Position numbers and translations under genes: made by a program. Source: Byssovorax sp. (GTDB lineage Bacteria; Myxococcota_A; Polyangia; Polyangiales; Polyangiaceae). Taken from it: 64,000 nucleotides of DNA. Shown in pieces: positions 1-64,000 of the stretch. The DNA lies in the NCBI GenBank assembly GCA_025362495.1, contig JANYGI010000121.1, positions 1 through 64,000 on the forward strand, in the 5' to 3' direction. Each line of letters opens with the position of its first letter. Positions within the stretch are counted from its first letter, which is position 1. Below the pieces are notes generated by a model. It searched no databases. It was not told where the DNA came from and saw nothing but the letters and a program-made list of their open reading frames with translations.

Positions 1-279
1 CCGGAGCGCGAGCATCAGCGCCTGCAACGAATCCTCTCCGAGGATGTGCTTCTCGGTGACGGCGCCAACCGAGCTGTGGATGGCGACCGGGGCTCCCCAG
101 CAACAGCTATCGTCGGGTTGCTCCTCGCCGGGCGCGAGCGGTCGGGGTCCGCTGGGCTCGGAGGGATCGACGTCGTCGAACACGAGGCGAACTGGCCTGC
201 CAATCAGGATGCGTACAGCGATGGGCTGGGTCGTCCCCGACGCGATGAATTCCAGGGTTCGCTCGGCGATGACGTCCAT
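1..279 (-). CDS. DUF6968-like hypothetical protein, 3' end beyond window edge
   Basis: The minus strand is open from an ATG at 279 to the window edge (93 codons, no stop). The reading has an ERTLEF start, a RILIGRPVRL segment, a Cys-Trp pair in the middle (DDSCCWGAPV) and a GEDSLQALMLAL end. This order (short strand, IGRP motif, central Cys, then G-x-DSLQAL-x-LAL helix) is what I know of DUF6968 proteins, small proteins of unknown function common in Myxococcota. The gene begins 32 bases after the stop of the broken AraC gene and probably shared its transcript. The start is the only ATG that keeps the family-like N-terminus; the same frame is open further upstream because it is also the frame of the AraC N-terminal half. 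Family assignment is by recall of the motif pattern. Confidence 0.6.
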   Translation of the reverse strand, partial: MDVIAERTLEFIASGTTQPIAVRILIGRPVRLVFDDVDPSEPSGPRPLAPGEEQPDDSCCWGAPVAIHSSVGAVTEKHILGEDSLQALMLALR

Positions 280-311
280 CGCAGGCCTGATGGCGCACGG
301 TGCCCCCCTCG

Positions 312-945
312 TCAAGCAGGCGATCCCCGCGCCACCCCACCCGAAGCGGCGGCCGTCGGGCTCATCGAGCGCCGGAACGACCGCGGCGTTTGCCCGACGG
401 CGCGCTTGAAGTCCCTCCCGAAGTGGGCCTGATCGGCGTACCCGAGAGAGGGGGGGCAAGAGCGGAGTCAGGAACGCTTCGGTGATCGCGACGCGGTCGT
501 GCGCGTCGGGCGCTCCCTCGATCGCCCGGGCCCACGCGGTCGCCTGCGAGCCCAGGAGCTGTTCTAGCGGGAGGACACGATCGGTGAGGGTCGCCATCGA
601 CGCGCCCAGGAGCGGATGGAACATCACCGGTCGAAACGAGATGCCGAACATGCGTCCTTCGCCGACGAGGCGCCGCGCGAAGCGGCCAGTCTGTACACCG
701 ACGAGCTCGGCGCGCGGCTCGCCGGCCGCGTCGACGTGGACGACCTGCGCCGCGGGGTGGGGCAAGGCCTCTCCCGTGAAGGGCGAGCGCAGCACCCAGC
801 GCACCGACCAGAAGTGATGGACGTGCGCCGCGAGCGCCGCGGAAGGCACGATGCGTCGCCCGTCGAGCAGGCCGTCGGGCCGCGGCGCGCGCACGATCCC
901 GCGCGGCGGCGGCACCCGGTTCGACTCGCGCGCTTCGTCCGCCAT
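312..945 (-). pseudogene. AraC-family regulator with internal deletion and frame change
   Basis: From ATG 945 the frame encodes a complete-looking N-terminal sensor half (DUF6597-like; segments HVHHFWSVRW, HPAAQVVHVD, FGISFRPVMFHPLLG) ending at AFLTPLLPPLS near 447. In the next frame, starting about 446, the sequence resumes as LGYADQAHFGRDFKR and QTPRSFRRS, the second helix-turn-helix of an AraC DNA-binding domain, and stops at 312-314. The whole first helix-turn-helix, roughly 80 residues in this family, is missing and the two halves are out of frame. The simplest reading is an internal deletion with a frame shift, giving a pseudogene. A sequencing error could explain the frame change but not the missing residues. 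The frame of the N-terminal half happens to stay open into the next gene. Confidence 0.75.
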
Positions 946-1018
946 GACCCGCGAACGGTACGTGAATCGTCGCGTTTGTTCAATACGCGCGCCGCCCGGG
1001 GTGGCATACGCGTGCTTC

Positions 1019-1522
1019 ATGATCAAAGCATTCGATGTGTCCGTCGCGATGTTCGTCCGGGGGCTCACCAACCTTAAAGGCCAACTGAAGAAGGCCGAGG
1101 CGCACGCGGCGTCGCGAGAGCTCGATCCCGCAGCGCTGCTGTCCGCGCGGCTCGCCGACGACATGTACACTCTCGCCGCGCAGGTGCACTGGTCCGGCGG
1201 GGCGGCGGAGCTGAGCGTGCAGCGGCTCCTCGGGATCACGGTGGCGCCGCAGACCGAGGAGGCGAAGAGCTTCGCCGGGCTCCACGAGCGGCTCGACGCC
1301 AAGATTGCCTATCTGCGCGCGGTCGATCCGGCGGCCCTCGAAGCCGGCCTCGCTCGCACGATCGAGATCCCGCACCGCGGCGGATCGATGTCATTCACGG
1401 GCGATCGATTCCTGACCGAGCTCGCGATCCCGAGCTTCTTTTTTCACCTGACGTCGGCGTATGCCATCCTCCGCCACGAGGGCGTGCCGCTCCAGAAGGG
1501 CGATTTTCTCGGCTCCTGGTGA
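1019..1522 (+). CDS. DUF1993 family protein
   Basis: 167 residues from ATG 1019. The protein reads MIKAFDVSVAMFVRGLTNL at the start, has LADDMYTLAAQVHWSGGAAE in the middle and ends with SFFFHLTSAYAILRHEGVPL and KGDFLG. These are the hallmarks of DUF1993 (DinB-like four-helix bundle) proteins of about 165-170 residues: the xADDMxPLxxQVxxA segment and the C-terminal FFHxxTAYxILRHxGVxxGKxDFLG segment. Function is unknown; the DinB-like fold suggests a small-molecule or metal-dependent enzyme, but that is inference. An open frame upstream to 851 is shadow of the AraC remnant and was not used. The gene precedes gnd by 80 bases on the same strand. Confidence 0.8.
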   Translation: MIKAFDVSVAMFVRGLTNLKGQLKKAEAHAASRELDPAALLSARLADDMYTLAAQVHWSGGAAELSVQRLLGITVAPQTEEAKSFAGLHERLDAKIAYLRAVDPAALEAGLARTIEIPHRGGSMSFTGDRFLTELAIPSFFFHLTSAYAILRHEGVPLQKGDFLGSW

Positions 1523-1602
1523 GCGCGGACGCGAGGGGGTGACGTCGAGCGCGAGGCGTCCCATGGACTGCGCGCGTCGATCGGCGCGAACCGAGGTGAG
1601 CC

Positions 1603-3099
1603 ATGGCGACCGGAGAGATGGACTCCACGAAGCAGGCGTTCGGGGTGATCGGGCTCGACGTGATGGGGAGGAACCTGGCGCTCAACGTCGAGCGTCATGG
1701 CTTCTCGGTGGCCGTGTTCAACCGCACCTGGGCCAAGACTGAAGAGCTCGTGCGCGGCGCCGGGGCCGGGAAGAACCTCCGCGCCGCGAGGACGCCGGCC
1801 GAGCTGGTGAGCCTGCTGGAGACGCCGCGGAAGATCCTGCTGATGGTCAAGGCCGGCGCGCCGGTGGACGCCGTGCTCGGCGAGCTGACTCCGCACCTCC
1901 AGCCGGGCGACATCGTGATTGACGGAGGCAATTCACTCTATCTCGACACCGAACGTCGTATGGCGGAGCTCGCCCGGACCGGGATCCGCTTCCTCGGCAT
2001 GGGCGTTTCCGGCGGCGAGGAAGGAGCGCTGTGGGGGCCGAGCCTGATGCCCGGCGGCGATCAGACTGCCTATCAGGCCGTCGAGCCCATCCTGATGGCG
2101 ATCGCCGCGAAGCCGCCCGACGACGCGCCCTGCGTGACCTGGGTCGGGGCGCGAGGCGCCGGGCACTTCGTCAAGATGGTCCACAACGGCATCGAGTACG
2201 CCGTGATGCAGATGATCGCCGAGACCTACGATCTCCTGCGCCACGTGGCCGCCCTCGACAACGCGGCGATCAAGGCCGCCTTCGAGGAGTACGGGCGGGG
2301 CGAGCTCCGCGGGTTCCTGATCGAGATCACCGCCCAGGTCCTCGGGACACCCGATCCCGAGGGCAGCGGGCAGAGCCTCGTCGACGTGATCCTCGACGCC
2401 GCCGAGCAGAAGGGAACAGGCAAGTGGACCGAGCAACACGCGCTCGATCTCGGGGTGCCGGTGCCGACGATCGCCGCCGCCGTCGACGCGCGCATGCTCT
2501 CGGCGCTCAAGGGCGAGCGCGTCGCGGCGTCGAAGCTGCTCACCGCGCCGGCGCGGGTCGGGCCGCCCGAAGGCATCGAGTCGTTCGTCGCCGACCTCGG
2601 CCACGCCCTCTATTGCAGCACGCTCTGCGCGTACGCGCAGGGCATGGCGATGATCATCGAGGCCAACCGGCAGTACGATTACGGGATCCGCCCCGACGAG
2701 GTCGCGCGGATCTGGAAAGCAGGCTGCATCCTCCGCGGGGCGGTCCTCGACGAGATCAAGAAGACGTTCCAGGAGGAGCCGCAGATTGCCAATCTGCTGA
2801 TCTCGGAGCGCTTCCGCGCCTGCTTCGGGCTGCACCAGGGGGCGTGGCGGCGGACGCTGCGGACCGCCGTGCTCGCCGGGATCGCCACGCCGGCCCAGCA
2901 GGCCTCGCTGGCCTATTACGACACCTACCGTCGCGAGCGCCTGCCCGCCAACCTGATCCAGGCGCAGCGCGATCTCTTCGGCGCCCACACCTACGAGCGG
3001 ATCGATCGGCCCGGCTCGTTCCACACCGACTGGTCGACCGGCAACGAGAACGAGCGGATCACCACCGCGCCGCCAGGCCGTCCGCGGCGCGTGGCGTGA
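1603..3099 (+). CDS. gnd: 6-phosphogluconate dehydrogenase (decarboxylating)
   Basis: 498 residues, slightly longer than the usual 470. It oxidises and decarboxylates 6-phosphogluconate to ribulose 5-phosphate, making NADPH in the oxidative pentose phosphate pathway. Visible motifs are the N-terminal dinucleotide fold (GVIGLDVMGRNLALN), GGNSLYLDTERR, the GMGVSGGEEGALWGPSLMPGG substrate loop, the catalytic KMVHNGIEYAVMQ segment with Lys, His and Asn, the family signature DVILDAAEQKGTGKWT, and the C-terminal GSFHTDW that reaches into the neighbouring subunit. GAGGTGAG just before ATG 1603 supports this start. The usual Ala of the glycine loop is Asp here (GLDVMG), which should not stop function. 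It stands alone, with no zwf or gnl neighbours. Confidence 0.97.
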   Translation: MATGEMDSTKQAFGVIGLDVMGRNLALNVERHGFSVAVFNRTWAKTEELVRGAGAGKNLRAARTPAELVSLLETPRKILLMVKAGAPVDAVLGELTPHLQPGDIVIDGGNSLYLDTERRMAELARTGIRFLGMGVSGGEEGALWGPSLMPGGDQTAYQAVEPILMAIAAKPPDDAPCVTWVGARGAGHFVKMVHNGIEYAVMQMIAETYDLLRHVAALDNAAIKAAFEEYGRGELRGFLIEITAQVLGTPDPEGSGQSLVDVILDAAEQKGTGKWTEQHALDLGVPVPTIAAAVDARMLSALKGERVAASKLLTAPARVGPPEGIESFVADLGHALYCSTLCAYAQGMAMIIEANRQYDYGIRPDEVARIWKAGCILRGAVLDEIKKTFQEEPQIANLLISERFRACFGLHQGAWRRTLRTAVLAGIATPAQQASLAYYDTYRRERLPANLIQAQRDLFGAHTYERIDRPGSFHTDWSTGNENERITTAPPGRPRRVA

Positions 3100-3200
3100 C
3101 GCCGAAGGCGCGGCCTGCGGGCAGCGTGGCGACATCGTCGGGCGTCGTCGGGGTGGCGCGTACCGCCGGGCCGCGTGATCCGCTACCCTCGGCGCCGCTG

Positions 3201-4781
3201 ATGCTGAGACCCGGCGACGCGTTCGAGCGCTACACCATCGAGGCTCTGCTCGGTCAGGGCGGCATGGGCTGCGTTTACCGCGCGCACGATCCACGGCTCG
3301 GTCGCCGCGTCGCCGTGAAAGTGATCTCCGACGGCGCGACTCACGTCGACGCCAACGCGCGCCTGGTGCGCGAGGCGCGCTCGGCCGCGGCCCTCGATCA
3401 CCCCAACGCCATCGCGATCTTCGACGTCGGCGAGCGCGACGGCGCGCCGTACATCGTGATGGAGCTGGTCGAGGGACGGACGCTCCGGCGCACGCCCGGC
3501 GAGGCCGCGGCGTCGATCGCGGCGAGCGTCGCCCAGCTCGCCGACGTCGCGCGCGCGCTCGCGGGGGCGCACAAGCGCGGGCTGATTCATCGCGATATCA
3601 AGCCCGAAAACGTGATGGTCCGCGACGACGGCGTGGTGAAGGTCCTCGACTTCGGCATCGCGCGCCGCACCGGTGGGAGCGTCGATCCGAGCGGCCCGAC
3701 GCAGGCGCCGGCGGTGCCGACGCTGACGGTGGAGGGCATGAAGCTCGGGACACCGGTGTACATGGCGCCCGAGCAAATCCGCGGCGACGAGCTCGACGGT
3801 CGCACCGATCAGTTCGCGTGGGGCGTGCTCGCGTACGAGCTGCTCGCCGGTCGCCTCCCCTGGCGCGGCGCGAACGACGCGCTCGCCGTGATGGCGTCGA
3901 TCCTCGCCGACGCCGCGGCCCCGGGCCCGCTCGCGAGCGCCGGCGTGAGCCCCGAGATCGCGAGCGTGGTGCTGCGGACGCTGGAAAAGCGCCCCGAGGA
4001 TCGCTTCGCGTCGATGGACGATCTGCTGCGCGCGCTCGACGCCGCGGGTCGCGGTGAGCCGCTCGCGCCGCTGAAGAAAAATGTCGAGCCCGCGGGGAGC
4101 GCGACGCTGGCGCAGCAGTTCTCGACCGGCGAGGTGCGCGAGGTGCTCGGCAAGGCGATCGAGAACCAGGCGGCAAAACAAGGCTCGACGCGGCTCGGCT
4201 TCGACGAGCTGATCGCCGTGGCGGCCGAGGTCGGCGTCGACGTGGCGTCGCTGCGGGACGCCAGCCGCGCGCTGCGCGTGCGCGACGAGCAGCAGTCGAC
4301 GGCGACCGAGCTCGCGGCGAAGCGCGACGCGTGGCTCCGGCAAAAGCGGCTGCTTTTCCACCGTCACGCGGGCGTTTACGCGATCGTCAACGCCGCGCTC
4401 CTGGTGCTCGGCCTGGTGCTGCTGAGCTTCACGCCGTGGTGGATCTGGTTCTTGCCAGCGCTGGCGTGGGGCGTCGGCCTGGCCATCCACGGCCTGATGG
4501 CGCTGACGTCGAACGAGGCCGACTGGAAAGAGCACCACGAAAGGATGCAGGCCTGGGAAGAGGGTCGGCGGCGGCGCCACGAGGTCGCGCTGGCCCGCGC
4601 CGGCGAGCCTCGCGGTCGCGGCGGGCGACGCGAGGAGCGGCGTCGCGTCGCGGCCGCGCCCGAAGCCGAGAGGCTGCGCGTGGCGCCAGAGGCCGGCGGA
4701 AATCGCGCGGCAACCGGCGAGGACGACGACGACGAGGAGGCGCTCGCCGAGGCGCCCGAGGTGAAGCGCCGGAAGCGCTGA
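3201..4781 (+). CDS. Ser/Thr protein kinase with C-terminal 2TM domain
   Basis: 526 residues. Residues 1-275 are a Hanks-type kinase: glycine loop LLGQGGMGCVYRAHD, Lys40 in VAVKV, HRDIKPEN at 130-137, DFG at 150-152 and GTPVYMAPEQ, all intact, so active kinase is expected. After a helical linker (residues about 300-385) two close hydrophobic helices (about 388-435, TPWWIWFLPALAWG between them) followed by a charged tail match the small 2TM domain often found at the end of bacterial kinases. The tail is rich in Arg and ends in an acidic run (EDDDDEEA). The frame is open far upstream inside gnd; ATG 3201 was chosen because the kinase fold begins immediately after it. A TACCCT box lies 11 bases before the ATG. 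DUF350 and lipoprotein genes follow closely and may be co-transcribed. Confidence 0.93.
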   Translation: MLRPGDAFERYTIEALLGQGGMGCVYRAHDPRLGRRVAVKVISDGATHVDANARLVREARSAAALDHPNAIAIFDVGERDGAPYIVMELVEGRTLRRTPGEAAASIAASVAQLADVARALAGAHKRGLIHRDIKPENVMVRDDGVVKVLDFGIARRTGGSVDPSGPTQAPAVPTLTVEGMKLGTPVYMAPEQIRGDELDGRTDQFAWGVLAYELLAGRLPWRGANDALAVMASILADAAAPGPLASAGVSPEIASVVLRTLEKRPEDRFASMDDLLRALDAAGRGEPLAPLKKNVEPAGSATLAQQFSTGEVREVLGKAIENQAAKQGSTRLGFDELIAVAAEVGVDVASLRDASRALRVRDEQQSTATELAAKRDAWLRQKRLLFHRHAGVYAIVNAALLVLGLVLLSFTPWWIWFLPALAWGVGLAIHGLMALTSNEADWKEHHERMQAWEEGRRRRHEVALARAGEPRGRGGRREERRRVAAAPEAERLRVAPEAGGNRAATGEDDDDEEALAEAPEVKRRKR

Positions 4782-4806
4782 CGACTCGGCTACGCTGGGC
4801 GCGAAC

Positions 4807-5352
4807 ATGAACGCGACCCTCTTTCTCTTCGGTCTCGGCAAGGTCTTCTTCGGCATCATCGTCGGCGCTGCGGGCATCTTCAGCGCCTCGCGCCTGCTCG
4901 GGCGGATGATCCGCTGGGGCGACACCGAGGCCGAGACCAAGCGCGGGAACCTCGCCGCGGCGGTGCTCGAGGCCGCTGCGGTGATCTCGTTCGGCGTCCT
5001 CGTACAGCACGCCGTGACGGCCACGTTCACGGCGATGGATCTCGCGTACCGCGGCCAGGCGCCGCACCCGGCGATGATCGCGCGCTTCGCGCTCTATGGC
5101 CTCATCCATGTGGGCGTCTCGCTCACGGTGGGCGCGTTCTCGCTGGCGATCGGCGCCTGGATTTACGGCAAGCTCACCCGCGGCGTCGATGAGATGGCCG
5201 AGGTGCGCAAGGGCAACGTCGGGCCGGCGCTGGTGCTCGGCGCGGTGCTGGTGGTGATGGCGCTCGTGACGGCGCCGGGGCTGCAAATGGCGCTCGAAGG
5301 CCTGATCCCGCTGCCGACGCTCGACCGCGACGAGATGGTCGCGCCGTCGTGA
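4807..5352 (+). CDS. DUF350 family membrane protein
   Basis: 181 residues with about five hydrophobic helices in two similar halves. Each half carries the family's K/R-x-G-N motif before a helix: KRGNLAAAVLEAA near residue 40 and RKGNVGPALVLGA near 137. DUF350 (YjfL-type) proteins are inner-membrane proteins of unknown function, often next to lipoproteins or transglutaminase-like genes, as here. Its stop codon overlaps the GTG start of the next gene by 4 bases (GTGA), so the two are translationally coupled. A TACGCT box lies 10 bases before the ATG without a clear -35. Confidence 0.8.
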   Translation: MNATLFLFGLGKVFFGIIVGAAGIFSASRLLGRMIRWGDTEAETKRGNLAAAVLEAAAVISFGVLVQHAVTATFTAMDLAYRGQAPHPAMIARFALYGLIHVGVSLTVGAFSLAIGAWIYGKLTRGVDEMAEVRKGNVGPALVLGAVLVVMALVTAPGLQMALEGLIPLPTLDRDEMVAPS

Positions 5353-6242
5353 TCACGCGGCGTCTTCCCTGGTTTGTCGCCGCGGCCGCGCTGCTCGGCG
5401 CGTCGGGGTGCTGTCGCATCCTCGATGTGGAAGGCGACGATCCCGACCCCGAGCCCACCCCGACGACGAAGGCCGAGGAGCTCGGCACGGCGAGCTTCCC
5501 CGCAGGCGCGAAGGCGAACGCGGCGATCCACACCTGGAGCGCGAAGCGACTCAAGCCCTCGGTCTACCGGGTCGGCTACGCCCTCACCGCGTCGGAGAGC
5601 GCAGCTGTGGATGGCTCTCTCCACGACTACGCGACCCGCGTCGGCTACGCGGACGAGGGCGACGGCAAGTTCCGCTGGGTGCCTCCGACGGGGTGCAGCG
5701 GCGACATGCACTGTGTCTTCTCGGACCTCGTGGCGCGCGACGCGCCGGATCTCGCGCCGCTGGTGGATCGCTTTCGCGCCCGCAAGGCCGCGATCGGCCT
5801 GTCGACGATGGATCTCGCGGCGCTGGTCGTCACCTTCGTGCAGAACATCCCTTACGAGATCCCCAGGGAGGAGCCTTTTGGCGTGCTCCCGCCCGCGCTC
5901 GTGGTGGCCCGGCGCAAGGGCGATTGCGACTCGAAATCGCTGCTGGCGCACGTGATCCTGCACTCGCTCGGCTACGACACGATGATGCTCTCGTCGTCGG
6001 CGCACCACCACTCGATGCTGGGGATCGCGCTCCCGGCGTCGGGGACGAAGATCACCTACAGCGGACGCGATTACGCCTTCACCGAGATGACGGCGCGCGG
6101 CTCGCCGATTGGCCACATCAACGCCGATCTGCTGCGGCCGAACGACTGGAAGCCGGTGCCGTTTCGCTACCCGGACGCCGCGGCTCCGCCGGTGAAAGCG
6201 ACACCGACGGCGCCCACGCCGAAGAGGTCCCCGGGGCGCTGA
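5349..6242 (+). CDS. Transglutaminase-like lipoprotein
   Basis: 297 residues from GTG 5349, overlapping the DUF350 stop. The N-terminus is a lipoprotein signal (hydrophobic run then LLGASGC). A Pro/Thr linker follows, then a domain with GDCDSKSLLAHVILHSLGYD near residue 197, the Cys-containing helix of transglutaminase/protease folds, and HHHSMLGIAL about 25 residues on, giving a plausible Cys-His pair; the acid residue may be in the FTEMT segment. A Pro/Thr-rich tail ends the protein. Likely periplasmic, anchored to a membrane; bacterial relatives act as peptidases or crosslinkers, but no substrate can be named. The coupling to DUF350 suggests they work together at the membrane. Confidence 0.7.
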   Translation: MITRRLPWFVAAAALLGASGCCRILDVEGDDPDPEPTPTTKAEELGTASFPAGAKANAAIHTWSAKRLKPSVYRVGYALTASESAAVDGSLHDYATRVGYADEGDGKFRWVPPTGCSGDMHCVFSDLVARDAPDLAPLVDRFRARKAAIGLSTMDLAALVVTFVQNIPYEIPREEPFGVLPPALVVARRKGDCDSKSLLAHVILHSLGYDTMMLSSSAHHHSMLGIALPASGTKITYSGRDYAFTEMTARGSPIGHINADLLRPNDWKPVPFRYPDAAAPPVKATPTAPTPKRSPGR

Positions 6243-6429
6243 ACGTATCCTGTCCTGGGTGGCGGAGCACGGTTCCGTGCGGCGTGGCCTCGGAACGAGC
6301 GAGGTCCCTCGCGCCAATGATGTTATGACCGACTTCTCGTGAAGTGGACCCGGATCAGGAGCTTCGCCCCTCCCCCATTGCGCGCCGTGGTGGGACGCGC
6401 GCGCCGGGCCGAGCCCGACGGAGGCCCGC

Positions 6430-8028
6430 GTGGCCAGTGACCGCGGCCGCTGGGACGACGTCTGCCACGATCTGCGGACGCCGCTCTCAATCATCCTCGG
6501 CTACAGCGAGATGCTGCTCGAGGACGTCGAGAATCTGCCGGCGTGGAAGGCGCGCGCTCTCGATGTGCAGCGCGTCCGCGAGACCGGCCACCGGCTCCTG
6601 CGCATCCTCGACGACGCGATGGCAGCGAGCCGCGCCGAGGCCGTGGCCGAGGGCTTTCCCGTGCTCTCCGCGCGGCTTCACCGCGCTCTGCGCGCCCCGC
6701 TCGACGAGGCGCGCGGCGCGATCGACCGCGTGGTCGACGACACGCGAGGCACCGCGGAGAGCGACGCCATCCTCGTCGATCTCGAGCGGATCCGCACGGC
6801 CGGTCGCCGCTTCGACGCCCTGCTCGAAGAGCTCGCGCCGCCGCCGACCGTCGAGGCGGTCGCGCTCCGTGACGCCCCGCTGCCGCGGCCCATATCGAGG
6901 CCTTCCTGGCTGCCTCCGCCGCCCGGGATGCCTCGCAACGAGCCACGCGAGAGCGTCCCCGCGCCGGGCTCGATCCGCGCCCTGACTGGCAAGCTGCTCG
7001 TCGTCGACGACAACGAGAGCAACCGCGCGGTGCTCTCGCAGCGCCTCTCGCGGCAAGGACACACGGTATCGGTGGCGGCCGGCGGCCTCGAGGCGCTCGC
7101 GCTGCTCGGCCGCGAGCGCTTCGATCTGGTGCTGCTCGACGTGATGATGCCCGACATGGATGGGTATCAAGTCCTGGAACGGATGAAGTCCGATCAGGTG
7201 CTCCGGCACCTCCCCGTGGTGATGATCTCGGCGCGCGGCGACCTCGAAGGCATGGTGCGCTGTCTCGAGCTCGGAGCCGAGGACTACCTCGCCAAGCCCT
7301 TCAATCCAGTGCTCCTCCGCGCGCGCATCGGCGCCTCGCTCGCCCAGAAGCAGCAGCGCGATCGCGAGCGCTTCTACATCGAGCGCCTCCGCCTGGCCCA
7401 GGAGCAGTCGGAGTCTCTGCTGCTCAACGTGCTCCCCAAGGCCATCGCCGATCGCCTCAAGCGCGGCGAGAGCGCCATCGCCGACTACTTCGAGGCCGTC
7501 ACGGTGCTGTTCGCCGATCTCGTCGGCTTCACGGCGTACGCGGCCCGCCTCGCGCCGGCCACCGTGGTCGAGCGGCTCAACGAGATCTTCACCGCCTTCG
7601 ACCGCCTGGCCGAGCGCCACGGGGTCGAGAAGATCAAGACCATCGGCGACGCGTACCTGGCCGTCGGCGGCCTGCCCGTGCCGCGCCCCGATCACGCCGC
7701 CGCCATCGCCGAGCTGGCGATGGACATGCAGAAAGAGGTCGAGATCTTCAACCGGCGCACCGGCGAGAACATCGTGATCCGCACCGGGATCCACAGCGGC
7801 CCCGTCGTCGCCGGGATCGTGGGCACCACCAAGTTCAGCTACGATCTCTGGGGCGACACCGTCAACACCGCGAGCCGGATGGAGTCTCACGGCGTGCCCG
7901 GAGCCATCCAGATCTCCGAGGCGACGCGCCGCCTGCTCGACGGCAAGTACGTGATCCAGTCGCGCGGCACCATCGACGTGAAGGGCAAAGGCCCGATGGA
8001 GACGTCGCTGCTGCTCGGTCGCAGATAG
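6430..8028 (+). CDS. DHp-DHp-REC-adenylyl cyclase signalling protein
   Basis: 532 residues from GTG 6430, with GGAGG eight bases upstream. Residues 10-70 form a histidine-kinase dimerisation helix with the H box CHDLRTPLS (His13); residues 80-135 look like a second, diverged copy (LHRALRAPLDEA, His84). There is no ATPase domain. Residues 187-305 are a receiver domain with Asp193/194, phospho-acceptor Asp237 and Lys289. Residues 355-530 are a class III cyclase: metal-binding Asp362 and Asp407, Lys403 and Asp472 selecting adenine, Asn479 and Arg483 for catalysis. The product is therefore expected to be cyclic AMP, controlled by phosphorylation of the receiver by a separate kinase. The protein is soluble, with no membrane segment. 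Confidence 0.92.
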   Translation: MASDRGRWDDVCHDLRTPLSIILGYSEMLLEDVENLPAWKARALDVQRVRETGHRLLRILDDAMAASRAEAVAEGFPVLSARLHRALRAPLDEARGAIDRVVDDTRGTAESDAILVDLERIRTAGRRFDALLEELAPPPTVEAVALRDAPLPRPISRPSWLPPPPGMPRNEPRESVPAPGSIRALTGKLLVVDDNESNRAVLSQRLSRQGHTVSVAAGGLEALALLGRERFDLVLLDVMMPDMDGYQVLERMKSDQVLRHLPVVMISARGDLEGMVRCLELGAEDYLAKPFNPVLLRARIGASLAQKQQRDRERFYIERLRLAQEQSESLLLNVLPKAIADRLKRGESAIADYFEAVTVLFADLVGFTAYAARLAPATVVERLNEIFTAFDRLAERHGVEKIKTIGDAYLAVGGLPVPRPDHAAAIAELAMDMQKEVEIFNRRTGENIVIRTGIHSGPVVAGIVGTTKFSYDLWGDTVNTASRMESHGVPGAIQISEATRRLLDGKYVIQSRGTIDVKGKGPMETSLLLGRR

Positions 8029-8115
8029 GCAATGATGGCGGGCGGTGGATACCCATGCTCCGCCGTCGCGTCCCGCTTGTCACGCTCCAGACGGAATGGT
8101 AACGTCGCTCCCTTC

Positions 8116-8514
8116 ATGGCGATCGATATTCAAGAATCCCTGCGGATCGTGACGATCCTGCTCCCCGGTGTCACCTCGGAAGAGGACGTCGTTGCCCTGG
8201 CGCAGGGCATCAAGGGTCACCTTCTGCGTGCCACGGCTCCGATTGCCTTCGTCATCGATCTCACCGAGAACGACGGCGGCACGGCGAAGCAGCGGCGCGA
8301 GGTCGGCGAGTTCTTCTCGGGCAAAGGTGCGCGCTTCGGGCTCTGCGCCGGCATCGCCGCGGTGGCCAGGAGCGAAGGACAGCATGCCTTCCTGCGCGGC
8401 ATCCTGGCGATGGGGCCGATGCCGTGCCCCTATCGCCTCTTCGAGAGCCAGGGCGAGGCGAGCAGCTGGGCTCGGACGCGGATCCGCGCGGCCGAGAAGC
8501 CCGTCGCCGACTGA
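8116..8514 (+). CDS. STAS/SpoIIAA-like hypothetical protein
   Basis: 132 residues from ATG 8116. An alternating hydrophobic pattern (IVTILLPGVTSEEDVVALAQ, then APIAFVIDLTEND, then FGLCAGIAAVARSE) resembles the small STAS-like proteins that follow signalling genes in myxobacteria: strand, helix, a central strand ending in a conserved Asp, then two more strand-helix units. An upstream ATG at 8032 in the same frame would add 28 basic residues lacking this pattern and was not used. It lies 87 bases after the cyclase gene and may be a partner in its pathway. The family call is inferred from secondary-structure pattern only. Confidence 0.5.
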   Translation: MAIDIQESLRIVTILLPGVTSEEDVVALAQGIKGHLLRATAPIAFVIDLTENDGGTAKQRREVGEFFSGKGARFGLCAGIAAVARSEGQHAFLRGILAMGPMPCPYRLFESQGEASSWARTRIRAAEKPVAD

Positions 8515-8533
8515 CGACGACGGGGCCTCTCCG

Positions 8534-9196
8534 TCAACGCACCTTCAGCGCGAGGGCGAGAGCGAAGAACGCGCCCCACGCGAGGAGCCCGACGAGCATG
8601 CCCAGGATCGGGCTCTTCGGCGGTAGATCGGTCGACTTCGCCTTGACCACCACGGTGTGACCCCACCGGTCGCCGAGGCGCTGCTGCCAGCGCGAGCCCG
8701 CCATGGAGAAGTAGGCAATCGACGCGAAGAAGAGCGTGTCGATCATCAGGGCGAGCGAACGGACGAGGGCGCCGCCCACGGAGCAGCGCCGCAGGCCGAC
8801 CAGGAAGGTGCCATCGGGGCTGAAATCGGCCGAGTACACGCGGAGCCCGCAGATCCATTTACCGACGCTGGCGCCCCCGATTGACTCGCTCAGCGTGTGA
8901 TACGCCATCGCGCCGAGGAAGCTCCACCCGAAGGTGCCGAGCGAGAGCTCGGAGAGCCGCTTCACCGCGGAGGGAGGGAGCGAGCCCGAGCGAACGAGGC
9001 TCGCGAGGACAATCCCGGCACCGAACGCGACGCTGAAGCCAAGCCCCACGCCCACCAGCACATCGAGGACGCGCGCCGCTCCGCGAATCGCGAAATCGGC
9101 CGGCGTCGCGCGCGCGTCACCGTCGTCGGGGCTGGAGAATGCCTCCCGTTCGCGGGAAGAAGAGGGCATTTCTTTCGGGGACGACAGCGCTGACAT
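8534..9196 (-). CDS. RDD family membrane protein
   Basis: 220 residues with four or five hydrophobic helices. RDD-family marks are the R-x-LD pair in the first helix (ARVLDVLVG, about residue 42), GKWICGLRVYS in the middle, and WQQRLGDRWGHTVVVKA near the end. RDD proteins are small inner-membrane proteins; some act as Na+/Li+/H+ exchangers, most are uncharacterised. The N-terminal 35 residues are polar and probably cytoplasmic. It converges with the STAS-like gene (19 bases between stops). Followed on the same strand by nothing; its upstream neighbour is the tandem duplicated gene pair. Confidence 0.85.
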   Translation of the reverse strand: MSALSSPKEMPSSSREREAFSSPDDGDARATPADFAIRGAARVLDVLVGVGLGFSVAFGAGIVLASLVRSGSLPPSAVKRLSELSLGTFGWSFLGAMAYHTLSESIGGASVGKWICGLRVYSADFSPDGTFLVGLRRCSVGGALVRSLALMIDTLFFASIAYFSMAGSRWQQRLGDRWGHTVVVKAKSTDLPPKSPILGMLVGLLAWGAFFALALALKVR

Positions 9197-9259
9197 GCGC
9201 TCTTGTCGTCGTTCGCGGCGGCGCTGTCAAAGGAATCGACGCCGGGGCCAGGGCGAGCG

Positions 9260-10075
9260 TCAGAACAGCACGCCGCTGACGCCGATGCCCACCGCGCTCG
9301 CCACGCCGTCGCTCACGACCGTCGGGCCGAGCCGGATCGACTCGGGCACGATCAACGGAGGTCGCTTGTCGGGCACCAGCGGAGGAGGCGCCGGCGGAGC
9401 GCTGGTCGTCACGGCCCTGGCCGCGCCATGATCGTGAATCGCGGACACGAGGCCATACGTGAACAGCGCTCCAGACCACGCGCTGAGCGCGATCCAGCCC
9501 CCGCGATCCGACGCCGGGCTGATGGCGGCGAGGTAGCCAGTGGCGGCGACCTGCGGGCCCGTGAACAGCAACGTGACCACGCCGCCTGCGCGCCCCGGAA
9601 AGCGCCCCGCGCCCAGGCTGGAGATCACGCCGCTCGTCAGCGCGACGTCGATGCCGACGACGATCGAGCTGCCGGCGAGCACGCCGGGGTGAACGTCGGT
9701 CGTGGCCGTCGCCCAGATACCGTGCGTCGTCAGGATCGATACGTCCATCGTCGGGATGAGGCCCGCCGCGTGGAGACCGTCATTGTCACGGTCCGTGTCG
9801 GACGCCACCAGCCCCACCTAGATGCCGTTGAAAGCGAGGGTCTGCGGGAGGGTGATGATCGTCTCGGCGATCGCCCACTCCTTCGTCGGCAGCTGGCTTT
9901 TCCCCGCCACAGAGATGCCGTGCACCGCGAACGAGACATCGGCGGCGAGCATCGTCACCACCGCCGTCACGACGACCCCGCCGAGGGGGTCCGAGGCCCG
10001 CGCCGGGGTCGCCGCTGCGGTGACGATCCCCATCCTCACGAGGCCGCCGAGCGCGCGTCGCCACATCGTTCGCAT
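9260..10075 (-). pseudogene. Exported membrane protein, copy 1, interrupted by an in-frame TAG
   Basis: Read from ATG 10075 the protein starts MRTMWRRALGGLV with a signal peptide ending TPARA, runs to TLAFNGI, meets TAG at 9818-9820, and continues in the same frame (starting VGLVASD) to a stop at 9260. Apart from that one codon the frame matches the neighbouring paralogue (10173-11015) end to end: HGISVA, STHGIWAT, PGVLAGSSI, RGGWIAL, VVSDGVASAVGIGVSG. The TAG lines up with a Tyr codon in the paralogue, so one base change would explain it. A GTG directly follows the TAG, so re-initiation of the second half is conceivable. Best called a recent nonsense pseudogene; stop read-through is the alternative. 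Confidence 0.75.
9818..9820 (-). other. In-frame TAG interrupting duplicated gene copy 1
   Basis: The stop codon on the minus strand is flanked by TLAFNGI and VGLVASD in an unbroken frame, where the paralogue has Tyr in a corresponding position. GTG directly follows it. Confidence 0.75.
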
Positions 10076-10172
10076 CGCGCATGGTCGCCGGCCCGAGCCT
10101 GCCGTGTCCAGCCCATACCGAGCGCCCTGCGCCGGGAGACCCTCTCGACTCGCCACCTCCCGTGGACGACGA

Positions 10173-11015
10173 TCAGAAGAGCAGGCCGCTCACGCCGATC
10201 CCCACGGCCGTCGCCACACCGTCGCTCACGATCGTCGGCCCGACCCGGAGCGCCTCGGGCACCATCAGCGGAGGTCGGTCGTCGGGCACGAACGGCGGAG
10301 TCGGAGGTGCCTTTGCCGGGAGCGGCAGAGGCGGAGGAGGCGGAGGAAGCTCGGGGTCCGAGCCGCGCCCCCCGTGGCCGTAGATCGTCGATACGAGGCC
10401 ATGAAGGAACAGCGCACCTGACCACGCTCCGAGCCCGATCCACCCGCCCCGGCTCGAGGCAGGGCTGGTGGCCGCGAGGTAGCTCGCCGCGGCGATCTGA
10501 GGCGCCGTGAAGAGCATCGTGGTCACGCCGATCGGGCGGCCCACGAGGCGCCCATCCAGCGCTCTGGCGAGGACACCGCTGGTGAGCGCGACGTCGGCGC
10601 CCACGGCGATCGAGCTGCCAGCGAGCACGCCGGGGCGCACATCGGGGGTCGACGTCGCCCAGATCCCGTGCGTGCTCAGGATGGATACCCCGATCGTCGG
10701 CAGGAGCGTCAGCACCTGGAGCGCGCCTTCATCGCGAGGGTTCGACATCACGGTCGCATAGACGATGTTGCCGGCGGCGGTCTGGGCGATGCTGAAGGCC
10801 GTCTCGGCCACCGCCCAGCCCTGCGTCGGGAGCTCGCCTTTGCTCGCGACCGAGATGCCGTGTCCGGCAAAGACGATGTCGGTGATGACGATGCCGGCCG
10901 CGATCGCCACGAGGACAGGAACGATGTCGTCCGAGGCCCGCGCCGGCGTCGCCGTGGTGGTGACGATCCCGATCCCCACGAGCCCCCCGAGGATCCCGCG
11001 CCATGTCGTTCGCAT
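10173..11015 (-). CDS. Exported multi-helix membrane protein, copy 2 (intact)
   Basis: 280 residues from ATG 11015 (chosen because a signal peptide, MRTTWRGILGGLVGIG to TPARA, starts there; the frame is open 53 codons further). About six hydrophobic segments follow, with repeated glycine-rich turns, then a proline-rich stretch (residues about 215-240) and a C-terminal hydrophobic segment VVSDGVATAVGIGVSG-like ending LLF. It is a tandem duplicate of the copy at 9260-10075. The terminal Phe and the alternating pattern of the last ten residues would also suit an outer-membrane protein. I do not recognise the family and propose no function. Confidence 0.65.
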   Translation of the reverse strand: MRTTWRGILGGLVGIGIVTTTATPARASDDIVPVLVAIAAGIVITDIVFAGHGISVASKGELPTQGWAVAETAFSIAQTAAGNIVYATVMSNPRDEGALQVLTLLPTIGVSILSTHGIWATSTPDVRPGVLAGSSIAVGADVALTSGVLARALDGRLVGRPIGVTTMLFTAPQIAAASYLAATSPASSRGGWIGLGAWSGALFLHGLVSTIYGHGGRGSDPELPPPPPPLPLPAKAPPTPPFVPDDRPPLMVPEALRVGPTIVSDGVATAVGIGVSGLLF

Positions 11016-11355
11016 GCGCCGATGTTCGCAGAAAAACGGGCGCCGGATCCGAGGTGCTGGAGCCAACGCCGAGATCTCCGCCAACAACCGCGAGCTGGGC
11101 GACGTCGACGTGAAGGGGGTCCTGAAGGAGCCCGTCACCGTCGTCGACGCGAAGAACCCGACGGCCCCCGCCACGAAGGCGCTCCGCGTTCGTTACAAGT
11201 ACACCGATCGCGCGCTGGTCCCCGTGGCCATGGCCAGGCGCAGCGCCGTCAGCATCGCGCTCAGAAGCCCGCGATCAGACGCGCTGCGCGTCGTCGACGG
11301 GGAGCGCGGCAACACGTACAAGGCGACGACGAAGATCGTCGTGACGGCGAAGTAG
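11014..11355 (+). pseudogene. Possible gene remnant (C-terminal fragment) with basic beta-rich tail
   Basis: An open frame from ATG 11014, which overlaps the divergent start of copy 2, encodes 113 residues. From residue 15 on it looks like a real protein: ISANNRELGDVDVKGVLKEP, VTVVDAKNPTAP, LRVRYKYTDRALVPVAMARR, LRVVDGERGNTYKATTKIVV, with alternating strands and no low-complexity bias. The first 14 residues look like random coding of the palindromic start region and there is no ribosome binding site. I infer a 5'-truncated end of a longer gene, left where the duplicated gene pair was inserted. It could also be a short intact gene of unknown function. Confidence 0.35.
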
Positions 11356-11431
11356 CCCGCGGCTACCATCCTCGCGGCCCCATATTTCGTGGGGCCGCAG
11401 CGGCTCCCATCCCCCGGGGGCCGAGTCGATC

Positions 11432-12331
11432 ATGGGAGCTCCGCGCCGCGCCACGCTTCGTTTCACGTCGATCGCGATCGGCGTGGCGCTGGCGATCGTC
11501 GCGTCGCCCGCGGCCGCGTTCTGCCGCAGCACCACCTGCACCGGCGACTGCCCGCGCGACGCCGACGGCTGCAAGACCACCGGCAAGCAGCTCTTCTGGC
11601 CCGGCGTCTGCGTCGGGGTGAGCCTCCAGCGCGACGGCTCCGTCAACATCCCCATCGCCGACGTGCGCTCCGTGGTCGCGACGTCGTTCGCCACGTGGTC
11701 GGCGCTCGATTGCGGCGGCGCGGCGGCGACGATCTCGTTCTCGCAGCTCGCCGACGTGAGCTGCCATCAGACCGAGTTCAACACCTCGGCGCCCAACGCC
11801 AACATCATCCTCTTTCAAGACACGCAGTGGCACTACAAGGGCGTCGACAACACGCTCGCGAAGACCACGGTGACGTTCGACGCCAAGACGGGAGAGATCC
11901 TCGACGCCGACATCGAGCTCAACCACGCGTACAACGAGCTCACCGTCTCCGACACCACGGTGGTCGTCGATCTGCAGTCGGTGCTCACCCACGAAATCGG
12001 GCACTTCATCGGCCTCGATCACTCGCCCGATCCCGACGCGACGATGTTCGCCGGCTACGACGACGGCTCGACCAACCTGCGCACGCTCGAGGCCGACGAC
12101 ATCGCCGCCGCGTGCGCGGTGTACCCGCCGACGCGCTCCGGAAAGTGCGAGCCCGCGCCGCGCAACGGCCTCGGCGACGCCTGCGGCGCGTCGGCGCCGA
12201 CGACGAGCGGCGGCGAGACTTCGGGGTGCGCGATCGCTGCCGCCCCTTCAAACACAGCGAATCGTCTGCTTTCGCTTCTCGGCCTCGGGCTCGCGCTCCG
12301 GGTCCGGCGGCGCGACCGTTTCAGGAGTTAA
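11432..12331 (+). CDS. Exported matrixin-type zinc metalloprotease with MYXO-CTERM-like tail
   Basis: 299 residues. A signal peptide (to about residue 29, SPAAAFC) is followed by a Cys-rich start, a WSALDC segment and the metzincin zinc site THEIGHFIGLDHS near residue 190, which holds the three His ligands and catalytic Glu; the downstream turn Met is in DATMFAGY. The tail has Thr/Ser-rich linker, a single Cys (TSGCAIAAAP), a hydrophobic stretch and RVRRRDR, the arrangement of the MYXO-CTERM sorting signal for surface anchoring and possible release in myxobacteria. A secreted protease for extracellular digestion is likely. The next lipoprotein gene begins 4 bases after the stop, suggesting one transcript. 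Confidence 0.88.
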   Translation: MGAPRRATLRFTSIAIGVALAIVASPAAAFCRSTTCTGDCPRDADGCKTTGKQLFWPGVCVGVSLQRDGSVNIPIADVRSVVATSFATWSALDCGGAAATISFSQLADVSCHQTEFNTSAPNANIILFQDTQWHYKGVDNTLAKTTVTFDAKTGEILDADIELNHAYNELTVSDTTVVVDLQSVLTHEIGHFIGLDHSPDPDATMFAGYDDGSTNLRTLEADDIAAACAVYPPTRSGKCEPAPRNGLGDACGASAPTTSGGETSGCAIAAAPSNTANRLLSLLGLGLALRVRRRDRFRS

Positions 12332-12335
12332 CTCG

Positions 12336-13934
12336 ATGCACGCCTCCGCTGCGCCTCGCGCGCGCTCTCTCTTCGGACTCGCGGCCGCCGCCCTCGTCGC
12401 GCTCGCCGCGGGCCTCGCCGCTCCGGCGTGCGGCTCGGGAAATGCGACGACCGCGGCCACGTCGACCGGCGGGATCACCAGCTGCGATCCGGGCGAGAAC
12501 ATCTTCTGTCGATGCCCCGGCGGCGAGGCCGGCACAAAGACGTGCCTCGACGACGGCAAGAGCTTCGATTCGTGCGTCACGCGCACCGGCGCCTGCACCG
12601 ATCCGGCGGGCAGCACCGCCGAGGCGTCGTCGAGCGGCGCCGGCGGCTCCGGCTCCAGCGCGACGACGGGCGGCGGCGGATCCGGCGGATCCGGCGGCGG
12701 GATCACGATGCAGGCGCTCTACGCGCCGTGCGCGAAGGACGAGGAGTGCGCGAGCGGCAAGTGCCCGATGGGCTTCTGCACGAAGGACTGCGCGAAGTTC
12801 GACGAGTGCACGCTGGGCACGGGCGAGTGCGTGAAGATCGCGATGATGCAGATCTGTCTCCCCACGTGCAGCACCACAGCGACGTGCGACGGCGACTTCG
12901 GTCCTCCCAGCGTCTGCGGTTACGCCAAGGCCGTCGACAATACCCCCGTGACGACCTGCGCCGACTGGCAAGATGCCTTGAAGCTCCCGCCCGACGGGTC
13001 AAACTGCATGGGCGACCCGGAGTGCAACCTCGGGAACCCCGGCGTCGAGCAGGTGTGCGCGATGCAGGCCTGCGCCAAGGGCTGTCACGCCGACATCGAC
13101 TGTTCGCCCGGCGCGATGTGCTCGAGCACGACGGCGCTCGGGACCTGCGGCGCGACATCGTACGGCTGCCCCGGGATCGCGCTCGCCGTCGCGATCGGCG
13201 CCGACACCACCGTGATGGGCGACCCGAGCCTGGCCGCGGACGTCACGAAAGGGAGCTGCGGTGGCGCGGGCGGGCCGGAGATCGTGTACGCGGTCACGCC
13301 CGCGACCAGCGGAGCGCTCGTCGCTACGATGATCGGATCCGGCGCGGGCAATCCCGTGCTGTATGCCCGCGCCGGGACCTGCGCCGGCGCGCTCGAGATC
13401 GGCTGTTCGAACACCACCGCTGCTGGAGGCACCGAGACGCTGATCGTGCCTGTCACCGCCGGGCAGCCGGTGTGGCTCTTCGCCGACGCCGCCGCCGGCA
13501 CGATGGGGAAGTTCTCGCTCAACCTCCACATGCAGACCGGCGCGCCCGGCGACACCTGCCCCGGCAACGCGGTCGCGCTCTCGATGGGCGCCGATCAGAC
13601 GCTGACCGGCAACACCGCGGCGGCCGGATCGCACTACGTGGGCAAGGGCCTCTGCGCGACGTCGACCGTCACGAAAGACGTCGTCTACGCCGTGACGCCC
13701 GACGCGAACGGGACGCTCGTGGCGATCCTCGATCCGAGCTACGACGGGCAGCTCTACGCGCGCAGCGGCTCGTGCACGACCGGCACCCAGCTCGCCTGCT
13801 CCGAGGCGGGCGGCGTCGGCATCGCGGAGACGATCTCGTTCCCGGTCGTGGCCGGCACGAAATACTCGGTATTCGTCGATGGAAAGGGCGGATCCGCGGG
13901 AGCGTACGCCATCACGTTCCACCTGGACCCGTGA
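12336..13934 (+). CDS. Cys-rich lipoprotein with duplicated C-terminal beta domain
   Basis: 532 residues. Lipoprotein signal (LAAGLAAPAC near residue 31), a Cys-rich segment (DPGENIFCRCPGG), a Gly/Ser linker (residues about 95-125), then disulphide-rich units (CAKDEECASGKCPMGFC, CTLGTGEC) of the kind found in myxobacterial surface proteins. The last 260 residues contain two similar beta repeats, each with a VYAVTP core (GPEIVYAVTPA and KDVVYAVTPDA), a LYARSG-like strand and a following Cys; this resembles carbohydrate-binding or pre-peptidase C-terminal type domains. No catalytic motif is visible. Tightly spaced after the matrixin gene, so possibly exported with it; adhesion or binding is a guess. 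Confidence 0.75.
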   Translation: MHASAAPRARSLFGLAAAALVALAAGLAAPACGSGNATTAATSTGGITSCDPGENIFCRCPGGEAGTKTCLDDGKSFDSCVTRTGACTDPAGSTAEASSSGAGGSGSSATTGGGGSGGSGGGITMQALYAPCAKDEECASGKCPMGFCTKDCAKFDECTLGTGECVKIAMMQICLPTCSTTATCDGDFGPPSVCGYAKAVDNTPVTTCADWQDALKLPPDGSNCMGDPECNLGNPGVEQVCAMQACAKGCHADIDCSPGAMCSSTTALGTCGATSYGCPGIALAVAIGADTTVMGDPSLAADVTKGSCGGAGGPEIVYAVTPATSGALVATMIGSGAGNPVLYARAGTCAGALEIGCSNTTAAGGTETLIVPVTAGQPVWLFADAAAGTMGKFSLNLHMQTGAPGDTCPGNAVALSMGADQTLTGNTAAAGSHYVGKGLCATSTVTKDVVYAVTPDANGTLVAILDPSYDGQLYARSGSCTTGTQLACSEAGGVGIAETISFPVVAGTKYSVFVDGKGGSAGAYAITFHLDP

Positions 13935-13986
13935 GCGCGTGAGAGCCCTCGCAGGCGCGAACTTCTGCTAGAGAGCGGGCGCGCGC

Positions 13987-14649
13987 ATGACGACGTACAC
14001 CCCCTCGCCCAACCATCCGTACAAGCACGCTCCTCGTCTCCCCGAGGGCGATCGTGTCCGCCTCGACGACGTGCTCCCGGGCAGCGGGCCCTTCGAGATC
14101 GAGATCGGCCCCGGCCGCGGCGGGTTCCTGTTCGAGCGCTGCGCCGCGCGGCCCGACGTACGGATGATCGGCTTTGAAATAAGGCTGAAGTGGTCGGCGA
14201 TCGTCGACGAGAAGCTGCGCCAGGCCGGCCTCGGAAGCCGCGCGCGGTCGCTCAACGCCGATGCGCGATCGGAGCTCCAGCGCCTCGCGCCCGACGCCTC
14301 GGTGACGACGTTCTTTCTCCACTTCCCCGATCCGTGGTGGAAGAAGCGCCACACCAAGCGCCTGGTGATGGGGCCCGAGCTGCTCGACTCGATCGCGCGC
14401 CTGCTCATCGACGGGGGCGAGCTCTTCGTGCAGACCGACGTGGAAGAGCGGGCCGCCCTCTACGACGAGCAGATCGCCGCGCACCCCGATCTCGAGCCCG
14501 CGGGCGACGCGCCCGGATCGTCGAACATGCTGGAAAACCCGTACGAAGCGCGCAGCCCGCGCGAGCACCGGGTGATCGAGGACGGGCTGCCCGTGCACCG
14601 CCTCCGCTATCGGCGGCGGGTGCGCGCGGCCGTCACGGATCAATCTTGA
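13987..14649 (+). CDS. trmB: tRNA (guanine46-N7)-methyltransferase
   Basis: 220 residues, the usual length. Visible are the SAM-binding loop IEIGPGRGGFLFE near residue 38, IGFEIRLKW, and the family signature HFPDPWWKKRHTKRLV near residue 118 with the catalytic Asp, followed by ELFVQTDVEE. The enzyme methylates N7 of G46 in the tRNA variable loop using S-adenosylmethionine. ATG 13987 is the first start giving the family N-terminus. Its 3' end overlaps that of the convergent kinase by 17 bases. Confidence 0.95.
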   Translation: MTTYTPSPNHPYKHAPRLPEGDRVRLDDVLPGSGPFEIEIGPGRGGFLFERCAARPDVRMIGFEIRLKWSAIVDEKLRQAGLGSRARSLNADARSELQRLAPDASVTTFFLHFPDPWWKKRHTKRLVMGPELLDSIARLLIDGGELFVQTDVEERAALYDEQIAAHPDLEPAGDAPGSSNMLENPYEARSPREHRVIEDGLPVHRLRYRRRVRAAVTDQS

Positions 14650-16636
14650 ACGACACGCGGCCCGTCTCGCCGGCGGCGACCTGAATCGTCTGTGACATCG
14701 CCGCGCCGGTCGCGGGCTTGCACGAGACGCGCACCGTGCCCGCCGTCACCGTGGCCTCGACCGGGGTCGCGCCGAGCGACGCGCCGTTGACCGTCACGTT
14801 GCAGAAGCCGCCCTTGGCGCCGACGCGCACCTTGGCGGGCGCTCCGGCCGGCGCCGCGACCTTGCCCTCGTCGGGCTTGCCAGCGGCCGCCGCGGCGTTC
14901 GGATCGGCCTTGAGCAGCACCTCGGTGAACGTCTTCGTTTCGCCGGGCTGAGCCGTGAACGACAGCGTCTTCGCGATGTACCCGTTCGCCGAGACGACGA
15001 CCTTGTGCTCCTCGTCGGCCGAGAGGCCGTCGAGCTTGGCGCGGTCGCCCTTCCACGGCTTGCCGTCGAGCCACACCGTCGGCGGGGGATCGACCTTGAG
15101 CAGCACCGTCACCGATCCGGCCTTCATGTCGGCGTGGATCGTCTTCATCGCCAGCGCGTCGCTCAACGTTATCGTCTCGCGGTAGGGCTCGAGGCCCTCC
15201 TTCGTGAGCTTGAGCGAGAGCGCGCGGCCGAAGGGCAGCTTCTCGATCTTCGCGGGCGTCATCTCGGGGCGGAGATCGCCGTTGATCCAGATCGCGCAGC
15301 CGTCGGGCGTCGTCGAGATGTCGAGCGCGCCGCGCGACTCGGGCACCGCGTCGGGGACGGGGGCGCGGTCGTGCATCTCCTTGTCGTGCGCGACCGTCAT
15401 CTCGCGGCGCTGCATCTCGGCTTGACGGCGCATGAACACGAAGCCGCCGCCGAGCGCGCAGAGGGCGAGCACCGCGGCGATCACCCCGACGGGGCTGCTC
15501 TTCTTCGGGGCCGCGGCGCGCACCGACGACGCGCCCGAGGCGTTGAGCGTGCCCGTGCCCGTCGCCGTGCCGCCCTCGTAGAGCATCGTGCTCTGCTGCG
15601 CCGCGATCACGTCGGCGAGCTGCTTCACGTCCTGGAGGGCTTCCTTCTGCTGCGCGAGCTTGTCGGCGAAGAGCGACTCCATCCATTTCGTGAGGCTCAC
15701 CTGCGAGACGGCGATGCGCTCTTCGCGGGCGAACAGCTCGAGATCGGCCTGCATTTCCCGGGCGGATTGGTAGCGATCCTCGCGCCGCTTGGCGAGCGCG
15801 CGCATCACGATCCGCTCGAGCTCGGGCGGGTAGCCTTCCTTGACCTGGCTCGGGAGCGGGTACTCCTTGTCGCAGATCATCTTCAAGGTCTCGAACTCGC
15901 TCGCGCCCTTGAACAGGCGGCGGCCGGTGGTGAGCTCGAAGAGCATCACGCCCGCGGCGAAGATGTCGCTGCGCCAGTCGATGGGCTGCCCCGAGGCTTG
16001 CTCGGGCGACATGTACGGCGCTTTGCCCTTGAGCTGCCCGCTCGGCGTGTCGCCCTCGCCGGGCTCGGTGCCGCTCTTGGCGATGCCGAAGTCGACGATT
16101 TTCACGTCGCCCGTGAAGCTGACGACGATGTTGCGCGGCGAGATGTCGCGGTGGACGATCCCCAGCGCGGCGCCGTCGAGATCGCGCTTGTCGTGCGCGT
16201 AGGCCAGGCCCGCGCAGGTGCCGAGGAGGATCGAGATCGTGTGCTCGAGGGGGAACTCGGCCACGTTCATCTTCTTCATCCCGCGGACGATCGCCTGGAT
16301 GTCCTCGCCGTGGATGTGCTCCATCGCGATGTAGTAGGTGCCGTCGACCTGGCCGACGTCGAAGATCTGGACGACGTTGGGGTGCGAGAGCGTGGCCGCG
16401 ACGCGCGCCTCGTGGAGCAGCATCTCGATGAAGCTCTGATCCTGGTTCATCGAGGGCAAAATGCGCTTGATGACGATGAGCTTCTCGAAGCCGGCGACCG
16501 AGCGGTGGAGGGCGAGGAACAGCTCGGCCATGCCGCCCGCGGCCAGGCGCCTCAGCAAGGTGTACTTGCCGAACTGCTTCGGCATCGCCTCGCCAGCGGC
16601 CGCTGCGCCAGCCGTTTTCTCGTCCGCGATCGCCAT
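14633..16636 (-). CDS. Ser/Thr protein kinase with membrane anchor and PEGA-like periplasmic domains
   Basis: 667 residues. The kinase occupies residues 20-300: glycine loop RLAAGGMAELFLA, Lys57 in VIKRI, HRDISPRN at 162-169, DFG at 182-184, APYMSPEQASG. The HRDISPRN form (Ser for the usual Lys) is common in myxobacterial kinases. After a Gln/Leu-rich helix comes one membrane helix (about residues 372-396, GVIAAVLALCALGGGF) and a periplasmic part with PEGA-like repeats (CAIWINGDLRP, PTVWLDGKPWKGDRA, CNVTVNGASLGATPVEAT). PEGA domains bind surface or wall structures, so an external cue for the kinase is likely. A divergent metallophosphoesterase gene lies upstream. Confidence 0.94.
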   Translation of the reverse strand: MAIADEKTAGAAAAGEAMPKQFGKYTLLRRLAAGGMAELFLALHRSVAGFEKLIVIKRILPSMNQDQSFIEMLLHEARVAATLSHPNVVQIFDVGQVDGTYYIAMEHIHGEDIQAIVRGMKKMNVAEFPLEHTISILLGTCAGLAYAHDKRDLDGAALGIVHRDISPRNIVVSFTGDVKIVDFGIAKSGTEPGEGDTPSGQLKGKAPYMSPEQASGQPIDWRSDIFAAGVMLFELTTGRRLFKGASEFETLKMICDKEYPLPSQVKEGYPPELERIVMRALAKRREDRYQSAREMQADLELFAREERIAVSQVSLTKWMESLFADKLAQQKEALQDVKQLADVIAAQQSTMLYEGGTATGTGTLNASGASSVRAAAPKKSSPVGVIAAVLALCALGGGFVFMRRQAEMQRREMTVAHDKEMHDRAPVPDAVPESRGALDISTTPDGCAIWINGDLRPEMTPAKIEKLPFGRALSLKLTKEGLEPYRETITLSDALAMKTIHADMKAGSVTVLLKVDPPPTVWLDGKPWKGDRAKLDGLSADEEHKVVVSANGYIAKTLSFTAQPGETKTFTEVLLKADPNAAAAAGKPDEGKVAAPAGAPAKVRVGAKGGFCNVTVNGASLGATPVEATVTAGTVRVSCKPATGAAMSQTIQVAAGETGRVSFKIDP

Positions 16637-16786
16637 GAAACGTGCCCTTGGTGGTGCCTGAAGCCGCGCGACGCCCCGGGGCGCCCGCGCTGCGATTGAC
16701 GCTACGCTGGGGGCCTCAGTCGGTCAACGGAGCGACGCGCGCGTGACGACGAAGGTGCGGGCGCACGGCCGTGGTAGAGCACGACG

Positions 16787-18133
16787 GTGACCGTCGAAGC
16801 GCGGACCGCCGGGGGACGATGGGCGAGCCGCATCGGCGCACGGGCCCTCGGTCTGGCGATCCTCGCGACGAGCAGCGCCGCGGCGGCCGAGCCGATCGCC
16901 AAGGGCCCGTACCTGCAGTCGCTCGATCGCGCCGGCGTCACCGTGAAGGTCGAGCTCGAGGCCGCGGGCCCCGCCTCGCTCGAGGTCTACGCCGCCGGCA
17001 CCGAGCGCCGCGTCGCCGGCGCAAATAGCCTTGATTCCAGGGCGTTTCACGCGCTCCGCGGCGCCGGCCTCGAGCCGGGCACCACCTACGACTACCGCGT
17101 GTCGAGCGGCGACTCGAAGAGCGAGCTCGGGCATTTCACCACCGCGCCGGCCGGCGACGCGCCCTTCCGGTTCCTCGTCTACGGCGACAGCCGCAGCGAC
17201 CACGCGGCGCACGAGGCGATCACCCGAGCGCTGCTCGCCGGGCCGGGCGATTTCCTGATCAACACCGGCGACCTCGTCGCCGCCGGCAACGACGCCGAGG
17301 CCTGGAAGGCGTTCTTTCGCATCGAGGAGCCGCTCCTCCGCGATCACTGCGTCTTCGCCTGCGTCGGTAACCACGAGCTCTCGCGGGGCGATCCGGCGGG
17401 CGAGGTGGCCTTCCTGAAATACTTCTCGGGCGCCGACGAGAACGGCGAGCGCACCCGACTCTATGGCTCGTTTCGCTGGTCGAACACCCGCTTCTTCCTG
17501 CTCAACGCCATGGATACGTGGACGGGCGAAGAGCGCGATTGGCTCCGCGCCGAGCTCGATCGTGCCATGTACGAGCCGGGCCTCGTCCACCGCATCGCCG
17601 TGCTCCATCACGGCCCCTTCTCGAGCGGCCCGCACGGCGGGAACCCGGCGCTCGCGGCGGCGGGCATCGTCGGCTTGATGGCGAGTGGCAAGGTCGATCT
17701 GGTGCTCGCGGGGCACGATCACGTGTACGAGCGCGGCGACGGCGAAGGCCTCAAGTACCTCATCTCGGGCGGGGCCGGAGCGCCGGTGTACGAGCACAAG
17801 CTCAGCGCCCCGCAGACGATGGCGTTCGAGTCGGTGCATCACTTCATCGAGGCCGCGATCGACGGGCCGAGCGTGAAGATGGTCGCCCGCCGCGTCGACG
17901 GGAGCGTGATCGAGTCGTGTGGTTTCCGGGGCGCGGGAGGGTGGGAGTGCGACGTGACGAAGACGCCGCCGGCCCCCGCGGCCACGCCCGCGCCGTCGAG
18001 CTCGGCAGAGGCGCCGGCCAGGCGAAGCTGCGGTTGCAGCGTGCCGGGCGAGAGCGACTCTGGAGCTGGGTCGATCGCTGTCGGGATCGGGCTCCTCGCG
18101 CTGCTCGCACGTCGACGACGGCCAGCCGGCTGA
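16787..18133 (+). CDS. Exported metallophosphoesterase with MYXO-CTERM-like tail
   Basis: 448 residues from GTG 16787. Signal peptide (to ATSSAAAAEP), an N-terminal fibronectin-like domain of purple-acid-phosphatase type (residues about 40-120), then a calcineurin-like phosphoesterase with VYGDSRSDH, NTGDLVAAGND, CVGNHELSRGD, LHHGPFSSG and AGHDHVYERG, which carry all expected metal ligands. The C-terminus has a Pro/Ala linker, RRSCGCSVPG, a hydrophobic helix and RRRR: a MYXO-CTERM type surface anchor. Expected role is a cell-surface phosphatase releasing phosphate or acting on phosphorylated substrates. An earlier ATG is absent; the GTG choice rests on the signal peptide position. Confidence 0.9.
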   Translation: MTVEARTAGGRWASRIGARALGLAILATSSAAAAEPIAKGPYLQSLDRAGVTVKVELEAAGPASLEVYAAGTERRVAGANSLDSRAFHALRGAGLEPGTTYDYRVSSGDSKSELGHFTTAPAGDAPFRFLVYGDSRSDHAAHEAITRALLAGPGDFLINTGDLVAAGNDAEAWKAFFRIEEPLLRDHCVFACVGNHELSRGDPAGEVAFLKYFSGADENGERTRLYGSFRWSNTRFFLLNAMDTWTGEERDWLRAELDRAMYEPGLVHRIAVLHHGPFSSGPHGGNPALAAAGIVGLMASGKVDLVLAGHDHVYERGDGEGLKYLISGGAGAPVYEHKLSAPQTMAFESVHHFIEAAIDGPSVKMVARRVDGSVIESCGFRGAGGWECDVTKTPPAPAATPAPSSSAEAPARRSCGCSVPGESDSGAGSIAVGIGLLALLARRRRPAG

Positions 18134-18187
18134 AAGGCTGTCGACAAATCGGGCCGTCGTGCCAAGCCGTTCGTGGCTGGAGGCGAC

Positions 18188-20281
18188 ATGCCCACGCTCA
18201 CGGATCGGGTGCGCCGCGCCGTCCTCGGCGCGCCCAAGGATGTCCAGGATCCTCACGCGTTTCACAAGCTCTCTCTCGTGGCCTTGCTCGCCTGGGTCGG
18301 GCTCGGCGCTGATGGCCTGTCGTCGAGCTCGTACGGCCCCGCAGAGGCCTTCCGGGCGCTCGTGGACGATCAGGGCGGGTTCCACACCGGGCTCGCCGTC
18401 GGCCTGGCGGCCGCGACCGCCCTCACGGTCTTCATCATCAGCTACGGTTACAGCCGGATCATCGAGCAGTTCCCCTCGGGCGGCGGCGGCTACGTCGTGG
18501 CCAGCAAGATCCTCGGGCCGCGCGTCGGCGTCATCTCCGGCGCAGCGCTCCTCGTCGATTACGTCCTGACGATCACCATCTCCATCGCTTCGGGCGCCGA
18601 CGCGATCCTGAGCTTTCTGCCGGGGCTCGTGCCTCACAAGCTGGCCTTTGCCTTCGCCGGGCTCGTGGTGCTCACGCTGATGAACCTCCGCGGCGTCAAG
18701 GAGAGCGTGACGGCGATCGCGCCGATCTTCGGCCTGTTCCTCGTCACTCACGCCGTGGCCATCGCCGCGACCATCGGGACTCACGCGGCCGACATCGGGC
18801 CAGTGTCGCGCGCCGTCCACGCCAACGTCAGCGACACGTTCCGGAGCCTGGGCACGCTGGGAGCGTTGATGATCTTCGTCCGCGCCTACTCGATGGGCGG
18901 CGGCACCTACACGGGGATCGAGGCTGTCTCCAACGGCCTGTCGATGATGCGCGAGCCGCGCGTCCAGACCGCCAAGCGCACGATGGTGCTCATGGCCACC
19001 TCGCTGGCGATCACCGCCGGCGGTATCCTGCTCTGCTATCTGCTCGTGGGGCTCACGCCGGATCTGCCGCACGACAAGACGCTCAACGCGCACCTGCTGG
19101 AGCGGGTCGCGGGGAGCTGGTCAATTGCCGGGTTCCGCTTCGGGCCCGGCTTCGTCGTCACGGCGCTGCTGAGCGAGGGCCTGCTCCTCTTCGTCGCGGC
19201 CCAGGCCGGCTTCCTCGACGGGCCCCGCGTGATGGCCAACATGGCCACGGACTCCTGGCTTCCCCACCGCTTCTCGGCGCTCTCGGAGCGCCTCACGATG
19301 CGCAACGGCGTGCTCCTGATGGGGTTCGCGGCCGGGCTCGCGCTGGCCTACACGCGGGGCAACGTCTCGCGCCTCGTGGTCATGTACTCGATCAACGTCT
19401 TCCTGACGTTCTCGCTCTCGAACATCGCGATGACGGTGTTCTGGGTCCGGCACCGGAAGGACGACGCGACCTGGTGGCGGCACCTGCCAGCGCACGTGAT
19501 CGCCAGCCTGCTCTGCCTGACGATCCTGGGGATCACCGTGCTCGAGAAGTTCGCCGAGGGGGGGTGGCTGACGCTCCTGATCACCGCGGCGTTGACGGTG
19601 TTCTGCTTCCTGGTGAAGAGGCATTATGGCCTGGTGATCCTGGCGATCCAGCGCCTCGATCGCGAGCTCCCCGGGCCGGAGGCGGGCGCCGAGGCGGCGG
19701 CAATTTACAGCGCGTCCGACCCGGCGGCGGCGGGCGATCCCGATCCGCGGAGGCCGGTGGCGGTGCTCTTCGTCGGTGGCTATGGCGGGCTCGGGCGACA
19801 TGCCCTCTTGATGATGCTCCGGATGTTCCCCGGGCACTTCAAGGGGGTTATCTTCGTCAGCGTCGCCGTCGTCGACTCCGACACGTTCAAGGGCGGGAGC
19901 GAGGTCCTCGCGCTGGAGAAGCGCACCCGGGAGAACCTCGCGAGCTACTGTGCTTTCGGGCGGGCGCTGGGCCTCCGCGCGACGAGCGCCTTCGCCCTCG
20001 GCACCGAGGTCGCGGTCGAGGCCGAGAGGCTCGGCGTCGAGATGCACGAGCGCTATCCGAAGGCGCTAGTGGTCGCCGGGCAGATCATCTTCGACGAGGA
20101 CACCGGGTGGAATCGCGTCCTCCACAACGAGACCGCGTTCATGATCCAGCGGCGACTCCAGCACGTGGGCGTGCCGATGATCGTGCTCCCGGTGCAGCTC
20201 GATCTGGCGCCCGGCGCGAGCGACAGGCCAGGATCGCTCCGCCGGCAAAGGGCCGACGTCGGCGCCGAGGAAGACCCTTGA
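18188..20281 (+). CDS. APC-superfamily transporter, KimA (K+)-like
   Basis: 697 residues from ATG 18188, preceded by GGAGG; an in-frame GTG at 18173 is less likely. Residues about 20-480 hold twelve hydrophobic helices with GLGADGLSSSSYGPAEAF in the first, FPSGGGGYVVASKILGP and SMGGGTYTGIEAVSNGL, segments shared with KimA/YdaO-type potassium/proton symporters of the APC superfamily. The last 150 residues are soluble, alternating strand and helix (RPVAVLFVGGYGG, GVIFVSVAVVDSD), like the universal-stress-like cytoplasmic domain of KimA, which in Bacillus binds cyclic di-AMP. Substrate assignment to K+ is inference from the family; amino acid transport is the alternative. Convergent with the EAL-HDOD gene, three bases between stops. 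Confidence 0.75.
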   Translation: MPTLTDRVRRAVLGAPKDVQDPHAFHKLSLVALLAWVGLGADGLSSSSYGPAEAFRALVDDQGGFHTGLAVGLAAATALTVFIISYGYSRIIEQFPSGGGGYVVASKILGPRVGVISGAALLVDYVLTITISIASGADAILSFLPGLVPHKLAFAFAGLVVLTLMNLRGVKESVTAIAPIFGLFLVTHAVAIAATIGTHAADIGPVSRAVHANVSDTFRSLGTLGALMIFVRAYSMGGGTYTGIEAVSNGLSMMREPRVQTAKRTMVLMATSLAITAGGILLCYLLVGLTPDLPHDKTLNAHLLERVAGSWSIAGFRFGPGFVVTALLSEGLLLFVAAQAGFLDGPRVMANMATDSWLPHRFSALSERLTMRNGVLLMGFAAGLALAYTRGNVSRLVVMYSINVFLTFSLSNIAMTVFWVRHRKDDATWWRHLPAHVIASLLCLTILGITVLEKFAEGGWLTLLITAALTVFCFLVKRHYGLVILAIQRLDRELPGPEAGAEAAAIYSASDPAAAGDPDPRRPVAVLFVGGYGGLGRHALLMMLRMFPGHFKGVIFVSVAVVDSDTFKGGSEVLALEKRTRENLASYCAFGRALGLRATSAFALGTEVAVEAERLGVEMHERYPKALVVAGQIIFDEDTGWNRVLHNETAFMIQRRLQHVGVPMIVLPVQLDLAPGASDRPGSLRRQRADVGAEEDP

Positions 20282-20284
20282 AAA

Positions 20285-21601
20285 TCAGCCGGTGGTGCTC
20301 TCGAGGATCTCGTGGGCCCAGCGGATCGAGGCCTGATGAACCTCGGCGGTGCGGCGCTCGTCGACGCGCAGCGCCGCCGCCTCGCGCGTGACGCTCGCCC
20401 AGTCGCCGCGCTCGTGCGCGACGGCGAGGGGGACGAGGTGGGCCAAACACCCTTCGTCGCGGAGCAGCGCTTGCTCGACCTCGGGCTCGATCGCCAGGCC
20501 GGTGAGGACCTCGTCGATCGGGCGCGCCACGAGGACGTCCACCAGCGAGAGCAGGCCGACGAGGAACGAGGGCAACGAGGGCAAGCGCGGCGAGGTCAAG
20601 GCGGCGACTTCCTCGCAGAAGCGGGCGCGCACCAGCGAGGCGACGACGACCTCGCCGGGGGTGTTGCTGCCGCCGGCCGCGGTGAGCGCGAGGAGCGATA
20701 CCCACCGTCGAAACTGCACCTCGCCGAGGAGCACCAGCGCGTGACGGATGGACTGGATCTTGTGGTGGCCGCCGAGCGCCGCGCTGTTGAGCTGCCGCAG
20801 GAGCTTGACGGCGATGGATATCTCCTGACGGACGATGGCCTCCACCCGCAGGAAATCGAGCTCGGGCTCGTGGGCGACGGCGAGGAGACGGAGGCAGTTC
20901 ACCTTGAGAGGGGGAATGTCGCGCGCGGAGAGGATCTCCGGTCGAGCGAAGAAGTACCCCTGGAAGAGCTGGTAGCCGAGGCGCACCGCCTCCTCGAATT
21001 CAGCCTTCGTCTCGATCTTCTCGGCCAGCATGCGCACACGCGAGGACCCGAAGCGCTCGACGACGCGGGCGCGCTCGTCGCCCAGCGTCTGGGTGAAGTC
21101 GACCTTGATGATGTCGGCGACGGCGATCAAGGCCTCGTACCCGGGGCGAAAGATGAAGTCGTCGAGGGCGATCTGGTAGCCGTCGCGCGCGAGCCGGGCG
21201 CAGGCCGCCACGACCTCGGCGTCTGGCTCGATCGACTCGAGGACCTCGACGGTGACGCGCTCCGGCGGCAGCATCCGCACGAGCTCCTTCACGAGCACGT
21301 CGCGGGTGACGTTGATATAGAGTCGCTGTCGGTCGGAGAGCGTGTCCAGGCCGAAGACATGCAAGCTGTCGTGGAGGATCCGGGACGACGCGTAGCTCCC
21401 GTCGACCTTCGGAAAGAAGTTCTCCGCGCTCGACCGGAAGAGCAGCTCGTAGCCGCAGGTCCGCTGTCGGACGTCGAGGATGGGTTGGCGCGCCACGAAG
21501 GCGTTTGGCGCGCTCGAGCCCCTGCGGAGCGGCGCCGGCACCGCCGCGGAGATCGCCGACGAGGGCTCCTCGTGCGCTCTCGATTGCTGGTGGCTCGACA
21601 T
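20285..21601 (-). CDS. EAL-HDOD signalling protein (YuxH type)
   Basis: 438 residues from ATG 21601; the frame is open another 80 codons upstream but that part is Arg-rich shadow. The N-terminal 45 residues are polar. An EAL-like domain follows (VARQPILDVRQRTCGYELLF, LYINVTRDVLV, VTVEVLESIE, IALDDFIFRPGYE, LAEKIETKAEF, QGYFFARPE); the EAL triad is replaced by YELLF-type sequence as in other YuxH proteins, so cyclic di-GMP hydrolysis is unlikely. Residues about 245-430 are a HDOD domain (AIVRQEISIAVKLLRQLNSA). Such proteins are cyclic di-GMP-insensitive regulators of motility and lifestyle in several bacteria. No promoter or ribosome site stands out. Confidence 0.88.
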   Translation of the reverse strand: MSSHQQSRAHEEPSSAISAAVPAPLRRGSSAPNAFVARQPILDVRQRTCGYELLFRSSAENFFPKVDGSYASSRILHDSLHVFGLDTLSDRQRLYINVTRDVLVKELVRMLPPERVTVEVLESIEPDAEVVAACARLARDGYQIALDDFIFRPGYEALIAVADIIKVDFTQTLGDERARVVERFGSSRVRMLAEKIETKAEFEEAVRLGYQLFQGYFFARPEILSARDIPPLKVNCLRLLAVAHEPELDFLRVEAIVRQEISIAVKLLRQLNSAALGGHHKIQSIRHALVLLGEVQFRRWVSLLALTAAGGSNTPGEVVVASLVRARFCEEVAALTSPRLPSLPSFLVGLLSLVDVLVARPIDEVLTGLAIEPEVEQALLRDEGCLAHLVPLAVAHERGDWASVTREAAALRVDERRTAEVHQASIRWAHEILESTTG

Positions 21602-21823
21602 GTTCGTTGCTGCCTGCTTTCCCGATCCCGCCCCACCCGTGGTGATGTCCCGATCGGTACGGCGCCGCGCGGCGATCCTTGAGAGCGAGGGGCGCCCATC
21701 GCGCGTCTGCCGATGACGCGTTGAGTGCAGTCGACGGGCCGTCGCGCCGTTCTCGCTCGCTCCACGGACCAGCCCCGGAGTCCGCCGCGGGGCGCCGAGG
21801 AGCGACGCGACCCGCGAGGGCGA

Positions 21824-21851
21824 TTGACGCCCGGGCCGCACCCTCTACCAT
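21824..21851 (+). promoter_or_regulatory. Candidate promoter of small AraC-type gene
   Basis: TTGACG (21824-21829) and TACCAT (21846-21851) are 16 bases apart. The GTG start at 21859 is only 7 bases after the -10 box, so the message would begin at or next to the start codon. Box identity is by eye. Confidence 0.4.
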
Positions 21852-21858
21852 CCAGCGC

Positions 21859-22221
21859 GTGCACCTCGAAGGCGGCGCGGCCGCGGCCGCCGACGACCCG
21901 TCCGCGCCCCAAGACGCGGTCCGCGCCGTGCGGGAGCTGCTGTCGCAGGGCGCCGATCGCGCGGCGCTGCGCGGTGCGGCGGCGGAGCTCGGCCTGACGA
22001 TTCCTGCGCTCGAGGCCCGGCTCGCCGACGCGGGCACCTCGTTCAAGCACGAGCTCCGCGCGGCCCGCGTGAAGGAGGCGCAACGGCTCCTGCTCTCGAC
22101 GGCGCGCTCGACGACGGCGATCGCGCAGGAGCTGGGGTTTCCCTCGCTCCAGCATTTCACGGTCGAGTTTCGCAAGCTGACGGGCGAGGCGCCCGGGGCC
22201 TGGCGGGCGCGGCGCTCGTGA
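21859..22221 (+). CDS. Small AraC-type helix-turn-helix protein
   Basis: 120 residues from GTG 21859. The last 75 residues match the second half of an AraC DNA-binding domain: RVKEAQRLLLSTARSTTAIA, QELGFPSLQHFTVEFRKLTG, PGAWR. The first 45 residues are Ala-rich with a weaker helix-turn-helix (RAALRGAAAELGLTIPALE). There is no sensor domain, so the protein may be constitutively active or act with a partner. A promoter with TTGACG at 21824, a 16-base spacer and TACCAT at 21846 lies so close to the GTG that a leaderless message is possible. In-frame codons upstream to 21679 are Arg-rich and were not used. Confidence 0.65.
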   Translation: MHLEGGAAAAADDPSAPQDAVRAVRELLSQGADRAALRGAAAELGLTIPALEARLADAGTSFKHELRAARVKEAQRLLLSTARSTTAIAQELGFPSLQHFTVEFRKLTGEAPGAWRARRS

Positions 22222-22310
22222 TGAGCGATATTGCGCGAGCGCGTCGCGCGCGCGAGGGCTTGTGATATCGGCGAACGGCGATCTCCGCTATGGTGCGTCG
22301 ATGCGCCGTA

Positions 22311-22331
22311 CTTCGGCGCCGCTCGCCGAAG
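22311..22331. terminator. Hairpin between AraC-type and cytochrome b genes
   Basis: CTTCGGCG at 22311-22318 pairs with CGCCGAAG at 22324-22331 across a 5-base loop. Together with the hairpin at 22348 it could end both convergent transcripts. No T-run follows. Confidence 0.4.
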
Positions 22332-22347
22332 AACTGATGTGAACCGC

Positions 22348-22369
22348 GAGCCCGGCCTGGACCGGGCTC
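22348..22369 (-). terminator. Terminator hairpin after the cytochrome b-c fusion
   Basis: GAGCCCGG (22348-22355) pairs with CCGGGCTC (22362-22369); the stop codon TGA begins the stem on the minus strand, so the hairpin is the immediate 3' end of the bc operon. Confidence 0.5.
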
Positions 22370-24134
22370 ACCTCACCTCGGTGGCCCGACCGCGCGTGGC
22401 GACCCAGAGGGCCAGGGTCTTTCGATCCGCGGGTGAGATGGTGGCGGCGAACGCCGGCATGTGGCCTTCGAGATCCTTTGCGGTGGCGCCTTTTGAATAG
22501 GTCTTTCCGCTGCCGGGATCCTCGATCTGGGCCTCGATCCACGCGGGGCTGGCCCAGCCGCGGAGCTCCGGGGCGAGCGACGCGTCGTCGTCGGTGGCGC
22601 CGTCGAGGCGGTGGCAGGCAGTGCAGCGGCGGCGCACCAGCGCTTCGCCGGGGAGGCCTTTGCCGCCGGTGCCGCGGGCCTCGGCGTCGAGGAACGTCGC
22701 CGTGGCCTCCTGGTCGGCGGCGGACATCGGCCTCCAGATCGCGGCGACCTCGGGATCGGCGGGCGGGTGGACGACCGAAGGCATCATGCCTTTGAAGGCC
22801 GTGCCGCCGAACCAGCGCGTGGAGTCGGGGTTGTCGAGGAGGCCATCAATCCACGTCGTGGTGCCATAGCCGGTGAGATCGGGCGCGGCGGCCTTGCTGC
22901 CTTCCGGGACGAGATCGCCGAGGCGGTGGCAAGCGACGCAGTGCTGCGTGAAGAGCGCGCGGCCGCGGTCCTCGGGATCGTCGCGGAGCATGGCGAGCGG
23001 CCCCTCGGGCGGGACGCCCCGGCCCGCGAGCACGACGGCGCGAGCGGCGCGGGAATCGGCCAGGGCGCGCGCTCTCTGGTAGGCCTCGTCGGTGGCGTCG
23101 GCGTGGCGCGATTGCACGGTGAGCAGCCCGGCGACGAGGCCGAAGATCGCCAGCGGCGCGAGGAAGCGCGCGCGGGCCTTGATCGACCGATCAGGCCCCC
23201 GGTCGAGGAGCGGTAGCGCGACCAGATAGCCAAGCACGAGGAGCGGTATCCCGACGGCCCCGACCGGCTCGAGAGAGCCCTTGAACCACTTGAGCAGCTG
23301 GAACAGCGCGAGGAAATACCACTCGGGGCGAGCGGGGTAGTCGCTCGCGGGATCGGCCGGCGCGTCGAGCGGCGCCCCGTGCTCGTGGGCCGTGAGCGCG
23401 AACAGTACGAGCAGGACGGCGAGGCCGACGACGAGGTCCTTGAAGACCTGCTTTGGATAGAAGAGATCGACCTTCTGCCGGTCGGCGGTGACGGGTGCCG
23501 TGATGCCATGACGGCGGAAGAGCGCGACGTGGATGGCCACGAGCAGCGCCGTCACCGCGGGCAGGACGCCGACGTGGAGCGCGTAGAAATGGGTGAGCGT
23601 GAGGTGGCCGTACTCGGCGCCTCCGACCAGGATCCGCTGGAGCGATCCGCCGACGAGGGGTATCGTCCCGACGATGCTGGTGGCGACGCGCGTGGCCCAG
23701 TATCCCTTCTGGTCCCAGGGGAGCAGATAGCCTGTCAGCGCGAAGCCGAGCGTCGTCCCGAGGAGGGCCAGGCCAAAGTACCAGTTGAGCTCGCGCGGCC
23801 GGCGATAGGCACCCAGGAGGGCCGTTTGCATCAGGTGCGCGGCGAGGAGGACGATCATCGCCTGAGCGCCGAAGTGGTGGAGCCCGCGGATCACCCAGCC
23901 GCCGCTGATACCGTGGCTGATGTGCGCGACGCTGGCCCACGCGGTGGTGGCGCTCGGCGCATAGGCGCTCATCAGGAGCCAGCCGGTGATGGCCTGAACG
24001 ACGAGAGAGAGGGTGAGCGCGCTCCCCCAGACATAGGCCCAGCGCGCACCGCCCGGGATGGGCTCGTCGAGCGCCGCGCGCAGCAAGGCGCGGTGGCCAG
24101 CGCGCTCGTCGAGCCAGTCGCCGAGGCGGCTCAC
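22368..24134 (-). CDS. Cytochrome b (b6 + subunit IV) fused to diheme cytochrome c
   Basis: 588 residues from GTG 24134, overlapping the Rieske stop by 4 bases. Residues 1-345 are cytochrome b with eight helices; haem ligands fall at His86, His100, His187 and His202, giving 14- and 15-residue spacings, the latter typical of cytochrome b6 rather than mitochondrial b. PEWYF (270-274) is the quinol-site motif of the subunit IV part. The Cys that binds the extra haem in b6 (near residue 35) is absent. Residues about 395-588 hold two CxxCH sites (CVACH, CTACH), so two c haems. The protein, with the Rieske subunit, would form a quinol:cytochrome c oxidoreductase carrying its own electron exit. A hairpin follows the stop at once. 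Confidence 0.92.
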   Translation of the reverse strand: MSRLGDWLDERAGHRALLRAALDEPIPGGARWAYVWGSALTLSLVVQAITGWLLMSAYAPSATTAWASVAHISHGISGGWVIRGLHHFGAQAMIVLLAAHLMQTALLGAYRRPRELNWYFGLALLGTTLGFALTGYLLPWDQKGYWATRVATSIVGTIPLVGGSLQRILVGGAEYGHLTLTHFYALHVGVLPAVTALLVAIHVALFRRHGITAPVTADRQKVDLFYPKQVFKDLVVGLAVLLVLFALTAHEHGAPLDAPADPASDYPARPEWYFLALFQLLKWFKGSLEPVGAVGIPLLVLGYLVALPLLDRGPDRSIKARARFLAPLAIFGLVAGLLTVQSRHADATDEAYQRARALADSRAARAVVLAGRGVPPEGPLAMLRDDPEDRGRALFTQHCVACHRLGDLVPEGSKAAAPDLTGYGTTTWIDGLLDNPDSTRWFGGTAFKGMMPSVVHPPADPEVAAIWRPMSAADQEATATFLDAEARGTGGKGLPGEALVRRRCTACHRLDGATDDDASLAPELRGWASPAWIEAQIEDPGSGKTYSKGATAKDLEGHMPAFAATISPADRKTLALWVATRGRATEVR

Positions 24135-24700
24135 GTGGGGACCTCGCGGCGCTCGGCGATCCCCTGGCGGTAGCGGCGGAAGTCGATCTCGATCCAGCCG
24201 TCGACGAGGCGCGTCGCGAGCGGATCGAGATCGCGCGGCGACGGCCCGGCGACCGCCGCGCCGTCTAGGCCGAAGCGCGACGCGTGGCACGGGCAAGCAA
24301 AGCCCTGGTGATCGGCCGCGAGATCGATCGAGCAGCCGAGGTGCGGGCAGACGGCGCTGAGGGCGCGGACGGCGTCGCCGCTGCGGAGGACCCAGATCGA
24401 TCCGAGCAGCTCGTCGCGGGTGAGCGTGAAGGCGTCGCGGCGATCGGCGATGATCTGGAGGCGACGCGGCACCCGTTCGGGGAGATCGACGAGGCGCGCG
24501 ACGCGGATCCACCGCGCCCCCGCGCTGCCCGCGCTCTTGGTCGGCGCGAGGACGAAGCTCGCGGCCGGCGCGGCGAGGGCGCCCGCGTAGCAAAGGCCGC
24601 CGAAGATGACGAGGCGACGCAGCGCGCGCGGGCCCGGCTCGGGCGGCGACGCAGCAGCATTCCGATCCGGGTTTGTCTCGTTACGCTCGGTGGCGGTCAT
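24131..24700 (-). CDS. Rieske iron-sulfur subunit of bc-type complex
   Basis: 189 residues from ATG 24700 with GGAG upstream; a longer frame to 24805 is rejected because it overlaps the divergent promoter and gene. A polar N-terminus of about 35 residues precedes one membrane helix (LVIFGGLCYAGALAAP). The 2Fe-2S site shows both halves: CPHLGC and CPCHASRF, with two Cys and two His ligands plus the disulphide Cys pair, followed by GPSPRDLDPL, the proline loop. It passes electrons from quinol at cytochrome b to the c haems. First gene of the two-gene operon; the start is 53 bases from the divergent Omp85 gene. Confidence 0.95.
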   Translation of the reverse strand: MTATERNETNPDRNAAASPPEPGPRALRRLVIFGGLCYAGALAAPAASFVLAPTKSAGSAGARWIRVARLVDLPERVPRRLQIIADRRDAFTLTRDELLGSIWVLRSGDAVRALSAVCPHLGCSIDLAADHQGFACPCHASRFGLDGAAVAGPSPRDLDPLATRLVDGWIEIDFRRYRQGIAERREVPT

Positions 24701-24752
24701 AGTAGATCTCCCGGCGGTGCCCGCGGGCGGGCCGGGCGAGCATACCGAAACG

Positions 24753-27002
24753 ATGCGGTGCGGAGCGATATCACGCGGGAGACGGGCGCTGCTCGGGGCG
24801 ATCACCGTCGCGCTCGCGCTGGGCGCGAACGGCTGCGTGAAGAAGCCCTACGCGCCGATCACCTGCGAGCGCGTCGACCTCAGCAACTGCGTGATCCAGA
24901 AGGTCGAGGTGCTCGGCAACCACGCCGTGTCGACCTCGGACATCAAGGAGAAGATCGCCACCACGGAGACCAGCCGACTCTTCGGCGGCGTCGTCGAGCA
25001 CATCCCGATCCTCGGCGTCTGGGACCGGCTCCTCGTGGACTACGAGCGGCTCGATCCCTTCGTCCTCGATCGTGATCTGTCGCGGATCGAGCGCTCGTAC
25101 CGCGCCCGCGGCTACTACGAGGCGCAGGTGCGCGCGGGCCGCACGATCAAGCTCCCGAACAAACAGGTGCGCGTGGAGATCGTCGTCGACGAGGGCCAGC
25201 CGGTGCACGTCGCGAAGGTCGAGCTGGCGTGGAAGGATCCGCGGAGCGATCTGCGCCCGCAGGTGACGCGCGCGATCGAGACGGCGAGGAAGGATCTGGC
25301 GATCGGCGCGCCCTTCGCGGAGGACGCCTTCGAGGCGACGAAGAAGAAGCTGCTGCGCGCGATGACCGATCGCGGCTTCGCGTACGCGCAGGCGCAGGGC
25401 GACGCGCACGTCGATCTGACGGCGCACCAGGCCGAGGTCGTCTACACGCTGGAGCTCGGCCCCGAGTCGAAGTTCGGTCCGATCACGATCGAGGGCAACG
25501 CCCCGCTGCCGGCCGAGCGGCTGCTCGCGGCGGTGAACACCCACGAAGGGCAGCGCTTCTCGACGGCGGCGCTCGAGTCGGCCGAGCTGGCGCTGACGGA
25601 GCTCGGCGTGTTCGGATCGATCCAGGCGGTGCCGCAGCTCGCCCCGGCGGGGCAGCCGCGCAACCCGATCGTGCCGGTGGTGTTCCGCGTCAGCGTGGCG
25701 CCGCTCCACGCCGCGCAGCTCGGCGGCGGCGCCGAGATCGGCGGGCGCGTCGAGGTGCACCTGCAAGCGCGGTGGGAAGACAAGAATTTCCTCGGCGGAT
25801 TGCGGCATTTCTCGGCCGAGCTGCGCCCCGGCGTCGAGCTCTATCCGCTGACGTTGCAGACCATTTTCGCGCCCAAGGACACGGTGCGGCCGCTGCCCGA
25901 GCTGCGCCTGCGCACCGAGCTGCAGCAGCCGGGCTTCGTCGAGGCGCGGACGACAGGCGTGCTCAGCGCCGCGGCGAACCTCTATCGTTTACCGACGAGC
26001 GAGGTCATCCCGAAGGACCCGGTCATCGTCGGCTACATCGAGTTCGCGGGGCGCGCCGGCGTGGAGCGGCGCTTCTGGGGCTCGCGCGTCAACTCCAGCT
26101 TCTACGCCGTCATCCAGCACGATCAGCCCTTCGCGTACCGCACGTACGACTTCAAGACGACGCCGCCGGGCTTCACCCCGATCACGCTCCCGTTCCTGCA
26201 GACGACGGCGTCGCTCGACATGCGCGTGGGCCAGAGCGGCAAGGCCGACAAGGTCAACCCGCACAGCGGGTTCTACTTCCAGAACGATCTGCAGGTCATG
26301 CCCCTCGGCGACGCGGGACACGCGATCCACGACGTGCGCGTGCGGCCCGAGCTCCGCGGGTACATCCCGATCGCCAAGCGCTGGACGCTGGCGCTGCGCG
26401 CGGCGTCGGGGCTCCTGTTCCCGCTCGGTAGCTACGGGACGAAGCTGCTCGAGCCCAACGTGTGCGCGGGGCTGAAGCCGAGCGATCCGGCGGCGGCGGC
26501 CTGCAACGCCGATCTGCAGGTGCTGCAGTTCCGCGCGTTCTTCAGCGGCGGGGCGAACTCCAACCGCGGCTACCCGTACAACGGCGTCGGCCCGCACCAG
26601 AAGGTGCCGCTGTCGAACATCACGCTCAACACCAACATCCCGGTCGCGACGGGCGGCCTCACGTTGTGGGAGGGATCGCTCGAGCTGCGCGCGCCGATCG
26701 TCGGCCCGCTCGGGACGGTGTTCTTCGTCGATGGCAGCAACATCAGCCCGAGCGTCGCGCAGTTCGACTTCACGGCGCCGCACCTCTCGGCAGGCTTCGG
26801 GCTGCGCTACGACACGCCCGTCGGCCCCGCGCGGCTCGATCTCGGCGTACGGATCCCCTGCGCGCAGAAGCTCGGGAGCTGCGGTCCGATCTACGATCCG
26901 AGCAGCCCCGAAAAGGCGTCGCTGTCATCGGCCGAGGGCGAGGCCGGCACGATCTTCGGGCTGCCCATCGCCATTTCGATCGCCATCGGGGAGGCGTTCT
27001 AG
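24753..27002 (+). CDS. Omp85/BamA-TamA family outer-membrane protein
   Basis: 749 residues from ATG 24753. Residues about 35-340 contain POTRA-like repeats (VQ-type strands: NCVIQKVEVLGNHAVSTSDI, SKFGPITIEGNAPLPAERLL), then the 16-stranded barrel with GGANSNRGYPYNG and VGPARLDLGVRI, the conserved barrel motif and last strands, and a terminal Phe. These proteins insert barrel proteins in the outer membrane (Bam) or move autotransporters (Tam). The unusual point is an N-terminal lipobox (LALGANGC, Cys about residue 25) instead of a plain signal peptide. With four or fewer POTRA domains it is closer to TamA; a second BamA should exist elsewhere in the genome. Divergent from the Rieske operon. 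Confidence 0.85.
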   Translation: MRCGAISRGRRALLGAITVALALGANGCVKKPYAPITCERVDLSNCVIQKVEVLGNHAVSTSDIKEKIATTETSRLFGGVVEHIPILGVWDRLLVDYERLDPFVLDRDLSRIERSYRARGYYEAQVRAGRTIKLPNKQVRVEIVVDEGQPVHVAKVELAWKDPRSDLRPQVTRAIETARKDLAIGAPFAEDAFEATKKKLLRAMTDRGFAYAQAQGDAHVDLTAHQAEVVYTLELGPESKFGPITIEGNAPLPAERLLAAVNTHEGQRFSTAALESAELALTELGVFGSIQAVPQLAPAGQPRNPIVPVVFRVSVAPLHAAQLGGGAEIGGRVEVHLQARWEDKNFLGGLRHFSAELRPGVELYPLTLQTIFAPKDTVRPLPELRLRTELQQPGFVEARTTGVLSAAANLYRLPTSEVIPKDPVIVGYIEFAGRAGVERRFWGSRVNSSFYAVIQHDQPFAYRTYDFKTTPPGFTPITLPFLQTTASLDMRVGQSGKADKVNPHSGFYFQNDLQVMPLGDAGHAIHDVRVRPELRGYIPIAKRWTLALRAASGLLFPLGSYGTKLLEPNVCAGLKPSDPAAAACNADLQVLQFRAFFSGGANSNRGYPYNGVGPHQKVPLSNITLNTNIPVATGGLTLWEGSLELRAPIVGPLGTVFFVDGSNISPSVAQFDFTAPHLSAGFGLRYDTPVGPARLDLGVRIPCAQKLGSCGPIYDPSSPEKASLSSAEGEAGTIFGLPIAISIAIGEAF

Positions 27003-27041
27003 AACTCTGGGCGCACGCGCGACCCAAGGCTGCGCGTGGAT

Positions 27042-27058
27042 GCCGGTCGGATACCGGC
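27042..27058. terminator. Short hairpin between convergent Omp85 and Cys4 genes
   Basis: GCCGGT (27042-27047) pairs with ACCGGC (27053-27058) around a 5-base loop in an 81-base intergenic gap between convergent genes. No T-run, so weak. Confidence 0.3.
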
Positions 27059-27083
27059 GGGTGAGCGGAGGGCTAGGCTCGGG

Positions 27084-27368
27084 TCAGCCTTCTTCTTCCT
27101 CGACGCTCCAGGCGGCCAGGGCGGTTACCCCGATCGCGGTGGCGCAGCGGCGACAGAGCGCGGGCTCTTCGCACCGTGACTCTTCTCCGCGAGTCCAGAT
27201 GTAGAGGCCTCTACCCGCGGGCTCACCTTCGATCGCTTCGTCGCAAACATCGCAACGAAGCTCGACCGAACCGGTCTCGTGGCGATGGGCTTGCAACGCC
27301 GCATCGGCCACCGAATCGATGGAGACTGCTATCTGGCGACTGTGATTCGTATGCGTCTCGAGCGGCAC
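27084..27368 (-). CDS. Small Cys-rich (zinc ribbon-like) hypothetical protein
   Basis: 94 residues. Two Cys pairs, ELRCDVCDEAIEG and PALCRRCATAIG, spaced about 32 residues apart with a further Cys (RCEEP), look like a zinc-binding knuckle pair; the middle reads GLYIWTRGEE. No family is recognised. The acidic C-terminus (SVEEEEG) and the absence of a signal peptide suggest a cytoplasmic protein. It converges with the Omp85 gene across 81 bases that hold a hairpin. Confidence 0.55.
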   Translation of the reverse strand: MPLETHTNHSRQIAVSIDSVADAALQAHRHETGSVELRCDVCDEAIEGEPAGRGLYIWTRGEESRCEEPALCRRCATAIGVTALAAWSVEEEEG

Positions 27369-27483
27369 CGTTCACCTCCCGGCGACGACCCGATGCTAGC
27401 TCAGTGCGAGTCCGAACGCACGATCAGCCGACGCCTTACAGCGAGACAAGGTGGCACGGACGGCAGTCTGACCAACAAGTCGC

Positions 27484-28398
27484 TCATTTTCGTGCTGTCG
27501 CGAGCAGCACGAGGCCGGCGCAGGCCACCAGGGTACCCGCTATCGCCCGGGGGGTGATCCGGTCGGCGTTCAGCCATTTCCCCAGAGGAAGCGCGAAGAT
27601 CGGGCTCGTCGCGAGGAGCGTGGAGGCGGTCGCCGTCTTGCCCGCGTGGCCGATGGCGAACTGGCTCAGCCAGATACCCAGGTAAGTCCCGATGGCCGCG
27701 GAGCCGGCGACGGCGCCCATCACGCCGGGGAGCCGCAGCGCGCGCGTGTAGCCGACGAGCCGACGGGAGAGCGCCGCGAGGATCAGGATCCCCATGACGC
27801 CGGCCGGGAGGCGGACCAGCGCGGCGTCGAGCGCGCTGATGTGCTCGTTCATCGCGACGCGCGACATGAGGCTGCCCGCGGCCTGACCGAGGCCCGCGGC
27901 GGCGCCGAAGAGCACGCCCGCGAGCGTGAGCGGCTGCGGCGCGCGATCGATCGTGACGGCGTCGCGCTCGTAGACGACGAGGCCGACGCCGATCATCACC
28001 GCGAGGATGCCGCCCCACTCGCCCGCGCGGAGCTGCTCGCCGAGGAAGATCGCGCCGCCGATCGCCGCGAACACCGGCGCCGTGGAGAGCAGCAACAGGG
28101 CGCGGCGGACGCCGATGGTGACGATGGCCTGGAAGTACGCGCCGTCGCCGAGGGCGAGCCCGATGAAGCCGCTCGCGATGAGCCAGCCCGTCGCGCGCGG
28201 CGAGACCGCGGGGACGAGGTGCCCGCCGAGCGCGCGGACCACCAGCGCCGTCGCGAAGAAGAAGCAGAGCGCGGCGACGCACTTGCCCAGGTTCATCGCG
28301 CCGGGCGGGACCTCGCCGCTGCGGCCGATGCGGCCGAACAGGTGCGAGCCCACCGCCCAGCAGCAGGACGCGCTCAGCGCGGCGAGCTCTCCAATCAT
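27484..28398 (-). CDS. EamA/DMT-family transporter
   Basis: 304 residues with ten hydrophobic helices in two five-helix halves, the usual build of the drug/metabolite transporter superfamily. The first half ends with GEWGGILAVMIGVGLVVYE and the second with ITPRAIAGTLVACAGLVLL, the paired EamA end motifs; the first opens with ELAALSASCCWAVGSHLFG. Such proteins export metabolites or amino acids; the substrate cannot be read. ATG 28398 is the first start in frame. It follows the Fe-S oxidoreductase gene on the same strand with a 37-base gap, so co-transcription is possible but a functional link is not evident. Confidence 0.88.
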   Translation of the reverse strand: MIGELAALSASCCWAVGSHLFGRIGRSGEVPPGAMNLGKCVAALCFFFATALVVRALGGHLVPAVSPRATGWLIASGFIGLALGDGAYFQAIVTIGVRRALLLLSTAPVFAAIGGAIFLGEQLRAGEWGGILAVMIGVGLVVYERDAVTIDRAPQPLTLAGVLFGAAAGLGQAAGSLMSRVAMNEHISALDAALVRLPAGVMGILILAALSRRLVGYTRALRLPGVMGAVAGSAAIGTYLGIWLSQFAIGHAGKTATASTLLATSPIFALPLGKWLNADRITPRAIAGTLVACAGLVLLATARK

Positions 28399-28435
28399 CT
28401 CGCCGCCGGGCTTGTCTGGCTTGTTTTGAAGGGGA

Positions 28436-30862
28436 TCAGGCTTCTGCGACGCCTTCGCGGGCCGCGGGAGCAGCGCGCGGAGGATCTTGCGGCATGGCCG
28501 CGCGAACGCCGAAGGGCTTATCGAGCGCGCAGCTCTCTTCGAGCAGCTCGACCACGTCCATCTGGCGGATCTCGTCGTCCTTCGAGACGGCCTTGAGGCC
28601 GTCGGTGATCATCGTCTGGCAGAACGGGCAGCCGGTCGCGATCGTCTTCGCTTCGGTCTGCAGGAGCTGCAGCGTCCGCTTCACGTTGACGCGATCCTTG
28701 TTCTGCTCCTCCATGAACATCTGCCCGCCGCCGGCGCCGCAACAGAGGCCCTTTTGCCGGTTCCAGCCCTCGGCCTCGACCAGCTCGAGGCCGGGGATGC
28801 TCTTCAGGATGTTGCGCGGCTGCTCGTAGATGTCGTTGTAGCGACCGAGGTAGCAGGAATCGTGGAAGACGACCTTCCCCTCGACGCGCTTGCGCGGGAT
28901 GAGCTTCTTTTCAGCCACGAGGCCGAGCAGGAAGTCGGTGTGGTGCACGACCTCGAACTTCGCTCCGAAGTCGGGGTACTCGTTGGCGAGCGAGTTGAAG
29001 CAGTGCGGGCAGGTCGTGATGATCTGCTTGATGCCGCCCTGCTCTTTGTAGCCGTTGAGCGTCGCCGCGTTGGTCTCGGCGAGCATCGCGAAGAGGTACT
29101 CGTTGCCGGCGCGCCGCGCGGGATCGCCGGTGCACGTCTCTTCCTGACCGAGGATCGCGAACTCGACGCCGGCCGCCTTCATCAGCTTCGCCGTGGAGCG
29201 GGCGATCTTCTTGGCGCGATCGTCGTAGCTCGCCGCGCAGCCGACCCAGTAGAGCACCGGGGCGTCGGGCATCTCGGCCATGGTCGGGATGCCGAGGCCC
29301 TCGGCCCAGTTGCCGCGATCGAGGCGCGCGAGGTTCCACGGGTTGCCGTTGACCTCCATGCCGGCGAACGGGCCCTGGAGCTCGTTCGGGATCTCGCCCT
29401 TCACGAGCACCAGGTTGCGGCGCATCTCGACGATCTTGTCGACGTAGCTGATCATCACCGGGCACTGCTCTTCGCAGGCGCGGCAGGTGGTGCAGGCCCA
29501 GAGCACGTCGGGGTGGATGACGTTGGAGACGAGGTCGATCGGCTTCGAGATGATCTCGGCGACGGGGATCGGGTTCTCGGGGAACACCGGCTCGTGGTGG
29601 CCGTGATCGTCGTGGCCGTGATCGTCCGCGCCGTGCGCGTGATCGTCGTGGCCGTGCGCGTGATCGCCCTCGGCATGCGCGTGATCGGCGTGCGCCGCGT
29701 GGCCGTGGCCGTCGTCCTCGGGGCCCTTGGGGCCGCCGACGCGATCGAGGAACTCTTTCTCGCGGCCGTAGAGGTGGTCGCGGAGATCGAGCGTGAGCTG
29801 CTTCGGGCTGAGCATCTTCCCGCTCTTGTGCGCGGGGCAGTTGTCGCTGCAGCGGCCGCACTCGGTGCAGGTGTAGAAGTCGAGGATGGCCTTCCACGTG
29901 AAGTGCTCGATGCGCGAGATGCCGACCGGGGCCGCGGTCTCGGGCTCTTCCACGGCCTTCATCACCATCTCGCCGATGGCCTCGGAGCTCGCCGCCATGA
30001 GCGGCAGGCGGCCGGGCTTGGTCAGGTCGCGCGTGAAGACGTTGGGGATCGCCGTGATGATGTGGAAGTGCTTCGAGTGCGGGAGGAGGTTCAGGAAGAT
30101 CAGCACCAGTGACGAGTGCATCCAGAAGCCGACGGTCGCGAGCGCGACGAGGTTCTGCACGCCGGCGCCGTCGAGGACCGTCGCGAAGAACGAGCCCGCG
30201 GGGTTCGGGAAGATGTGCCAGCCGAGCGCCTCGCCCGCCGGAGCCGGGCCGCCGAAGTGGGCGACGATCTTGGTGACCGAGCGGCAGAGCTCGACGTCGC
30301 CCTCGGCGCACGCCGGGCCGGCCCAGCGGTGCCAGAGCACCGTGGACGCGCCGTCGTAGATCATGTCGGCGAGCATCATCACGACGATGATCCCGAGGAT
30401 GAGCAGGCCCTCGCCCGAGAGCGTCATCCGCTTCTCGCCCTTGACGCGGTAGCCGATGAACACGAGCGCGCCGAAGACGACGAGCGAGCCGAAGAGATCC
30501 TTCGCGAATTCGTAGAATGCGCCGAGCGGGACGGCGCCGATCAGCGGCACGTGCACCGGCTGCGGGCCGAGGATGAAGAGGTTGAAGCTCGGGTCGAAGC
30601 CGCGACCCCAGAGGATCAGCGAGCGGAGCAGGAGCACGAGGAAGCCCGTGAAGATGAGCTTGTGAGCCAGCCCGGCGAGCGGGTAGTAGCTCATCTTCTT
30701 CTGGGCGAACGCGTAGATGTACGTGCCCTTGAGGCGCTCGACGAGGTTGTCGATGCGGTTCACGCCCCGGCCGACCTTGAGCAGCTGCCAGCGTCGGTTT
30801 GCGCTCCACGCGAAGGCCGCGGAGAGCGCGACGAGCATGGTGAGCATCCAGGTGGGATTCAT
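28436..30862 (-). CDS. Membrane Fe-S oxidoreductase with two 4Fe-4S and two CCG domains and a His-rich loop
   Basis: 808 residues. Residues 1-290 hold about six membrane helices with paired His (NarI-like quinol end). Then two ferredoxin clusters (CTECGRCSDNCP and CTTCRACEEQCP), and two CCG-type domains of HdrB/GlpC kind (VGCAAS, TCTGDPARRAGN, TTCPHC; then DSCYLGRYND, LCCGAGGG, TGCPFC). This build matches membrane quinone-linked reductases that take electrons from electron-transfer flavoprotein or lactate/disulphide-like donors. Between the two ferredoxin motifs lies a His/Asp/Gly loop of about 40 residues (GHGHAAHADHAHAEGDHAHG onwards) not found in the core family, possibly a metal store or low-complexity expansion. 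A TTGACG/TAAAAG promoter lies upstream. EamA follows. Confidence 0.85.
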   Translation of the reverse strand: MNPTWMLTMLVALSAAFAWSANRRWQLLKVGRGVNRIDNLVERLKGTYIYAFAQKKMSYYPLAGLAHKLIFTGFLVLLLRSLILWGRGFDPSFNLFILGPQPVHVPLIGAVPLGAFYEFAKDLFGSLVVFGALVFIGYRVKGEKRMTLSGEGLLILGIIVVMMLADMIYDGASTVLWHRWAGPACAEGDVELCRSVTKIVAHFGGPAPAGEALGWHIFPNPAGSFFATVLDGAGVQNLVALATVGFWMHSSLVLIFLNLLPHSKHFHIITAIPNVFTRDLTKPGRLPLMAASSEAIGEMVMKAVEEPETAAPVGISRIEHFTWKAILDFYTCTECGRCSDNCPAHKSGKMLSPKQLTLDLRDHLYGREKEFLDRVGGPKGPEDDGHGHAAHADHAHAEGDHAHGHDDHAHGADDHGHDDHGHHEPVFPENPIPVAEIISKPIDLVSNVIHPDVLWACTTCRACEEQCPVMISYVDKIVEMRRNLVLVKGEIPNELQGPFAGMEVNGNPWNLARLDRGNWAEGLGIPTMAEMPDAPVLYWVGCAASYDDRAKKIARSTAKLMKAAGVEFAILGQEETCTGDPARRAGNEYLFAMLAETNAATLNGYKEQGGIKQIITTCPHCFNSLANEYPDFGAKFEVVHHTDFLLGLVAEKKLIPRKRVEGKVVFHDSCYLGRYNDIYEQPRNILKSIPGLELVEAEGWNRQKGLCCGAGGGQMFMEEQNKDRVNVKRTLQLLQTEAKTIATGCPFCQTMITDGLKAVSKDDEIRQMDVVELLEESCALDKPFGVRAAMPQDPPRAAPAAREGVAEA
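29592..29716 (-). repeat. His/Asp/Gly-encoding repeat in the Fe-S oxidoreductase
   Basis: Short GTGATCGTCGTGGCC-like repeats encode the His-rich loop between the two ferredoxin motifs, part of the gene at 28436-30862. Confidence 0.75.
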
Positions 30863-30921
30863 TGCGGTAGGGTTCTCCGGTCGCGAATGCCAGGGCGCAG
30901 ACAGCCGCTAAATGGCGCCGA

Positions 30922-30951
30922 CTTTTAGGGTTGAACGTGCCCTCACGTCAA
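30922..30951 (-). promoter_or_regulatory. Candidate promoter of the Fe-S oxidoreductase gene
   Basis: On the minus strand TTGACG (30951-30946) and TAAAAG (30927-30922) are 18 bases apart, about 60 bases before ATG 30862. The -10 box is a weak match, but the A/T-rich pocket stands out in this GC-rich DNA. Confidence 0.35.
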
Positions 30952-30999
30952 CCCGCTGCTCACCGGCGTCGGCGGTTGGTATCGTTTGACACCGGCGGA

Positions 31000-31605
31000 T
31001 CAGAGCGTGAATTCAAACGTTTTTTCTTCGGTGCCGGGGCCCGGGGCGAGCTCGACCGTCATCCCGTAGGAGCGCTGGCCGACGCGGGCGCCGAGGCGGA
31101 CCTTGATCGGCGGGGCGGCGCCGTTGAGCTTGTCGAGGCGGACGACGACGCGGTAGCGACCCCGGCGCGGCTCGCCCTCGGCGAGGAACACGTTCTCCAC
31201 GTTCTGCCCCTGGCACTCGCCGTTGCGCGGGCAATCGCGGTCTTTCAGGAGGCCGGTGCTCGTCGACTCGCCCAGGCGAGCGAGCTCGCCCGCGGGATCG
31301 TAGACGTTGAGATCGACGTCGGCCTCGGCGGTTTCCCAGGCGATCACGAACTGGAGGATGCCGGTGTGCAGGCCGCAGCCCTCGTCGATCACGCCGTTGC
31401 AGTTGTTGTCGCGGGCATCGAAGCAGAGCTCGACCCCCGTCGGCGTGCAGGCGAGCTCGAGCCCCGCGCCCTCGGGCGCCTTGACGTCGCGCACCGAAAG
31501 GGCGTCTTTTGCAGGCCCGCCGGGCGCGTCGAGGCAGGCGGCCGGCCCGAGCAGCGCCGCGCTCGCGAGGGCAATGACGGCGACGAGACGGTGGCGACGA
31601 GGCAT
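31000..31605 (-). CDS. Lipoprotein with MopE-like metal-binding motif
   Basis: 201 residues from ATG 31605, 11 bases after the TPR gene. Lipobox LLGPAAC near residue 25. CFDARDNNCNGVIDEGC (residues about 60-76) is the Asp/Asn-rich calcium-type loop between two Cys seen in MopE-like myxobacterial proteins. The rest is a beta domain (LQFVIAWETAEADVDLNVYD, YRVVVRLDKLNG, SYGMTVELAPGP) like the DUF2135/YfaP type that presents strands with a DVDLNVYDP motif. Likely an outer-membrane or periplasmic sensor or binding protein. Its position at the end of a kinase operon suggests it reports on the envelope to that kinase. Confidence 0.75.
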   Translation of the reverse strand: MPRRHRLVAVIALASAALLGPAACLDAPGGPAKDALSVRDVKAPEGAGLELACTPTGVELCFDARDNNCNGVIDEGCGLHTGILQFVIAWETAEADVDLNVYDPAGELARLGESTSTGLLKDRDCPRNGECQGQNVENVFLAEGEPRRGRYRVVVRLDKLNGAAPPIKVRLGARVGQRSYGMTVELAPGPGTEEKTFEFTL

Positions 31606-31616
31606 GCGCGACCTCG

Positions 31617-32711
31617 TCAGAACGTGCCGGCGCAGCTCACGCCACCGAGGCCCGCGAGGGTGCACGCCATGGTCGGTGAAGTCTTCGCGACGGGCGGCGG
31701 AGGCGCGTCGACGCCGGGCTCGGTCGGAGCCGCTTTGGCCTGCGCCTTCGGGGCCGCGACGACCAGCACGACGCCCGCCGCGACGAGCACGCCCGCTCCG
31801 ATGCCGAGCCCGATGCTCGCGCTGCGGAGCGCGTCGGCGCGATCGGCCTCGGCGTTGGTGACGCTGATGTCGTAGCTGCAGAGCCGCTGATCACCCTTGG
31901 CGCAGCGATCCCCGTAGAACGCGAGGTGCTGCGCGACGTCGTCCTTCACGAGGCCCTGGAGCTGCAGGCTCTCGATCGTAAGGATCAGCGCGGTCGCGCC
32001 GACGACGACGCCCGCTCCAGCGACGCCGAAGCCGACCATCTTCTGGTGCGGGATCCAGCCTTTTTTCGGCGGCGGCAGAGGCGCGATCACCACCTTCGGC
32101 GGCGGCGGCGGGGGCCTGGCTTTCTCGGTGGGATCGAGCGGGAGGTCGACGAGCTTGCCGCCCTCGAGCTTGAGCTCTTGCGTCGCGTCGAGATGATCGG
32201 GCGCGGTGACCGTGAAGCGGTGCTGGCCTTCGAGCAGGCGGATCGGCCGCTCGAGCGGGAGCGGGCGCGCCGGGGTCTCGTCGACCTGGAGCATCGCCGC
32301 GGGCACGCGCGACGAGACGGTCACGGTCGCGAGGTGGCTCGTCGCCTTCGCGAGCTGCTCTTGCACGTCTTTCCTCGTCGCGTCGTCGAGCGGCGACACG
32401 GTCGACGCGAGCGCGGCCTCGAGCGACGCAGCGGCCTTCTCCCACCGCTCGAGGGCGAGCTCCGAGTAGCCCGCCATGCGGAGGATCTGCGCGCTGGGGT
32501 AGAGCGCCCTCGCCTGATCGAAGAGGCCGAGGGCCTTCTCGTACTCGTTGGCCTTGTACGCGGCGAAGCCTTCGCCCGCCGTCTGCCGGGCGATCTTGAT
32601 CTCTTCAGGCGACTGCGCGGACGCGGGCGTGGAGAGGGCGAGCATGGCGACGAGACCCAGGCCCGCGAAGAGCGCGGCCCGACGTCGTGATCCGAGGTGG
32701 CGAGCGATCAT
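31617..32711 (-). CDS. Exported TPR/PEGA-like protein with two membrane helices
   Basis: 364 residues; ATG 32711 sits on the stop of the upstream kinase (TGATG overlap). Signal peptide (ALSTPASA), TPR-like helices (AGEGFAAYKANEYEKALGLF, RMAGYSELALERWEKAAAS, residues 40-115), a PEGA-like strand region (VSSRVPAAMLQVDETPARPL, HRFTVTAPDHLDAT), a proline-rich hinge, then two hydrophobic helices (VGFGVAGAGVVVGATALIL and SIGLGIGAGVLVAAGVVLVV) and an Ala/Pro tail with two Cys near the end. This mix is common in Polyangia exported proteins placed next to kinases. Probably an envelope partner of the kinase at 32711-34771; no enzymatic motif. Confidence 0.75.
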   Translation of the reverse strand: MIARHLGSRRRAALFAGLGLVAMLALSTPASAQSPEEIKIARQTAGEGFAAYKANEYEKALGLFDQARALYPSAQILRMAGYSELALERWEKAAASLEAALASTVSPLDDATRKDVQEQLAKATSHLATVTVSSRVPAAMLQVDETPARPLPLERPIRLLEGQHRFTVTAPDHLDATQELKLEGGKLVDLPLDPTEKARPPPPPPKVVIAPLPPPKKGWIPHQKMVGFGVAGAGVVVGATALILTIESLQLQGLVKDDVAQHLAFYGDRCAKGDQRLCSYDISVTNAEADRADALRSASIGLGIGAGVLVAAGVVLVVAAPKAQAKAAPTEPGVDAPPPPVAKTSPTMACTLAGLGGVSCAGTF

Positions 32712-34771
32712 CAGAATTTGATCTTATCCACCTTCGGCGCAGTCTTGGGAGGCTGCTTTGCGGTCGTCGCGGCCGTGGCGATCTTTGTGGTGCTCGTGGT
32801 CGCGGCGCCGGCGCCCTTTCCGGCGGTGGCGGCGGCGATCGCGCTCGGGATCGGCGGCGGGGCCGCGGCGCTGATCGACGGCGCCGCCGCGGGGCTCGCG
32901 GCCGAAGCGGACGCGACAGGTGGCGGAGCTTCGATCGCGGCGCTGACGGGCGGGGCTTCGATCGCCGCGGTTGGCGTGGACGCGGAGGACACCGCGGCGC
33001 TCGGCGGAGGCGTCGCGCTCGGCTGCTTGTGGACGAGGAGGACCCAGCCCGCCGTGGCGCCGCCGGCGACGAGGACCGCGATGAGCACGCCCATGGCGAT
33101 CGACGCCATGTTGGAGCTCTTCGCGGGCGTGAGCGGCGCGTTGGTCGCGGAGAACGGCGCGCCCGTCGATCCGCTCGCCGAGATCGGCGCGCCCGAGCTC
33201 GACAGGTTGGCGCTCGCGAGCGGCCCACCCGAGCTGCTGAGCCCGCCGGCCGATTGCGAGAGCCCGCCGCCCGACTGCGAGAGGACGCCGCCCGACTGCG
33301 AGAGGCCGCCGCCCGGCGGCGCGAGGCCCCCGCCCGACTGCGACATCCCGCCCGGCATCGACATCCCGTTGGCCGAAATGCCCGGGGAAGCGCCGTAATT
33401 CGCGGGGAACTGCGAGGCGTCGAACTGCCCGGTGACCTGCGGCGCCGACGAGACGCCGAGGGCCTCGGCGAGCGCCTTGACCTCTTCGGATGCGCTGGTG
33501 AAGCGCTTCTCGACCTCGCGGTTGCACGCGCGCGCGAACCACTCGTCGAAGCGCGGCCCGAGGTGCGGCGCCATCTCGCTGGGGGGCGGCATCGGGTCGT
33601 AGACGATCTGTCCGATCAGCGCGGCCATACCCTCGGCCGTCCAGTAATTGCGGCCGGTGAGCAGGCGAAACGCGATGAGCCCGAGCGCCCACAGATCGAT
33701 CGACGGGCCGACCTTCGAGGCCTGCCCGCGCGCCTGCTCGGGCGACATGTACCAGGGCGTCCCGAAGATGGTGCCGTCCTGCGTGAGCTCGCCCGAGACG
33801 CCGTCGGCGAGCTTGGCGATGCCGAAGTCGAGGATCTTCACGAGCGGCGTGCCGTCGTCGCGCGTCGTCAAGTAGAGGTTCGCAGGCTTCAGATCACGGT
33901 GAATGATGCCGAGCGTGTGGGCCTTGTCGAGCGCGCGCGCGACCTGGCGCAGGTACAGCACCACCTCGCCCGCGGGGATCGCGCCGCGGCGCTTGAGCTC
34001 GGTGCCGAGGTCGCGCCCGTCGAGCAGCTCCATCACCAGGATCGGCACGTCGCCGAGCTCGGGGCTGACGTCGGCGTCGATGACGCGCACCACGTGATCG
34101 GTGCCGATGCGCACCGGCGCGCGGGCCTCGGTGCGGAAGCGCTCGACCGCCTGCGCGTTGCTCGCGAGCGCCGGGCTCAGCACCTTGAGCGCGAGCATCT
34201 CGCCGGTGTTGACGTGACGGACCGCGTACACGGCGCCCATGCCGCCGCGACCGAGGATGCGCTCGACCTTGTAACGGCCGCAGATCGTGGTGCCGGTGAT
34301 CAGATCCCCGTTGGGTCCGACGACCGGCCCGTTCGACACGGGGAGCGCAGGCGCGGCCGACGGCCCGCCCTTCAGGGCCGGCGGCCTGGGCTGCGCCGGC
34401 GCCGACGCGAACGGCGGAGCCGCAGGGAGCGCGGGCGCGCGGCTCGGCGGCGGCGCGGGAGCGTAGTGCTGCTGCGGCGCGGGCGCCGCGTACTGCGGCT
34501 GCGGCGCAGGTGCGGCGTACTGCTGCTGCGAAGGTGCTGCGTACTGCTGCGCGGGAGCCGGCGGCGCGGGGCGCCCTGCAGCGGGCGGCGGCGCGGGTCG
34601 CGCGGGCGGCGGCGCGGCGCGCGGAGGCGCGGCGGTTGGAGCCGCAGCCTGCGGAGGCGCTGGCATCGCCGGACCGGGCGACGGAGGCGAAGCTCCACCG
34701 ATCAGAGTAGATCGGCCGGGGAGCGGCGGCGGCATCTGGCGTTTCTGGGGCGGAGGCACCATCGCCAGCAT
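32711..34771 (-). CDS. Ser/Thr protein kinase with Pro/Ala/Gln N-terminus and Ser/Gly-repeat linker
   Basis: 686 residues from ATG 34771 (34762 is possible). Residues 1-160 are low-complexity Pro/Ala/Gln (PAPQQ repeats). The kinase, about 165-435, shows RILGRGGMGAVYAVRHVN, ALKVLS, HRDLKPANLY, ILDFGIAK and GTPWYMSPEQ, all functional residues present. A Ser/Gly linker of repeated LSQSGGG follows, then one membrane helix (ASIAMGVLIAVLVAGGATAGW) and an Ala/Pro/Thr tail ending with Lys residues, presumably periplasmic. The kinase is the first gene of a three-gene operon with the TPR/PEGA-like and MopE-like lipoprotein genes, so a membrane-spanning surveillance module is likely. Confidence 0.92.
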   Translation of the reverse strand: MLAMVPPPQKRQMPPPLPGRSTLIGGASPPSPGPAMPAPPQAAAPTAAPPRAAPPPARPAPPPAAGRPAPPAPAQQYAAPSQQQYAAPAPQPQYAAPAPQQHYAPAPPPSRAPALPAAPPFASAPAQPRPPALKGGPSAAPALPVSNGPVVGPNGDLITGTTICGRYKVERILGRGGMGAVYAVRHVNTGEMLALKVLSPALASNAQAVERFRTEARAPVRIGTDHVVRVIDADVSPELGDVPILVMELLDGRDLGTELKRRGAIPAGEVVLYLRQVARALDKAHTLGIIHRDLKPANLYLTTRDDGTPLVKILDFGIAKLADGVSGELTQDGTIFGTPWYMSPEQARGQASKVGPSIDLWALGLIAFRLLTGRNYWTAEGMAALIGQIVYDPMPPPSEMAPHLGPRFDEWFARACNREVEKRFTSASEEVKALAEALGVSSAPQVTGQFDASQFPANYGASPGISANGMSMPGGMSQSGGGLAPPGGGLSQSGGVLSQSGGGLSQSAGGLSSSGGPLASANLSSSGAPISASGSTGAPFSATNAPLTPAKSSNMASIAMGVLIAVLVAGGATAGWVLLVHKQPSATPPPSAAVSSASTPTAAIEAPPVSAAIEAPPPVASASAASPAAAPSISAAAPPPIPSAIAAATAGKGAGAATTSTTKIATAATTAKQPPKTAPKVDKIKF
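33237..33350 (-). repeat. LSQSGGG-encoding repeat in kinase linker
   Basis: Several near-copies of a 21-base unit around CCGCCCGACTGCGAGAG encode the Ser/Gly linker between kinase domain and membrane helix. Confidence 0.7.
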
Positions 34772-34889
34772 AGCGCCGGGGAATTGGCGTTCACAAGCGT
34801 TCCACCGTGATCCGCGGCGATCCACGGCGCGCCGCCGCGATCCTCCGCGACAAACCGGCTCGAACGGGGTAATCACGCCGCAAAAGCGC

Positions 34890-35636
34890 ATGCGCCGCCG
34901 CACCCCCAACGTCACCTACGTCGCCCGCAATCAAAAGGCCCTGCTGCAGGCGCTCGACGGGCTCGACCACCCCGCGATCACCGAGGTGCTGGAAGAGCTG
35001 GTGTTGCCCGAGCGCGCCGCGCGCATCCGCGAGGTCCTCGCCGCGCGCCTCGACTCGGTGACGGTGATCATGGACGCGCCGCACGATCCTCACAACGGCG
35101 CCGCGGTGATCCGCTCGTGCGACGCGTTCGGCGTGCAGCGGCTCCACGTCGTCGAGCGGCGCGAAGGGTTCCTCGCGTCGACGACGGTGGCGCGCGGGTC
35201 CGAGCGCTGGGTCGACGTGCACGGCTACGCCACGACCGAGGCCGCGACGACGGCGCTCGCGTCCTCGGGTCACGAGCTGATCGCCACGCACCCCGAGGGT
35301 GAGCTGGTGCCGGCCGATCTCGCGCGCATCCCTCGCTTCGCGCTGGTCCTCGGCAACGAGCGCGAGGGCATCCACGACGAGCTGCGCGCGGCCTGCACGC
35401 GATCGATCCGCATCCCGATGCGCGGCTTCGCCGAGAGCCTCAACGTCAGCGTCACCGCGGCGATCTTGCTGCAGCACGCGACCGAGGGGCGCTCCGGCGA
35501 TCTCCCGCAGCGCGAGCGCGATTTTCTCCTCGCGCGCGCCCTGATCCTCACCATCCCTCGCGCGCCTGAAATCCTTCATTTCAAGGGCGTTTCCATCGGT
35601 TCGCTCGGCGACGTCGAGTCGCTCTATTCACCCTGA
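34890..35636 (+). CDS. TrmH-like (SpoU) RNA 2'-O-methyltransferase
   Basis: 248 residues. The SPOUT knot motifs are NGAAVIRSCDAFGV near residue 72, RFALVLGNEREGIHDEL near 152 and IPMRGFAESLNVSVTAAILL near 178. These bind S-adenosylmethionine and the nucleotide; the family methylates the 2'-OH of ribose in tRNA (TrmH, Gm18) or rRNA. The C-terminal extension (IPRAPEILHFKGVS) is TrmH-like. Starts 27 bases before the trpS gene ends its leader, so both may be one transcript. The divergent kinase promoter region lies immediately upstream. Confidence 0.88.
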   Translation: MRRRTPNVTYVARNQKALLQALDGLDHPAITEVLEELVLPERAARIREVLAARLDSVTVIMDAPHDPHNGAAVIRSCDAFGVQRLHVVERREGFLASTTVARGSERWVDVHGYATTEAATTALASSGHELIATHPEGELVPADLARIPRFALVLGNEREGIHDELRAACTRSIRIPMRGFAESLNVSVTAAILLQHATEGRSGDLPQRERDFLLARALILTIPRAPEILHFKGVSIGSLGDVESLYSP

Positions 35637-35662
35637 GCCCCCTGACGACAAGGAATCATCGC

Positions 35663-36637
35663 ATGCCCGTTCGAATCCTCTCCGGCGTCCAGGCCTCGGG
35701 CAAGCTCCACCTGGGCAACTACTTCGGCGCGATCAAGCAGCACATCGAGCTGCAGGAGCGCGAGGGCGCCGAGCTCTTCTATTTCATCGCCGACTTCCAC
35801 GCGCTCACCACCATCCACGACGCGAAGACGCTGCGCGCCAACGTGCGCGACGCGGCCATCGACTACCTCGCGCTCGGCCTCGATCCGAAGCGATCGACGT
35901 TCTTCCGGCAGAGCGACGTGCCCGAGGTGACCGAGCTCGCGTGGATGCTCTCGAGCACCACGGGCAAGGGCCTGCTCGACCGCGCGCACAGCTACAAGGA
36001 CAAGGTCGCCAAGGGCCTCGATGCGTCGCTCGGCCTCTTCTATTACCCGGCGCTGATGGCCGCCGACATCCTGGTGTTCCGCGCCAACCTCGTGCCCGTC
36101 GGGCAAGACCAGGTGCAGCACATCGAGATGACGCAGGACATGGCTCAGTCGTGGAACCACGCCTACAAGACCGACTGGCTGGTGCGCCCCGAGCCGCGCC
36201 TCAGCAGCACGCCGCGCGTCGTCGGCACCGACGGCGAGAAGATGAGCAAATCGTACAACAACGCGATCGAGCTTCAGATGGAGGGCAAGCCCCTGAAGAA
36301 GGTCGTGATGAGCATCAAGACCGACTCGACCCCGGTCGAGGACCCGAAGAACCCCGACACCTGCAATGTATTTGCTTTGTACTCGCTCTTCGCCACGACC
36401 GGGGAGCGCGAGGCGATGGCCGCGCGCTACCGGGCCGGCGGCATGGGCTACGGCGAGTCGAAGCTAGCGCTGCTCGAGAAGATCGAGACGTACTTCGCCG
36501 CGTACCGCGCGCGCCGCGCCGAGCTCGTGGCCAGCCCGGCCGAGGTCGACGAGGTGCTTCGCGACGGTGCCGAGCGCGCCCGCAAGGTGGCTCAAGCGAC
36601 GATGGCCGAAGCCCGAAGGCTCGTCGGCCTGCGGTAG
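35663..36637 (+). CDS. trpS: Tryptophanyl-tRNA synthetase
   Basis: 324 residues, the normal size. Class I motifs are present: SGVQASGKLHLGNYFGAI (HIGH-type signature) at 7-24 and TDGEKMSKSYNNAI (KMSKS) near 193. Other family marks are YFIADFHALTT, DIVPGxDQ-like VPVGQDQVQHIEMTQDM and VFALYSLFAT. It charges tRNA-Trp with tryptophan. The usual Pro-Thr of SGIQPTG is Ala-Ser here. It follows the TrmH-like gene after 26 bases on the same strand, and a pair of hairpins after the stop ends the unit. Confidence 0.97.
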   Translation: MPVRILSGVQASGKLHLGNYFGAIKQHIELQEREGAELFYFIADFHALTTIHDAKTLRANVRDAAIDYLALGLDPKRSTFFRQSDVPEVTELAWMLSSTTGKGLLDRAHSYKDKVAKGLDASLGLFYYPALMAADILVFRANLVPVGQDQVQHIEMTQDMAQSWNHAYKTDWLVRPEPRLSSTPRVVGTDGEKMSKSYNNAIELQMEGKPLKKVVMSIKTDSTPVEDPKNPDTCNVFALYSLFATTGEREAMAARYRAGGMGYGESKLALLEKIETYFAAYRARRAELVASPAEVDEVLRDGAERARKVAQATMAEARRLVGLR

Positions 36638-36719
36638 CTGCACGCGCTCCGATCACGTTCCGATCACGCTGCGAGGACGACCTCGCTATCGAAAACGTCA
36701 CCGCGTGAAATGACGAAAA

Positions 36720-36819
36720 CCCCGAGCACCCAAGCTGATTCAATCAGCGCGCGCGGCTCGGGGTATGGGGGGCCCCGACGAGCTTTGCTCGGCGGGGGGA
36801 AAGGGCGCGAGCCCTTTCC
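36720..36819. terminator. Hairpin cluster between trpS and convergent lipoprotein gene
   Basis: Two clear hairpins: CCCCGAGC (36720-36727) with GCTCGGGG (36756-36763), which encloses a small GCTGA/TCAGC stem (36734-36748), and GGAAAGGGC (36798-36806) with GCCCTTTCC (36811-36819) over a GCGA loop. They sit between convergent stops and probably end both transcripts. Confidence 0.6.
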
Positions 36820-36824
36820 TGGGA

Positions 36825-37532
36825 CTAGAGCTTCTTCTTCATGCCGGGGAGGTAGGCCTTCTCGGGCGCGGGCTCGAGGTACTCGATCTTCTCGACGGTC
36901 ATGATGCCGTACTTGGGGTTCGCCGCGGCGCCGCTCGTCGACTTGGTGAACGTCGTGCCGTACACGCCGGTGACCTTGACCTTCGCGCCCACGTTCGGGA
37001 TCGGGTTCGGGAGATCCATGCCCCAGAACTCGTCGGCGACCTTCACGTCGCCCTCTTTGCCCTTCGCGGCCTTGTCGATGCCCTCGATCATCGTGAAGAC
37101 CTGGGCGTAGTTCGAGGCCCAGCCCATCACGTCGATCATGTCCTTCGCCTCGCCCTTTTCGTCGGCGATCGAGAACGTGGGGATGCCCGACTTGCAGTCC
37201 GCGGCGTCGCCCTTGCCGGTCTTGTGGATCGCGCACTTCGGGGCAGCGTCGAGGTTCGTCTTGACGATGTAGCCGACGATCGAAATTTTCTTCCCGTTGA
37301 CTTCCTCGGTGTGGACGCGGCTGCGGAGATCGTGGGTCACGCCCCAGATGGTGTAGGCGTCACCCTGCTTCTTGACCTTGGTCGGGAGCGTCGGCACCGC
37401 GGGCAACGCGGCCTTTTTGCCGCTCACGGCGGGCTTCGGCGTGTACGGCAGCTCATCGCCTCCGCATCCGAGGGCGCCGGCAGAAAGGGCGGAGAGGGCG
37501 GCGACGAGGGAGAAGGCGGATCGGACGTTCAT
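36825..37532 (-). CDS. Hypothetical lipoprotein (OB-fold-like)
   Basis: 235 residues from ATG 37532; an in-frame extension to 37637 is shadow. Lipobox LSAGALGC (Cys about residue 24), then a proline-rich linker. The main part has strands GDAYTIWGVTHDLRSRV, KISIVGYIVKTNLD and VKVTGVYGTTFT with a conserved Trp in KVADEFWGMDLPN, the pattern of an OB-fold nucleic-acid-binding-like domain used in several bacterial lipoproteins. Two Cys lie close together (CAIHKTGKGDAADC) and may form a disulphide. Function unknown; faces convergent hairpins shared with trpS. Confidence 0.6.
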   Translation of the reverse strand: MNVRSAFSLVAALSALSAGALGCGGDELPYTPKPAVSGKKAALPAVPTLPTKVKKQGDAYTIWGVTHDLRSRVHTEEVNGKKISIVGYIVKTNLDAAPKCAIHKTGKGDAADCKSGIPTFSIADEKGEAKDMIDVMGWASNYAQVFTMIEGIDKAAKGKEGDVKVADEFWGMDLPNPIPNVGAKVKVTGVYGTTFTKSTSGAAANPKYGIMTVEKIEYLEPAPEKAYLPGMKKKL

Positions 37533-37806
37533 CGGGTCTCCTGAGCCGGCAAGGTTCAGCGGGGTATCGACGATCTTCGAGGCTGGCGCGCGGCTTCTGG
37601 CCCGGGCTGCCGGACCGGGGGCCGCGTGCGGTCCCATCGTAAAAAAACGGCTGAGGCCGCATTCGGGCCGCGGACGGGCCCGGCCATCGAGGCGCGTGGC
37701 GCCGGACGGCCCCCTTCGGCTATCACGGCCGCGCGCTTTCCGTAAAGAGAAACCCCGAAAGCTCGCTTCGCCTCACCGGGGACGATGAAGTACCCTCGCC
37801 CGACCC

Positions 37807-39081
37807 ATGCGCGAGACCATGATCAGTGGCCCGTTCGAGACCTCCCGCGTCCTCGTGATGATCCTCGCGGGAGGCGAAGGCCGGCGGCTCGGCCCCCTCA
37901 CCAACGATCGCGCGAAGCCCGCCGTCCCCTTCGGCGGCCGCTACCGCATCATCGACATCGTGCTGTCGAACTTCGTCAACTCGGGGCTGACGAAGATCAA
38001 GGTGCTCACGCAGTACAAGAGCGCGTCGCTCGAGGAGCACATCGCGCGATCGTGGCGCCTCTCGCCGATGCTCGACAGCTTCATCGAGACGATCCCCGCG
38101 CAGCAGCGCACCGGCAAGAGCTGGTTCAAGGGCTCGGCCGACGCCGTGTTCCAGACCGAGCACGTCATCACCGACGAGTCGCCCGAGCACGTGTTCATCT
38201 TCGGCGGCGACCACGTCTACAAGATGGACATGCGCCAGATGATGGCGCAGCACCTCTCGACCGACGCCGAGGTCACGGTCGCCGCCGTCCCCGTCCCGCT
38301 CAAGGAAGCCCGCGAGTTCGGCGTGATCGAGGTCGACGAGCAGGGCCACATCAAGGCCTTCCACGAGAAGGTGGAGAACCCGCCGCCGATGCCGGGGCGC
38401 CCCGACATGGCCCTCGCCTCGATGGGCAACTACATCTTCAAGACCGGCCCGCTGCTCGAGACGCTGGAGCGCGACGCGGTGCTCGACTCGAGCGCGCACG
38501 ACTTCGGCAAGGACATCATCCCGGCGATGGTCGCGCGCGGCGTCGGCGCGTACGTCTACGATTTCCAGACCAACCGCGTCCCCGGCGAGGAGATCGGCAA
38601 CGCGTACTGGCGCGACATCGGCACCGTCGAGGCCTACTGGGCCGCGCAGATGGACCTCGTGTCGGTGCAGCCCGCGTTCAACCTGTACAACCACCGCTGG
38701 CCGATCCGCACGGGCTACACCCACGATCCGCCGGCCAAGTTCGTCTTCCGCGACGAGGCCAACGCGCGCGTCGGCATCGCCACCGAGAGCCTCGTGTCGC
38801 TCGGCTGCATCATCTCGGGCGGGCGCATCCACCGCAGCGTCCTCTCGAACCGCGTGCGCGTGAACTCGTTCAGCCACATCGAGGAGTCGGTCCTCTTCGA
38901 GAACGTCGTCATCGGTCGCCACGTGAAGATCCGCCGCGCGATCATCGACAAGGACGTCGAGATCCCCTCGGGCACCGAGATTGGCTACAACCTCGTCGAG
39001 GACCGCAAGCGCTGGTTCGTGAGCGAGGGCGGCGTCGTGGTGATCCCGAAGCGCGCCAAGATCGGGGCGAGCCCCGCCTGA
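37807..39081 (+). CDS. glgC: Glucose-1-phosphate adenylyltransferase
   Basis: 424 residues. It makes ADP-glucose for glycogen. Visible are the nucleotide loop MILAGGEGRRLGPLTNDRAKPAVPFGG at 19-45 (with the activating Arg and Lys), SNFVNSGL, KGSADAVFQ, FIFGGDHVYKMD, EFGVIEVDE, SMGNYIFKT, YWRDIGTVEAYW and the C-terminal left-handed helix repeats (SLVSLGCIISGG, SVLSNRVRVNSF, NVVIGRHVKIRRAIIDKDVEIP). All substrate residues of the family appear. TGATG links its stop with the next phosphatase start. No other glg gene is next to it here. TACCCT lies 10 bases before ATG without a clear -35. Confidence 0.97.
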   Translation: MRETMISGPFETSRVLVMILAGGEGRRLGPLTNDRAKPAVPFGGRYRIIDIVLSNFVNSGLTKIKVLTQYKSASLEEHIARSWRLSPMLDSFIETIPAQQRTGKSWFKGSADAVFQTEHVITDESPEHVFIFGGDHVYKMDMRQMMAQHLSTDAEVTVAAVPVPLKEAREFGVIEVDEQGHIKAFHEKVENPPPMPGRPDMALASMGNYIFKTGPLLETLERDAVLDSSAHDFGKDIIPAMVARGVGAYVYDFQTNRVPGEEIGNAYWRDIGTVEAYWAAQMDLVSVQPAFNLYNHRWPIRTGYTHDPPAKFVFRDEANARVGIATESLVSLGCIISGGRIHRSVLSNRVRVNSFSHIEESVLFENVVIGRHVKIRRAIIDKDVEIPSGTEIGYNLVEDRKRWFVSEGGVVVIPKRAKIGASPA

Positions 39082-39764
39082 TGGGTCGAACGATCCTCGT
39101 CGGCGATGTTCACGGATGCCGTGACGAGCTCGACGCGCTCCTCACCCGGGTCGCCTTCAGCGAAGGTGATCGGCTGGTGATGGTGGGCGATCTCGTCGTG
39201 CGCGGCCCCGATCCGCGCGGCACCCTCGATCTGCTGCGCGAGGTGGGGGCGCGCTCGGTCCGCGGCAACCACGAGGATCGCCTCCTGCGCTACCACGCGT
39301 CGCCGAAGGAGAACCCGGCCGGCGAGCAGACGCTGGCGACGGCGCGCGCGCTCCGCAAGCGCGACTGGGCGATGCTCGAAGGCCTGCCGCTGTGGATCGA
39401 TCTGCCCGAGCACGGCGTGCGGGTGATCCACGCGGGCCTCGTCCCCGGCGTGGCGATCGCCGATCAGGATCCGCACACGCTGATGTACGTGCGCAGCCTC
39501 GACAGCGACGGCGCGCCGGTCGAGAAGCGCGGTCGCGTCCTCTGGGGCGAGCGCTACGTCGGGCCGCCGCACGTCGTCTTCGGCCACAACGCGCGGCCTT
39601 ATCCGCAGATCCATGCGTTCGCGACCGGCCTCGACACGGGCTGCGTCTACGGTGGTCACCTCACCGCGATGGTGCTCGAAGGCGGCGAGCAGCCCCTGCC
39701 TCCGCGCGATCGAGCGAGCGCGCTCGTCTCGGTGAAGGCCCGCCGCCGGTACACCGACAAGTAG
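39081..39764 (+). CDS. PPP-type metallophosphatase, ApaH/PrpE-like
   Basis: 227 residues; ATG 39081 overlaps the glgC TGA. Metal motifs are GDVHGCRDEL, MVGDLVVRGPDP, GNHEDRLL, IHAGLVPG and FGHNARPY, then DTGCVYGGHLTAMVLEGG. This is the set of the PPP phosphatases that includes bis(5'-nucleosyl)-tetraphosphatase ApaH, PrpE and protein phosphatases; the usual GDYVDRG reads GDLVVRG, so two of the motif residues differ. Substrate could be dinucleoside polyphosphate or phosphoprotein. Translational coupling to glgC hints at a regulatory role in glycogen or nucleotide-sugar handling, which is inference. Confidence 0.82.
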   Translation: MGRTILVGDVHGCRDELDALLTRVAFSEGDRLVMVGDLVVRGPDPRGTLDLLREVGARSVRGNHEDRLLRYHASPKENPAGEQTLATARALRKRDWAMLEGLPLWIDLPEHGVRVIHAGLVPGVAIADQDPHTLMYVRSLDSDGAPVEKRGRVLWGERYVGPPHVVFGHNARPYPQIHAFATGLDTGCVYGGHLTAMVLEGGEQPLPPRDRASALVSVKARRRYTDK

Positions 39765-39773
39765 CGCGAACCC

Positions 39774-39802
39774 TTGGTTTTCCAGGGGATACTCGCTAGT
39801 CT
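39774..39802 (+). promoter_or_regulatory. Candidate leaderless promoter before the TPR-prmA-rsmE unit
   Basis: TTGGTT (39774-39779), 17-base spacer, TAGTCT (39797-39802). ATG 39809 is 6 bases downstream, so transcription would start at the A of the ATG. Confidence 0.45.
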
Positions 39803-39808
39803 GCGCCG

Positions 39809-40699
39809 ATGCCGCCCTCGCGCACCGCAAGCCTCGGAAGAGCCGCCGCGACGATCCTCGTCGCCGCCGCGTGCACGCTCGCGGGCGAGGCCCCCGTCGT
39901 CGCCCAGGGCAAGACGACGACGACGTTGATCCAGCGCGGCGGCGCGCTCTTCGAAGATCAGCAGTACGAAGAGTCGATCCAGACGCTCTCGGCAGCGCTC
40001 CTGCGGCCCGGATCGAGCGAGGCCGAGAAGGTCGAGACCTACCGCCTCCTCGCCTACAACTACATCATTCTCAAGCGCACCGAAGAGGCCGACGCCGCGG
40101 TGCGCGGGCTGCTCGTGCTCAACGAGAAGTTCTCGCTCCCGCCCACCGAGTCGCCGCGCTTCCGCGACTTCTTCGACGCCACGCGGAAGAAGTGGAACGA
40201 CGAAGGCCAGCCCGGCAAGGTCGTCGTCGGCGTGCCCGTCGCGCAGAACAAGCCGATCACGATGGAGCACGCCTCGCCCGCGCAGACGCCCGCGGGGGCG
40301 ACGTTCAAGCTCATCGGCACGATCACCGATCCCGACGCGCGCGTCCGCGGCGTCCAGCTCGCGTACCGCACGGGCTCGACCGGCAAGTTCATCACGGTCT
40401 CGGGCACATACTCGCTCGGGCAGTTCCGCACGCAGATCCCCGGCCTCGCGGTGAAGCCGCCGCTGATCGAGTACTACCTTCAGGCCGTCGACAAGAGCGG
40501 CCTGCCGCTCACCTCGCGCGGCGACGCGGCGGCCCCGCTGCGCGTCGTCGTCCCCGGCGGCGGCGGCGTGCTGACGAGCCCGTTCTTCTGGGTCCCCGTC
40601 GGCCTCGCGGTCGCCGGCGGCGCCGTGCTCACCGCTTTTTTCCTCACGAAATCCAGCGCCCCGACCACCTCGGCCGTCACCATCGGCGTCAAAGAATGA
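39809..40699 (+). CDS. Exported TPR-like protein with C-terminal membrane helix
   Basis: 296 residues. Signal peptide (LVAAACTLAGEAPVVAQG), then TPR-like helices (LFEDQQYEESIQTLSAAL, VETYRLLAYNYIILKRTEEAD), a beta domain (ATFKLIGTITDPDARVRGV, FRTQIPGLAVKPPLIEYYLQ) and a membrane helix near residue 258 (FFWVPVGLAVAGGAVLTAFF). The beta part resembles the YYLQAVDxxG surface repeats seen in myxobacterial periplasmic proteins. The gene is coupled to prmA by an ATGA overlap and preceded by TTGGTT and TAGTCT boxes 17 bases apart, with the latter 6 bases before ATG. No function can be given. Confidence 0.7.
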   Translation: MPPSRTASLGRAAATILVAAACTLAGEAPVVAQGKTTTTLIQRGGALFEDQQYEESIQTLSAALLRPGSSEAEKVETYRLLAYNYIILKRTEEADAAVRGLLVLNEKFSLPPTESPRFRDFFDATRKKWNDEGQPGKVVVGVPVAQNKPITMEHASPAQTPAGATFKLIGTITDPDARVRGVQLAYRTGSTGKFITVSGTYSLGQFRTQIPGLAVKPPLIEYYLQAVDKSGLPLTSRGDAAAPLRVVVPGGGGVLTSPFFWVPVGLAVAGGAVLTAFFLTKSSAPTTSAVTIGVKE

Positions 40700-41595
40700 A
40701 CGAACCTCGTTACCCTTTCGTCGCCGTCGACGTCTCCGCGGAAGAGTCGGAAGAGCTCGGCGCCACCCTGTTCGAGCTCGGCGCCAGCGGCGTCGAAGAG
40801 CGCGACGACGGCACGCTGATCAAGGGCAGCGCGAGCGGCGTCGTCACCCTCGTCGCCAGCTTCGAGACCCACGAGGCTGCAAATGAAGCCATCGCCGAGC
40901 TCGTCTCTGCGCTGCCGCACCTCGCGCCGCGCCTCGAAGAGGTCGTCGGCGACGCCTGGCGCGACGCCTGGAAGGAACACTTCGCGCCCTTCCTGCTCAC
41001 GCCGCGCATCCGCATCTACCCGCCGTGGACGCCGCGCCCCGCCGCCTTTGGCGACGAGATCGTCCTCGAGCTCGAGCCCGGTCGCGCCTTCGGTACCGGC
41101 CTCCACGCGTCGACCTCGCTCATCGCCGAGATCCTCGACGAGTCCTCGGCGACGCTGAAGGATCGCGAGCTGCTCGACGTCGGCACGGGCAGCGGGATCC
41201 TCGCGCTCGTGGCCCTCGTGTACGGCGCGGCGCGCGCCGTGGCGATCGACATCGATCCCGACGTGGTCGGCGTGGTGAACGAGAACGCCGAGCGCAACGG
41301 CCTCGGGGCGCGGGTCGAGGCCAGCGCCGGCACGGTCGAGTCGATCACGAGCGCGTTCCCCTGGGTTCTCGCCAACATCGAGGCCCGCGTGCTCCGCCCC
41401 ATCGCCGGCGAGCTCTCGCGCGTCCTCGCGCCGGGCGGCACGCTCGTGCTCTCCGGCGTCCTCGAGAGCGAGCACGACGAGATGGTCGCGCTCTACACGT
41501 CGCTCCCGCGGAAGCTCGTCCACGCCACCACGAAGCGCCGCAGCGACGCCACGGGCGACGGCTGGGTGGCGATCGCCTTCACCGCGACCGCGTGA
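40696..41595 (+). CDS. prmA: Ribosomal protein L11 methyltransferase
   Basis: 299 residues, with ATG overlapping the previous stop (ATGA). Visible are the N-terminal beta-alpha domain (FVAVDVSAEESEELGATLFE), the linker WRDAWKEHFAPFLL, AFGTGLHASTS, the SAM site LLDVGTGSGILALVALVYGA and the ANIEARVLRPIA motif that replaces the usual NILA. It trimethylates ribosomal protein L11. Its stop overlaps the rsmE GTG (GTGA), so a small translation-machinery operon is formed with two RNA/protein methylases. Confidence 0.95.
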   Translation: MNEPRYPFVAVDVSAEESEELGATLFELGASGVEERDDGTLIKGSASGVVTLVASFETHEAANEAIAELVSALPHLAPRLEEVVGDAWRDAWKEHFAPFLLTPRIRIYPPWTPRPAAFGDEIVLELEPGRAFGTGLHASTSLIAEILDESSATLKDRELLDVGTGSGILALVALVYGAARAVAIDIDPDVVGVVNENAERNGLGARVEASAGTVESITSAFPWVLANIEARVLRPIAGELSRVLAPGGTLVLSGVLESEHDEMVALYTSLPRKLVHATTKRRSDATGDGWVAIAFTATA

Positions 41596-42419
41596 CGCTG
41601 CGGGTCCCGCTCCCGCTCGCGTCCACCGCGGCGGGCGTGTTTCCCCTCCCGGCCGAGGCCGCGACGTACGTCACGCGCGTGCATCGCCTCGCCGTCGGCG
41701 ACACCTTCATCGCCTTCGATCCCGAGCGCGCCACCGAGGCCGACGCCGAGCTCGTCGAGATCACCAAGCGCTCTGCCGTCGCGCGGATCGGCGCGCCCCG
41801 CCCTGCCGCGGTGTTGCCGGCCCGCGCCGTCACCCTGATCCAGGGCGCCTGCAAGGGCGACAAGATGGATGGCATCGTCCGCGACGCGACCGAGCTCGGC
41901 GCGACGCGGATCATCCCGGCGATCACCGCGCGCAGCGTGGCCCGGCCCGACGCCGCGCGCGCCGATCGCTGGCGCCGCATCGCCGTCGAGGCCTCCCGCC
42001 AGTGCGGCCGCGGCGACGCCCCGATCCTCGACGCCCCGCTCGCGCTCGACGCCGCGATCGCTGCGGCCCCGGAAGGCTCGCTGCGGCTCTGCCTCGATCC
42101 CACGGCCCCGACGCCGCTCGGCGCGCTCCTCCAGATCGTTGGAGCTGCAACGAATGTCACGATCCTGGTCGGCCCCGAGGGCGGCCTCGACGAGGGCGAG
42201 CTCGACGCCGCGTCGCGCGCCGGCTTCACCCGGGCGCGACTCGGTGGCCTCGTCCTGCGCACCGAGACGGTCTGCGCCGCGGTCCTCGGCGCCCTCGTGG
42301 TGTGGTCGGAGGGCCTCGCGGCCTCGCCTCAGGGCAGCGTCGGCTCGTCGGCGCCGGGCTCGTCGCCTTCGTCGTCGTCCGCTTCGGGCAGCAGCCGATC
42401 GGCCTCGGACCAGAGCTGA
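41592..42419 (+). CDS. rsmE: 16S rRNA (uracil1498-N3)-methyltransferase
   Basis: 275 residues from GTG 41592, overlapping the prmA stop. Family features: N-terminal PUA-like part (FPLPAEAATYVTRVHRLAVG), QGACKGDKMDGIVRDATELG, RSVARPDAARADRWRRIAVE, QCGRGDAP, then the knot motifs VTILVGPEGGLDEGELDAA and RLGGLVLRTETVCAAVLGAL. It methylates U1498 of 16S rRNA. The last 30 codons are Ser/Gly-rich and lie antisense to the end of the convergent Uma2 gene for 91 bases; RsmE normally ends close to ALVVW, so this tail looks like run-on coding. Confidence 0.94.
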   Translation: MTLRVPLPLASTAAGVFPLPAEAATYVTRVHRLAVGDTFIAFDPERATEADAELVEITKRSAVARIGAPRPAAVLPARAVTLIQGACKGDKMDGIVRDATELGATRIIPAITARSVARPDAARADRWRRIAVEASRQCGRGDAPILDAPLALDAAIAAAPEGSLRLCLDPTAPTPLGALLQIVGAATNVTILVGPEGGLDEGELDAASRAGFTRARLGGLVLRTETVCAAVLGALVVWSEGLAASPQGSVGSSAPGSSPSSSSASGSSRSASDQS

Positions 42420-42976
42420 TCGAGATCGATCACCAGACCCTCGCAGCCGGGGACCACGACCTTGCCGGCCTCGACGGACACGACGATCGTGTAGCGGCCG
42501 CGCGCGTCCAGCTCGAGGATCTCGAACGTCCGCGCGTCGGGGTTGACCATCCAGTAGAAGCGAACGCCGAACGCGGCGTAGTCGCGGACCTTCTCCACGC
42601 GATCGCGGCGAACGTCGCGAGGGTTCGGCGACGCGACCTCGATCACCACGTGCGGCGGGACGATGGTGAGCGAGTCGCGCCCGCGAAGCTTGGCACCGGG
42701 CAGGTACATCGAGACGTCGGGCTTGCGCCCCCGGATCGCGGACACGCCGAGCTTGAAGTCGGATCCGAACACCCAGCCGCGTCGCGCGCGCACCCAGGCG
42801 CCGAGCTCGACCATCAACCAGGCGACGACGGACTCGTGCAGGATGCTCGGCAACTCTTCCTCCACGAGCGCGCCGTCGACGAGCTCGCCCGGCTCGTCTT
42901 CGTCCATGTCGGCCCACTCCTGCAGCGTGACGCGCGGAGCGGACGTGATCATGAAGAGAGGTGCGACCGCGACCAT
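42329..42976 (-). CDS. Uma2-family (DUF820) endonuclease-like protein
   Basis: 215 residues. Visible are the short N-terminal helix region (LQEWADMDEDEPGELVDGAL), LHESVVAWLMVELGAWVRA, the PD-(D/E)XK-like core GRKPDVSMYL and HVVIEVASPNPRD and YAAFGVRFYWMVNPDA, all typical of Uma2 proteins (restriction-endonuclease fold, function unknown). The usual catalytic Lys is replaced by Ala-Ser after the Glu (EVAS), as in most family members. The acidic C-terminal tail (EADDDEGDEPGADEP) is read from the strand opposite the rsmE tail. Uma2 genes are scattered and numerous in myxobacterial genomes and often change place. Confidence 0.85.
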   Translation of the reverse strand: MVAVAPLFMITSAPRVTLQEWADMDEDEPGELVDGALVEEELPSILHESVVAWLMVELGAWVRARRGWVFGSDFKLGVSAIRGRKPDVSMYLPGAKLRGRDSLTIVPPHVVIEVASPNPRDVRRDRVEKVRDYAAFGVRFYWMVNPDARTFEILELDARGRYTIVVSVEAGKVVVPGCEGLVIDLDQLWSEADRLLPEADDDEGDEPGADEPTLP

Positions 42977-43124
42977 GAACGCAGGCTAGCACCGGAACGC
43001 TCGCGCGTGAAATGCGGCGCGCACGTGGGGCGGAAAGCTCCGCCACGGCTGTTTTGAAGCCTTTTTGTTCTGCTTTCGCGATCGCGACGCGGAACAAACC
43101 TCCCCGCGCAACGTCCACCGATCG

Positions 43125-43469
43125 ATGGACGACGACCGCTGGGGCGACGAAGTGGACACGGGCTTCGGCGCGGTCGACGCTCACGTGATGAGCGGCGGCG
43201 ATCTCGGGTGCATCGAGGCGCGGCTCGCCCTCGCCAGCGCGCTCTTTGGCCTGTTCTTCCTGGGCTTCTTCTTCGGGCCCCTCGCCCTCTCGCTCGGCCA
43301 GCGCGCGCAGATCCGCATCGCCCTCGATCCCGAGCTCGGCGATCAGGGGCTGGCTCACGCCGCGCGCCTGGTGGGCAAGCTCGCGCTCGGGCTGCACCTC
43401 ACCCTGGTGATTGGCACTCTCGGTTGGCTCTTCTTCTCGCTGCCGGGGATGACGGGCGGCGGCGGCTGA
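43125..43469 (+). CDS. Small DUF4190-like membrane protein
   Basis: 114 residues from ATG 43125 (an in-frame ATG at 43065 has a less protein-like start). Two hydrophobic helices: LASALFGLFFLGFFFGPLALSLG and LALGLHLTLVIGTLGWLFFSL, separated by a short charged loop (QRAQIRIALDPELGDQG). The order helix, GPLALxLGxRAxxRI, loop, helix is that of DUF4190-type proteins of unknown function. The N-terminus is acidic (DDDRWGDEVD). Its stop directly abuts the stop of the convergent lipoprotein gene (TGATCA). Confidence 0.65.
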   Translation: MDDDRWGDEVDTGFGAVDAHVMSGGDLGCIEARLALASALFGLFFLGFFFGPLALSLGQRAQIRIALDPELGDQGLAHAARLVGKLALGLHLTLVIGTLGWLFFSLPGMTGGGG

Positions 43470-45713
43470 TCACTCGCTCGGCGGACAGCTCACCTGGAGG
43501 TCCCAGGCGGACAGCGTGGGAGCGCTGAGCTTGTCCGTCGACGGCGCCAGGTGCGAGGTGATCCGCAGGTAAGGCAGGTTGTGGATCCGCCCGCTGGCGA
43601 GCAGCGTGGTGTCGACGATGGCCGATCCGGCGTTGGTGCTGGGCGAGCCCGTCTTTGCCACCACCGCTTGCCCGGCGAGCGCCGCAGGGCCAGGCGGGTT
43701 CGAGAACGCGAGAGCGTCGACCGGCGCGGCGGCGAGCCCGGCCTTGGAGGACGCGACCTGCACTGAAAAGCTGATGTTCGAGGTCGACGGCGTCACGCTG
43801 TTCCAGGACCAGAGGCCCCACACCGGCGCCGTGCCGATGGGGCAGATCGTCGAAGCATCGTAGTCGCGCACGAAGTAACCGTCGGAGTACGTCGTCGGGG
43901 GGATGGCCGCCGGCTTGGTCGTGATGATCGTCGCTGGGTTCACGGACCAGGCCCAGTCGTCGACGAGCACGGTCGAGTCCCACAGGTGATCGCTCGTGTC
44001 CCAGATCGAGAATTGAATCTTGATGGTCTCCCCCGGCACGACGGGCGCCGAGGTCTGTAGCCAGTCGGTCGCGCCGCCGCAGATTTGCCCGCCGCAGAGG
44101 CCGTCGAGGGCTGTCCCGGTGAGCTTGGGGCCGCTCGTGACCGTGAAGAAGCCGATGTTGACGCTGACCGGGCTGCTCTGCGAGTCGAACGAGATGTTGC
44201 CGGAGTTCGTCGCCGCGTTCGCCGGCAGATAGCCTGTCTGGAGGAGGGCCACGTACCCGTCGTTGAACGCCGTGCACACGTACTCGGGGTACTCGGACGA
44301 GAAGAAGTTGAATTTGTAGCTGAACGAGTTGGCGTTGGTCGGCACGCGGATGCTCATCAGGAGGCCGCTCGAGTCGTAGGCCGATCCGACGCCGTTGGCG
44401 CAGCCTGCTTTGTTCTTCGGGAACCCCGGCGGGTACGCGCTCGTCTTGCCTTGAGTATAGCTCCCGTACTGACCGTTGGGGTTGACCCAGCCGGGATCGC
44501 CGACGGCGCGCGCCGTCCCCGTCGAGAACGCAGCCATCGATTTGCCGAGCTGCGGCACGTTGTTCGGACCGTACTTGGCGAGGATACCGTAGCCGAGCGA
44601 GGCCGGCGCCTGGCTCGCGTCGGCCTGGACGAGCTTGGCCGAGACGACTCCCCACGTCTTGTTGATGCCCGTCGCGCTCGCCGTGGTAGTCTTGCAGAGA
44701 TCGATCGCCGCGGCGAAGTCGAGCGCCTGACTCGAGGCCAGGGCCAGGCTCGCATCGCAGGACGACGGCTGATCGTCGGCGGTGCCCGAGCAGTCCTCGT
44801 CGATACCGTTGTTGGGGAAATCGTAGGCGCCGGGGTTGATGTTGGGGTCGCAGTCCGCGCAGTCGCCCTGGGTCCAGGCGAAGCCGTCGCCATCGTGATC
44901 GGCGGTGTCCTTGTAACAGACGGTGCAGACCCCGTTGTTCGAGGCGCAGTCCACGGCGCAGAGCCCGGGCACGGCGGCGACGCAGGCCGCGTCCCAGGCG
45001 CTGGAGCAGCAGGCCGGGTTGGCCGCGCAGACCTTGGCGACGCAGCCGAGCGGCGGCGCCGGGGCAGGCGCGTTGTCGCAGCCGGATACGAGCTTTGCGC
45101 CGGTCCCGCAGATCGAATGAGAGCACGACTGAGTCGTCCCGCCCGTGCAGCCGGGCGCGACCGGCCCTGCATCATAGCCAATCAGCGTCAGGCCGGCGTC
45201 GCTCGCCGCGATGCCGCCGTCGAGGCTGCCGAGGCCCGTCGGGGTGTCGGGGAAGTCCACGCAGGAAGGGTCGCAGGGGTTCGCCGCGCATTTTCCGGGG
45301 AGCGCGAGCGAGGTCGCGTGGACGCCGCCGGGCGCGGGCGCGGGCGCGGGCGGCGCGCCGAGGGTGATGGTGTTGTTGATGATGCAGTCCGAATAGACGC
45401 CGTCGGTGCAGGTCGAGTAGCCCAGGCCGCAGACCGGCTGATCGCCGATCTGACTCTCCACGTGGCCACAGACGATGAGCCAGCCCTCGTGGAAGCAAGG
45501 GCAGCCCGGGCCCGGATCCTGACAGGCATCCACGCAGTCGCCGGCGTCGCAGTCCGGCGACGGATCCCCGCCCGTGCCCGCGTTGCCTCCCGCGGAGGAC
45601 GGCGGAGGCGCCGGCCGCTGGGTCGGCGTCCCACCGCAGCTCGCCGCGGAGACGACCGAGAGCGCCACGGAGCCAGCGAAGAGAAGGACAGCAGAGCTCG
45701 GGAGGGACTTCAT
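43470..45713 (-). CDS. Choice-of-anchor-L type surface lipoprotein
   Basis: 747 residues from ATG 45713; the frame is open upstream inside the next gene. Lipobox VVSAASC (about residue 26), Cys-rich start with CDAGDCVDACQDPGPGCPC, further Cys clusters, a MopE-like metal motif (residues about 285-310: ADHDGDGFAW, CDPNINPGAYDFPNNGIDED, CSGTAD), then the choice-of-anchor-L domain with VVSAKLVQADASQ, YGILAKYGPNNVPQLGKSMA, SFSYKFNFFSSEYPEYVCT and FNDGYVALL, and a strand-rich end. Such proteins are secreted or surface-anchored structural or adhesive proteins in Myxococcota. The start overlaps the stop of the lipoprotein gene upstream by 4 bases, so they are coupled. Confidence 0.85.
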   Translation of the reverse strand: MKSLPSSAVLLFAGSVALSVVSAASCGGTPTQRPAPPPSSAGGNAGTGGDPSPDCDAGDCVDACQDPGPGCPCFHEGWLIVCGHVESQIGDQPVCGLGYSTCTDGVYSDCIINNTITLGAPPAPAPAPGGVHATSLALPGKCAANPCDPSCVDFPDTPTGLGSLDGGIAASDAGLTLIGYDAGPVAPGCTGGTTQSCSHSICGTGAKLVSGCDNAPAPAPPLGCVAKVCAANPACCSSAWDAACVAAVPGLCAVDCASNNGVCTVCYKDTADHDGDGFAWTQGDCADCDPNINPGAYDFPNNGIDEDCSGTADDQPSSCDASLALASSQALDFAAAIDLCKTTTASATGINKTWGVVSAKLVQADASQAPASLGYGILAKYGPNNVPQLGKSMAAFSTGTARAVGDPGWVNPNGQYGSYTQGKTSAYPPGFPKNKAGCANGVGSAYDSSGLLMSIRVPTNANSFSYKFNFFSSEYPEYVCTAFNDGYVALLQTGYLPANAATNSGNISFDSQSSPVSVNIGFFTVTSGPKLTGTALDGLCGGQICGGATDWLQTSAPVVPGETIKIQFSIWDTSDHLWDSTVLVDDWAWSVNPATIITTKPAAIPPTTYSDGYFVRDYDASTICPIGTAPVWGLWSWNSVTPSTSNISFSVQVASSKAGLAAAPVDALAFSNPPGPAALAGQAVVAKTGSPSTNAGSAIVDTTLLASGRIHNLPYLRITSHLAPSTDKLSAPTLSAWDLQVSCPPSE

Positions 45714-46513
45714 GGCTGCACCGGGAGCGACGCGAAATCGAATGGCATCGATTCCCCCAGGAACCACGCGTGGACGGGGTAGCCGGCGAGGCCGCCGTCG
45801 GGGCCTCCTTCCGGGGTCGCGAGATCGGCTATCGACGCGGAGCTCGACTGGAGGTGAAGCACCTTCGCGCCCTCGGTGGCGGGGATCACGGCGTCGAGCG
45901 AGGCCCAGACCGATCCGCAGCCATCGTTGGGGCGCACGCGCCAGCGCACCTCTTCCAGCGCGACCGACAGCGGGCCGCTCGGCTGGACGAGCGTGAGAAT
46001 GCCATGGGCCTGCGGGGCCGCGTTCCCGAAGCCCTCCGCGGTTTCGTCGAGCGCGCCGAGCCCGGGCGCGGGCGCCACGAGCTCTTCCAGCCCGCTCGCG
46101 TCCGTCGTCGCCGAGGCCACGCCTTGCCGCACAGGGCCGGCCTGGTGGAGCACGATGGCGATGGGCCTGGCCTCGTAGCTGAACACCAGCTCGTTCAGCG
46201 CCAGGGCGAGCGCCTCGGCGGTGGGCGACGTGAAGGCGGTCGAGGTCGCGCGGTAGGCAGCGTCCCCATCGCAGGTCCACGTGGGGCCGTACGACGAGCC
46301 GCCGGAGCCGTCGCCACCGCTCGTCGCCGAGGTCGGAGCACCGGTCCCACCGCCGCCACTGCCGCTCGGCGTGGGCGCTGGACCCGTGATCGGCGCCGCG
46401 TGACAGCCCGCGAGAAGCGACGCGAGCCCGAGCGCCACGAGGCCACGGAGGACAGCAACGCAGCGGCCGGGTGGGCCCCCGGCGACGCGCCCCGTTACGA
46501 GAGAGCTCGACAT
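45710..46513 (-). CDS. Hypothetical lipoprotein
   Basis: 267 residues. Lipobox LASLLAGC near residue 36, a Gly/Ser/Thr linker, then a mixed domain: AEALALALNELVFSYEARPI, IAIVLHQAGPVRQGVASATT, HGILTLVQPSGPLSVALEEV, GSVWASLDAVIPATEG. The regular spacing of these strands suggests one globular beta/alpha domain; one isolated Cys pair (WTCDGD and DGCGS) may bridge it. No family recognised. It is translated just upstream of and coupled to the choice-of-anchor-L protein, so it is probably exported with it, perhaps as an assembly or partner protein. Confidence 0.6.
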   Translation of the reverse strand: MSSSLVTGRVAGGPPGRCVAVLRGLVALGLASLLAGCHAAPITGPAPTPSGSGGGGTGAPTSATSGGDGSGGSSYGPTWTCDGDAAYRATSTAFTSPTAEALALALNELVFSYEARPIAIVLHQAGPVRQGVASATTDASGLEELVAPAPGLGALDETAEGFGNAAPQAHGILTLVQPSGPLSVALEEVRWRVRPNDGCGSVWASLDAVIPATEGAKVLHLQSSSASIADLATPEGGPDGGLAGYPVHAWFLGESMPFDFASLPVQP

Positions 46514-46975
46514 GCGTTTCCTTCAATCCTCGCGCCACGGCGCGGGCGACGGTCGGGGTGCCTGGGGCCATCAACGGCGTACCAGTGCGGATCTTGAGCG
46601 GCCTCACCGCCTTCAGGCGAGCAAGTCAAAGCCTGGCCAGGGCCTTTGCCCGGGCCGCCGGCCGCTCATCGGCGCAACGGAGACAACGAATCTCCGCGAG
46701 CTCGGCTCGCGAAAATCAGCGGGTGAACGCGAGCGTCCACGCTTCACGAATCGCATGCTCGCGCTTCACGCGCAACCATAAACTCGACCAATCGACGATT
46801 GGATCACGTGGGGTCATGAGCCCGTGCAAACGAGGATGCCTCCACGCTGCTTCGGCGCGGTTGGGAGGCCTCATCGATCGACGTGAGGTGCTGTCTCCAG
46901 CCCTCGATTTCCGCCTCGCGCTCAAGCCGGCGGCGCGGAGGCCGTAGACGAGGTGGTCCGGTCGAGGAGCTTGGT
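46514..46975. other. Intergenic region between divergent lipoprotein and HNOBA kinase genes
   Basis: About 460 bases with no supported gene. It contains a perfect inverted repeat CCAATC-GAC-GATTGG at 46788-46802 and two CGCTTCACG repeats near 46740 and 46763, which could be regulator-binding sites for either divergent gene. No -10/-35 pair stands out. Confidence 0.4.
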
Positions 46976-49342
46976 GTGCCTGTTTCGCCTGCGATCCTGC
47001 CGTTGCCGCCCGATATGCTCGCGTCGGCCTTCCCGTTTCACGTGGCCTTCGACGCGAATGGCAAGGTCGTTCAGGTGGGCGCGGGGCTCGCGCGGATCTG
47101 TCCTTCGCTGGTGCGCGGCGCCGACGTCGACGCCTGCCTCGCGCTGCAACGGTCGGCGATCTCGCTGCGATCCGCGGCGATCACGGCCTACACGGGGACG
47201 TCGATCCTGCTCGAGGTGCGCGGCAGCAGCGTGGTTCTCAAGGGGCAGATCCTGGAGGGCGAGGCGACGCGGATCTTCCTCGGATCGCCCTGGATCACCG
47301 AGCTCGGCGCGATGGCGCGGCTCGGCCTCACCGCCGACGATTTCCCGGCGCACACCGGGGCGCTCGACTACCTCCGCTTGATGTCGGGCCAGGGCGCAGC
47401 CGTCACCGATCTCCGCCGCACCAATGACAAGCTCGAGAAGAAGCGCGACGAGAACGCGGCGCTCGTGGCGGCCATCCCCGATCTGATCGTGCAGATCGGC
47501 GAGTCGGGGAAGATCGTCGGCTTCAAGGCCGCGAAGGACGTGCACCTCCGGCGCCCGCTCCACGAGTGCCTCGGGCGCGGCCTCGGCGAGCTCTTCCCCG
47601 ACGAGGTGGCGCGCGAGCTCGAGCGCCTCGCGTCCGAGGCGACGCGCTCGCAGCAGACGCAGACCCTCGAGTACCGCCTCGACGACGAGCGCGGGGCGCG
47701 CGATTTCGAGGCGCGCGTCGTCGCCAGCGGGCGGCAGGGCAGCCTGCTGATCTTCCGCGACATCGGCGAGAGAAAACGCCTGGAGCGAGAGCTGGTGATC
47801 GCGCGCGAAGACGCCCTCCGCGCCTCGCGCGCCAAGAGCGAGTACCTGGCGATGATGAGCCACGAGATCCGCACGCCGATGAACGGCGTGATCGGGATGA
47901 CGGGCTTGCTCCTCGACACCGCGCTCTCCGCCGAGCAGCGCGAGTACGCGGAGGCGGTGCGCACCTCGGGCGAGGCGCTGCTCCACCTCATCGACGACAT
48001 CCTCGATCTGTCGAAGATCGAAGCCGGCCGCCTCGAGCTGGAGAACGCGCCGTTCGACGTGCGGCGGCAGCTCGGCGAGGTCGTGAGCCTGCTGGCGCCG
48101 CGCGCCAGGGCGAAGGGGATCGCGCTCGGCTTGCGCGTCGAGGACGACGTGCCCGCGCGGCTGCTCGGCGACGCGCTGCGCCTCCGTCAGATCGTCACCA
48201 ACCTCGTCGGCAACGCGGTGAAGTTCACCGACGCGGGCCACGTCAGCGTCACCGCGTCGGTGCTGAGCGTGGCCGACGACGAGCGCGTCCTCCGCTTCGA
48301 GGTCGAGGACACGGGCGTCGGGATCTCCGCTGTCGCCGCGCCGAAGCTCTTTCAGCCCTTCAGCCAGGCCGACGACGCGACGACGCGCCGCCACGGCGGC
48401 ACGGGGCTCGGCCTCTCGATCACGCGGCGCCTCGTCGAGCGCATGGGCGGCGTGGTGGACTTCGAGAGCACGCCCGGGAAGGGCAGCCGCTTCTGGTTCA
48501 CGGCGCGCCTCGGCGTCGCGACGGTGGCGCCCGAAGAGGCCGCCCCGCCCAGCGCACCGCCGGTATCGAGCTGCGCCGTGCGGAGGCGATCGACGCGGGT
48601 GCTGGTCGTCGACGACAACCCGATAAACCTCGCCCTCGCCGTGCGGCTGCTGGAGAAGCGCGGCCTGACTCCCGATGTGGCCAGCGACGGTCCCGCGGCG
48701 ATCGCGGCCTTCGAGGAGAAGCACCACGAGCTGATCTTCATGGACTGCCAGATGCCCGGGATGGATGGATTGGAGACCACGGCGCGCCTCCGCGGCATCC
48801 TGGCCGCGCCTCCGCCGATCATCGTGGCGATGACCGCCGGCGCCATGTCCGGAGATCGCGAGAGGTGCCTGGCCGCGGGGATGGATGGATATCTGAGCAA
48901 GCCAGTCCGCACAGAGGAGCTCGACCGGATCCTCACGCGCGTGGCGCAGCGGGTGACGCCGCTCCGCGGTCGGCCGCTCACGCCCGTCGAGGCGAGCTTC
49001 GACGCGAGCCACCTGCTCCGCGTGAGCGAGGGAGACGTGGAGTGCGCCCACGCGCTCATCGATCTCTTCCTGCGCGACGGTCCGATGCTGCTCGCGCGGG
49101 TGCACGAGGCGATGGCGCTCGAGGACGCGTCCGCGCTCTCGTTCGCGGCCCACAAGCTCCGGGGCGCGATCCAGAGCTTCACGCTCGGCGCGCCGGCGGT
49201 GACGGCCGCGACGATCGAAGCGGTCGCGAAGACCGCCGCGTTCGGCGGGACGACCGAGCTCCAGCGAGCGATGGATACGCAGATGGCGACGCTGACGCGG
49301 CAGCTCGCGTCGTTCCAGCGCGACACGGCCCGATCGGCGTGA
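46976..49342 (+). CDS. HNOBA-PAS hybrid histidine kinase with receiver and HPt
   Basis: 788 residues from GTG 46976, preceded by GAGGAG; a frame open to 46883 has no sensible start. Residues 18-155 match the haem-NO-binding-associated (HNOBA) domain: FPFHVAFDANGKVVQVG, SVVLKGQILEGEATRIFLGS, PWITELGAMARLGLTADDFP. A short coiled coil (DLRRTNDKLEKKRDEN) and a PAS domain (165-265) follow, then HisKA with His296 (SHEIRTPMNG), the ATPase domain (NLVGNAVKFT, DTGVGIS, GGTGLGLS), a receiver (VLVVDDNPIN, FMDCQMPGMDG) and a C-terminal HPt (AAHKLRGAIQSF). HNOBA domains normally pair with H-NOX, but no H-NOX gene is in the window. No membrane helix, so cytoplasmic. Confidence 0.9.
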   Translation: MPVSPAILPLPPDMLASAFPFHVAFDANGKVVQVGAGLARICPSLVRGADVDACLALQRSAISLRSAAITAYTGTSILLEVRGSSVVLKGQILEGEATRIFLGSPWITELGAMARLGLTADDFPAHTGALDYLRLMSGQGAAVTDLRRTNDKLEKKRDENAALVAAIPDLIVQIGESGKIVGFKAAKDVHLRRPLHECLGRGLGELFPDEVARELERLASEATRSQQTQTLEYRLDDERGARDFEARVVASGRQGSLLIFRDIGERKRLERELVIAREDALRASRAKSEYLAMMSHEIRTPMNGVIGMTGLLLDTALSAEQREYAEAVRTSGEALLHLIDDILDLSKIEAGRLELENAPFDVRRQLGEVVSLLAPRARAKGIALGLRVEDDVPARLLGDALRLRQIVTNLVGNAVKFTDAGHVSVTASVLSVADDERVLRFEVEDTGVGISAVAAPKLFQPFSQADDATTRRHGGTGLGLSITRRLVERMGGVVDFESTPGKGSRFWFTARLGVATVAPEEAAPPSAPPVSSCAVRRRSTRVLVVDDNPINLALAVRLLEKRGLTPDVASDGPAAIAAFEEKHHELIFMDCQMPGMDGLETTARLRGILAAPPPIIVAMTAGAMSGDRERCLAAGMDGYLSKPVRTEELDRILTRVAQRVTPLRGRPLTPVEASFDASHLLRVSEGDVECAHALIDLFLRDGPMLLARVHEAMALEDASALSFAAHKLRGAIQSFTLGAPAVTAATIEAVAKTAAFGGTTELQRAMDTQMATLTRQLASFQRDTARSA

Positions 49343-49360
49343 TTCAGGCGCTCCGTCGCG

Positions 49361-50725
49361 TCACGGGACGGTGAACGCGCTCGAAGCAAACGACACGTCG
49401 ACCCGATCAAAGTCGGCGTTCACGGCGGCGAGGAGGCTGTCCTTGGTGGGGACGTCGATCTGGTCGGCGACCACGGTGAAAGCGGCGCTCTCGGGGGCGA
49501 ATCCAGCGAACGACGCGGGGATCTCCGGGAAGATCGAAAGGCCCGCAGTGGTCGAGATCTGGTGGATCGTCCAGCGCGAAGCGTGCTTGGTGCCCGGCGC
49601 CGGATCGGAGGCCTGATAGGCGAGCTGGATGCGCACCGCGTCGGCGGGCGCGCCCGCGACGTCGAGGCTCCACGGCACCTCGGGCCGGCTCGTGCTGCCG
49701 CCGACAGTGCCAATCTTGGCGACCGCGGTGACGGTCGGCACGCTCCACGGGATCGGGCTCGACGGGAGGGCATTCTCGGCGAAGTACAGGCGGGTATGCA
49801 CGCCGCTCGTCGCCGTCGTGGCGCCGAGATCGACGTCGAACGAGCCGCCCGGAGAGACAATGAGCCGCCCCATCTGGAGCGTGGTGTCCTGCGGTGTCGT
49901 CACGTCGCTGCTGGCCAGATAGCGGGTGTGCCCGCCCTCGGGCCGGTTGGCCGACAGCAGCGCTTCGAGCCGCGTGGTCCCCGCCGGGATGGCCTTGATC
50001 GCCACACCGATCGTCGGCGCGGCCTCGGCCCTGGCGGGATCGAGCGAAAAATGCACCATTTGCCCTGGCTGGAGGGCCTGCGCCGGGAAGGAGATCCGCT
50101 GATCGCCGGGGGCGAGGAAGGCCACGAGATCGTAGGTGCTGCTGCCTGGACACCCCGAGTACGAGAGGACCTGTTCACCGGTGGTGCTCTCCTGGAAGCA
50201 CGAGAGCACGATGTCCCACGACGAGCTCTGGAGCGGTGGTACGCCGGTGAACGAGAGGCTCGACGACGCCGGCGGAGCGGCCGTGTCGGCGACGTCGGCG
50301 ACGAGGCGGATCTCCGCGCCCTGCTCGAGGCCCACGACCGAGACGGCGGTATACTCGGGAGCACCGAGATCCTGCGCCGCGATCCAGAGGGCCGTGACTC
50401 CTCCTCCCTTGACGAGATCGACATTCGCCGCACCGGTCTTGCCGGTCTTCGTTTGCGCGGTGGTCTTCCCGTCGGCATCGTGGACGAGGACGTCGACGCC
50501 CGTGGCGGGGCGGCCGGCGTGATCGCGGAGGATCACCCGCGCTTGCGGGATCGCTCCGCCGGAGCCGCCGGTGCCTGTCGCCGTGGTGCCAGGCGACGCG
50601 CCTCCGGGGCCCGCGGCGCCGCCTCCACCACAGGCCGCGACGAGGAGCAGTATCGGGGCGATGGGAGCGAGGCGCGCGAGGCGGGGAGAGAAGAAAAGCA
50701 TCATGGGGGACCGAGTATGCGCCAT
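49361..50725 (-). CDS. Hypothetical lipoprotein with Ig-like strand repeats
   Basis: 454 residues from ATG 50725, which has GGAG upstream; the ATG at 50704 is also possible. Lipobox ILLLVAACGGGG near residue 29, Gly/Thr linker, then a carboxypeptidase-regulatory-like beta unit (ARVILRDHAGRPATGVDVLV, HDADGKTTAQTKTGKTG, ANVDLVKGGGVTALWI) and further strands to the end with one Cys pair (LSCFQES, SGCPGS). No catalytic signature. The last segment FDRVDVSFASSAF suggests an edge strand. Probably an outer-surface lipoprotein of unknown function, transcribed with the FGE-like gene whose stop is 23 bases upstream. Confidence 0.62.
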   Translation of the reverse strand: MAHTRSPMMLFFSPRLARLAPIAPILLLVAACGGGGAAGPGGASPGTTATGTGGSGGAIPQARVILRDHAGRPATGVDVLVHDADGKTTAQTKTGKTGAANVDLVKGGGVTALWIAAQDLGAPEYTAVSVVGLEQGAEIRLVADVADTAAPPASSSLSFTGVPPLQSSSWDIVLSCFQESTTGEQVLSYSGCPGSSTYDLVAFLAPGDQRISFPAQALQPGQMVHFSLDPARAEAAPTIGVAIKAIPAGTTRLEALLSANRPEGGHTRYLASSDVTTPQDTTLQMGRLIVSPGGSFDVDLGATTATSGVHTRLYFAENALPSSPIPWSVPTVTAVAKIGTVGGSTSRPEVPWSLDVAGAPADAVRIQLAYQASDPAPGTKHASRWTIHQISTTAGLSIFPEIPASFAGFAPESAAFTVVADQIDVPTKDSLLAAVNADFDRVDVSFASSAFTVP

Positions 50726-50748
50726 GCGGCGCTCCGCGTCACTCCAGG

Positions 50749-53700
50749 TCACGGAGCGGGAGCGGGAGCGGGAGCGGGCGCCGCGTCCCGGCAGCAGCGC
50801 ACGCCCGTCGAGTAATCCAGGTACGAGAAGGGATGTGCCGTGACGAGGGCGTCGCAGCCGGCGCGGGTCGAGCGCGAATAGAAGCCCCCCGCGAAGGCGC
50901 CGTTGCCCTCGGCCACCCACTCATCGAGGTTGCCCGCGAGATCGTAGGCCGCGTCGTTGCCCCAGCGGCTGCGGCACGCGAGGCTCTGGCCGGCGCGCTG
51001 GAAGAGCGGTTTTCCCCTGGAGTCCACGCGGTTCAGCCGGGGATCGAGGTGGCCCATCGAAGCGTTGCTGTGCAGGATGGCCGCGGGGTGCTCCTCGCGG
51101 AACACGTTGCAGACGCCGTCTTCGTAGGTGTCGCCGTAAGGAAACAGCGTATCGTCCTCGCCGCGACAGGCCGTGACGAACTCGTCGAGGATGCAGAGGC
51201 GCTTGCCCGCCGCGGCGCAGGCCGCCTCGGCGACGACGCCGGTGACATAGCCGTTGGGCCGCGCGCCGAGGCGGTTCTCGGCCCGAGGCTCCGTCTTCTT
51301 GCCGAGGCGCTCGGGCGAGAGGAACGGCAGCGGGAAGGCGCGGGCCTGGACGGTGCCAGTGCGATAACGGGCCGTGGCCCACTCGCCGAGCGCGAAGTCG
51401 AGGAGGTTGGGCGTCGTCGGGTAGTCGGGCGAGAGCGCGTTGCCCGAGGCCGCGTCGACGAGGGTGCTTTCAAAGCGATCGATGCAGTACCGGCCGGCGA
51501 TGGACACCATGTCGCTCGGGCACGGCGGCGCGAGCGCCGGACGGCAGGTCGGATCCGCGACGACGGGGGCCGAGGGGGCTTGTGCGATCGCCGCGCAGAC
51601 TCCGGCGATCGGCACGATGCCGGCCTCGGCGATGGAGTCGAGTCCGCGGACGGCGCTCCCGAACCAGCGCAGCTCGCCCGCGGGAGTCCACACCGGATCT
51701 CCGACGAGGCAGGCGTCGTCGCCGGCGAGCTCGGGCAGGGCGACGAACACGCCCGGAGTCGGCGCGGGGACGACGCGGCGAGCGGGGCGGCCATCGAGGC
51801 AGAGCGCGGCGCCCTCGGCCGGCGGATAGGCGGCGTCGGCCACCGGGTGAGCCGAGGCGTCGAGCCACACGACATGACGGCGATCGCCATCGGTGAGCCA
51901 GGCGCCCCCGCCCGGTAGCGGGATCAGGCGGACGGTGAGATCGCCGGCGGTGATCGGCAGAGGCGCGGTGACCGGCGCGCTCTGGTGGCCTTCGAGATCG
52001 ACCGCAAAAACAAGCACTTTGGTGGGATCGACCGCGCTGACGCCCGCGACGAGGGCGCCTCCGCCGGCGCGCTCGCAGGCGTCGAATCCGACGCGGACCG
52101 GCGCGACGGAGGACGGCAGTCCGAGCGGGGTCGCCGTGCCGGCAGCGTCGATGGATGTCAGTCGGAGCGCCGCGCCGGCGACCTCGAGCAACAGGCCATG
52201 ATCGGCGCCGCCGACGAGGATGGCCGCGTCGATCGGGGCTTTGCCGCGGAGGGCCGGCGGCGCGAGCGGCTCCGGGAGGAGGCGAATCACGTCGCCGCGG
52301 GCGATCCACCACGAGGCGCCGATGCGCGCCGCGCGGCGGTGATCGACGGCGAGCTCCGGCGCGTGGAGCAGCGCCGGGTGGAGATCGCCGGCGCGGATCG
52401 GCGCGCGATCGACGCGGCCCTGGGCGTCGAGGTGGACGAGGCTCTGGCCGACGACGGCGATCCCCTCGCCGTCGGGCGCGATCGATCCCCAGGCGATGCG
52501 TGATCGATGTCCGGCGAGGGGCGCGGCCTCGTCGCGCGCGACGCCGTCGGAGCGCGACGCCGATCGCAACCGGCCAGCCTGGAGGAAGTACCCGCGATCG
52601 CCGGCCCACGCGACGAGCCCGGGATCGCGCGGCGGCTGGCCGAAGGCGCGGCGAGGCTCGGCGGCGAGGATCTTCTCGAAGGGCGCGAGATCGCTCGGCG
52701 GCGCGGCGAGGTGATCGGGATCGACGGCGCAGAGCGCAGCGGAAGGCGTGAGGTGCGCGAGCGTGGGGAGCACGCGCGTGGCTTCGCACTGCCCCTTGGC
52801 GTCGAGGCCGACGTAGACCGAGGCGTCGGCGAGGCCGGCGAAGCGGACGCCGTGGTGATCGCGCACGGCGCCGAACTCGAGATCGCCTTCGAGCACGGCG
52901 ACGCGGCTCTTGAAATCGAGGCTGCCGTCGGCGCGGAGCGAGGCGGCCATGAGGCGCGCGCTGCCGAGCGCGCTGCGGGTCTTGCGGGCCGCCGTCTCGT
53001 ACCAGAAGAGATCGATGCCCGGGGCGCGGGCGCGCGCGTCGACGAGGCCCATGCCGCCGAGCGGCTGCTCGAAGTGCAGGCCGGTGAGCGCGGCCTCGGG
53101 ATCGATCGCCGCCGACGTGGCCCAGCGGAGGCGGACCTCGTACGGGATACGCGGCGCCGGGCGATGCGATGCGGCAACGGCAGGCTTTTTCGAGGCTTTT
53201 TTCGTCGATGCGGCGCCGTGCTTGGAGCGCGTCGGCGGGGGCGGCGCCTTCTCTTTTGCGGGGCGAGCGGGGCGCGTCGGCGCCGCGGCGGGGCGAGCCG
53301 GCGCGCGCGACGCGGGGATGGCCATCGGCGTGACCTCGAGCAGCGCGAGGCGCTCGCCGACGGGCGCGATCGCCACCGGCGCGACGGCAGCGCACGCGCG
53401 CTCGCGCGGCGTGGCCGAGGCGCCGACGTACGTCGCCAGGCAGAGATCGGCGCCGCTCGTCGAGGCGACCGTGGTGCTCCCGTCGGGGTGATCGAAGGCG
53501 CCGAGGATGTGCTGATCGGCGAGCGCGATCGCCGGGCCGAGCGCGCCCGTCGCGCCGTCGAGGCGCCGCGCCCACGCGGGCCGCTCGCCCGCGAACTGCG
53601 AGACGAAGAGCACCGATTCGCCGCCGGGAATGGGCAAGATCTCGATCGGGAGAGCGGACTCGGGCGCGTCGTCGAGCGGGACACGTGAGGAGGGCGGCGC

Positions 53701-53853
53701 GATCGCGACGACGGGCGCGCTCGGCGCCGCGACGTCGCGCGGCCCGGGGTGAAGCACGGCCTCGCCCGAGCCCGCGTCGGGGCGGCCCGCGCAGCCGACA
53801 GCGAGCCCGATCAGGGCGACGAGCGGCGCGGCAGGCAGAGAGCGAACGGGCAC
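50749..53853 (-). CDS. Large lipoprotein with repeat domain and C-terminal FGE/SUMF1-like domain
   Basis: 1034 residues from GTG 53853; starts further up to 53943 cannot be excluded. Lipobox LIGLAVGC near residue 20. The first 750 residues look like a long beta-rich body with several GGGxWLxDG-type turns (GGGAWLTDGDR, GDRGYFLQAGRL), possibly a beta-propeller, interrupted by a Lys/Pro/Ala linker near residue 190-235. The last 240 residues carry the formylglycine-generating-enzyme-like fold: CPSDMVSIAGRYCIDRFEST, CAAAGKRLCILDEFVTACRG, DLAGNLDEWVAEG, FAGGFYSRSTRAGCD, STGVRCCRD. In that family the domain can be an oxidase or a purely structural C-type-lectin-like domain; the latter is likelier for a lipoprotein. 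Confidence 0.8.
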   Translation of the reverse strand: MPVRSLPAAPLVALIGLAVGCAGRPDAGSGEAVLHPGPRDVAAPSAPVVAIAPPSSRVPLDDAPESALPIEILPIPGGESVLFVSQFAGERPAWARRLDGATGALGPAIALADQHILGAFDHPDGSTTVASTSGADLCLATYVGASATPRERACAAVAPVAIAPVGERLALLEVTPMAIPASRAPARPAAAPTRPARPAKEKAPPPPTRSKHGAASTKKASKKPAVAASHRPAPRIPYEVRLRWATSAAIDPEAALTGLHFEQPLGGMGLVDARARAPGIDLFWYETAARKTRSALGSARLMAASLRADGSLDFKSRVAVLEGDLEFGAVRDHHGVRFAGLADASVYVGLDAKGQCEATRVLPTLAHLTPSAALCAVDPDHLAAPPSDLAPFEKILAAEPRRAFGQPPRDPGLVAWAGDRGYFLQAGRLRSASRSDGVARDEAAPLAGHRSRIAWGSIAPDGEGIAVVGQSLVHLDAQGRVDRAPIRAGDLHPALLHAPELAVDHRRAARIGASWWIARGDVIRLLPEPLAPPALRGKAPIDAAILVGGADHGLLLEVAGAALRLTSIDAAGTATPLGLPSSVAPVRVGFDACERAGGGALVAGVSAVDPTKVLVFAVDLEGHQSAPVTAPLPITAGDLTVRLIPLPGGGAWLTDGDRRHVVWLDASAHPVADAAYPPAEGAALCLDGRPARRVVPAPTPGVFVALPELAGDDACLVGDPVWTPAGELRWFGSAVRGLDSIAEAGIVPIAGVCAAIAQAPSAPVVADPTCRPALAPPCPSDMVSIAGRYCIDRFESTLVDAASGNALSPDYPTTPNLLDFALGEWATARYRTGTVQARAFPLPFLSPERLGKKTEPRAENRLGARPNGYVTGVVAEAACAAAGKRLCILDEFVTACRGEDDTLFPYGDTYEDGVCNVFREEHPAAILHSNASMGHLDPRLNRVDSRGKPLFQRAGQSLACRSRWGNDAAYDLAGNLDEWVAEGNGAFAGGFYSRSTRAGCDALVTAHPFSYLDYSTGVRCCRDAAPAPAPAPAP

Positions 53854-53988
53854 GCGCGCATCGTTGTCGGGGCGAGCCGGCGACGTCAACGCGTTCCGAC
53901 CGACGCGCGCGAACACACGTCGCCCCGGGCACGGGCGCTGCAAACGCGAGGAGGGCCAACGTCACATCACGTGCAAAGGAGGGGTTCC

Positions 53989-54906
53989 ATGAAGGGTTCC
54001 ACGCATTCCATTTACGCCGTGCTCGGGTGCGCCGCGATGCTCGCGGGGACGAGCGCGTGCTCGCATTCGACGCCGGACGCGTCGTCGCCGTCGGCCGGTC
54101 AGAGCTCGAGCACCGGCGCGAGCCAGTCGTCGACGTCGAGCGGCGGAAGCAACCAGGCGCAGCCGGGCTTCGACTCCGATCGCGACACGCAGGGCGCGGG
54201 TCAACAGGGCAGCTCGCAGCAGGGCGGCTCTTCGCTGGGCGGCTCGGCGCAAGGCGGATCGCCGCAGGGCGGCTCGATGCAGGGCGGCTCGATGCAGCCG
54301 GGCTCCACGGGCTCGGAGCAGCAAGGAGCGCAGCAGCAGGGCGCGGGCACGGGAGCGGGCCAGCAGGGCGCTCAGGGCTCGCAGCTCGGTGGTCAGGGGA
54401 CGACCGGCAGCGGGAGCGAGTCGCTCGGGACCATCAACGAGCGCGAAGCGTGCGATCTGCTCGTCAGCGAGGCGATGCTGCACACGGAGCAGGTCGACGG
54501 CGGCATCGCCATCGTGGCCAAGCCGCGCCGCGGGACCGATGTGTCGACGGTGCGCAGCCGGATGCAGTCGATCCACCGCGGCATCGAGCGCGGCGGGGCG
54601 GGCTCGTCGTCGGCGCAGTGCGAGCTGTTCGCGCTCGGTCGCAACGGCGTCGCGACGCTGATCGAGACGCCCGACTCGATCCGCCTGCTCGTGACAACGA
54701 GCGACGCGGCGCGCGTGCCGCAGCTCCGGCGCCAGGCCGCCGAGTTCATGCGTTCCAAGGGCTCGCCCGGCCAGCGCGGCAGCAGCGGATCGCAGGGCGG
54801 CGGATCGCAGGGCGGATCGCCGGGCAGCGGCTCGCCCGGGAGCGGATCGCAAGGTGGATCCACCGGCAGCGGCTCACAGGGCGGATCCACGGGCGGCAGC
54901 CCGTAA
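53989..54906 (+). CDS. Gly/Ser/Gln repeat lipoprotein
   Basis: 305 residues; AAGGAGGGG five bases before ATG 53989 is the best ribosome site in the window. Lipobox LAGTSAC (Cys about residue 24). Two low-complexity regions (residues about 60-140 and 260-305) are built of GGSxQ and GSQGGS-like units; in DNA these are GGCGGATC/GGCGGCTC-type repeats. Between them lies one compact domain: REACDLLVSEAMLHTEQVDG, GIAIVAKPRRGTDVSTVRSR, AQCELFALGRNGVATLIET, SIRLLVTTSDAARVPQLRRQ. This domain is not recognised. Surface display with flexible arms is a reasonable guess. Confidence 0.7.
   Translation: MKGSTHSIYAVLGCAAMLAGTSACSHSTPDASSPSAGQSSSTGASQSSTSSGGSNQAQPGFDSDRDTQGAGQQGSSQQGGSSLGGSAQGGSPQGGSMQGGSMQPGSTGSEQQGAQQQGAGTGAGQQGAQGSQLGGQGTTGSGSESLGTINEREACDLLVSEAMLHTEQVDGGIAIVAKPRRGTDVSTVRSRMQSIHRGIERGGAGSSSAQCELFALGRNGVATLIETPDSIRLLVTTSDAARVPQLRRQAAEFMRSKGSPGQRGSSGSQGGGSQGGSPGSGSPGSGSQGGSTGSGSQGGSTGGSP
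54196..54310 (+). repeat. GGS/Q codon repeats in the Gly/Ser lipoprotein
   Basis: Repeated CAGGGCGGCTCG-like units encode GGSxQ. They are part of the coding sequence at 53989-54906; a second set lies at about 54775-54905. Confidence 0.7.
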
Positions 54907-55031
54907 CGCGGATCCCGCGGCGGATCGCCGCAGCACGGGGGCGATTCGCCGCAGGGTGGGACGCCCTGAAGCACCTCGTCCAGGCGTCGCTTCTCGACCC
55001 GCTCGGCTGCAAGGGCTACCCTCCGGGGAGT

Positions 55032-55613
55032 ATGAGCAGGAAGCTGGACGACGAGCTCGCGCAGGCCATCATCCCCGGTGACGACGAGGCCCCCGCCCTC
55101 GAGAAGCCGGCCACCGCGGGCACACCGCCCGCCTCCCAATCCACCCGCGCCGACGTGGGCTTGCTCGTCGTGCTGCTCGTCCTCGTGGGCGCGGTGGTGA
55201 CGTTCGTGATCGGGCCCGGCTTCAAGAACGCCGCCGTCTACGCCATGCCGGTCGACATGCTCGTCGCCGCGAACGGAAAGGGCGAGCTCGTCGGCCGCAA
55301 GGTGCGCGTCGAGGGCGAGCTCGTCCCGGGCACCCTGGAGAAGCGCGATCAACCCTGCGAATACCGCTTCAACGTGTACGGGAAGGACAGGAAAGAGATC
55401 CTCCCCGTGCGCTACGCCCAGTGCGTCATCCCCGACACGTTCCGCGATGTCCCCCAGGGCGGCGTGCAGGTGACGGTCGAGGGCTCGCTGTCGAAGGACA
55501 GCGCCTTCGAGGCCTCGCTGGTGATGGCGAAGTGCGCGTCGAAGTACGATCCGAAGACGCACACGATGGAAGAGAGCGCCAAGGCCGCTCCGACGCTCAA
55601 GCCCATCGACTGA
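55032..55613 (+). CDS. CcmE-like cytochrome c maturation protein with CXXXY motif
   Basis: 193 residues from ATG 55032 with GGGGAG upstream. A polar 40-residue N-terminus, one membrane helix (GLLVVLLVLVGAVVTFVIG), then the OB-fold of the haem chaperone CcmE: GRKVRVEGELVPGTLEKRD, CEYRFNVYGKDRKEILPVRY, GGVQVTVEGSLSKDSAFEAS. Where CcmE carries the haem-binding His (AKHDENY), this protein reads VMAKCASKYD, a C-x-x-x-Y motif. CcmE variants with CXXXY are known from some sulphate reducers and archaea with Ccm systems lacking CcmG and CcmH. No ccm neighbour is visible. The presence of c-type cytochromes in the window is consistent with a need for such a protein. Followed by a terminator hairpin. Confidence 0.78.
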   Translation: MSRKLDDELAQAIIPGDDEAPALEKPATAGTPPASQSTRADVGLLVVLLVLVGAVVTFVIGPGFKNAAVYAMPVDMLVAANGKGELVGRKVRVEGELVPGTLEKRDQPCEYRFNVYGKDRKEILPVRYAQCVIPDTFRDVPQGGVQVTVEGSLSKDSAFEASLVMAKCASKYDPKTHTMEESAKAAPTLKPID

Positions 55614-55643
55614 CGTGCTCCGAGGCAGGTAGGTGAGGGTCGA

Positions 55644-55671
55644 CAAAGAGCCTGTTTCGACGGGCTCTTTG
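55644..55671 (+). terminator. Terminator hairpin after ccmE-like gene
   Basis: CAAAGAGCC (55644-55652) pairs with GGCTCTTTG (55663-55671) across a 10-base loop, 30 bases after the ccmE stop. It is the most A/T-rich hairpin in the window. Confidence 0.6.
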
Positions 55672-56056
55672 CTCGTTTGATGGTCCGTCGCGACGGCCGA
55701 GGCCGAGGCGAAGATCCGCGCGCGCGACGCTCAACTGGATGACTGGCTATCCGGGCCAGGCTCCATCTCGCCGCGCGATCGGGCGACCTCTTCGCTGGGG
55801 TACTTTCCCTGCACGCTTTATCCGTCGGGGATTGCAGCGACACGCAAAGAATCTCCACGCCCTTCATCGACGATGAAGGAAACCTGACATTCGCGGCCGT
55901 CTCGTCGAATCCTACATCCCCCGGAGGCCGTAAGTGCGATTCAGGTCGCATGGCACAAGCGTTGCTGCGGGTCGCGCGTGCCCACGAGCTTCAGTCCACG
56001 CGATCTCCGGTGATCCTGGCGCCCGCGCGCCATGATCTCCAGACGAAGGACAGACG
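55672..56056. other. Intergenic region between ccmE-like and methyltransferase genes
   Basis: About 385 bases after the ccmE terminator with no convincing gene on either strand; GC is lower than the coding neighbours. An antisense open frame (to 55412) has no codon pattern of a real gene. It may be a junction of an acquired segment. Confidence 0.4.
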
Positions 56057-56872
56057 ATGAAAAAGTACGAGGAGATCAAGCGCATCCTCACGCAGGATCT
56101 CGGCTTCACCGACCTCACGGCCTATCGCAGGTGGATCGAGGACGTGCGGCCGAGCGTGCGGCCCACCGAGGAGATCATCGAGCGCCTCTCGCCGGACACC
56201 ATCGATTGTCGAGACTTCTGGAGGGTTTGCGAGGAGCTGTTCGGCGATGATCCGGTGTGCAACGTCGCCGTCACGCCGCGCGTGGGGAGCCTCCCGTACG
56301 CGATCGAGACGCGGATAGACTCCAATCGAATGAACCTGCGGCTCGCCAAGAGCCTGGGCGTGATCACGTTCCTGGAAGAGTTCGCCCAGGACCGCCTGAA
56401 GACGCTGGAGATCGGGCCCGGGTTCGGCTCGCTGAAGAACTACATCGAGTCGCACACCGCGCACATCTACACGGGAATCGACGTGTTCCCCCGCATCCCC
56501 GGCGTCCTCGAGGCGACGGCGGAGGGCTTCATCCCTGAAGAGCTCGTCGAGCGGGAGCGCAGCTTGCTCGGCTACGTGATCGCATCGAATGTGTTTCAAC
56601 ACATGTCTTCACGGCAACGCACGCGCTATTTTCATGACGCTCACGCGCTGCTGCGCGAGGGCGGGCTCTTCATCTTCAACACCCTTGTCGACTCGGGGAG
56701 AGCCCCGGTGCGCGACAAGAACGGCAACGCGTGGTGCGACCACTATGGTCAGTACACGCTCATCCCGAAGATCGGCAGCATCTACGAGGAGGTGTCGGCC
56801 AGGTTCGGGATACTGTACGTCACGCAGCGGTACGACGGAGTCTTCAACTTCGTCTGCCAGAAGCAGGCATGA
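56057..56872 (+). CDS. Class I SAM-dependent methyltransferase
   Basis: 271 residues. The SAM fold is visible in LKTLEIGPGFGSLKNYI (motif I, about residue 113), YTGIDVFPRIPGVLEATAE, LGYVIASNVFQHMSSRQRTR (motif IV, with the NVFQHM form typical of methyltransferase 11/25 types) and LREGGLFIFNTLVDSG. The N-terminal 90 residues (ILTQDLGFTDLTAYRRWIED) are a small helical domain. No substrate can be named. Base composition is visibly less GC-rich than its neighbours and the gene stands alone between two spacers of 385 and 237 bases, which suggests acquisition by transfer. Confidence 0.78.
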   Translation: MKKYEEIKRILTQDLGFTDLTAYRRWIEDVRPSVRPTEEIIERLSPDTIDCRDFWRVCEELFGDDPVCNVAVTPRVGSLPYAIETRIDSNRMNLRLAKSLGVITFLEEFAQDRLKTLEIGPGFGSLKNYIESHTAHIYTGIDVFPRIPGVLEATAEGFIPEELVERERSLLGYVIASNVFQHMSSRQRTRYFHDAHALLREGGLFIFNTLVDSGRAPVRDKNGNAWCDHYGQYTLIPKIGSIYEEVSARFGILYVTQRYDGVFNFVCQKQA

Positions 56873-57070
56873 TCAGCGGGGCGATAGCTCCGGCGATCGC
56901 GCTCGCACACCCGGCCGCTGACTGACGTAGCGTCACTTATCGAGTCGGCGCTCGAGCGGAGCTTGTTCGAAGCAACAGGTCACAGAACCTCTCGTCCGAC
57001 CGCAGTGGACCTGCATCGCGATGGAGGCGACTCGACGCGCAGCCGGCCTCGTGAAGCGGTGGCGCCGGGC

Positions 57071-57100
57071 TTGTTTCTTTCCAGCTGAGCAGCGTATACA
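57071..57100 (+). promoter_or_regulatory. Candidate leaderless promoter of the DUF4118-like kinase
   Basis: TTGTTT (57071-57076), 18-base spacer, TATACA (57095-57100), then 9 bases to ATG 57110. No ribosome site is present in those bases. Confidence 0.4.
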
Positions 57101-57109
57101 CCGATCATA

Positions 57110-58204
57110 ATGAGCAACGGGGGAGTTCACCGTGCCGACTCATGCACGCCGTATCGCGCCAGCGCGATCGCCCGCTATGGATCCGTCATCGTCGTGCTGA
57201 TCGTCGCGGCCGCAATCGGCGACCAGGCCGCTGAGAGCTGGCACCTGAAGATCTCGTTCGTAACGATCTACCTGGCTCTCGTCGTGGTCGCGGCGTGGAT
57301 AGGCGGGCTGGGTCCCGGTGTCCTGACGACGCTCGCGTGCGCGCTGATGGCGGCCTACTTCTGGTCCGAACCAGTTCGCGCGTTCGCGGTCGCGAGCAGG
57401 CACGATATCGTGTCACTGGGACTGTTCGTTCTGCTCGGCGGGCTCACCAGCCTCATTTGCGAGCAGCTTCATGCCGCGCGCCGTCGGGAGCACCGGCAGC
57501 GTCTGCTCCGCGAGGAGATGCTGGCGCTCGTCGCGCACGAGCTGAAGAACCCGCTGAATGCCCTTCATCTCGCGCTGTCGCTGCTGCGCCTGGAAGCTCC
57601 CTCGGGCCCGGAGGGCGACAAGCTGCGCGTGCTGGTCGATCGCATGCGCCGCCTGACCGGCGGGATGGAGCACATCGTGCGCGACTTGCTGGACGCCGCC
57701 GCGATCGAGGCGGGAGCGTTCTCGATCGTGAAGGCCCCCGAGCAGCTCGATGGGCTGCTGACGGAGGTGGTCGAATCGCACCTCGACGCCGCGCGGCGAA
57801 AAGGCGTCTCGCTGGACGCGATCGCTTCTTGCCCCTGCCCGCCCGTGCTCTGCGACCGGGCCCGGGTGATACAGGCGCTGTCCAACCTGGTTGGCAATGC
57901 GTTGAAGTTCACGCCGCAGGGCGGCTCGGTCCACGTCCGAGCCGACGCGGTCGACGGGGAGGTCCAGCTCAGCGTCATCGACACGGGCCCCGGAGTTCCA
58001 GCCGACGTGCTCGACAACCTCTTCGAGCGTTACCGACACGGAGAGCAGCGGTCGGGCTCGGAGACCGGACTCGGACTCTATATCGCGCAGGGGATCATCC
58101 GGGCGCACGGGGGGCGCCCGATCGTCGTCGCGAGCCGACCTGGCCGCGGCAGCACGTTCATGTTCGGGCTCCCCCCGGCGACCGGGCCTCGCGCAGTGAG
58201 GTGA
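57110..58204 (+). CDS. Sensor histidine kinase with DUF4118-like membrane domain
   Basis: 364 residues. The first 110 residues contain four membrane helices (GSVIVVLIVAAAIGDQAAES, ISFVTIYLALVVVAAWIGGLG, VLTTLACALMAAYFW, DIVSLGLFVLLGGLTSLI) like the KdpD-type DUF4118 region. The kinase core has LVAHELKNPLNALHLAL (His about residue 144), NLVGNALKFTPQGG, DTGPGVPADVL, TGLGLYIAQGIIRAHGG. No receiver is fused and no response-regulator gene is adjacent, so its partner is elsewhere. There is no ribosome site before ATG 57110; TTGTTT and TATACA boxes 18 apart end 9 bases before the ATG, so it may be read from a leaderless message. Confidence 0.85.
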   Translation: MSNGGVHRADSCTPYRASAIARYGSVIVVLIVAAAIGDQAAESWHLKISFVTIYLALVVVAAWIGGLGPGVLTTLACALMAAYFWSEPVRAFAVASRHDIVSLGLFVLLGGLTSLICEQLHAARRREHRQRLLREEMLALVAHELKNPLNALHLALSLLRLEAPSGPEGDKLRVLVDRMRRLTGGMEHIVRDLLDAAAIEAGAFSIVKAPEQLDGLLTEVVESHLDAARRKGVSLDAIASCPCPPVLCDRARVIQALSNLVGNALKFTPQGGSVHVRADAVDGEVQLSVIDTGPGVPADVLDNLFERYRHGEQRSGSETGLGLYIAQGIIRAHGGRPIVVASRPGRGSTFMFGLPPATGPRAVR

Positions 58205-58274
58205 GAGGCGCCTGCTTTTATCTTCCCCCGATCGGATCAATACCCCCTACGCTCGCGGGCCAGGAGGGAACATC

Positions 58275-59048
58275 ATGGCCCGTTCATTCACAGCACAAAG
58301 CACCATCCAGCTTCCGCGCGTGAGCGCCGCGGAAGCGTCGGTGCTCGTCACGCAGATCCTCACGGCAGCCAGCGCCGAAGCGAAGGCCGCCAAAGGCAAA
58401 GAGCTTCCACCGCCGATCGAGCGCTCGCGCGCGCGGCTCACCCTCGCTCTCACCTCGCTCGATGAGGTCGTGGCACCGCAGATCGCGGGCGATACCCAGG
58501 TCAAGCGCCGCGCTGATCGCGTGATCGACAATGCCTGGAGCGGGAGCTTCGACTGGCTCTCCGGCTGGTGCAAGTTGCCGGTCGAGAGGAATCCTCACCT
58601 CGATCAGTGCAATGCGCTGATGACGCTGGTGTTCTCCGAGGCGCTCGCGTTCACCAAGCTGCCTTATCGGATCGAATGGCAGCAATCGAAGCTGCGCCTC
58701 GACGCCATCGCGCGCGAAGGCCACGAGAAGACATTCAAGCAGCTTGGCGGCGCCGCGTTCCTCGCGCACATCCAGGAGGCGCAGGAGTCCTACGGGGTCG
58801 CGCTCGGGATCACTGTACCGGCCACGACCGAAGCGACCCGCGAGGTGGGCGCTCGCCTGCTGGCGACGCTCGCCGCCGTTCGCGATTATGTGAACCGCGT
58901 CGCGGCCCACGCCGAGCCCGACGTGCCGGGCTCCGAAGAGCTGGCCGATGCGCTGCTGTTGCCGCTCAGCGTATGGGAGACGACGCACCGCGCGGCCGCG
59001 CCGGATGCCGCCGTCGTTGCAGCGCCGCCCGCTGAAAAGACCCCCTGA
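58275..59048 (+). CDS. Hypothetical protein
   Basis: 257 residues with a good ribosome site (AGGAGGG). Mostly helical: AEASVLVTQILTAASAEAKA, ERSRARLTLALTSLDEVVAP, AFLAHIQEAQESYGVALGIT, VGARLLATLAAVRDYVNRVA. One Cys pair is close together (LSGWCKLPVERNPHLDQCN). The C-terminus is Ala/Pro-rich. There is no signal peptide or membrane segment. Family not recognised; a helical-bundle protein of unknown role, with the 42-bp repeat array and terminator hairpins following it. Confidence 0.55.
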   Translation: MARSFTAQSTIQLPRVSAAEASVLVTQILTAASAEAKAAKGKELPPPIERSRARLTLALTSLDEVVAPQIAGDTQVKRRADRVIDNAWSGSFDWLSGWCKLPVERNPHLDQCNALMTLVFSEALAFTKLPYRIEWQQSKLRLDAIAREGHEKTFKQLGGAAFLAHIQEAQESYGVALGITVPATTEATREVGARLLATLAAVRDYVNRVAAHAEPDVPGSEELADALLLPLSVWETTHRAAAPDAAVVAAPPAEKTP

Positions 59049-59054
59049 ACACAG

Positions 59055-59077
59055 CTCGCCGGGCGAAAGCCGGCGAG
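59055..59077 (+). terminator. Hairpin after the hypothetical gene at 58275
   Basis: CTCGCCGG (59055-59062) pairs with CCGGCGAG (59070-59077), 6 bases after the stop. The right arm also begins the 42-bp repeat region. Confidence 0.45.
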
Positions 59078-59121
59078 ATCCGCGATCCGGATCACCCCGA
59101 ACCTCACTGCAGAGGCTCTCG

Positions 59122-59331
59122 GCATGATCCAGATCAGGCCGGACCTCGATGCAGAGGCCTACGGCGAGACCTGGCTCACCCGGAGCCTCGATGGATTGAG
59201 CTGCCGCGAGCCACGGATCACGCGGCGACTCGATGCAGAGCCCTCCCGCGAGACCCGGATCACCCGGCGACTCAATGCAGCGCGGTCACGCGAGACCTGG
59301 ATCACGCGGAGCCTCAGTGCATTGAGGCTCC
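59122..59331. repeat. Five-copy 42-bp tandem repeat
   Basis: Copies begin at 59122, 59164, 59206, 59248 and 59290, exactly 42 bases apart. The shared core is GCGAGACCTGGATCAC then CGGAGCCTCGATGCA, with many substitutions. A diverged copy starts near 59073. 42 is a multiple of 3 and one frame gives the 14-residue unit RETWITRSLDAEPS, but no convincing gene contains it, as the frame runs into the antisense of gspN. Confidence 0.85.
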
Positions 59332-59345
59332 GACAAACCGCGCCG

Positions 59346-59400
59346 CGACCGAAAGGGAGCGGTCAACGCGTCGTGGCTGCTGACCGCTCCCTCTCGGTCG
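59346..59400. terminator. Long hairpin ending the gspKLMN operon
   Basis: A 20-base arm (59346-59365) pairs with 59381-59400 with one mismatch over a 15-base loop. It is 51 bases beyond the gspN stop and follows the repeat array, so it could insulate both sides. Confidence 0.6.
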
Positions 59401-59451
59401 CAGTGCGGATGTTGATGGGCTGGGGGGTGTTCGCTGGCCCGGAGGCGCGGC

Positions 59452-60828
59452 TCAGCGCGGCACTTCCGCGGGCTGCTCGGGCGGGGCGGGCTGGATGCCT
59501 TCCGGGGCCGCTTGCTGCTCGGGAACGGGCGCAGGCGGCGGCGGAGGCGGCGGCTGCTCGACGGGCGTCGGCTGCGGCGTCGGCGTGGGATCGGGCGACG
59601 GCATGCGGATCGGATCGTCCTGCACGCGCTGAGGCTGGGTCGGCGGCGCCATCACCGGAGGCGGCGACGGCGAATCGTCTTTCCCGTTCGCGGTCGAAGC
59701 ACCGAAAGGCATGTTGATGCCCGGCGACTTCTTGAACTTGCCACCGCCCTTCGCGGCGGCGGCCGCTCCGGGTGCGGCCGGAGGCGCGACATCGACCGTG
59801 GAAGGATCGAACTTCGGATTCTTGAACGGCCCGTAGATATGCCAGCCGAAGAAGCCGTCGGCCCGCTTGGCCTTCTTCATCTTCGGGACCTGCATCTCGA
59901 TCAGGCCGGGCACCGCCGACGTCGGATCGCCGAGCAGCGTCTTCGTGGTGTCGCTCTTCGTGCGGTAGGCGTCGGTGAACTTGAAGCGCAGGTAGAGATC
60001 GGCCTGCGCGTCGTTGAGCTGATCCTTGGTGGTGCTCGCGGTGATGCGGCCGTCGCCGATCAGCTCGACGTCGGCGCCCTGGGCCGCGAGCTTCGTCACC
60101 TTGAGCACGCCGGCCTTGGCCTCGGCGGTGAGCGTGAGCGTGCCGAGGCGCGCCGCGGGCAGCTCGAGCAGGCCGGCGATCTTGGTCTTCCCGTCGCTGA
60201 CGACGAGGTCGGCGATCGACAGATCGAGCGTGCCGTCGGCGGTGGTCGTCTTGCCGTCCTCCGAGGTGAAGGCGCCCTTGCCCGTCGCGATGCCCTTGAC
60301 CGGGACGCCGAGCTTGATCGCGATCGGCTCGACCTTTCCAAGATCGATCTGCGTCAGCTCCACGTTGATGTCGTGGTTCGATCCGGCGAGGGGCGCGACG
60401 CCGCGGATCTCGCCGCCGAAGGCGCTGGCCCAGAAGTCGAGGCGGACGCGGCCGATCAGGAGCGGGAGGATCCGCACGCGAGCGTGAACCTCGTCGAGCA
60501 CGATCACCATCTCTTTGGGCGGCGCGGAGGCGGGCGCGGCGCTCCCGAAATCCGCGCCCCCGCTCGGGTAGCCGAAGCCGCCGGGCGCGGGCTCGTCGGG
60601 CGGGAGGACGAGCTTGACGTTCGTCGCTTCGAGCCCCGAGAACCAGTACGACGAAAGCTTCTCGATCTCGAGGCGCTGGCCGGGCTTCCCCTTGCGCGCG
60701 ACCTCGGCGATCAGGCGGTCTTTCAGGAGGCCGAACGGGAAGGTGAGGTAGCCGAACAGCGCGAGGCACGCGACGTAGAACGCCGGGTACATCGCCCACT
60801 TGGCGACGCGGAGGAGGCGCTCTTTCAT
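59452..60828 (-). CDS. gspN: Type II secretion protein GspN
   Basis: 458 residues; ATG overlaps the gspM stop by 4 bases. One N-terminal membrane helix (YPAFYVACLALFGYLTFPFG, residues about 15-35), then a periplasmic domain of strands with LSSYWFSGLEATNVKLVLPP, LDLSIADLVVSDGKTKIAGL and VTKLAAQGADVELIGDGRIT, the AsmA-like pattern of GspN. A Pro/Gln-rich tail (residues about 380-458) is unlike the shorter enterobacterial GspN. GspN is a non-essential inner-membrane component of type II secretion systems. The gene ends the operon; a long hairpin lies beyond the stop at 59346-59400. Confidence 0.88.
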   Translation of the reverse strand: MKERLLRVAKWAMYPAFYVACLALFGYLTFPFGLLKDRLIAEVARKGKPGQRLEIEKLSSYWFSGLEATNVKLVLPPDEPAPGGFGYPSGGADFGSAAPASAPPKEMVIVLDEVHARVRILPLLIGRVRLDFWASAFGGEIRGVAPLAGSNHDINVELTQIDLGKVEPIAIKLGVPVKGIATGKGAFTSEDGKTTTADGTLDLSIADLVVSDGKTKIAGLLELPAARLGTLTLTAEAKAGVLKVTKLAAQGADVELIGDGRITASTTKDQLNDAQADLYLRFKFTDAYRTKSDTTKTLLGDPTSAVPGLIEMQVPKMKKAKRADGFFGWHIYGPFKNPKFDPSTVDVAPPAAPGAAAAAKGGGKFKKSPGINMPFGASTANGKDDSPSPPPVMAPPTQPQRVQDDPIRMPSPDPTPTPQPTPVEQPPPPPPPAPVPEQQAAPEGIQPAPPEQPAEVPR

Positions 60829-61427
60829 AGGTCCTTGTCGGGCGACGCCGAGCCCGCGGGCGCGGCGCTGCCGCCCGGCGCCGGGGTGGGCGCGTCGGGC
60901 TTGCGATCGAACGCCGACACGCCGAGCTCGACCTCGTACGAGTCGGCCTCGCCGGCGCGGGGCTTGATGTTGAGCTTGCTGACGACCACCGCGTAGCCGC
61001 TCGTCTCGATCTTCTCGAGCATCTTCGCGAGCGGGAGCATGCCGACCTTGTGCATCTTCACGACGGTCATGCGCTCGGTGTAGCGCTTGCCGTGCGGCGC
61101 CTCGGGGCGATCCTGCGACTCGGCCGCGCCGATGCTGAAGGCGCGCGAGGCCTCCTCGATGAAGCCGGCCAGCGCGGGCGCGGGCTTGCCGTAGCGCGCG
61201 AGGAGCGCGTCGTGCTTGGCCTTGCGCTCGGCGATCGAGCTGCGCGCGTCGTAGATGGACTCGACGAGGGCGCGGAGCTGATCGTTCTCGGTGCGCTTGT
61301 CCGAGACCGTTTTGACCACGTAGATCGGCAGCGCGAGCAGGAGCGCCGCGCCGAGGATTCCGCCGAGGATCGTGAGCAGGCGCCGCTCGCGCGGCTCGAG
61401 CTTCTCGAAGCGTTCACGCAGCGTCAT
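60825..61427 (-). CDS. gspM: Type II secretion protein GspM
   Basis: 200 residues. One membrane helix (LTILGGILGAALLLALPIYVV, residues 18-38), a coiled region (DKRTENDQLRALVESIYDAR, RSSIAERKAKHDALLARYGK) and a ferredoxin-like domain (KRYTERMTVVKMHKVGMLPL, EKIETSGYAVVVSKLNI). This is GspM, an inner-membrane platform protein that pairs with GspL. A Pro/Ala/Gly-rich tail ends it. Its start is inside the gspL stop region (4-base overlap), giving coupled translation. Confidence 0.87.
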   Translation of the reverse strand: MTLRERFEKLEPRERRLLTILGGILGAALLLALPIYVVKTVSDKRTENDQLRALVESIYDARSSIAERKAKHDALLARYGKPAPALAGFIEEASRAFSIGAAESQDRPEAPHGKRYTERMTVVKMHKVGMLPLAKMLEKIETSGYAVVVSKLNIKPRAGEADSYEVELGVSAFDRKPDAPTPAPGGSAAPAGSASPDKDL

Positions 61428-62947
61428 CGCGCGCCCTCCGTCTTGTCGGGCTTGGCCGACGTCACCGGCGCCGCGGAGCCCGCGGTCGCCGCGTCAGCCC
61501 CCGCCTTCTTCTTCTCTTCGCACTTGAGGTCGAACTCGAGCACGTACTTCTGCTTGGAGTCGGTGAACTGCGAGGTGCGGAGGATCTTCACGTCCTTGAA
61601 GCACTTGTTCGCGTCGTGCATCGCCTTGGAGATGTTCTCGGCGTCGCCCACCGTGGGCACCGTGCCCTGGATGCTCACGTGGGCGCGCGCGACGTCGAGC
61701 TCGATCACGTCGTGCACGACGTCGGGCGGCACCGACTTCGAGAGCGCGACCATGGCGTCGAACGCGTCCACATGCGGCATGGGATCTTCGTCGTTCTTGC
61801 CGGGGCCCTGATCGAGGAGATCCTTGGCCTTGTCCGGGTCCGTCGTCTCCTCGCCGAGCACGTCGCGGGAGGCGGCCGTGAGGCGCGCCGTGAGCATGTC
61901 GTGCTCGGTGCCGAGCGTGCGCAGCTCGGCGATGATCGAGAAGCCGAAGCTGACGAGGATCACCGCGCCGAGGCCGGCGAGCAGCGGGATCTTCTCGCGC
62001 AGGAAGGGGTAGCTGCGCTCGGCCTCGAGCGAGCCCTTGCGCAGGTTCATCCCGCGGGTACGGCCGGTGAGGCCGAGCGCGAGGCTGATGGCCTTGGCGA
62101 AGCGCGGGAGGCGCTCGCTCTGCTCGGGCGTGACGCCGTCGAGGCGCGGCGTGGGGAGCGGCAAGATCGAGACGCCGAGCTCGGTCGAGAGGAAGAGCTC
62201 GGCCCCCGCGGCGCCGGCGCCGATGCCGGTGAGGTACATGCTCGTGAGCGGATCGCCGCCGAGCGAGCGCCACGCCGAGAACGTCTGGCGCAGCTCGCGC
62301 GCGAGGGCGGGCGCGGACTCGGGGAGGCCGATGGTGCCGCGCGAGAGCGTGCGCGCGAAGACCGGCTCACCCGCGAGGAGGATCAGCACCTCGGAGCACG
62401 TCTCGCCGAGATCGAGGATGGCGATGGGCCCCGGCACCGCGGGGCGATCGAGCTCGGGCATCACCTGCGTGAGGTTCGCGAGCGGCAGCGGGCCGCTGGC
62501 GACGCGCTCGGGCTCGACGCCGAGGGCCTCTCGCACCGGGGCGATCCGCTCGCGCACGTCGTCGGTGCGGGCGAGGACCGCGAACACCGGGACGATGTCG
62601 AGCGGGTCGTTCGGGCCGCGCCGCATCGTGCGGTAGTCGAAGACGGCCTCGTCCATTTCGAACGGCACCGTCGACTCGAGCTCGAACGCGAGGACGTTCC
62701 CGAGCTCTTTCTGCGCGGCCGCGGGCAGGTCGAGGCGGCGGTAGAACGAGCGCTCGCCCGAGATGGCGATCGCCGTCGCGTCGGCCTTGAGCGAGCCCAC
62801 CGCGGCGCGGATCGCCTCGACCTCGGAGCCGCACGACGCGACGTCGGCCTCGCCGAGGGCCTCGATGGTCACGCTCCGGTACGAGGTGTGCAAAAGCGCA
62901 GCCCGCACCGTCGTTTTTGTGGCGTCGATCCCCAGGAGCCTAGCCAT
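61424..62947 (-). CDS. gspL: Type II secretion protein GspL
   Basis: 507 residues. The N-terminal 300 residues form the actin-like cytoplasmic domain that docks the secretion ATPase: LLGIDATKTTVRAALLHTS, IAISGERSFYRRLDLPAAAQ, VLAFELESTVPFEMDEAVFD, GPIAILDLGETCSEVLILLA, YLTGIGAGAAGAELFLS. One membrane helix (IPLLAGLGAVILVSFGFSII, about residue 320) follows, then a periplasmic ferredoxin-like part (DVVHDVIELDVARAHVSIQG). Longer than the usual 400, with a PilM-like N-terminal half typical of myxobacteria. gspK lies 33 bases upstream. Confidence 0.88.
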   Translation of the reverse strand: MARLLGIDATKTTVRAALLHTSYRSVTIEALGEADVASCGSEVEAIRAAVGSLKADATAIAISGERSFYRRLDLPAAAQKELGNVLAFELESTVPFEMDEAVFDYRTMRRGPNDPLDIVPVFAVLARTDDVRERIAPVREALGVEPERVASGPLPLANLTQVMPELDRPAVPGPIAILDLGETCSEVLILLAGEPVFARTLSRGTIGLPESAPALARELRQTFSAWRSLGGDPLTSMYLTGIGAGAAGAELFLSTELGVSILPLPTPRLDGVTPEQSERLPRFAKAISLALGLTGRTRGMNLRKGSLEAERSYPFLREKIPLLAGLGAVILVSFGFSIIAELRTLGTEHDMLTARLTAASRDVLGEETTDPDKAKDLLDQGPGKNDEDPMPHVDAFDAMVALSKSVPPDVVHDVIELDVARAHVSIQGTVPTVGDAENISKAMHDANKCFKDVKILRTSQFTDSKQKYVLEFDLKCEEKKKAGADAATAGSAAPVTSAKPDKTEGAR

Positions 62948-62980
62948 CGTCGTTGGTCCTCATCGCGGTTCTGCGCTGCT

Positions 62981-64000
62981 TCACTCGATCCGCCAGTACA
63001 CGATCGATCCCGCCGGGTTCGCCGCCATCACCGCCGCGAGCTGCTCCGGTGTCGCCTGCCCCGCCGCCTGGTTGCTCCCGGCTCCGCCTTGCGGAGTCAG
63101 CCCGCCCGGCCGCAGCCCCGCGGCGTTCTGCTGCGGCGGCGGCGCGTTGGCGCCGCCGGCGATCGGGGTGAACGAGTCGCCGATCTCCTGCGCCGATCGG
63201 AAGTCGACCACCGCGTGGATCTTCACGCGCGTCGTGCGCTTGAAGCCCGGCACGACGCCCTCGGCGTAGATGCTGAACATCTTGCTCAGCACGCCGATCT
63301 GGGCGCGCACCTCGGCGGGCGACTTGAATTTCACGGGCGTGACGTTGAACGGAGGCCCGGCCAGCAGAGGCCCGATCGGGCCGGTGCCGCCCATCAGCGC
63401 GATGAAGTCGTCCGCCTTCTGGAAGAGCGGCGCGCCCTGCGTGAAGCTGCGGATGAGCGACATCGCCTGCAAGAAACCCGAGTATTGGAGCGGATCGGTG
63501 CAGAGCGGCGACGTCGGCTCGGCCGTGCAGGCGATCGTCAACATCGTGATCGGGTTGGCCGTGTTGATGTTGATCTTGTCCTGGCCCCACACCGTGAGGA
63601 TGCGCTTGTGCGGATCGGTCGGGTCGGGATCGACGAACGTGCTCCAGAAGTCGTCGCCGACGCCGCGCACGAGGCGGAGCTCGTCGAGCGAGTCGTACGC
63701 GGTGTTCTTGCGGCGGTAAGGCAGGCCGATCGTCTGGTAAAAATTGTCCTCCGAGCCCTTCGACGCCGAGGTCGAGGTGCCGCGCGGATCGCAGGCGTAG
63801 AGGTCCTCGTCGTCGTCGGCCCAGTCGACGATCGCTCCGCAAAGCGTCTGGCGATCGGTGAACTGGTTGTCGACGTCGCGCCCCTCGAACATCGCGTTGT
63901 ACGACTGGGGCGCGAAGAGCCCGAGGAGCTGCCCGCCCAGGCGATCCGAGGTGCGGATCAGGCCCTTCGCCGCGGTGTTGATGTTGATCTTCGAGTCTTC
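62981..64000 (-). CDS. gspK: Type II secretion minor pseudopilin GspK, N-terminus beyond window
   Basis: The minus frame is open from 64000 to the stop at 62981-62983 (339 codons visible); the prepilin signal lies outside. The visible part starts EDSKININTAAKGLIRTSDR, the GspK signature E-D-x-x-KININ, and includes GAIVDWADDDEDLYAC and AYDSLDELRLVRGVGDDFWS, then a repeat of the ININTAN motif (DKININTANPITMLTIACTA) and a basic end (KIHAVVDFRSAQEIGD). GspK caps the pseudopilus with GspI and GspJ. A Pro/Gln/Ala tail of 60 residues precedes the stop, as in other Myxococcota proteins. Confidence 0.88.
   Translation of the reverse strand, partial: EDSKININTAAKGLIRTSDRLGGQLLGLFAPQSYNAMFEGRDVDNQFTDRQTLCGAIVDWADDDEDLYACDPRGTSTSASKGSEDNFYQTIGLPYRRKNTAYDSLDELRLVRGVGDDFWSTFVDPDPTDPHKRILTVWGQDKININTANPITMLTIACTAEPTSPLCTDPLQYSGFLQAMSLIRSFTQGAPLFQKADDFIALMGGTGPIGPLLAGPPFNVTPVKFKSPAEVRAQIGVLSKMFSIYAEGVVPGFKRTTRVKIHAVVDFRSAQEIGDSFTPIAGGANAPPPQQNAAGLRPGGLTPQGGAGSNQAAGQATPEQLAAVMAANPAGSIVYWRIE

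Follow-up and report, generated by a model that had tools for sequence, protein, structure and literature searches.

Histidine phosphotransferases have been described either as HPt proteins or as (dimeric) pseudo-histidine kinases (PMC9981736). HPt domains (PF01627) are monomeric four-helix bundles carrying one phospho-histidine. Spo0B, the DHp phosphotransferase of the Bacillus relay KinA-Spo0F-Spo0B-Spo0A, is a homodimeric four-helix bundle with a carrier histidine and a degenerate CA-like domain, and is a protein separate from the receivers. ChpT of Caulobacter has a histidine-bearing DHp bundle and cannot use ATP (PMC3433190); it serves as a phosphotransferase fed by a hybrid kinase (PMC3433190, PMC9981736). 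ChpT is a homodimer, so that two histidines are present, with a Bergerat-fold domain, and its receiver targets are other proteins. Proteins with a HisKA domain and no HATPase domain make up 3.66% of the HisKA proteins in SMART (PMC3591291), and 'incomplete histidine kinases' are known in archaea (PMC5847659). These proteins and the split kinases CheA3/CheA4 have a phospho-histidine domain without a catalytic ATP-binding (CA) domain; the roles proposed for them are as substrates of a CA domain in a partner protein or as phosphatases. In receiver-linked class III cyclases of the CyaC type the receiver precedes the cyclase, without a CA-less tandem DHp.

The protein considered here is encoded in a stretch of 64,000 nt of Byssovorax sp. 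(GCA_025362495.1, contig JANYGI010000121.1, positions 1 to 64,000 of the forward strand), referred to below as the window. It has a DHp-type carrier histidine like Spo0B and ChpT and a predicted four-helix bundle like Spo0B, but the two DHp copies are in tandem in one chain, the degenerate CA-like second domain of both systems is absent, and the tandem is fused to a receiver (REC) and a cyclase. It is DHp-derived, as is ChpT, but ChpT is a two-histidine homodimer that stands apart from its targets. By prediction it resembles HPt domains in being a monomeric bundle with one phospho-histidine; unlike them, it gives no Hpt profile match, descends from a duplicated DHp and has an H-box of the HisKA type. 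None of the split or incomplete kinases has been described as a tandem DHp-REC-cyclase, and the closest cyanobacterial match (L051) is a REC-cyclase with no DHp. No description of a tandem half-degenerate DHp without a CA domain, of the three-gene cassette reported below, or of a relay of this kind with a cyclase as its output was found in the open-access papers searched.

Domain structure of the cyclase protein

The gene is a genuine open reading frame with a GTG start and an upstream ggagg (Table 1). The Pfam scan returned HisKA at residues 10-71 (E 9e-10), Response_reg at 190-300 (E 7e-30) and Guanylate_cyc at 353-528 (E 1e-60). The DHp region is separated from the receiver by a linker of 42 residues, at the place of the CA domain in hybrid kinases. 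No match to HATPase_c was found in the protein with Pfam and none to a CA domain with a CA profile built for this analysis, which gave at most 0.2 bits across 30 family members; the Hpt profile (PF01627) was absent from the Pfam scan of the protein at E up to 10. As the linker is predicted to be disordered, no ATPase is hidden there. Measured by the features of a HisKA histidine kinase, the DHp with its phospho-histidine position is present and the catalytic ATP-binding domain is absent. The preliminary description of this DNA had reported a receiver and a complete adenylyl cyclase with nothing resembling HATPase_c, which Pfam, the CA profile and inspection of the residues bear out; a cryptic ATPase at residues 140-185, which it had named beforehand as contrary evidence, was found neither by Pfam nor by the CA profile nor in the disordered linker.

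Table 1. Positions in the window of the cyclase gene and its parts
Feature	Position	Strand	Remarks
Tandem DHp - REC - class III adenylyl cyclase gene	6430..8028	+	532 aa, GTG start; colinear relatives L052, L053 at 42-43% identity
Ribosome-binding-like ggagg	6420..6424	+	5 bases upstream of GTG, direct reading
DHp1 (residues 4-70), HisKA	6439..6639	+	Pfam HisKA; helices 4-33, 37-74 in model of residues 1-140
H13, predicted phospho-His, motif HDLRTPL	6466..6468	+	Aligned H-box column
DHp2 (residues 76-133), degenerate copy	6655..6828	+	DHp profile matches; helices 76-105, 109-133 in model
R85 at phospho-His position of DHp2	6682..6684	+	Aligned column
Disordered proline-rich linker (141-182)	6850..6975	+	pLDDT <50; no CA profile match
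Receiver domain (188-305)	6991..7344	+	Pfam and conserved residues
D237, predicted phospho-Asp of receiver	7138..7140	+	Conserved residue
Long helix 293-334 bridging receiver and cyclase	7306..7431	+	Secondary structure of predicted model
Class III adenylyl cyclase (350-532)	7477..8025	+	Pfam, catalytic residues, fold match

The second DHp copy is not detected by Pfam in the window protein. When residues 76-140 were scored alone against a generic DHp profile they gave 22.5 bits, while the best of 1000 shuffles reached 6.1. An alignment of 18 histidine-less DHp2 copies matched the same profile with 98% probability and a score of 62.8, compared to 9.4 ± 2.0 for column-shuffled alignments, and the relative L053 is openly double, with two stretches that match Pfam HisKA. 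The MAFFT alignment A5 was left out of the analysis because it misplaced the DHp copies. DHp2 is therefore a diverged DHp by ancestry that has lost its histidine, and the duplicated DHp-like domain of the preliminary description is upheld, including the DHp similarity of residues 80-135 in profile searches. That description had placed phospho-histidines in two H-boxes, of which H13 is in register; H84 lies one residue off, adjoining R85, which occupies the phospho-histidine column when the protein is aligned with its relatives. This position is Arg in 10 of the 12 other readable Polyangia copies and L, D, Q, R or I in Verrucomicrobiota.

The AlphaFold2 model of the full protein, obtained from 24 sequences, had a mean pLDDT of 88 and contained four long helices at residues 2-34, 37-70, 76-105 and 109-133. 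Residues 1-140 alone gave a pLDDT of 90 and a pTM of 0.84, so that the two hairpins are confidently placed on each other. The DHp1 and DHp2 hairpins are predicted to form one single-chain four-helix bundle, an AlphaFold run on one chain being unable to separate an intramolecular bundle from a swapped dimer. The dimer scaffold suggested earlier for the DHp array is refined by this model, in which the tandem would close its own bundle. A structure search with the tandem bundle was unspecific and returned generic four-helix bundles, the best being 1yo7 (single-chain ROP, Z 14.8), and also PDK4 (Z 10.7). No bacterial histidine kinase or HPt was among the matches listed for the bundle, which says little.

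The receiver is complete, with the acidic pair D193/D194, the phospho-aspartate D237, S267 and K289, and qualifies as a response regulator. D193, D194, D237 and K289 are conserved in 25/25 members and the position of S267 is Ser or Thr in all 25. The cyclase has both metal-binding aspartates (D363, D407), the adenine residues K403/D472 and the transition-state residues N479/R483, and its predicted fold matches the bacterial adenylyl cyclase 5o5k (Z 28.3) and CyaC (1wc1, Z 26.4). Judged by these residues, the active sites of both domains are intact. The cyclase at L053:9366-11051, which is located beside a complete cassette, carries D363N, N479Q and R483L (window numbering), and is probably a pseudo-cyclase retained under the same relay.

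Distribution and the surviving histidine

Among named genomes, a Pseudolabrys MAG supplied one of the two best full-length relatives (L052) and a verrucomicrobial MAG the other (L053); the two are colinear with the window protein and have no CA domain. When 379 genomes of the phylum of the window (Myxococcota) and 318 of its class were searched, the architecture was present in 11 genomes of the Polyangia family f16, in G591, whose copy carries an in-frame TAG, in G217, whose copy is interrupted by the contig end, and in three genomes of family f50, where the first hairpin is strongly diverged. No other copy was seen in the window's own order in these searches. The architecture was also found in 8 of 289 genomes of the verrucomicrobial phylum and 5 of 240 of the alphaproteobacterial class. 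The CA-less tandem DHp-REC-cyclase thus occurs in Myxococcota, Verrucomicrobiota and Alphaproteobacteria, commonly with intact active sites at about 42-63% identity, and in Armatimonadota the same front end is joined to other outputs. The proposal that a CA-less DHp array leads through a receiver to a cyclase is in agreement with this recurrence across phyla. In a tree of REC-cyclases the nearest rows to the window protein were those of Polyangia family f16, a placement that is not firm.

The phospho-histidine positions were read against the alignment. Exactly one histidine was present in 23 of 25 complete cyclase tandems and both in the other two, which belong to sister species (L164, L209); none of the 25 lacked both, and the carrier histidine is kept in every cyclase member. 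The surviving histidine is in DHp1 in Polyangia and Verrucomicrobiota and in DHp2 in Alphaproteobacteria, where DHp1 has Gln in its place. If the duplication is shared, histidine must have been lost separately at least twice, since opposite copies are affected. The counts of histidine loss are given without a probability because copies related by descent do not represent independent events.

A single histidine is not an absolute rule: L164 and L209 depart from it, as do four proteins that are not cyclases, two with both histidines (L290, L295) and two with neither (L291, L300). The last two indicate that the tandem is not always a phosphocarrier. L290, L291, L295, L300 and L301 are Armatimonadota proteins of the form DHp-DHp-REC-DHp-CA, in which the tandem receiver stands ahead of a full kinase core.

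In autokinases the residue that follows the phospho-histidine is acidic. Of 26 members, 8 have Ser, Thr, Ala or Arg there instead, a substitution that would fit a transfer-only role of the domain.

Gene neighbourhoods and linked kinases

A hybrid kinase of the form DHp-CA-REC-REC adjoins the gene in L052 and L053, in seven more of the sampled Verrucomicrobiota and in three more Alphaproteobacteria, and as a rule these cassettes also contain a single-domain receiver. The sensors of the cassette kinases vary and include HAMP, CHASE8, GAF, PAS, CoA-binding and V4R domains. In Armatimonadota the same hybrid kinase and a lone receiver are followed by DHp or tandem-DHp receivers whose outputs are not cyclases, namely a SpoIIE-type phosphatase, a second kinase core, a HisKA_3 kinase and a DUF1003 membrane protein. 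The copy in G1034 and a single-DHp cyclase of Armatimonadota (G1230) are unlinked to a kinase cassette. The linked parts have the order of the Bacillus relay, in which kinase, lone receiver, DHp phosphotransferase and receiver-output follow one another. In most of the verrucomicrobial and alphaproteobacterial members the gene layout is the one to be expected under the earlier suggestion that the tandem could receive phosphate from another kinase.

No kinase or lone receiver was found within about 8 kb of the window copy, of any f16 copy or of the f50 copies. Close full-length relatives of the cassette kinase are present elsewhere in the f16 genomes. A compact hybrid-kinase orthologue was not found in the genome of the window, where the best matches were multi-receiver kinases of 1504 and 1503 aa. 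Some 39 kb away from the cyclase gene, at 46883-49342 (+), the window itself encodes a complete relay kinase that may be unrelated to it. This is a hybrid kinase in which an HNOBA match is accompanied by PAS, HisKA, HATPase, REC and HPt domains.

The genes around the window copy include at 3183-6242 (+) a Ser/Thr kinase with a 2TM domain after the kinase domain, followed by a DUF350 gene and a lipoprotein-like ORF without a Pfam match. The preliminary description had placed the cyclase in a five-gene run and seen in its Ser/Thr kinase and STAS-like neighbours a possible new cAMP module. The five genes are all co-oriented, but their order is not conserved in relatives: a search of 23 neighbourhoods around related genes found neither the STAS-like gene nor this gene order, and the Ser/Thr kinase gave distant kinase-domain matches only. 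Close STAS-like homologues occur in the family without the cyclase (G004, G164). None of the neighbours (Ser/Thr kinase, DUF350, lipoprotein, STAS-like) accompanies the cyclase gene from genome to genome, and a conserved module of this composition was rejected.

Two other loci vary the cassette. At L297:1372-2961 (+) a DHp-REC is joined to a SpoIIE-type phosphatase behind the same type of hybrid kinase and lone receiver. Directly upstream of the G591 copy, the gene at L213:9909-11060 (-) encodes a haem-NO-binding (HNOB) domain and a receiver, with a stub between them that looks like the beginning of a CA domain, and seems to be a cassette that lost most of its kinase.

Proposed phosphorelay and alternative explanations

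The reading preferred here, with a probability of roughly 0.55, is that a multi-step phosphorelay for cAMP synthesis ends in this protein, whose tandem DHp would act as a built-in, HPt-like phosphotransferase for the receiver fused to it. A separate hybrid kinase (DHp-CA-REC-REC) would autophosphorylate and hand the phosphate to its own or a single-domain receiver, and this phosphorylated donor would pass it to H13 of the tandem, from which it would move to D237 of the adjoining receiver. The phosphorylated receiver may then rearrange helix 293-334, thereby setting the activity of the cyclase dimer. The tandem would thus be a phosphotransferase and not a kinase, with DHp1 carrying the histidine and DHp2 as its structural half, and the parts of the linked cassettes would amount to a four-step relay from kinase histidine to receiver aspartate, DHp histidine and receiver aspartate, and then to the output. 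We infer all phosphotransfer steps and their direction, together with an unlinked donor kinase in the genome of the window, the movement of phosphate being read from gene layout and from the precedent of Spo0B and ChpT (PMC3433190, PMC9981736).

A wider proposal, for which the chances appear to be a little under even, is that the duplicated DHp hairpin represents a third structural class of histidine phosphotransferase. This would be a single-chain, single-histidine four-helix bundle, in effect an HPt-like domain that arose anew from the dimerisation domain of a kinase. Opposite copies would have lost their histidine according to lineage, and the domain would serve interchangeable outputs, cAMP synthesis among them, as a last relay step carried in the same protein. 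If true, a duplicated DHp with one surviving histidine would be a further solution to histidine phosphotransfer and would show a route from a dimeric kinase domain to a monomeric HPt-like bundle. The cassettes, with their variable sensor kinase, lone receiver and tandem DHp-REC with variable output, would add a Spo0-like phosphorelay that ends in cAMP, in phyla where cAMP signalling has been little studied. They also offer a concrete candidate function for some of the HATPase-less HisKA proteins, which are often annotated as kinases.

The strongest rival, although unlikely, is that the receiver is phosphorylated directly by a kinase or a lone receiver, and that the DHp pair holds the partners and dephosphorylates D237 through the HDxxT motif of HisKA domains. 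It ranks first because the window protein keeps this motif and because two related non-cyclase proteins have neither histidine: the HDLRT of the window fits the HE/DxxN/T motif (PMC3591291), and HisKA proteins without HATPase have been proposed as phosphatases (PMC5847659). However, the acidic residue of the motif is missing in the 8 of 26 members noted above, while the histidine is kept in every cyclase member. A further alternative is a split histidine kinase, in which H13 would be phosphorylated directly with ATP, as CheA4 does for CheA3, either by a partner made up of CA alone or by the CA domain that belongs to a different kinase. Part of the 3.66% of HisKA proteins without HATPase has been proposed to work in this way (PMC3591291), but the kinase linked to the gene in relatives is no CA-only protein: it is complete, has a DHp and receivers of its own and is accompanied by a lone receiver. 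Many members also have a non-acidic residue after the histidine, and this explanation is improbable.

Slighter still is the chance that the DHp pair has no task beyond positioning or multimerising the protein, its histidine being a leftover. One DHp has nearly always been free to lose its histidine and L291 and L300 lost both, but in several phyla not one of the 25 complete cyclase tandems lacks both. Decay of an ordinary hybrid-kinase adenylyl cyclase through recent loss of the CA domain, which the overall layout of the protein might suggest, is contradicted by the relatives in several phyla with the same CA-less tandem and intact active sites and leaves the second DHp unexplained, and is very improbable.

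The tandem can also be repeated within one protein. The gene at L208:550-3012 (+) encodes two successive pairs, arranged as DHp-DHp-linker-DHp-DHp and followed by REC and cyclase.
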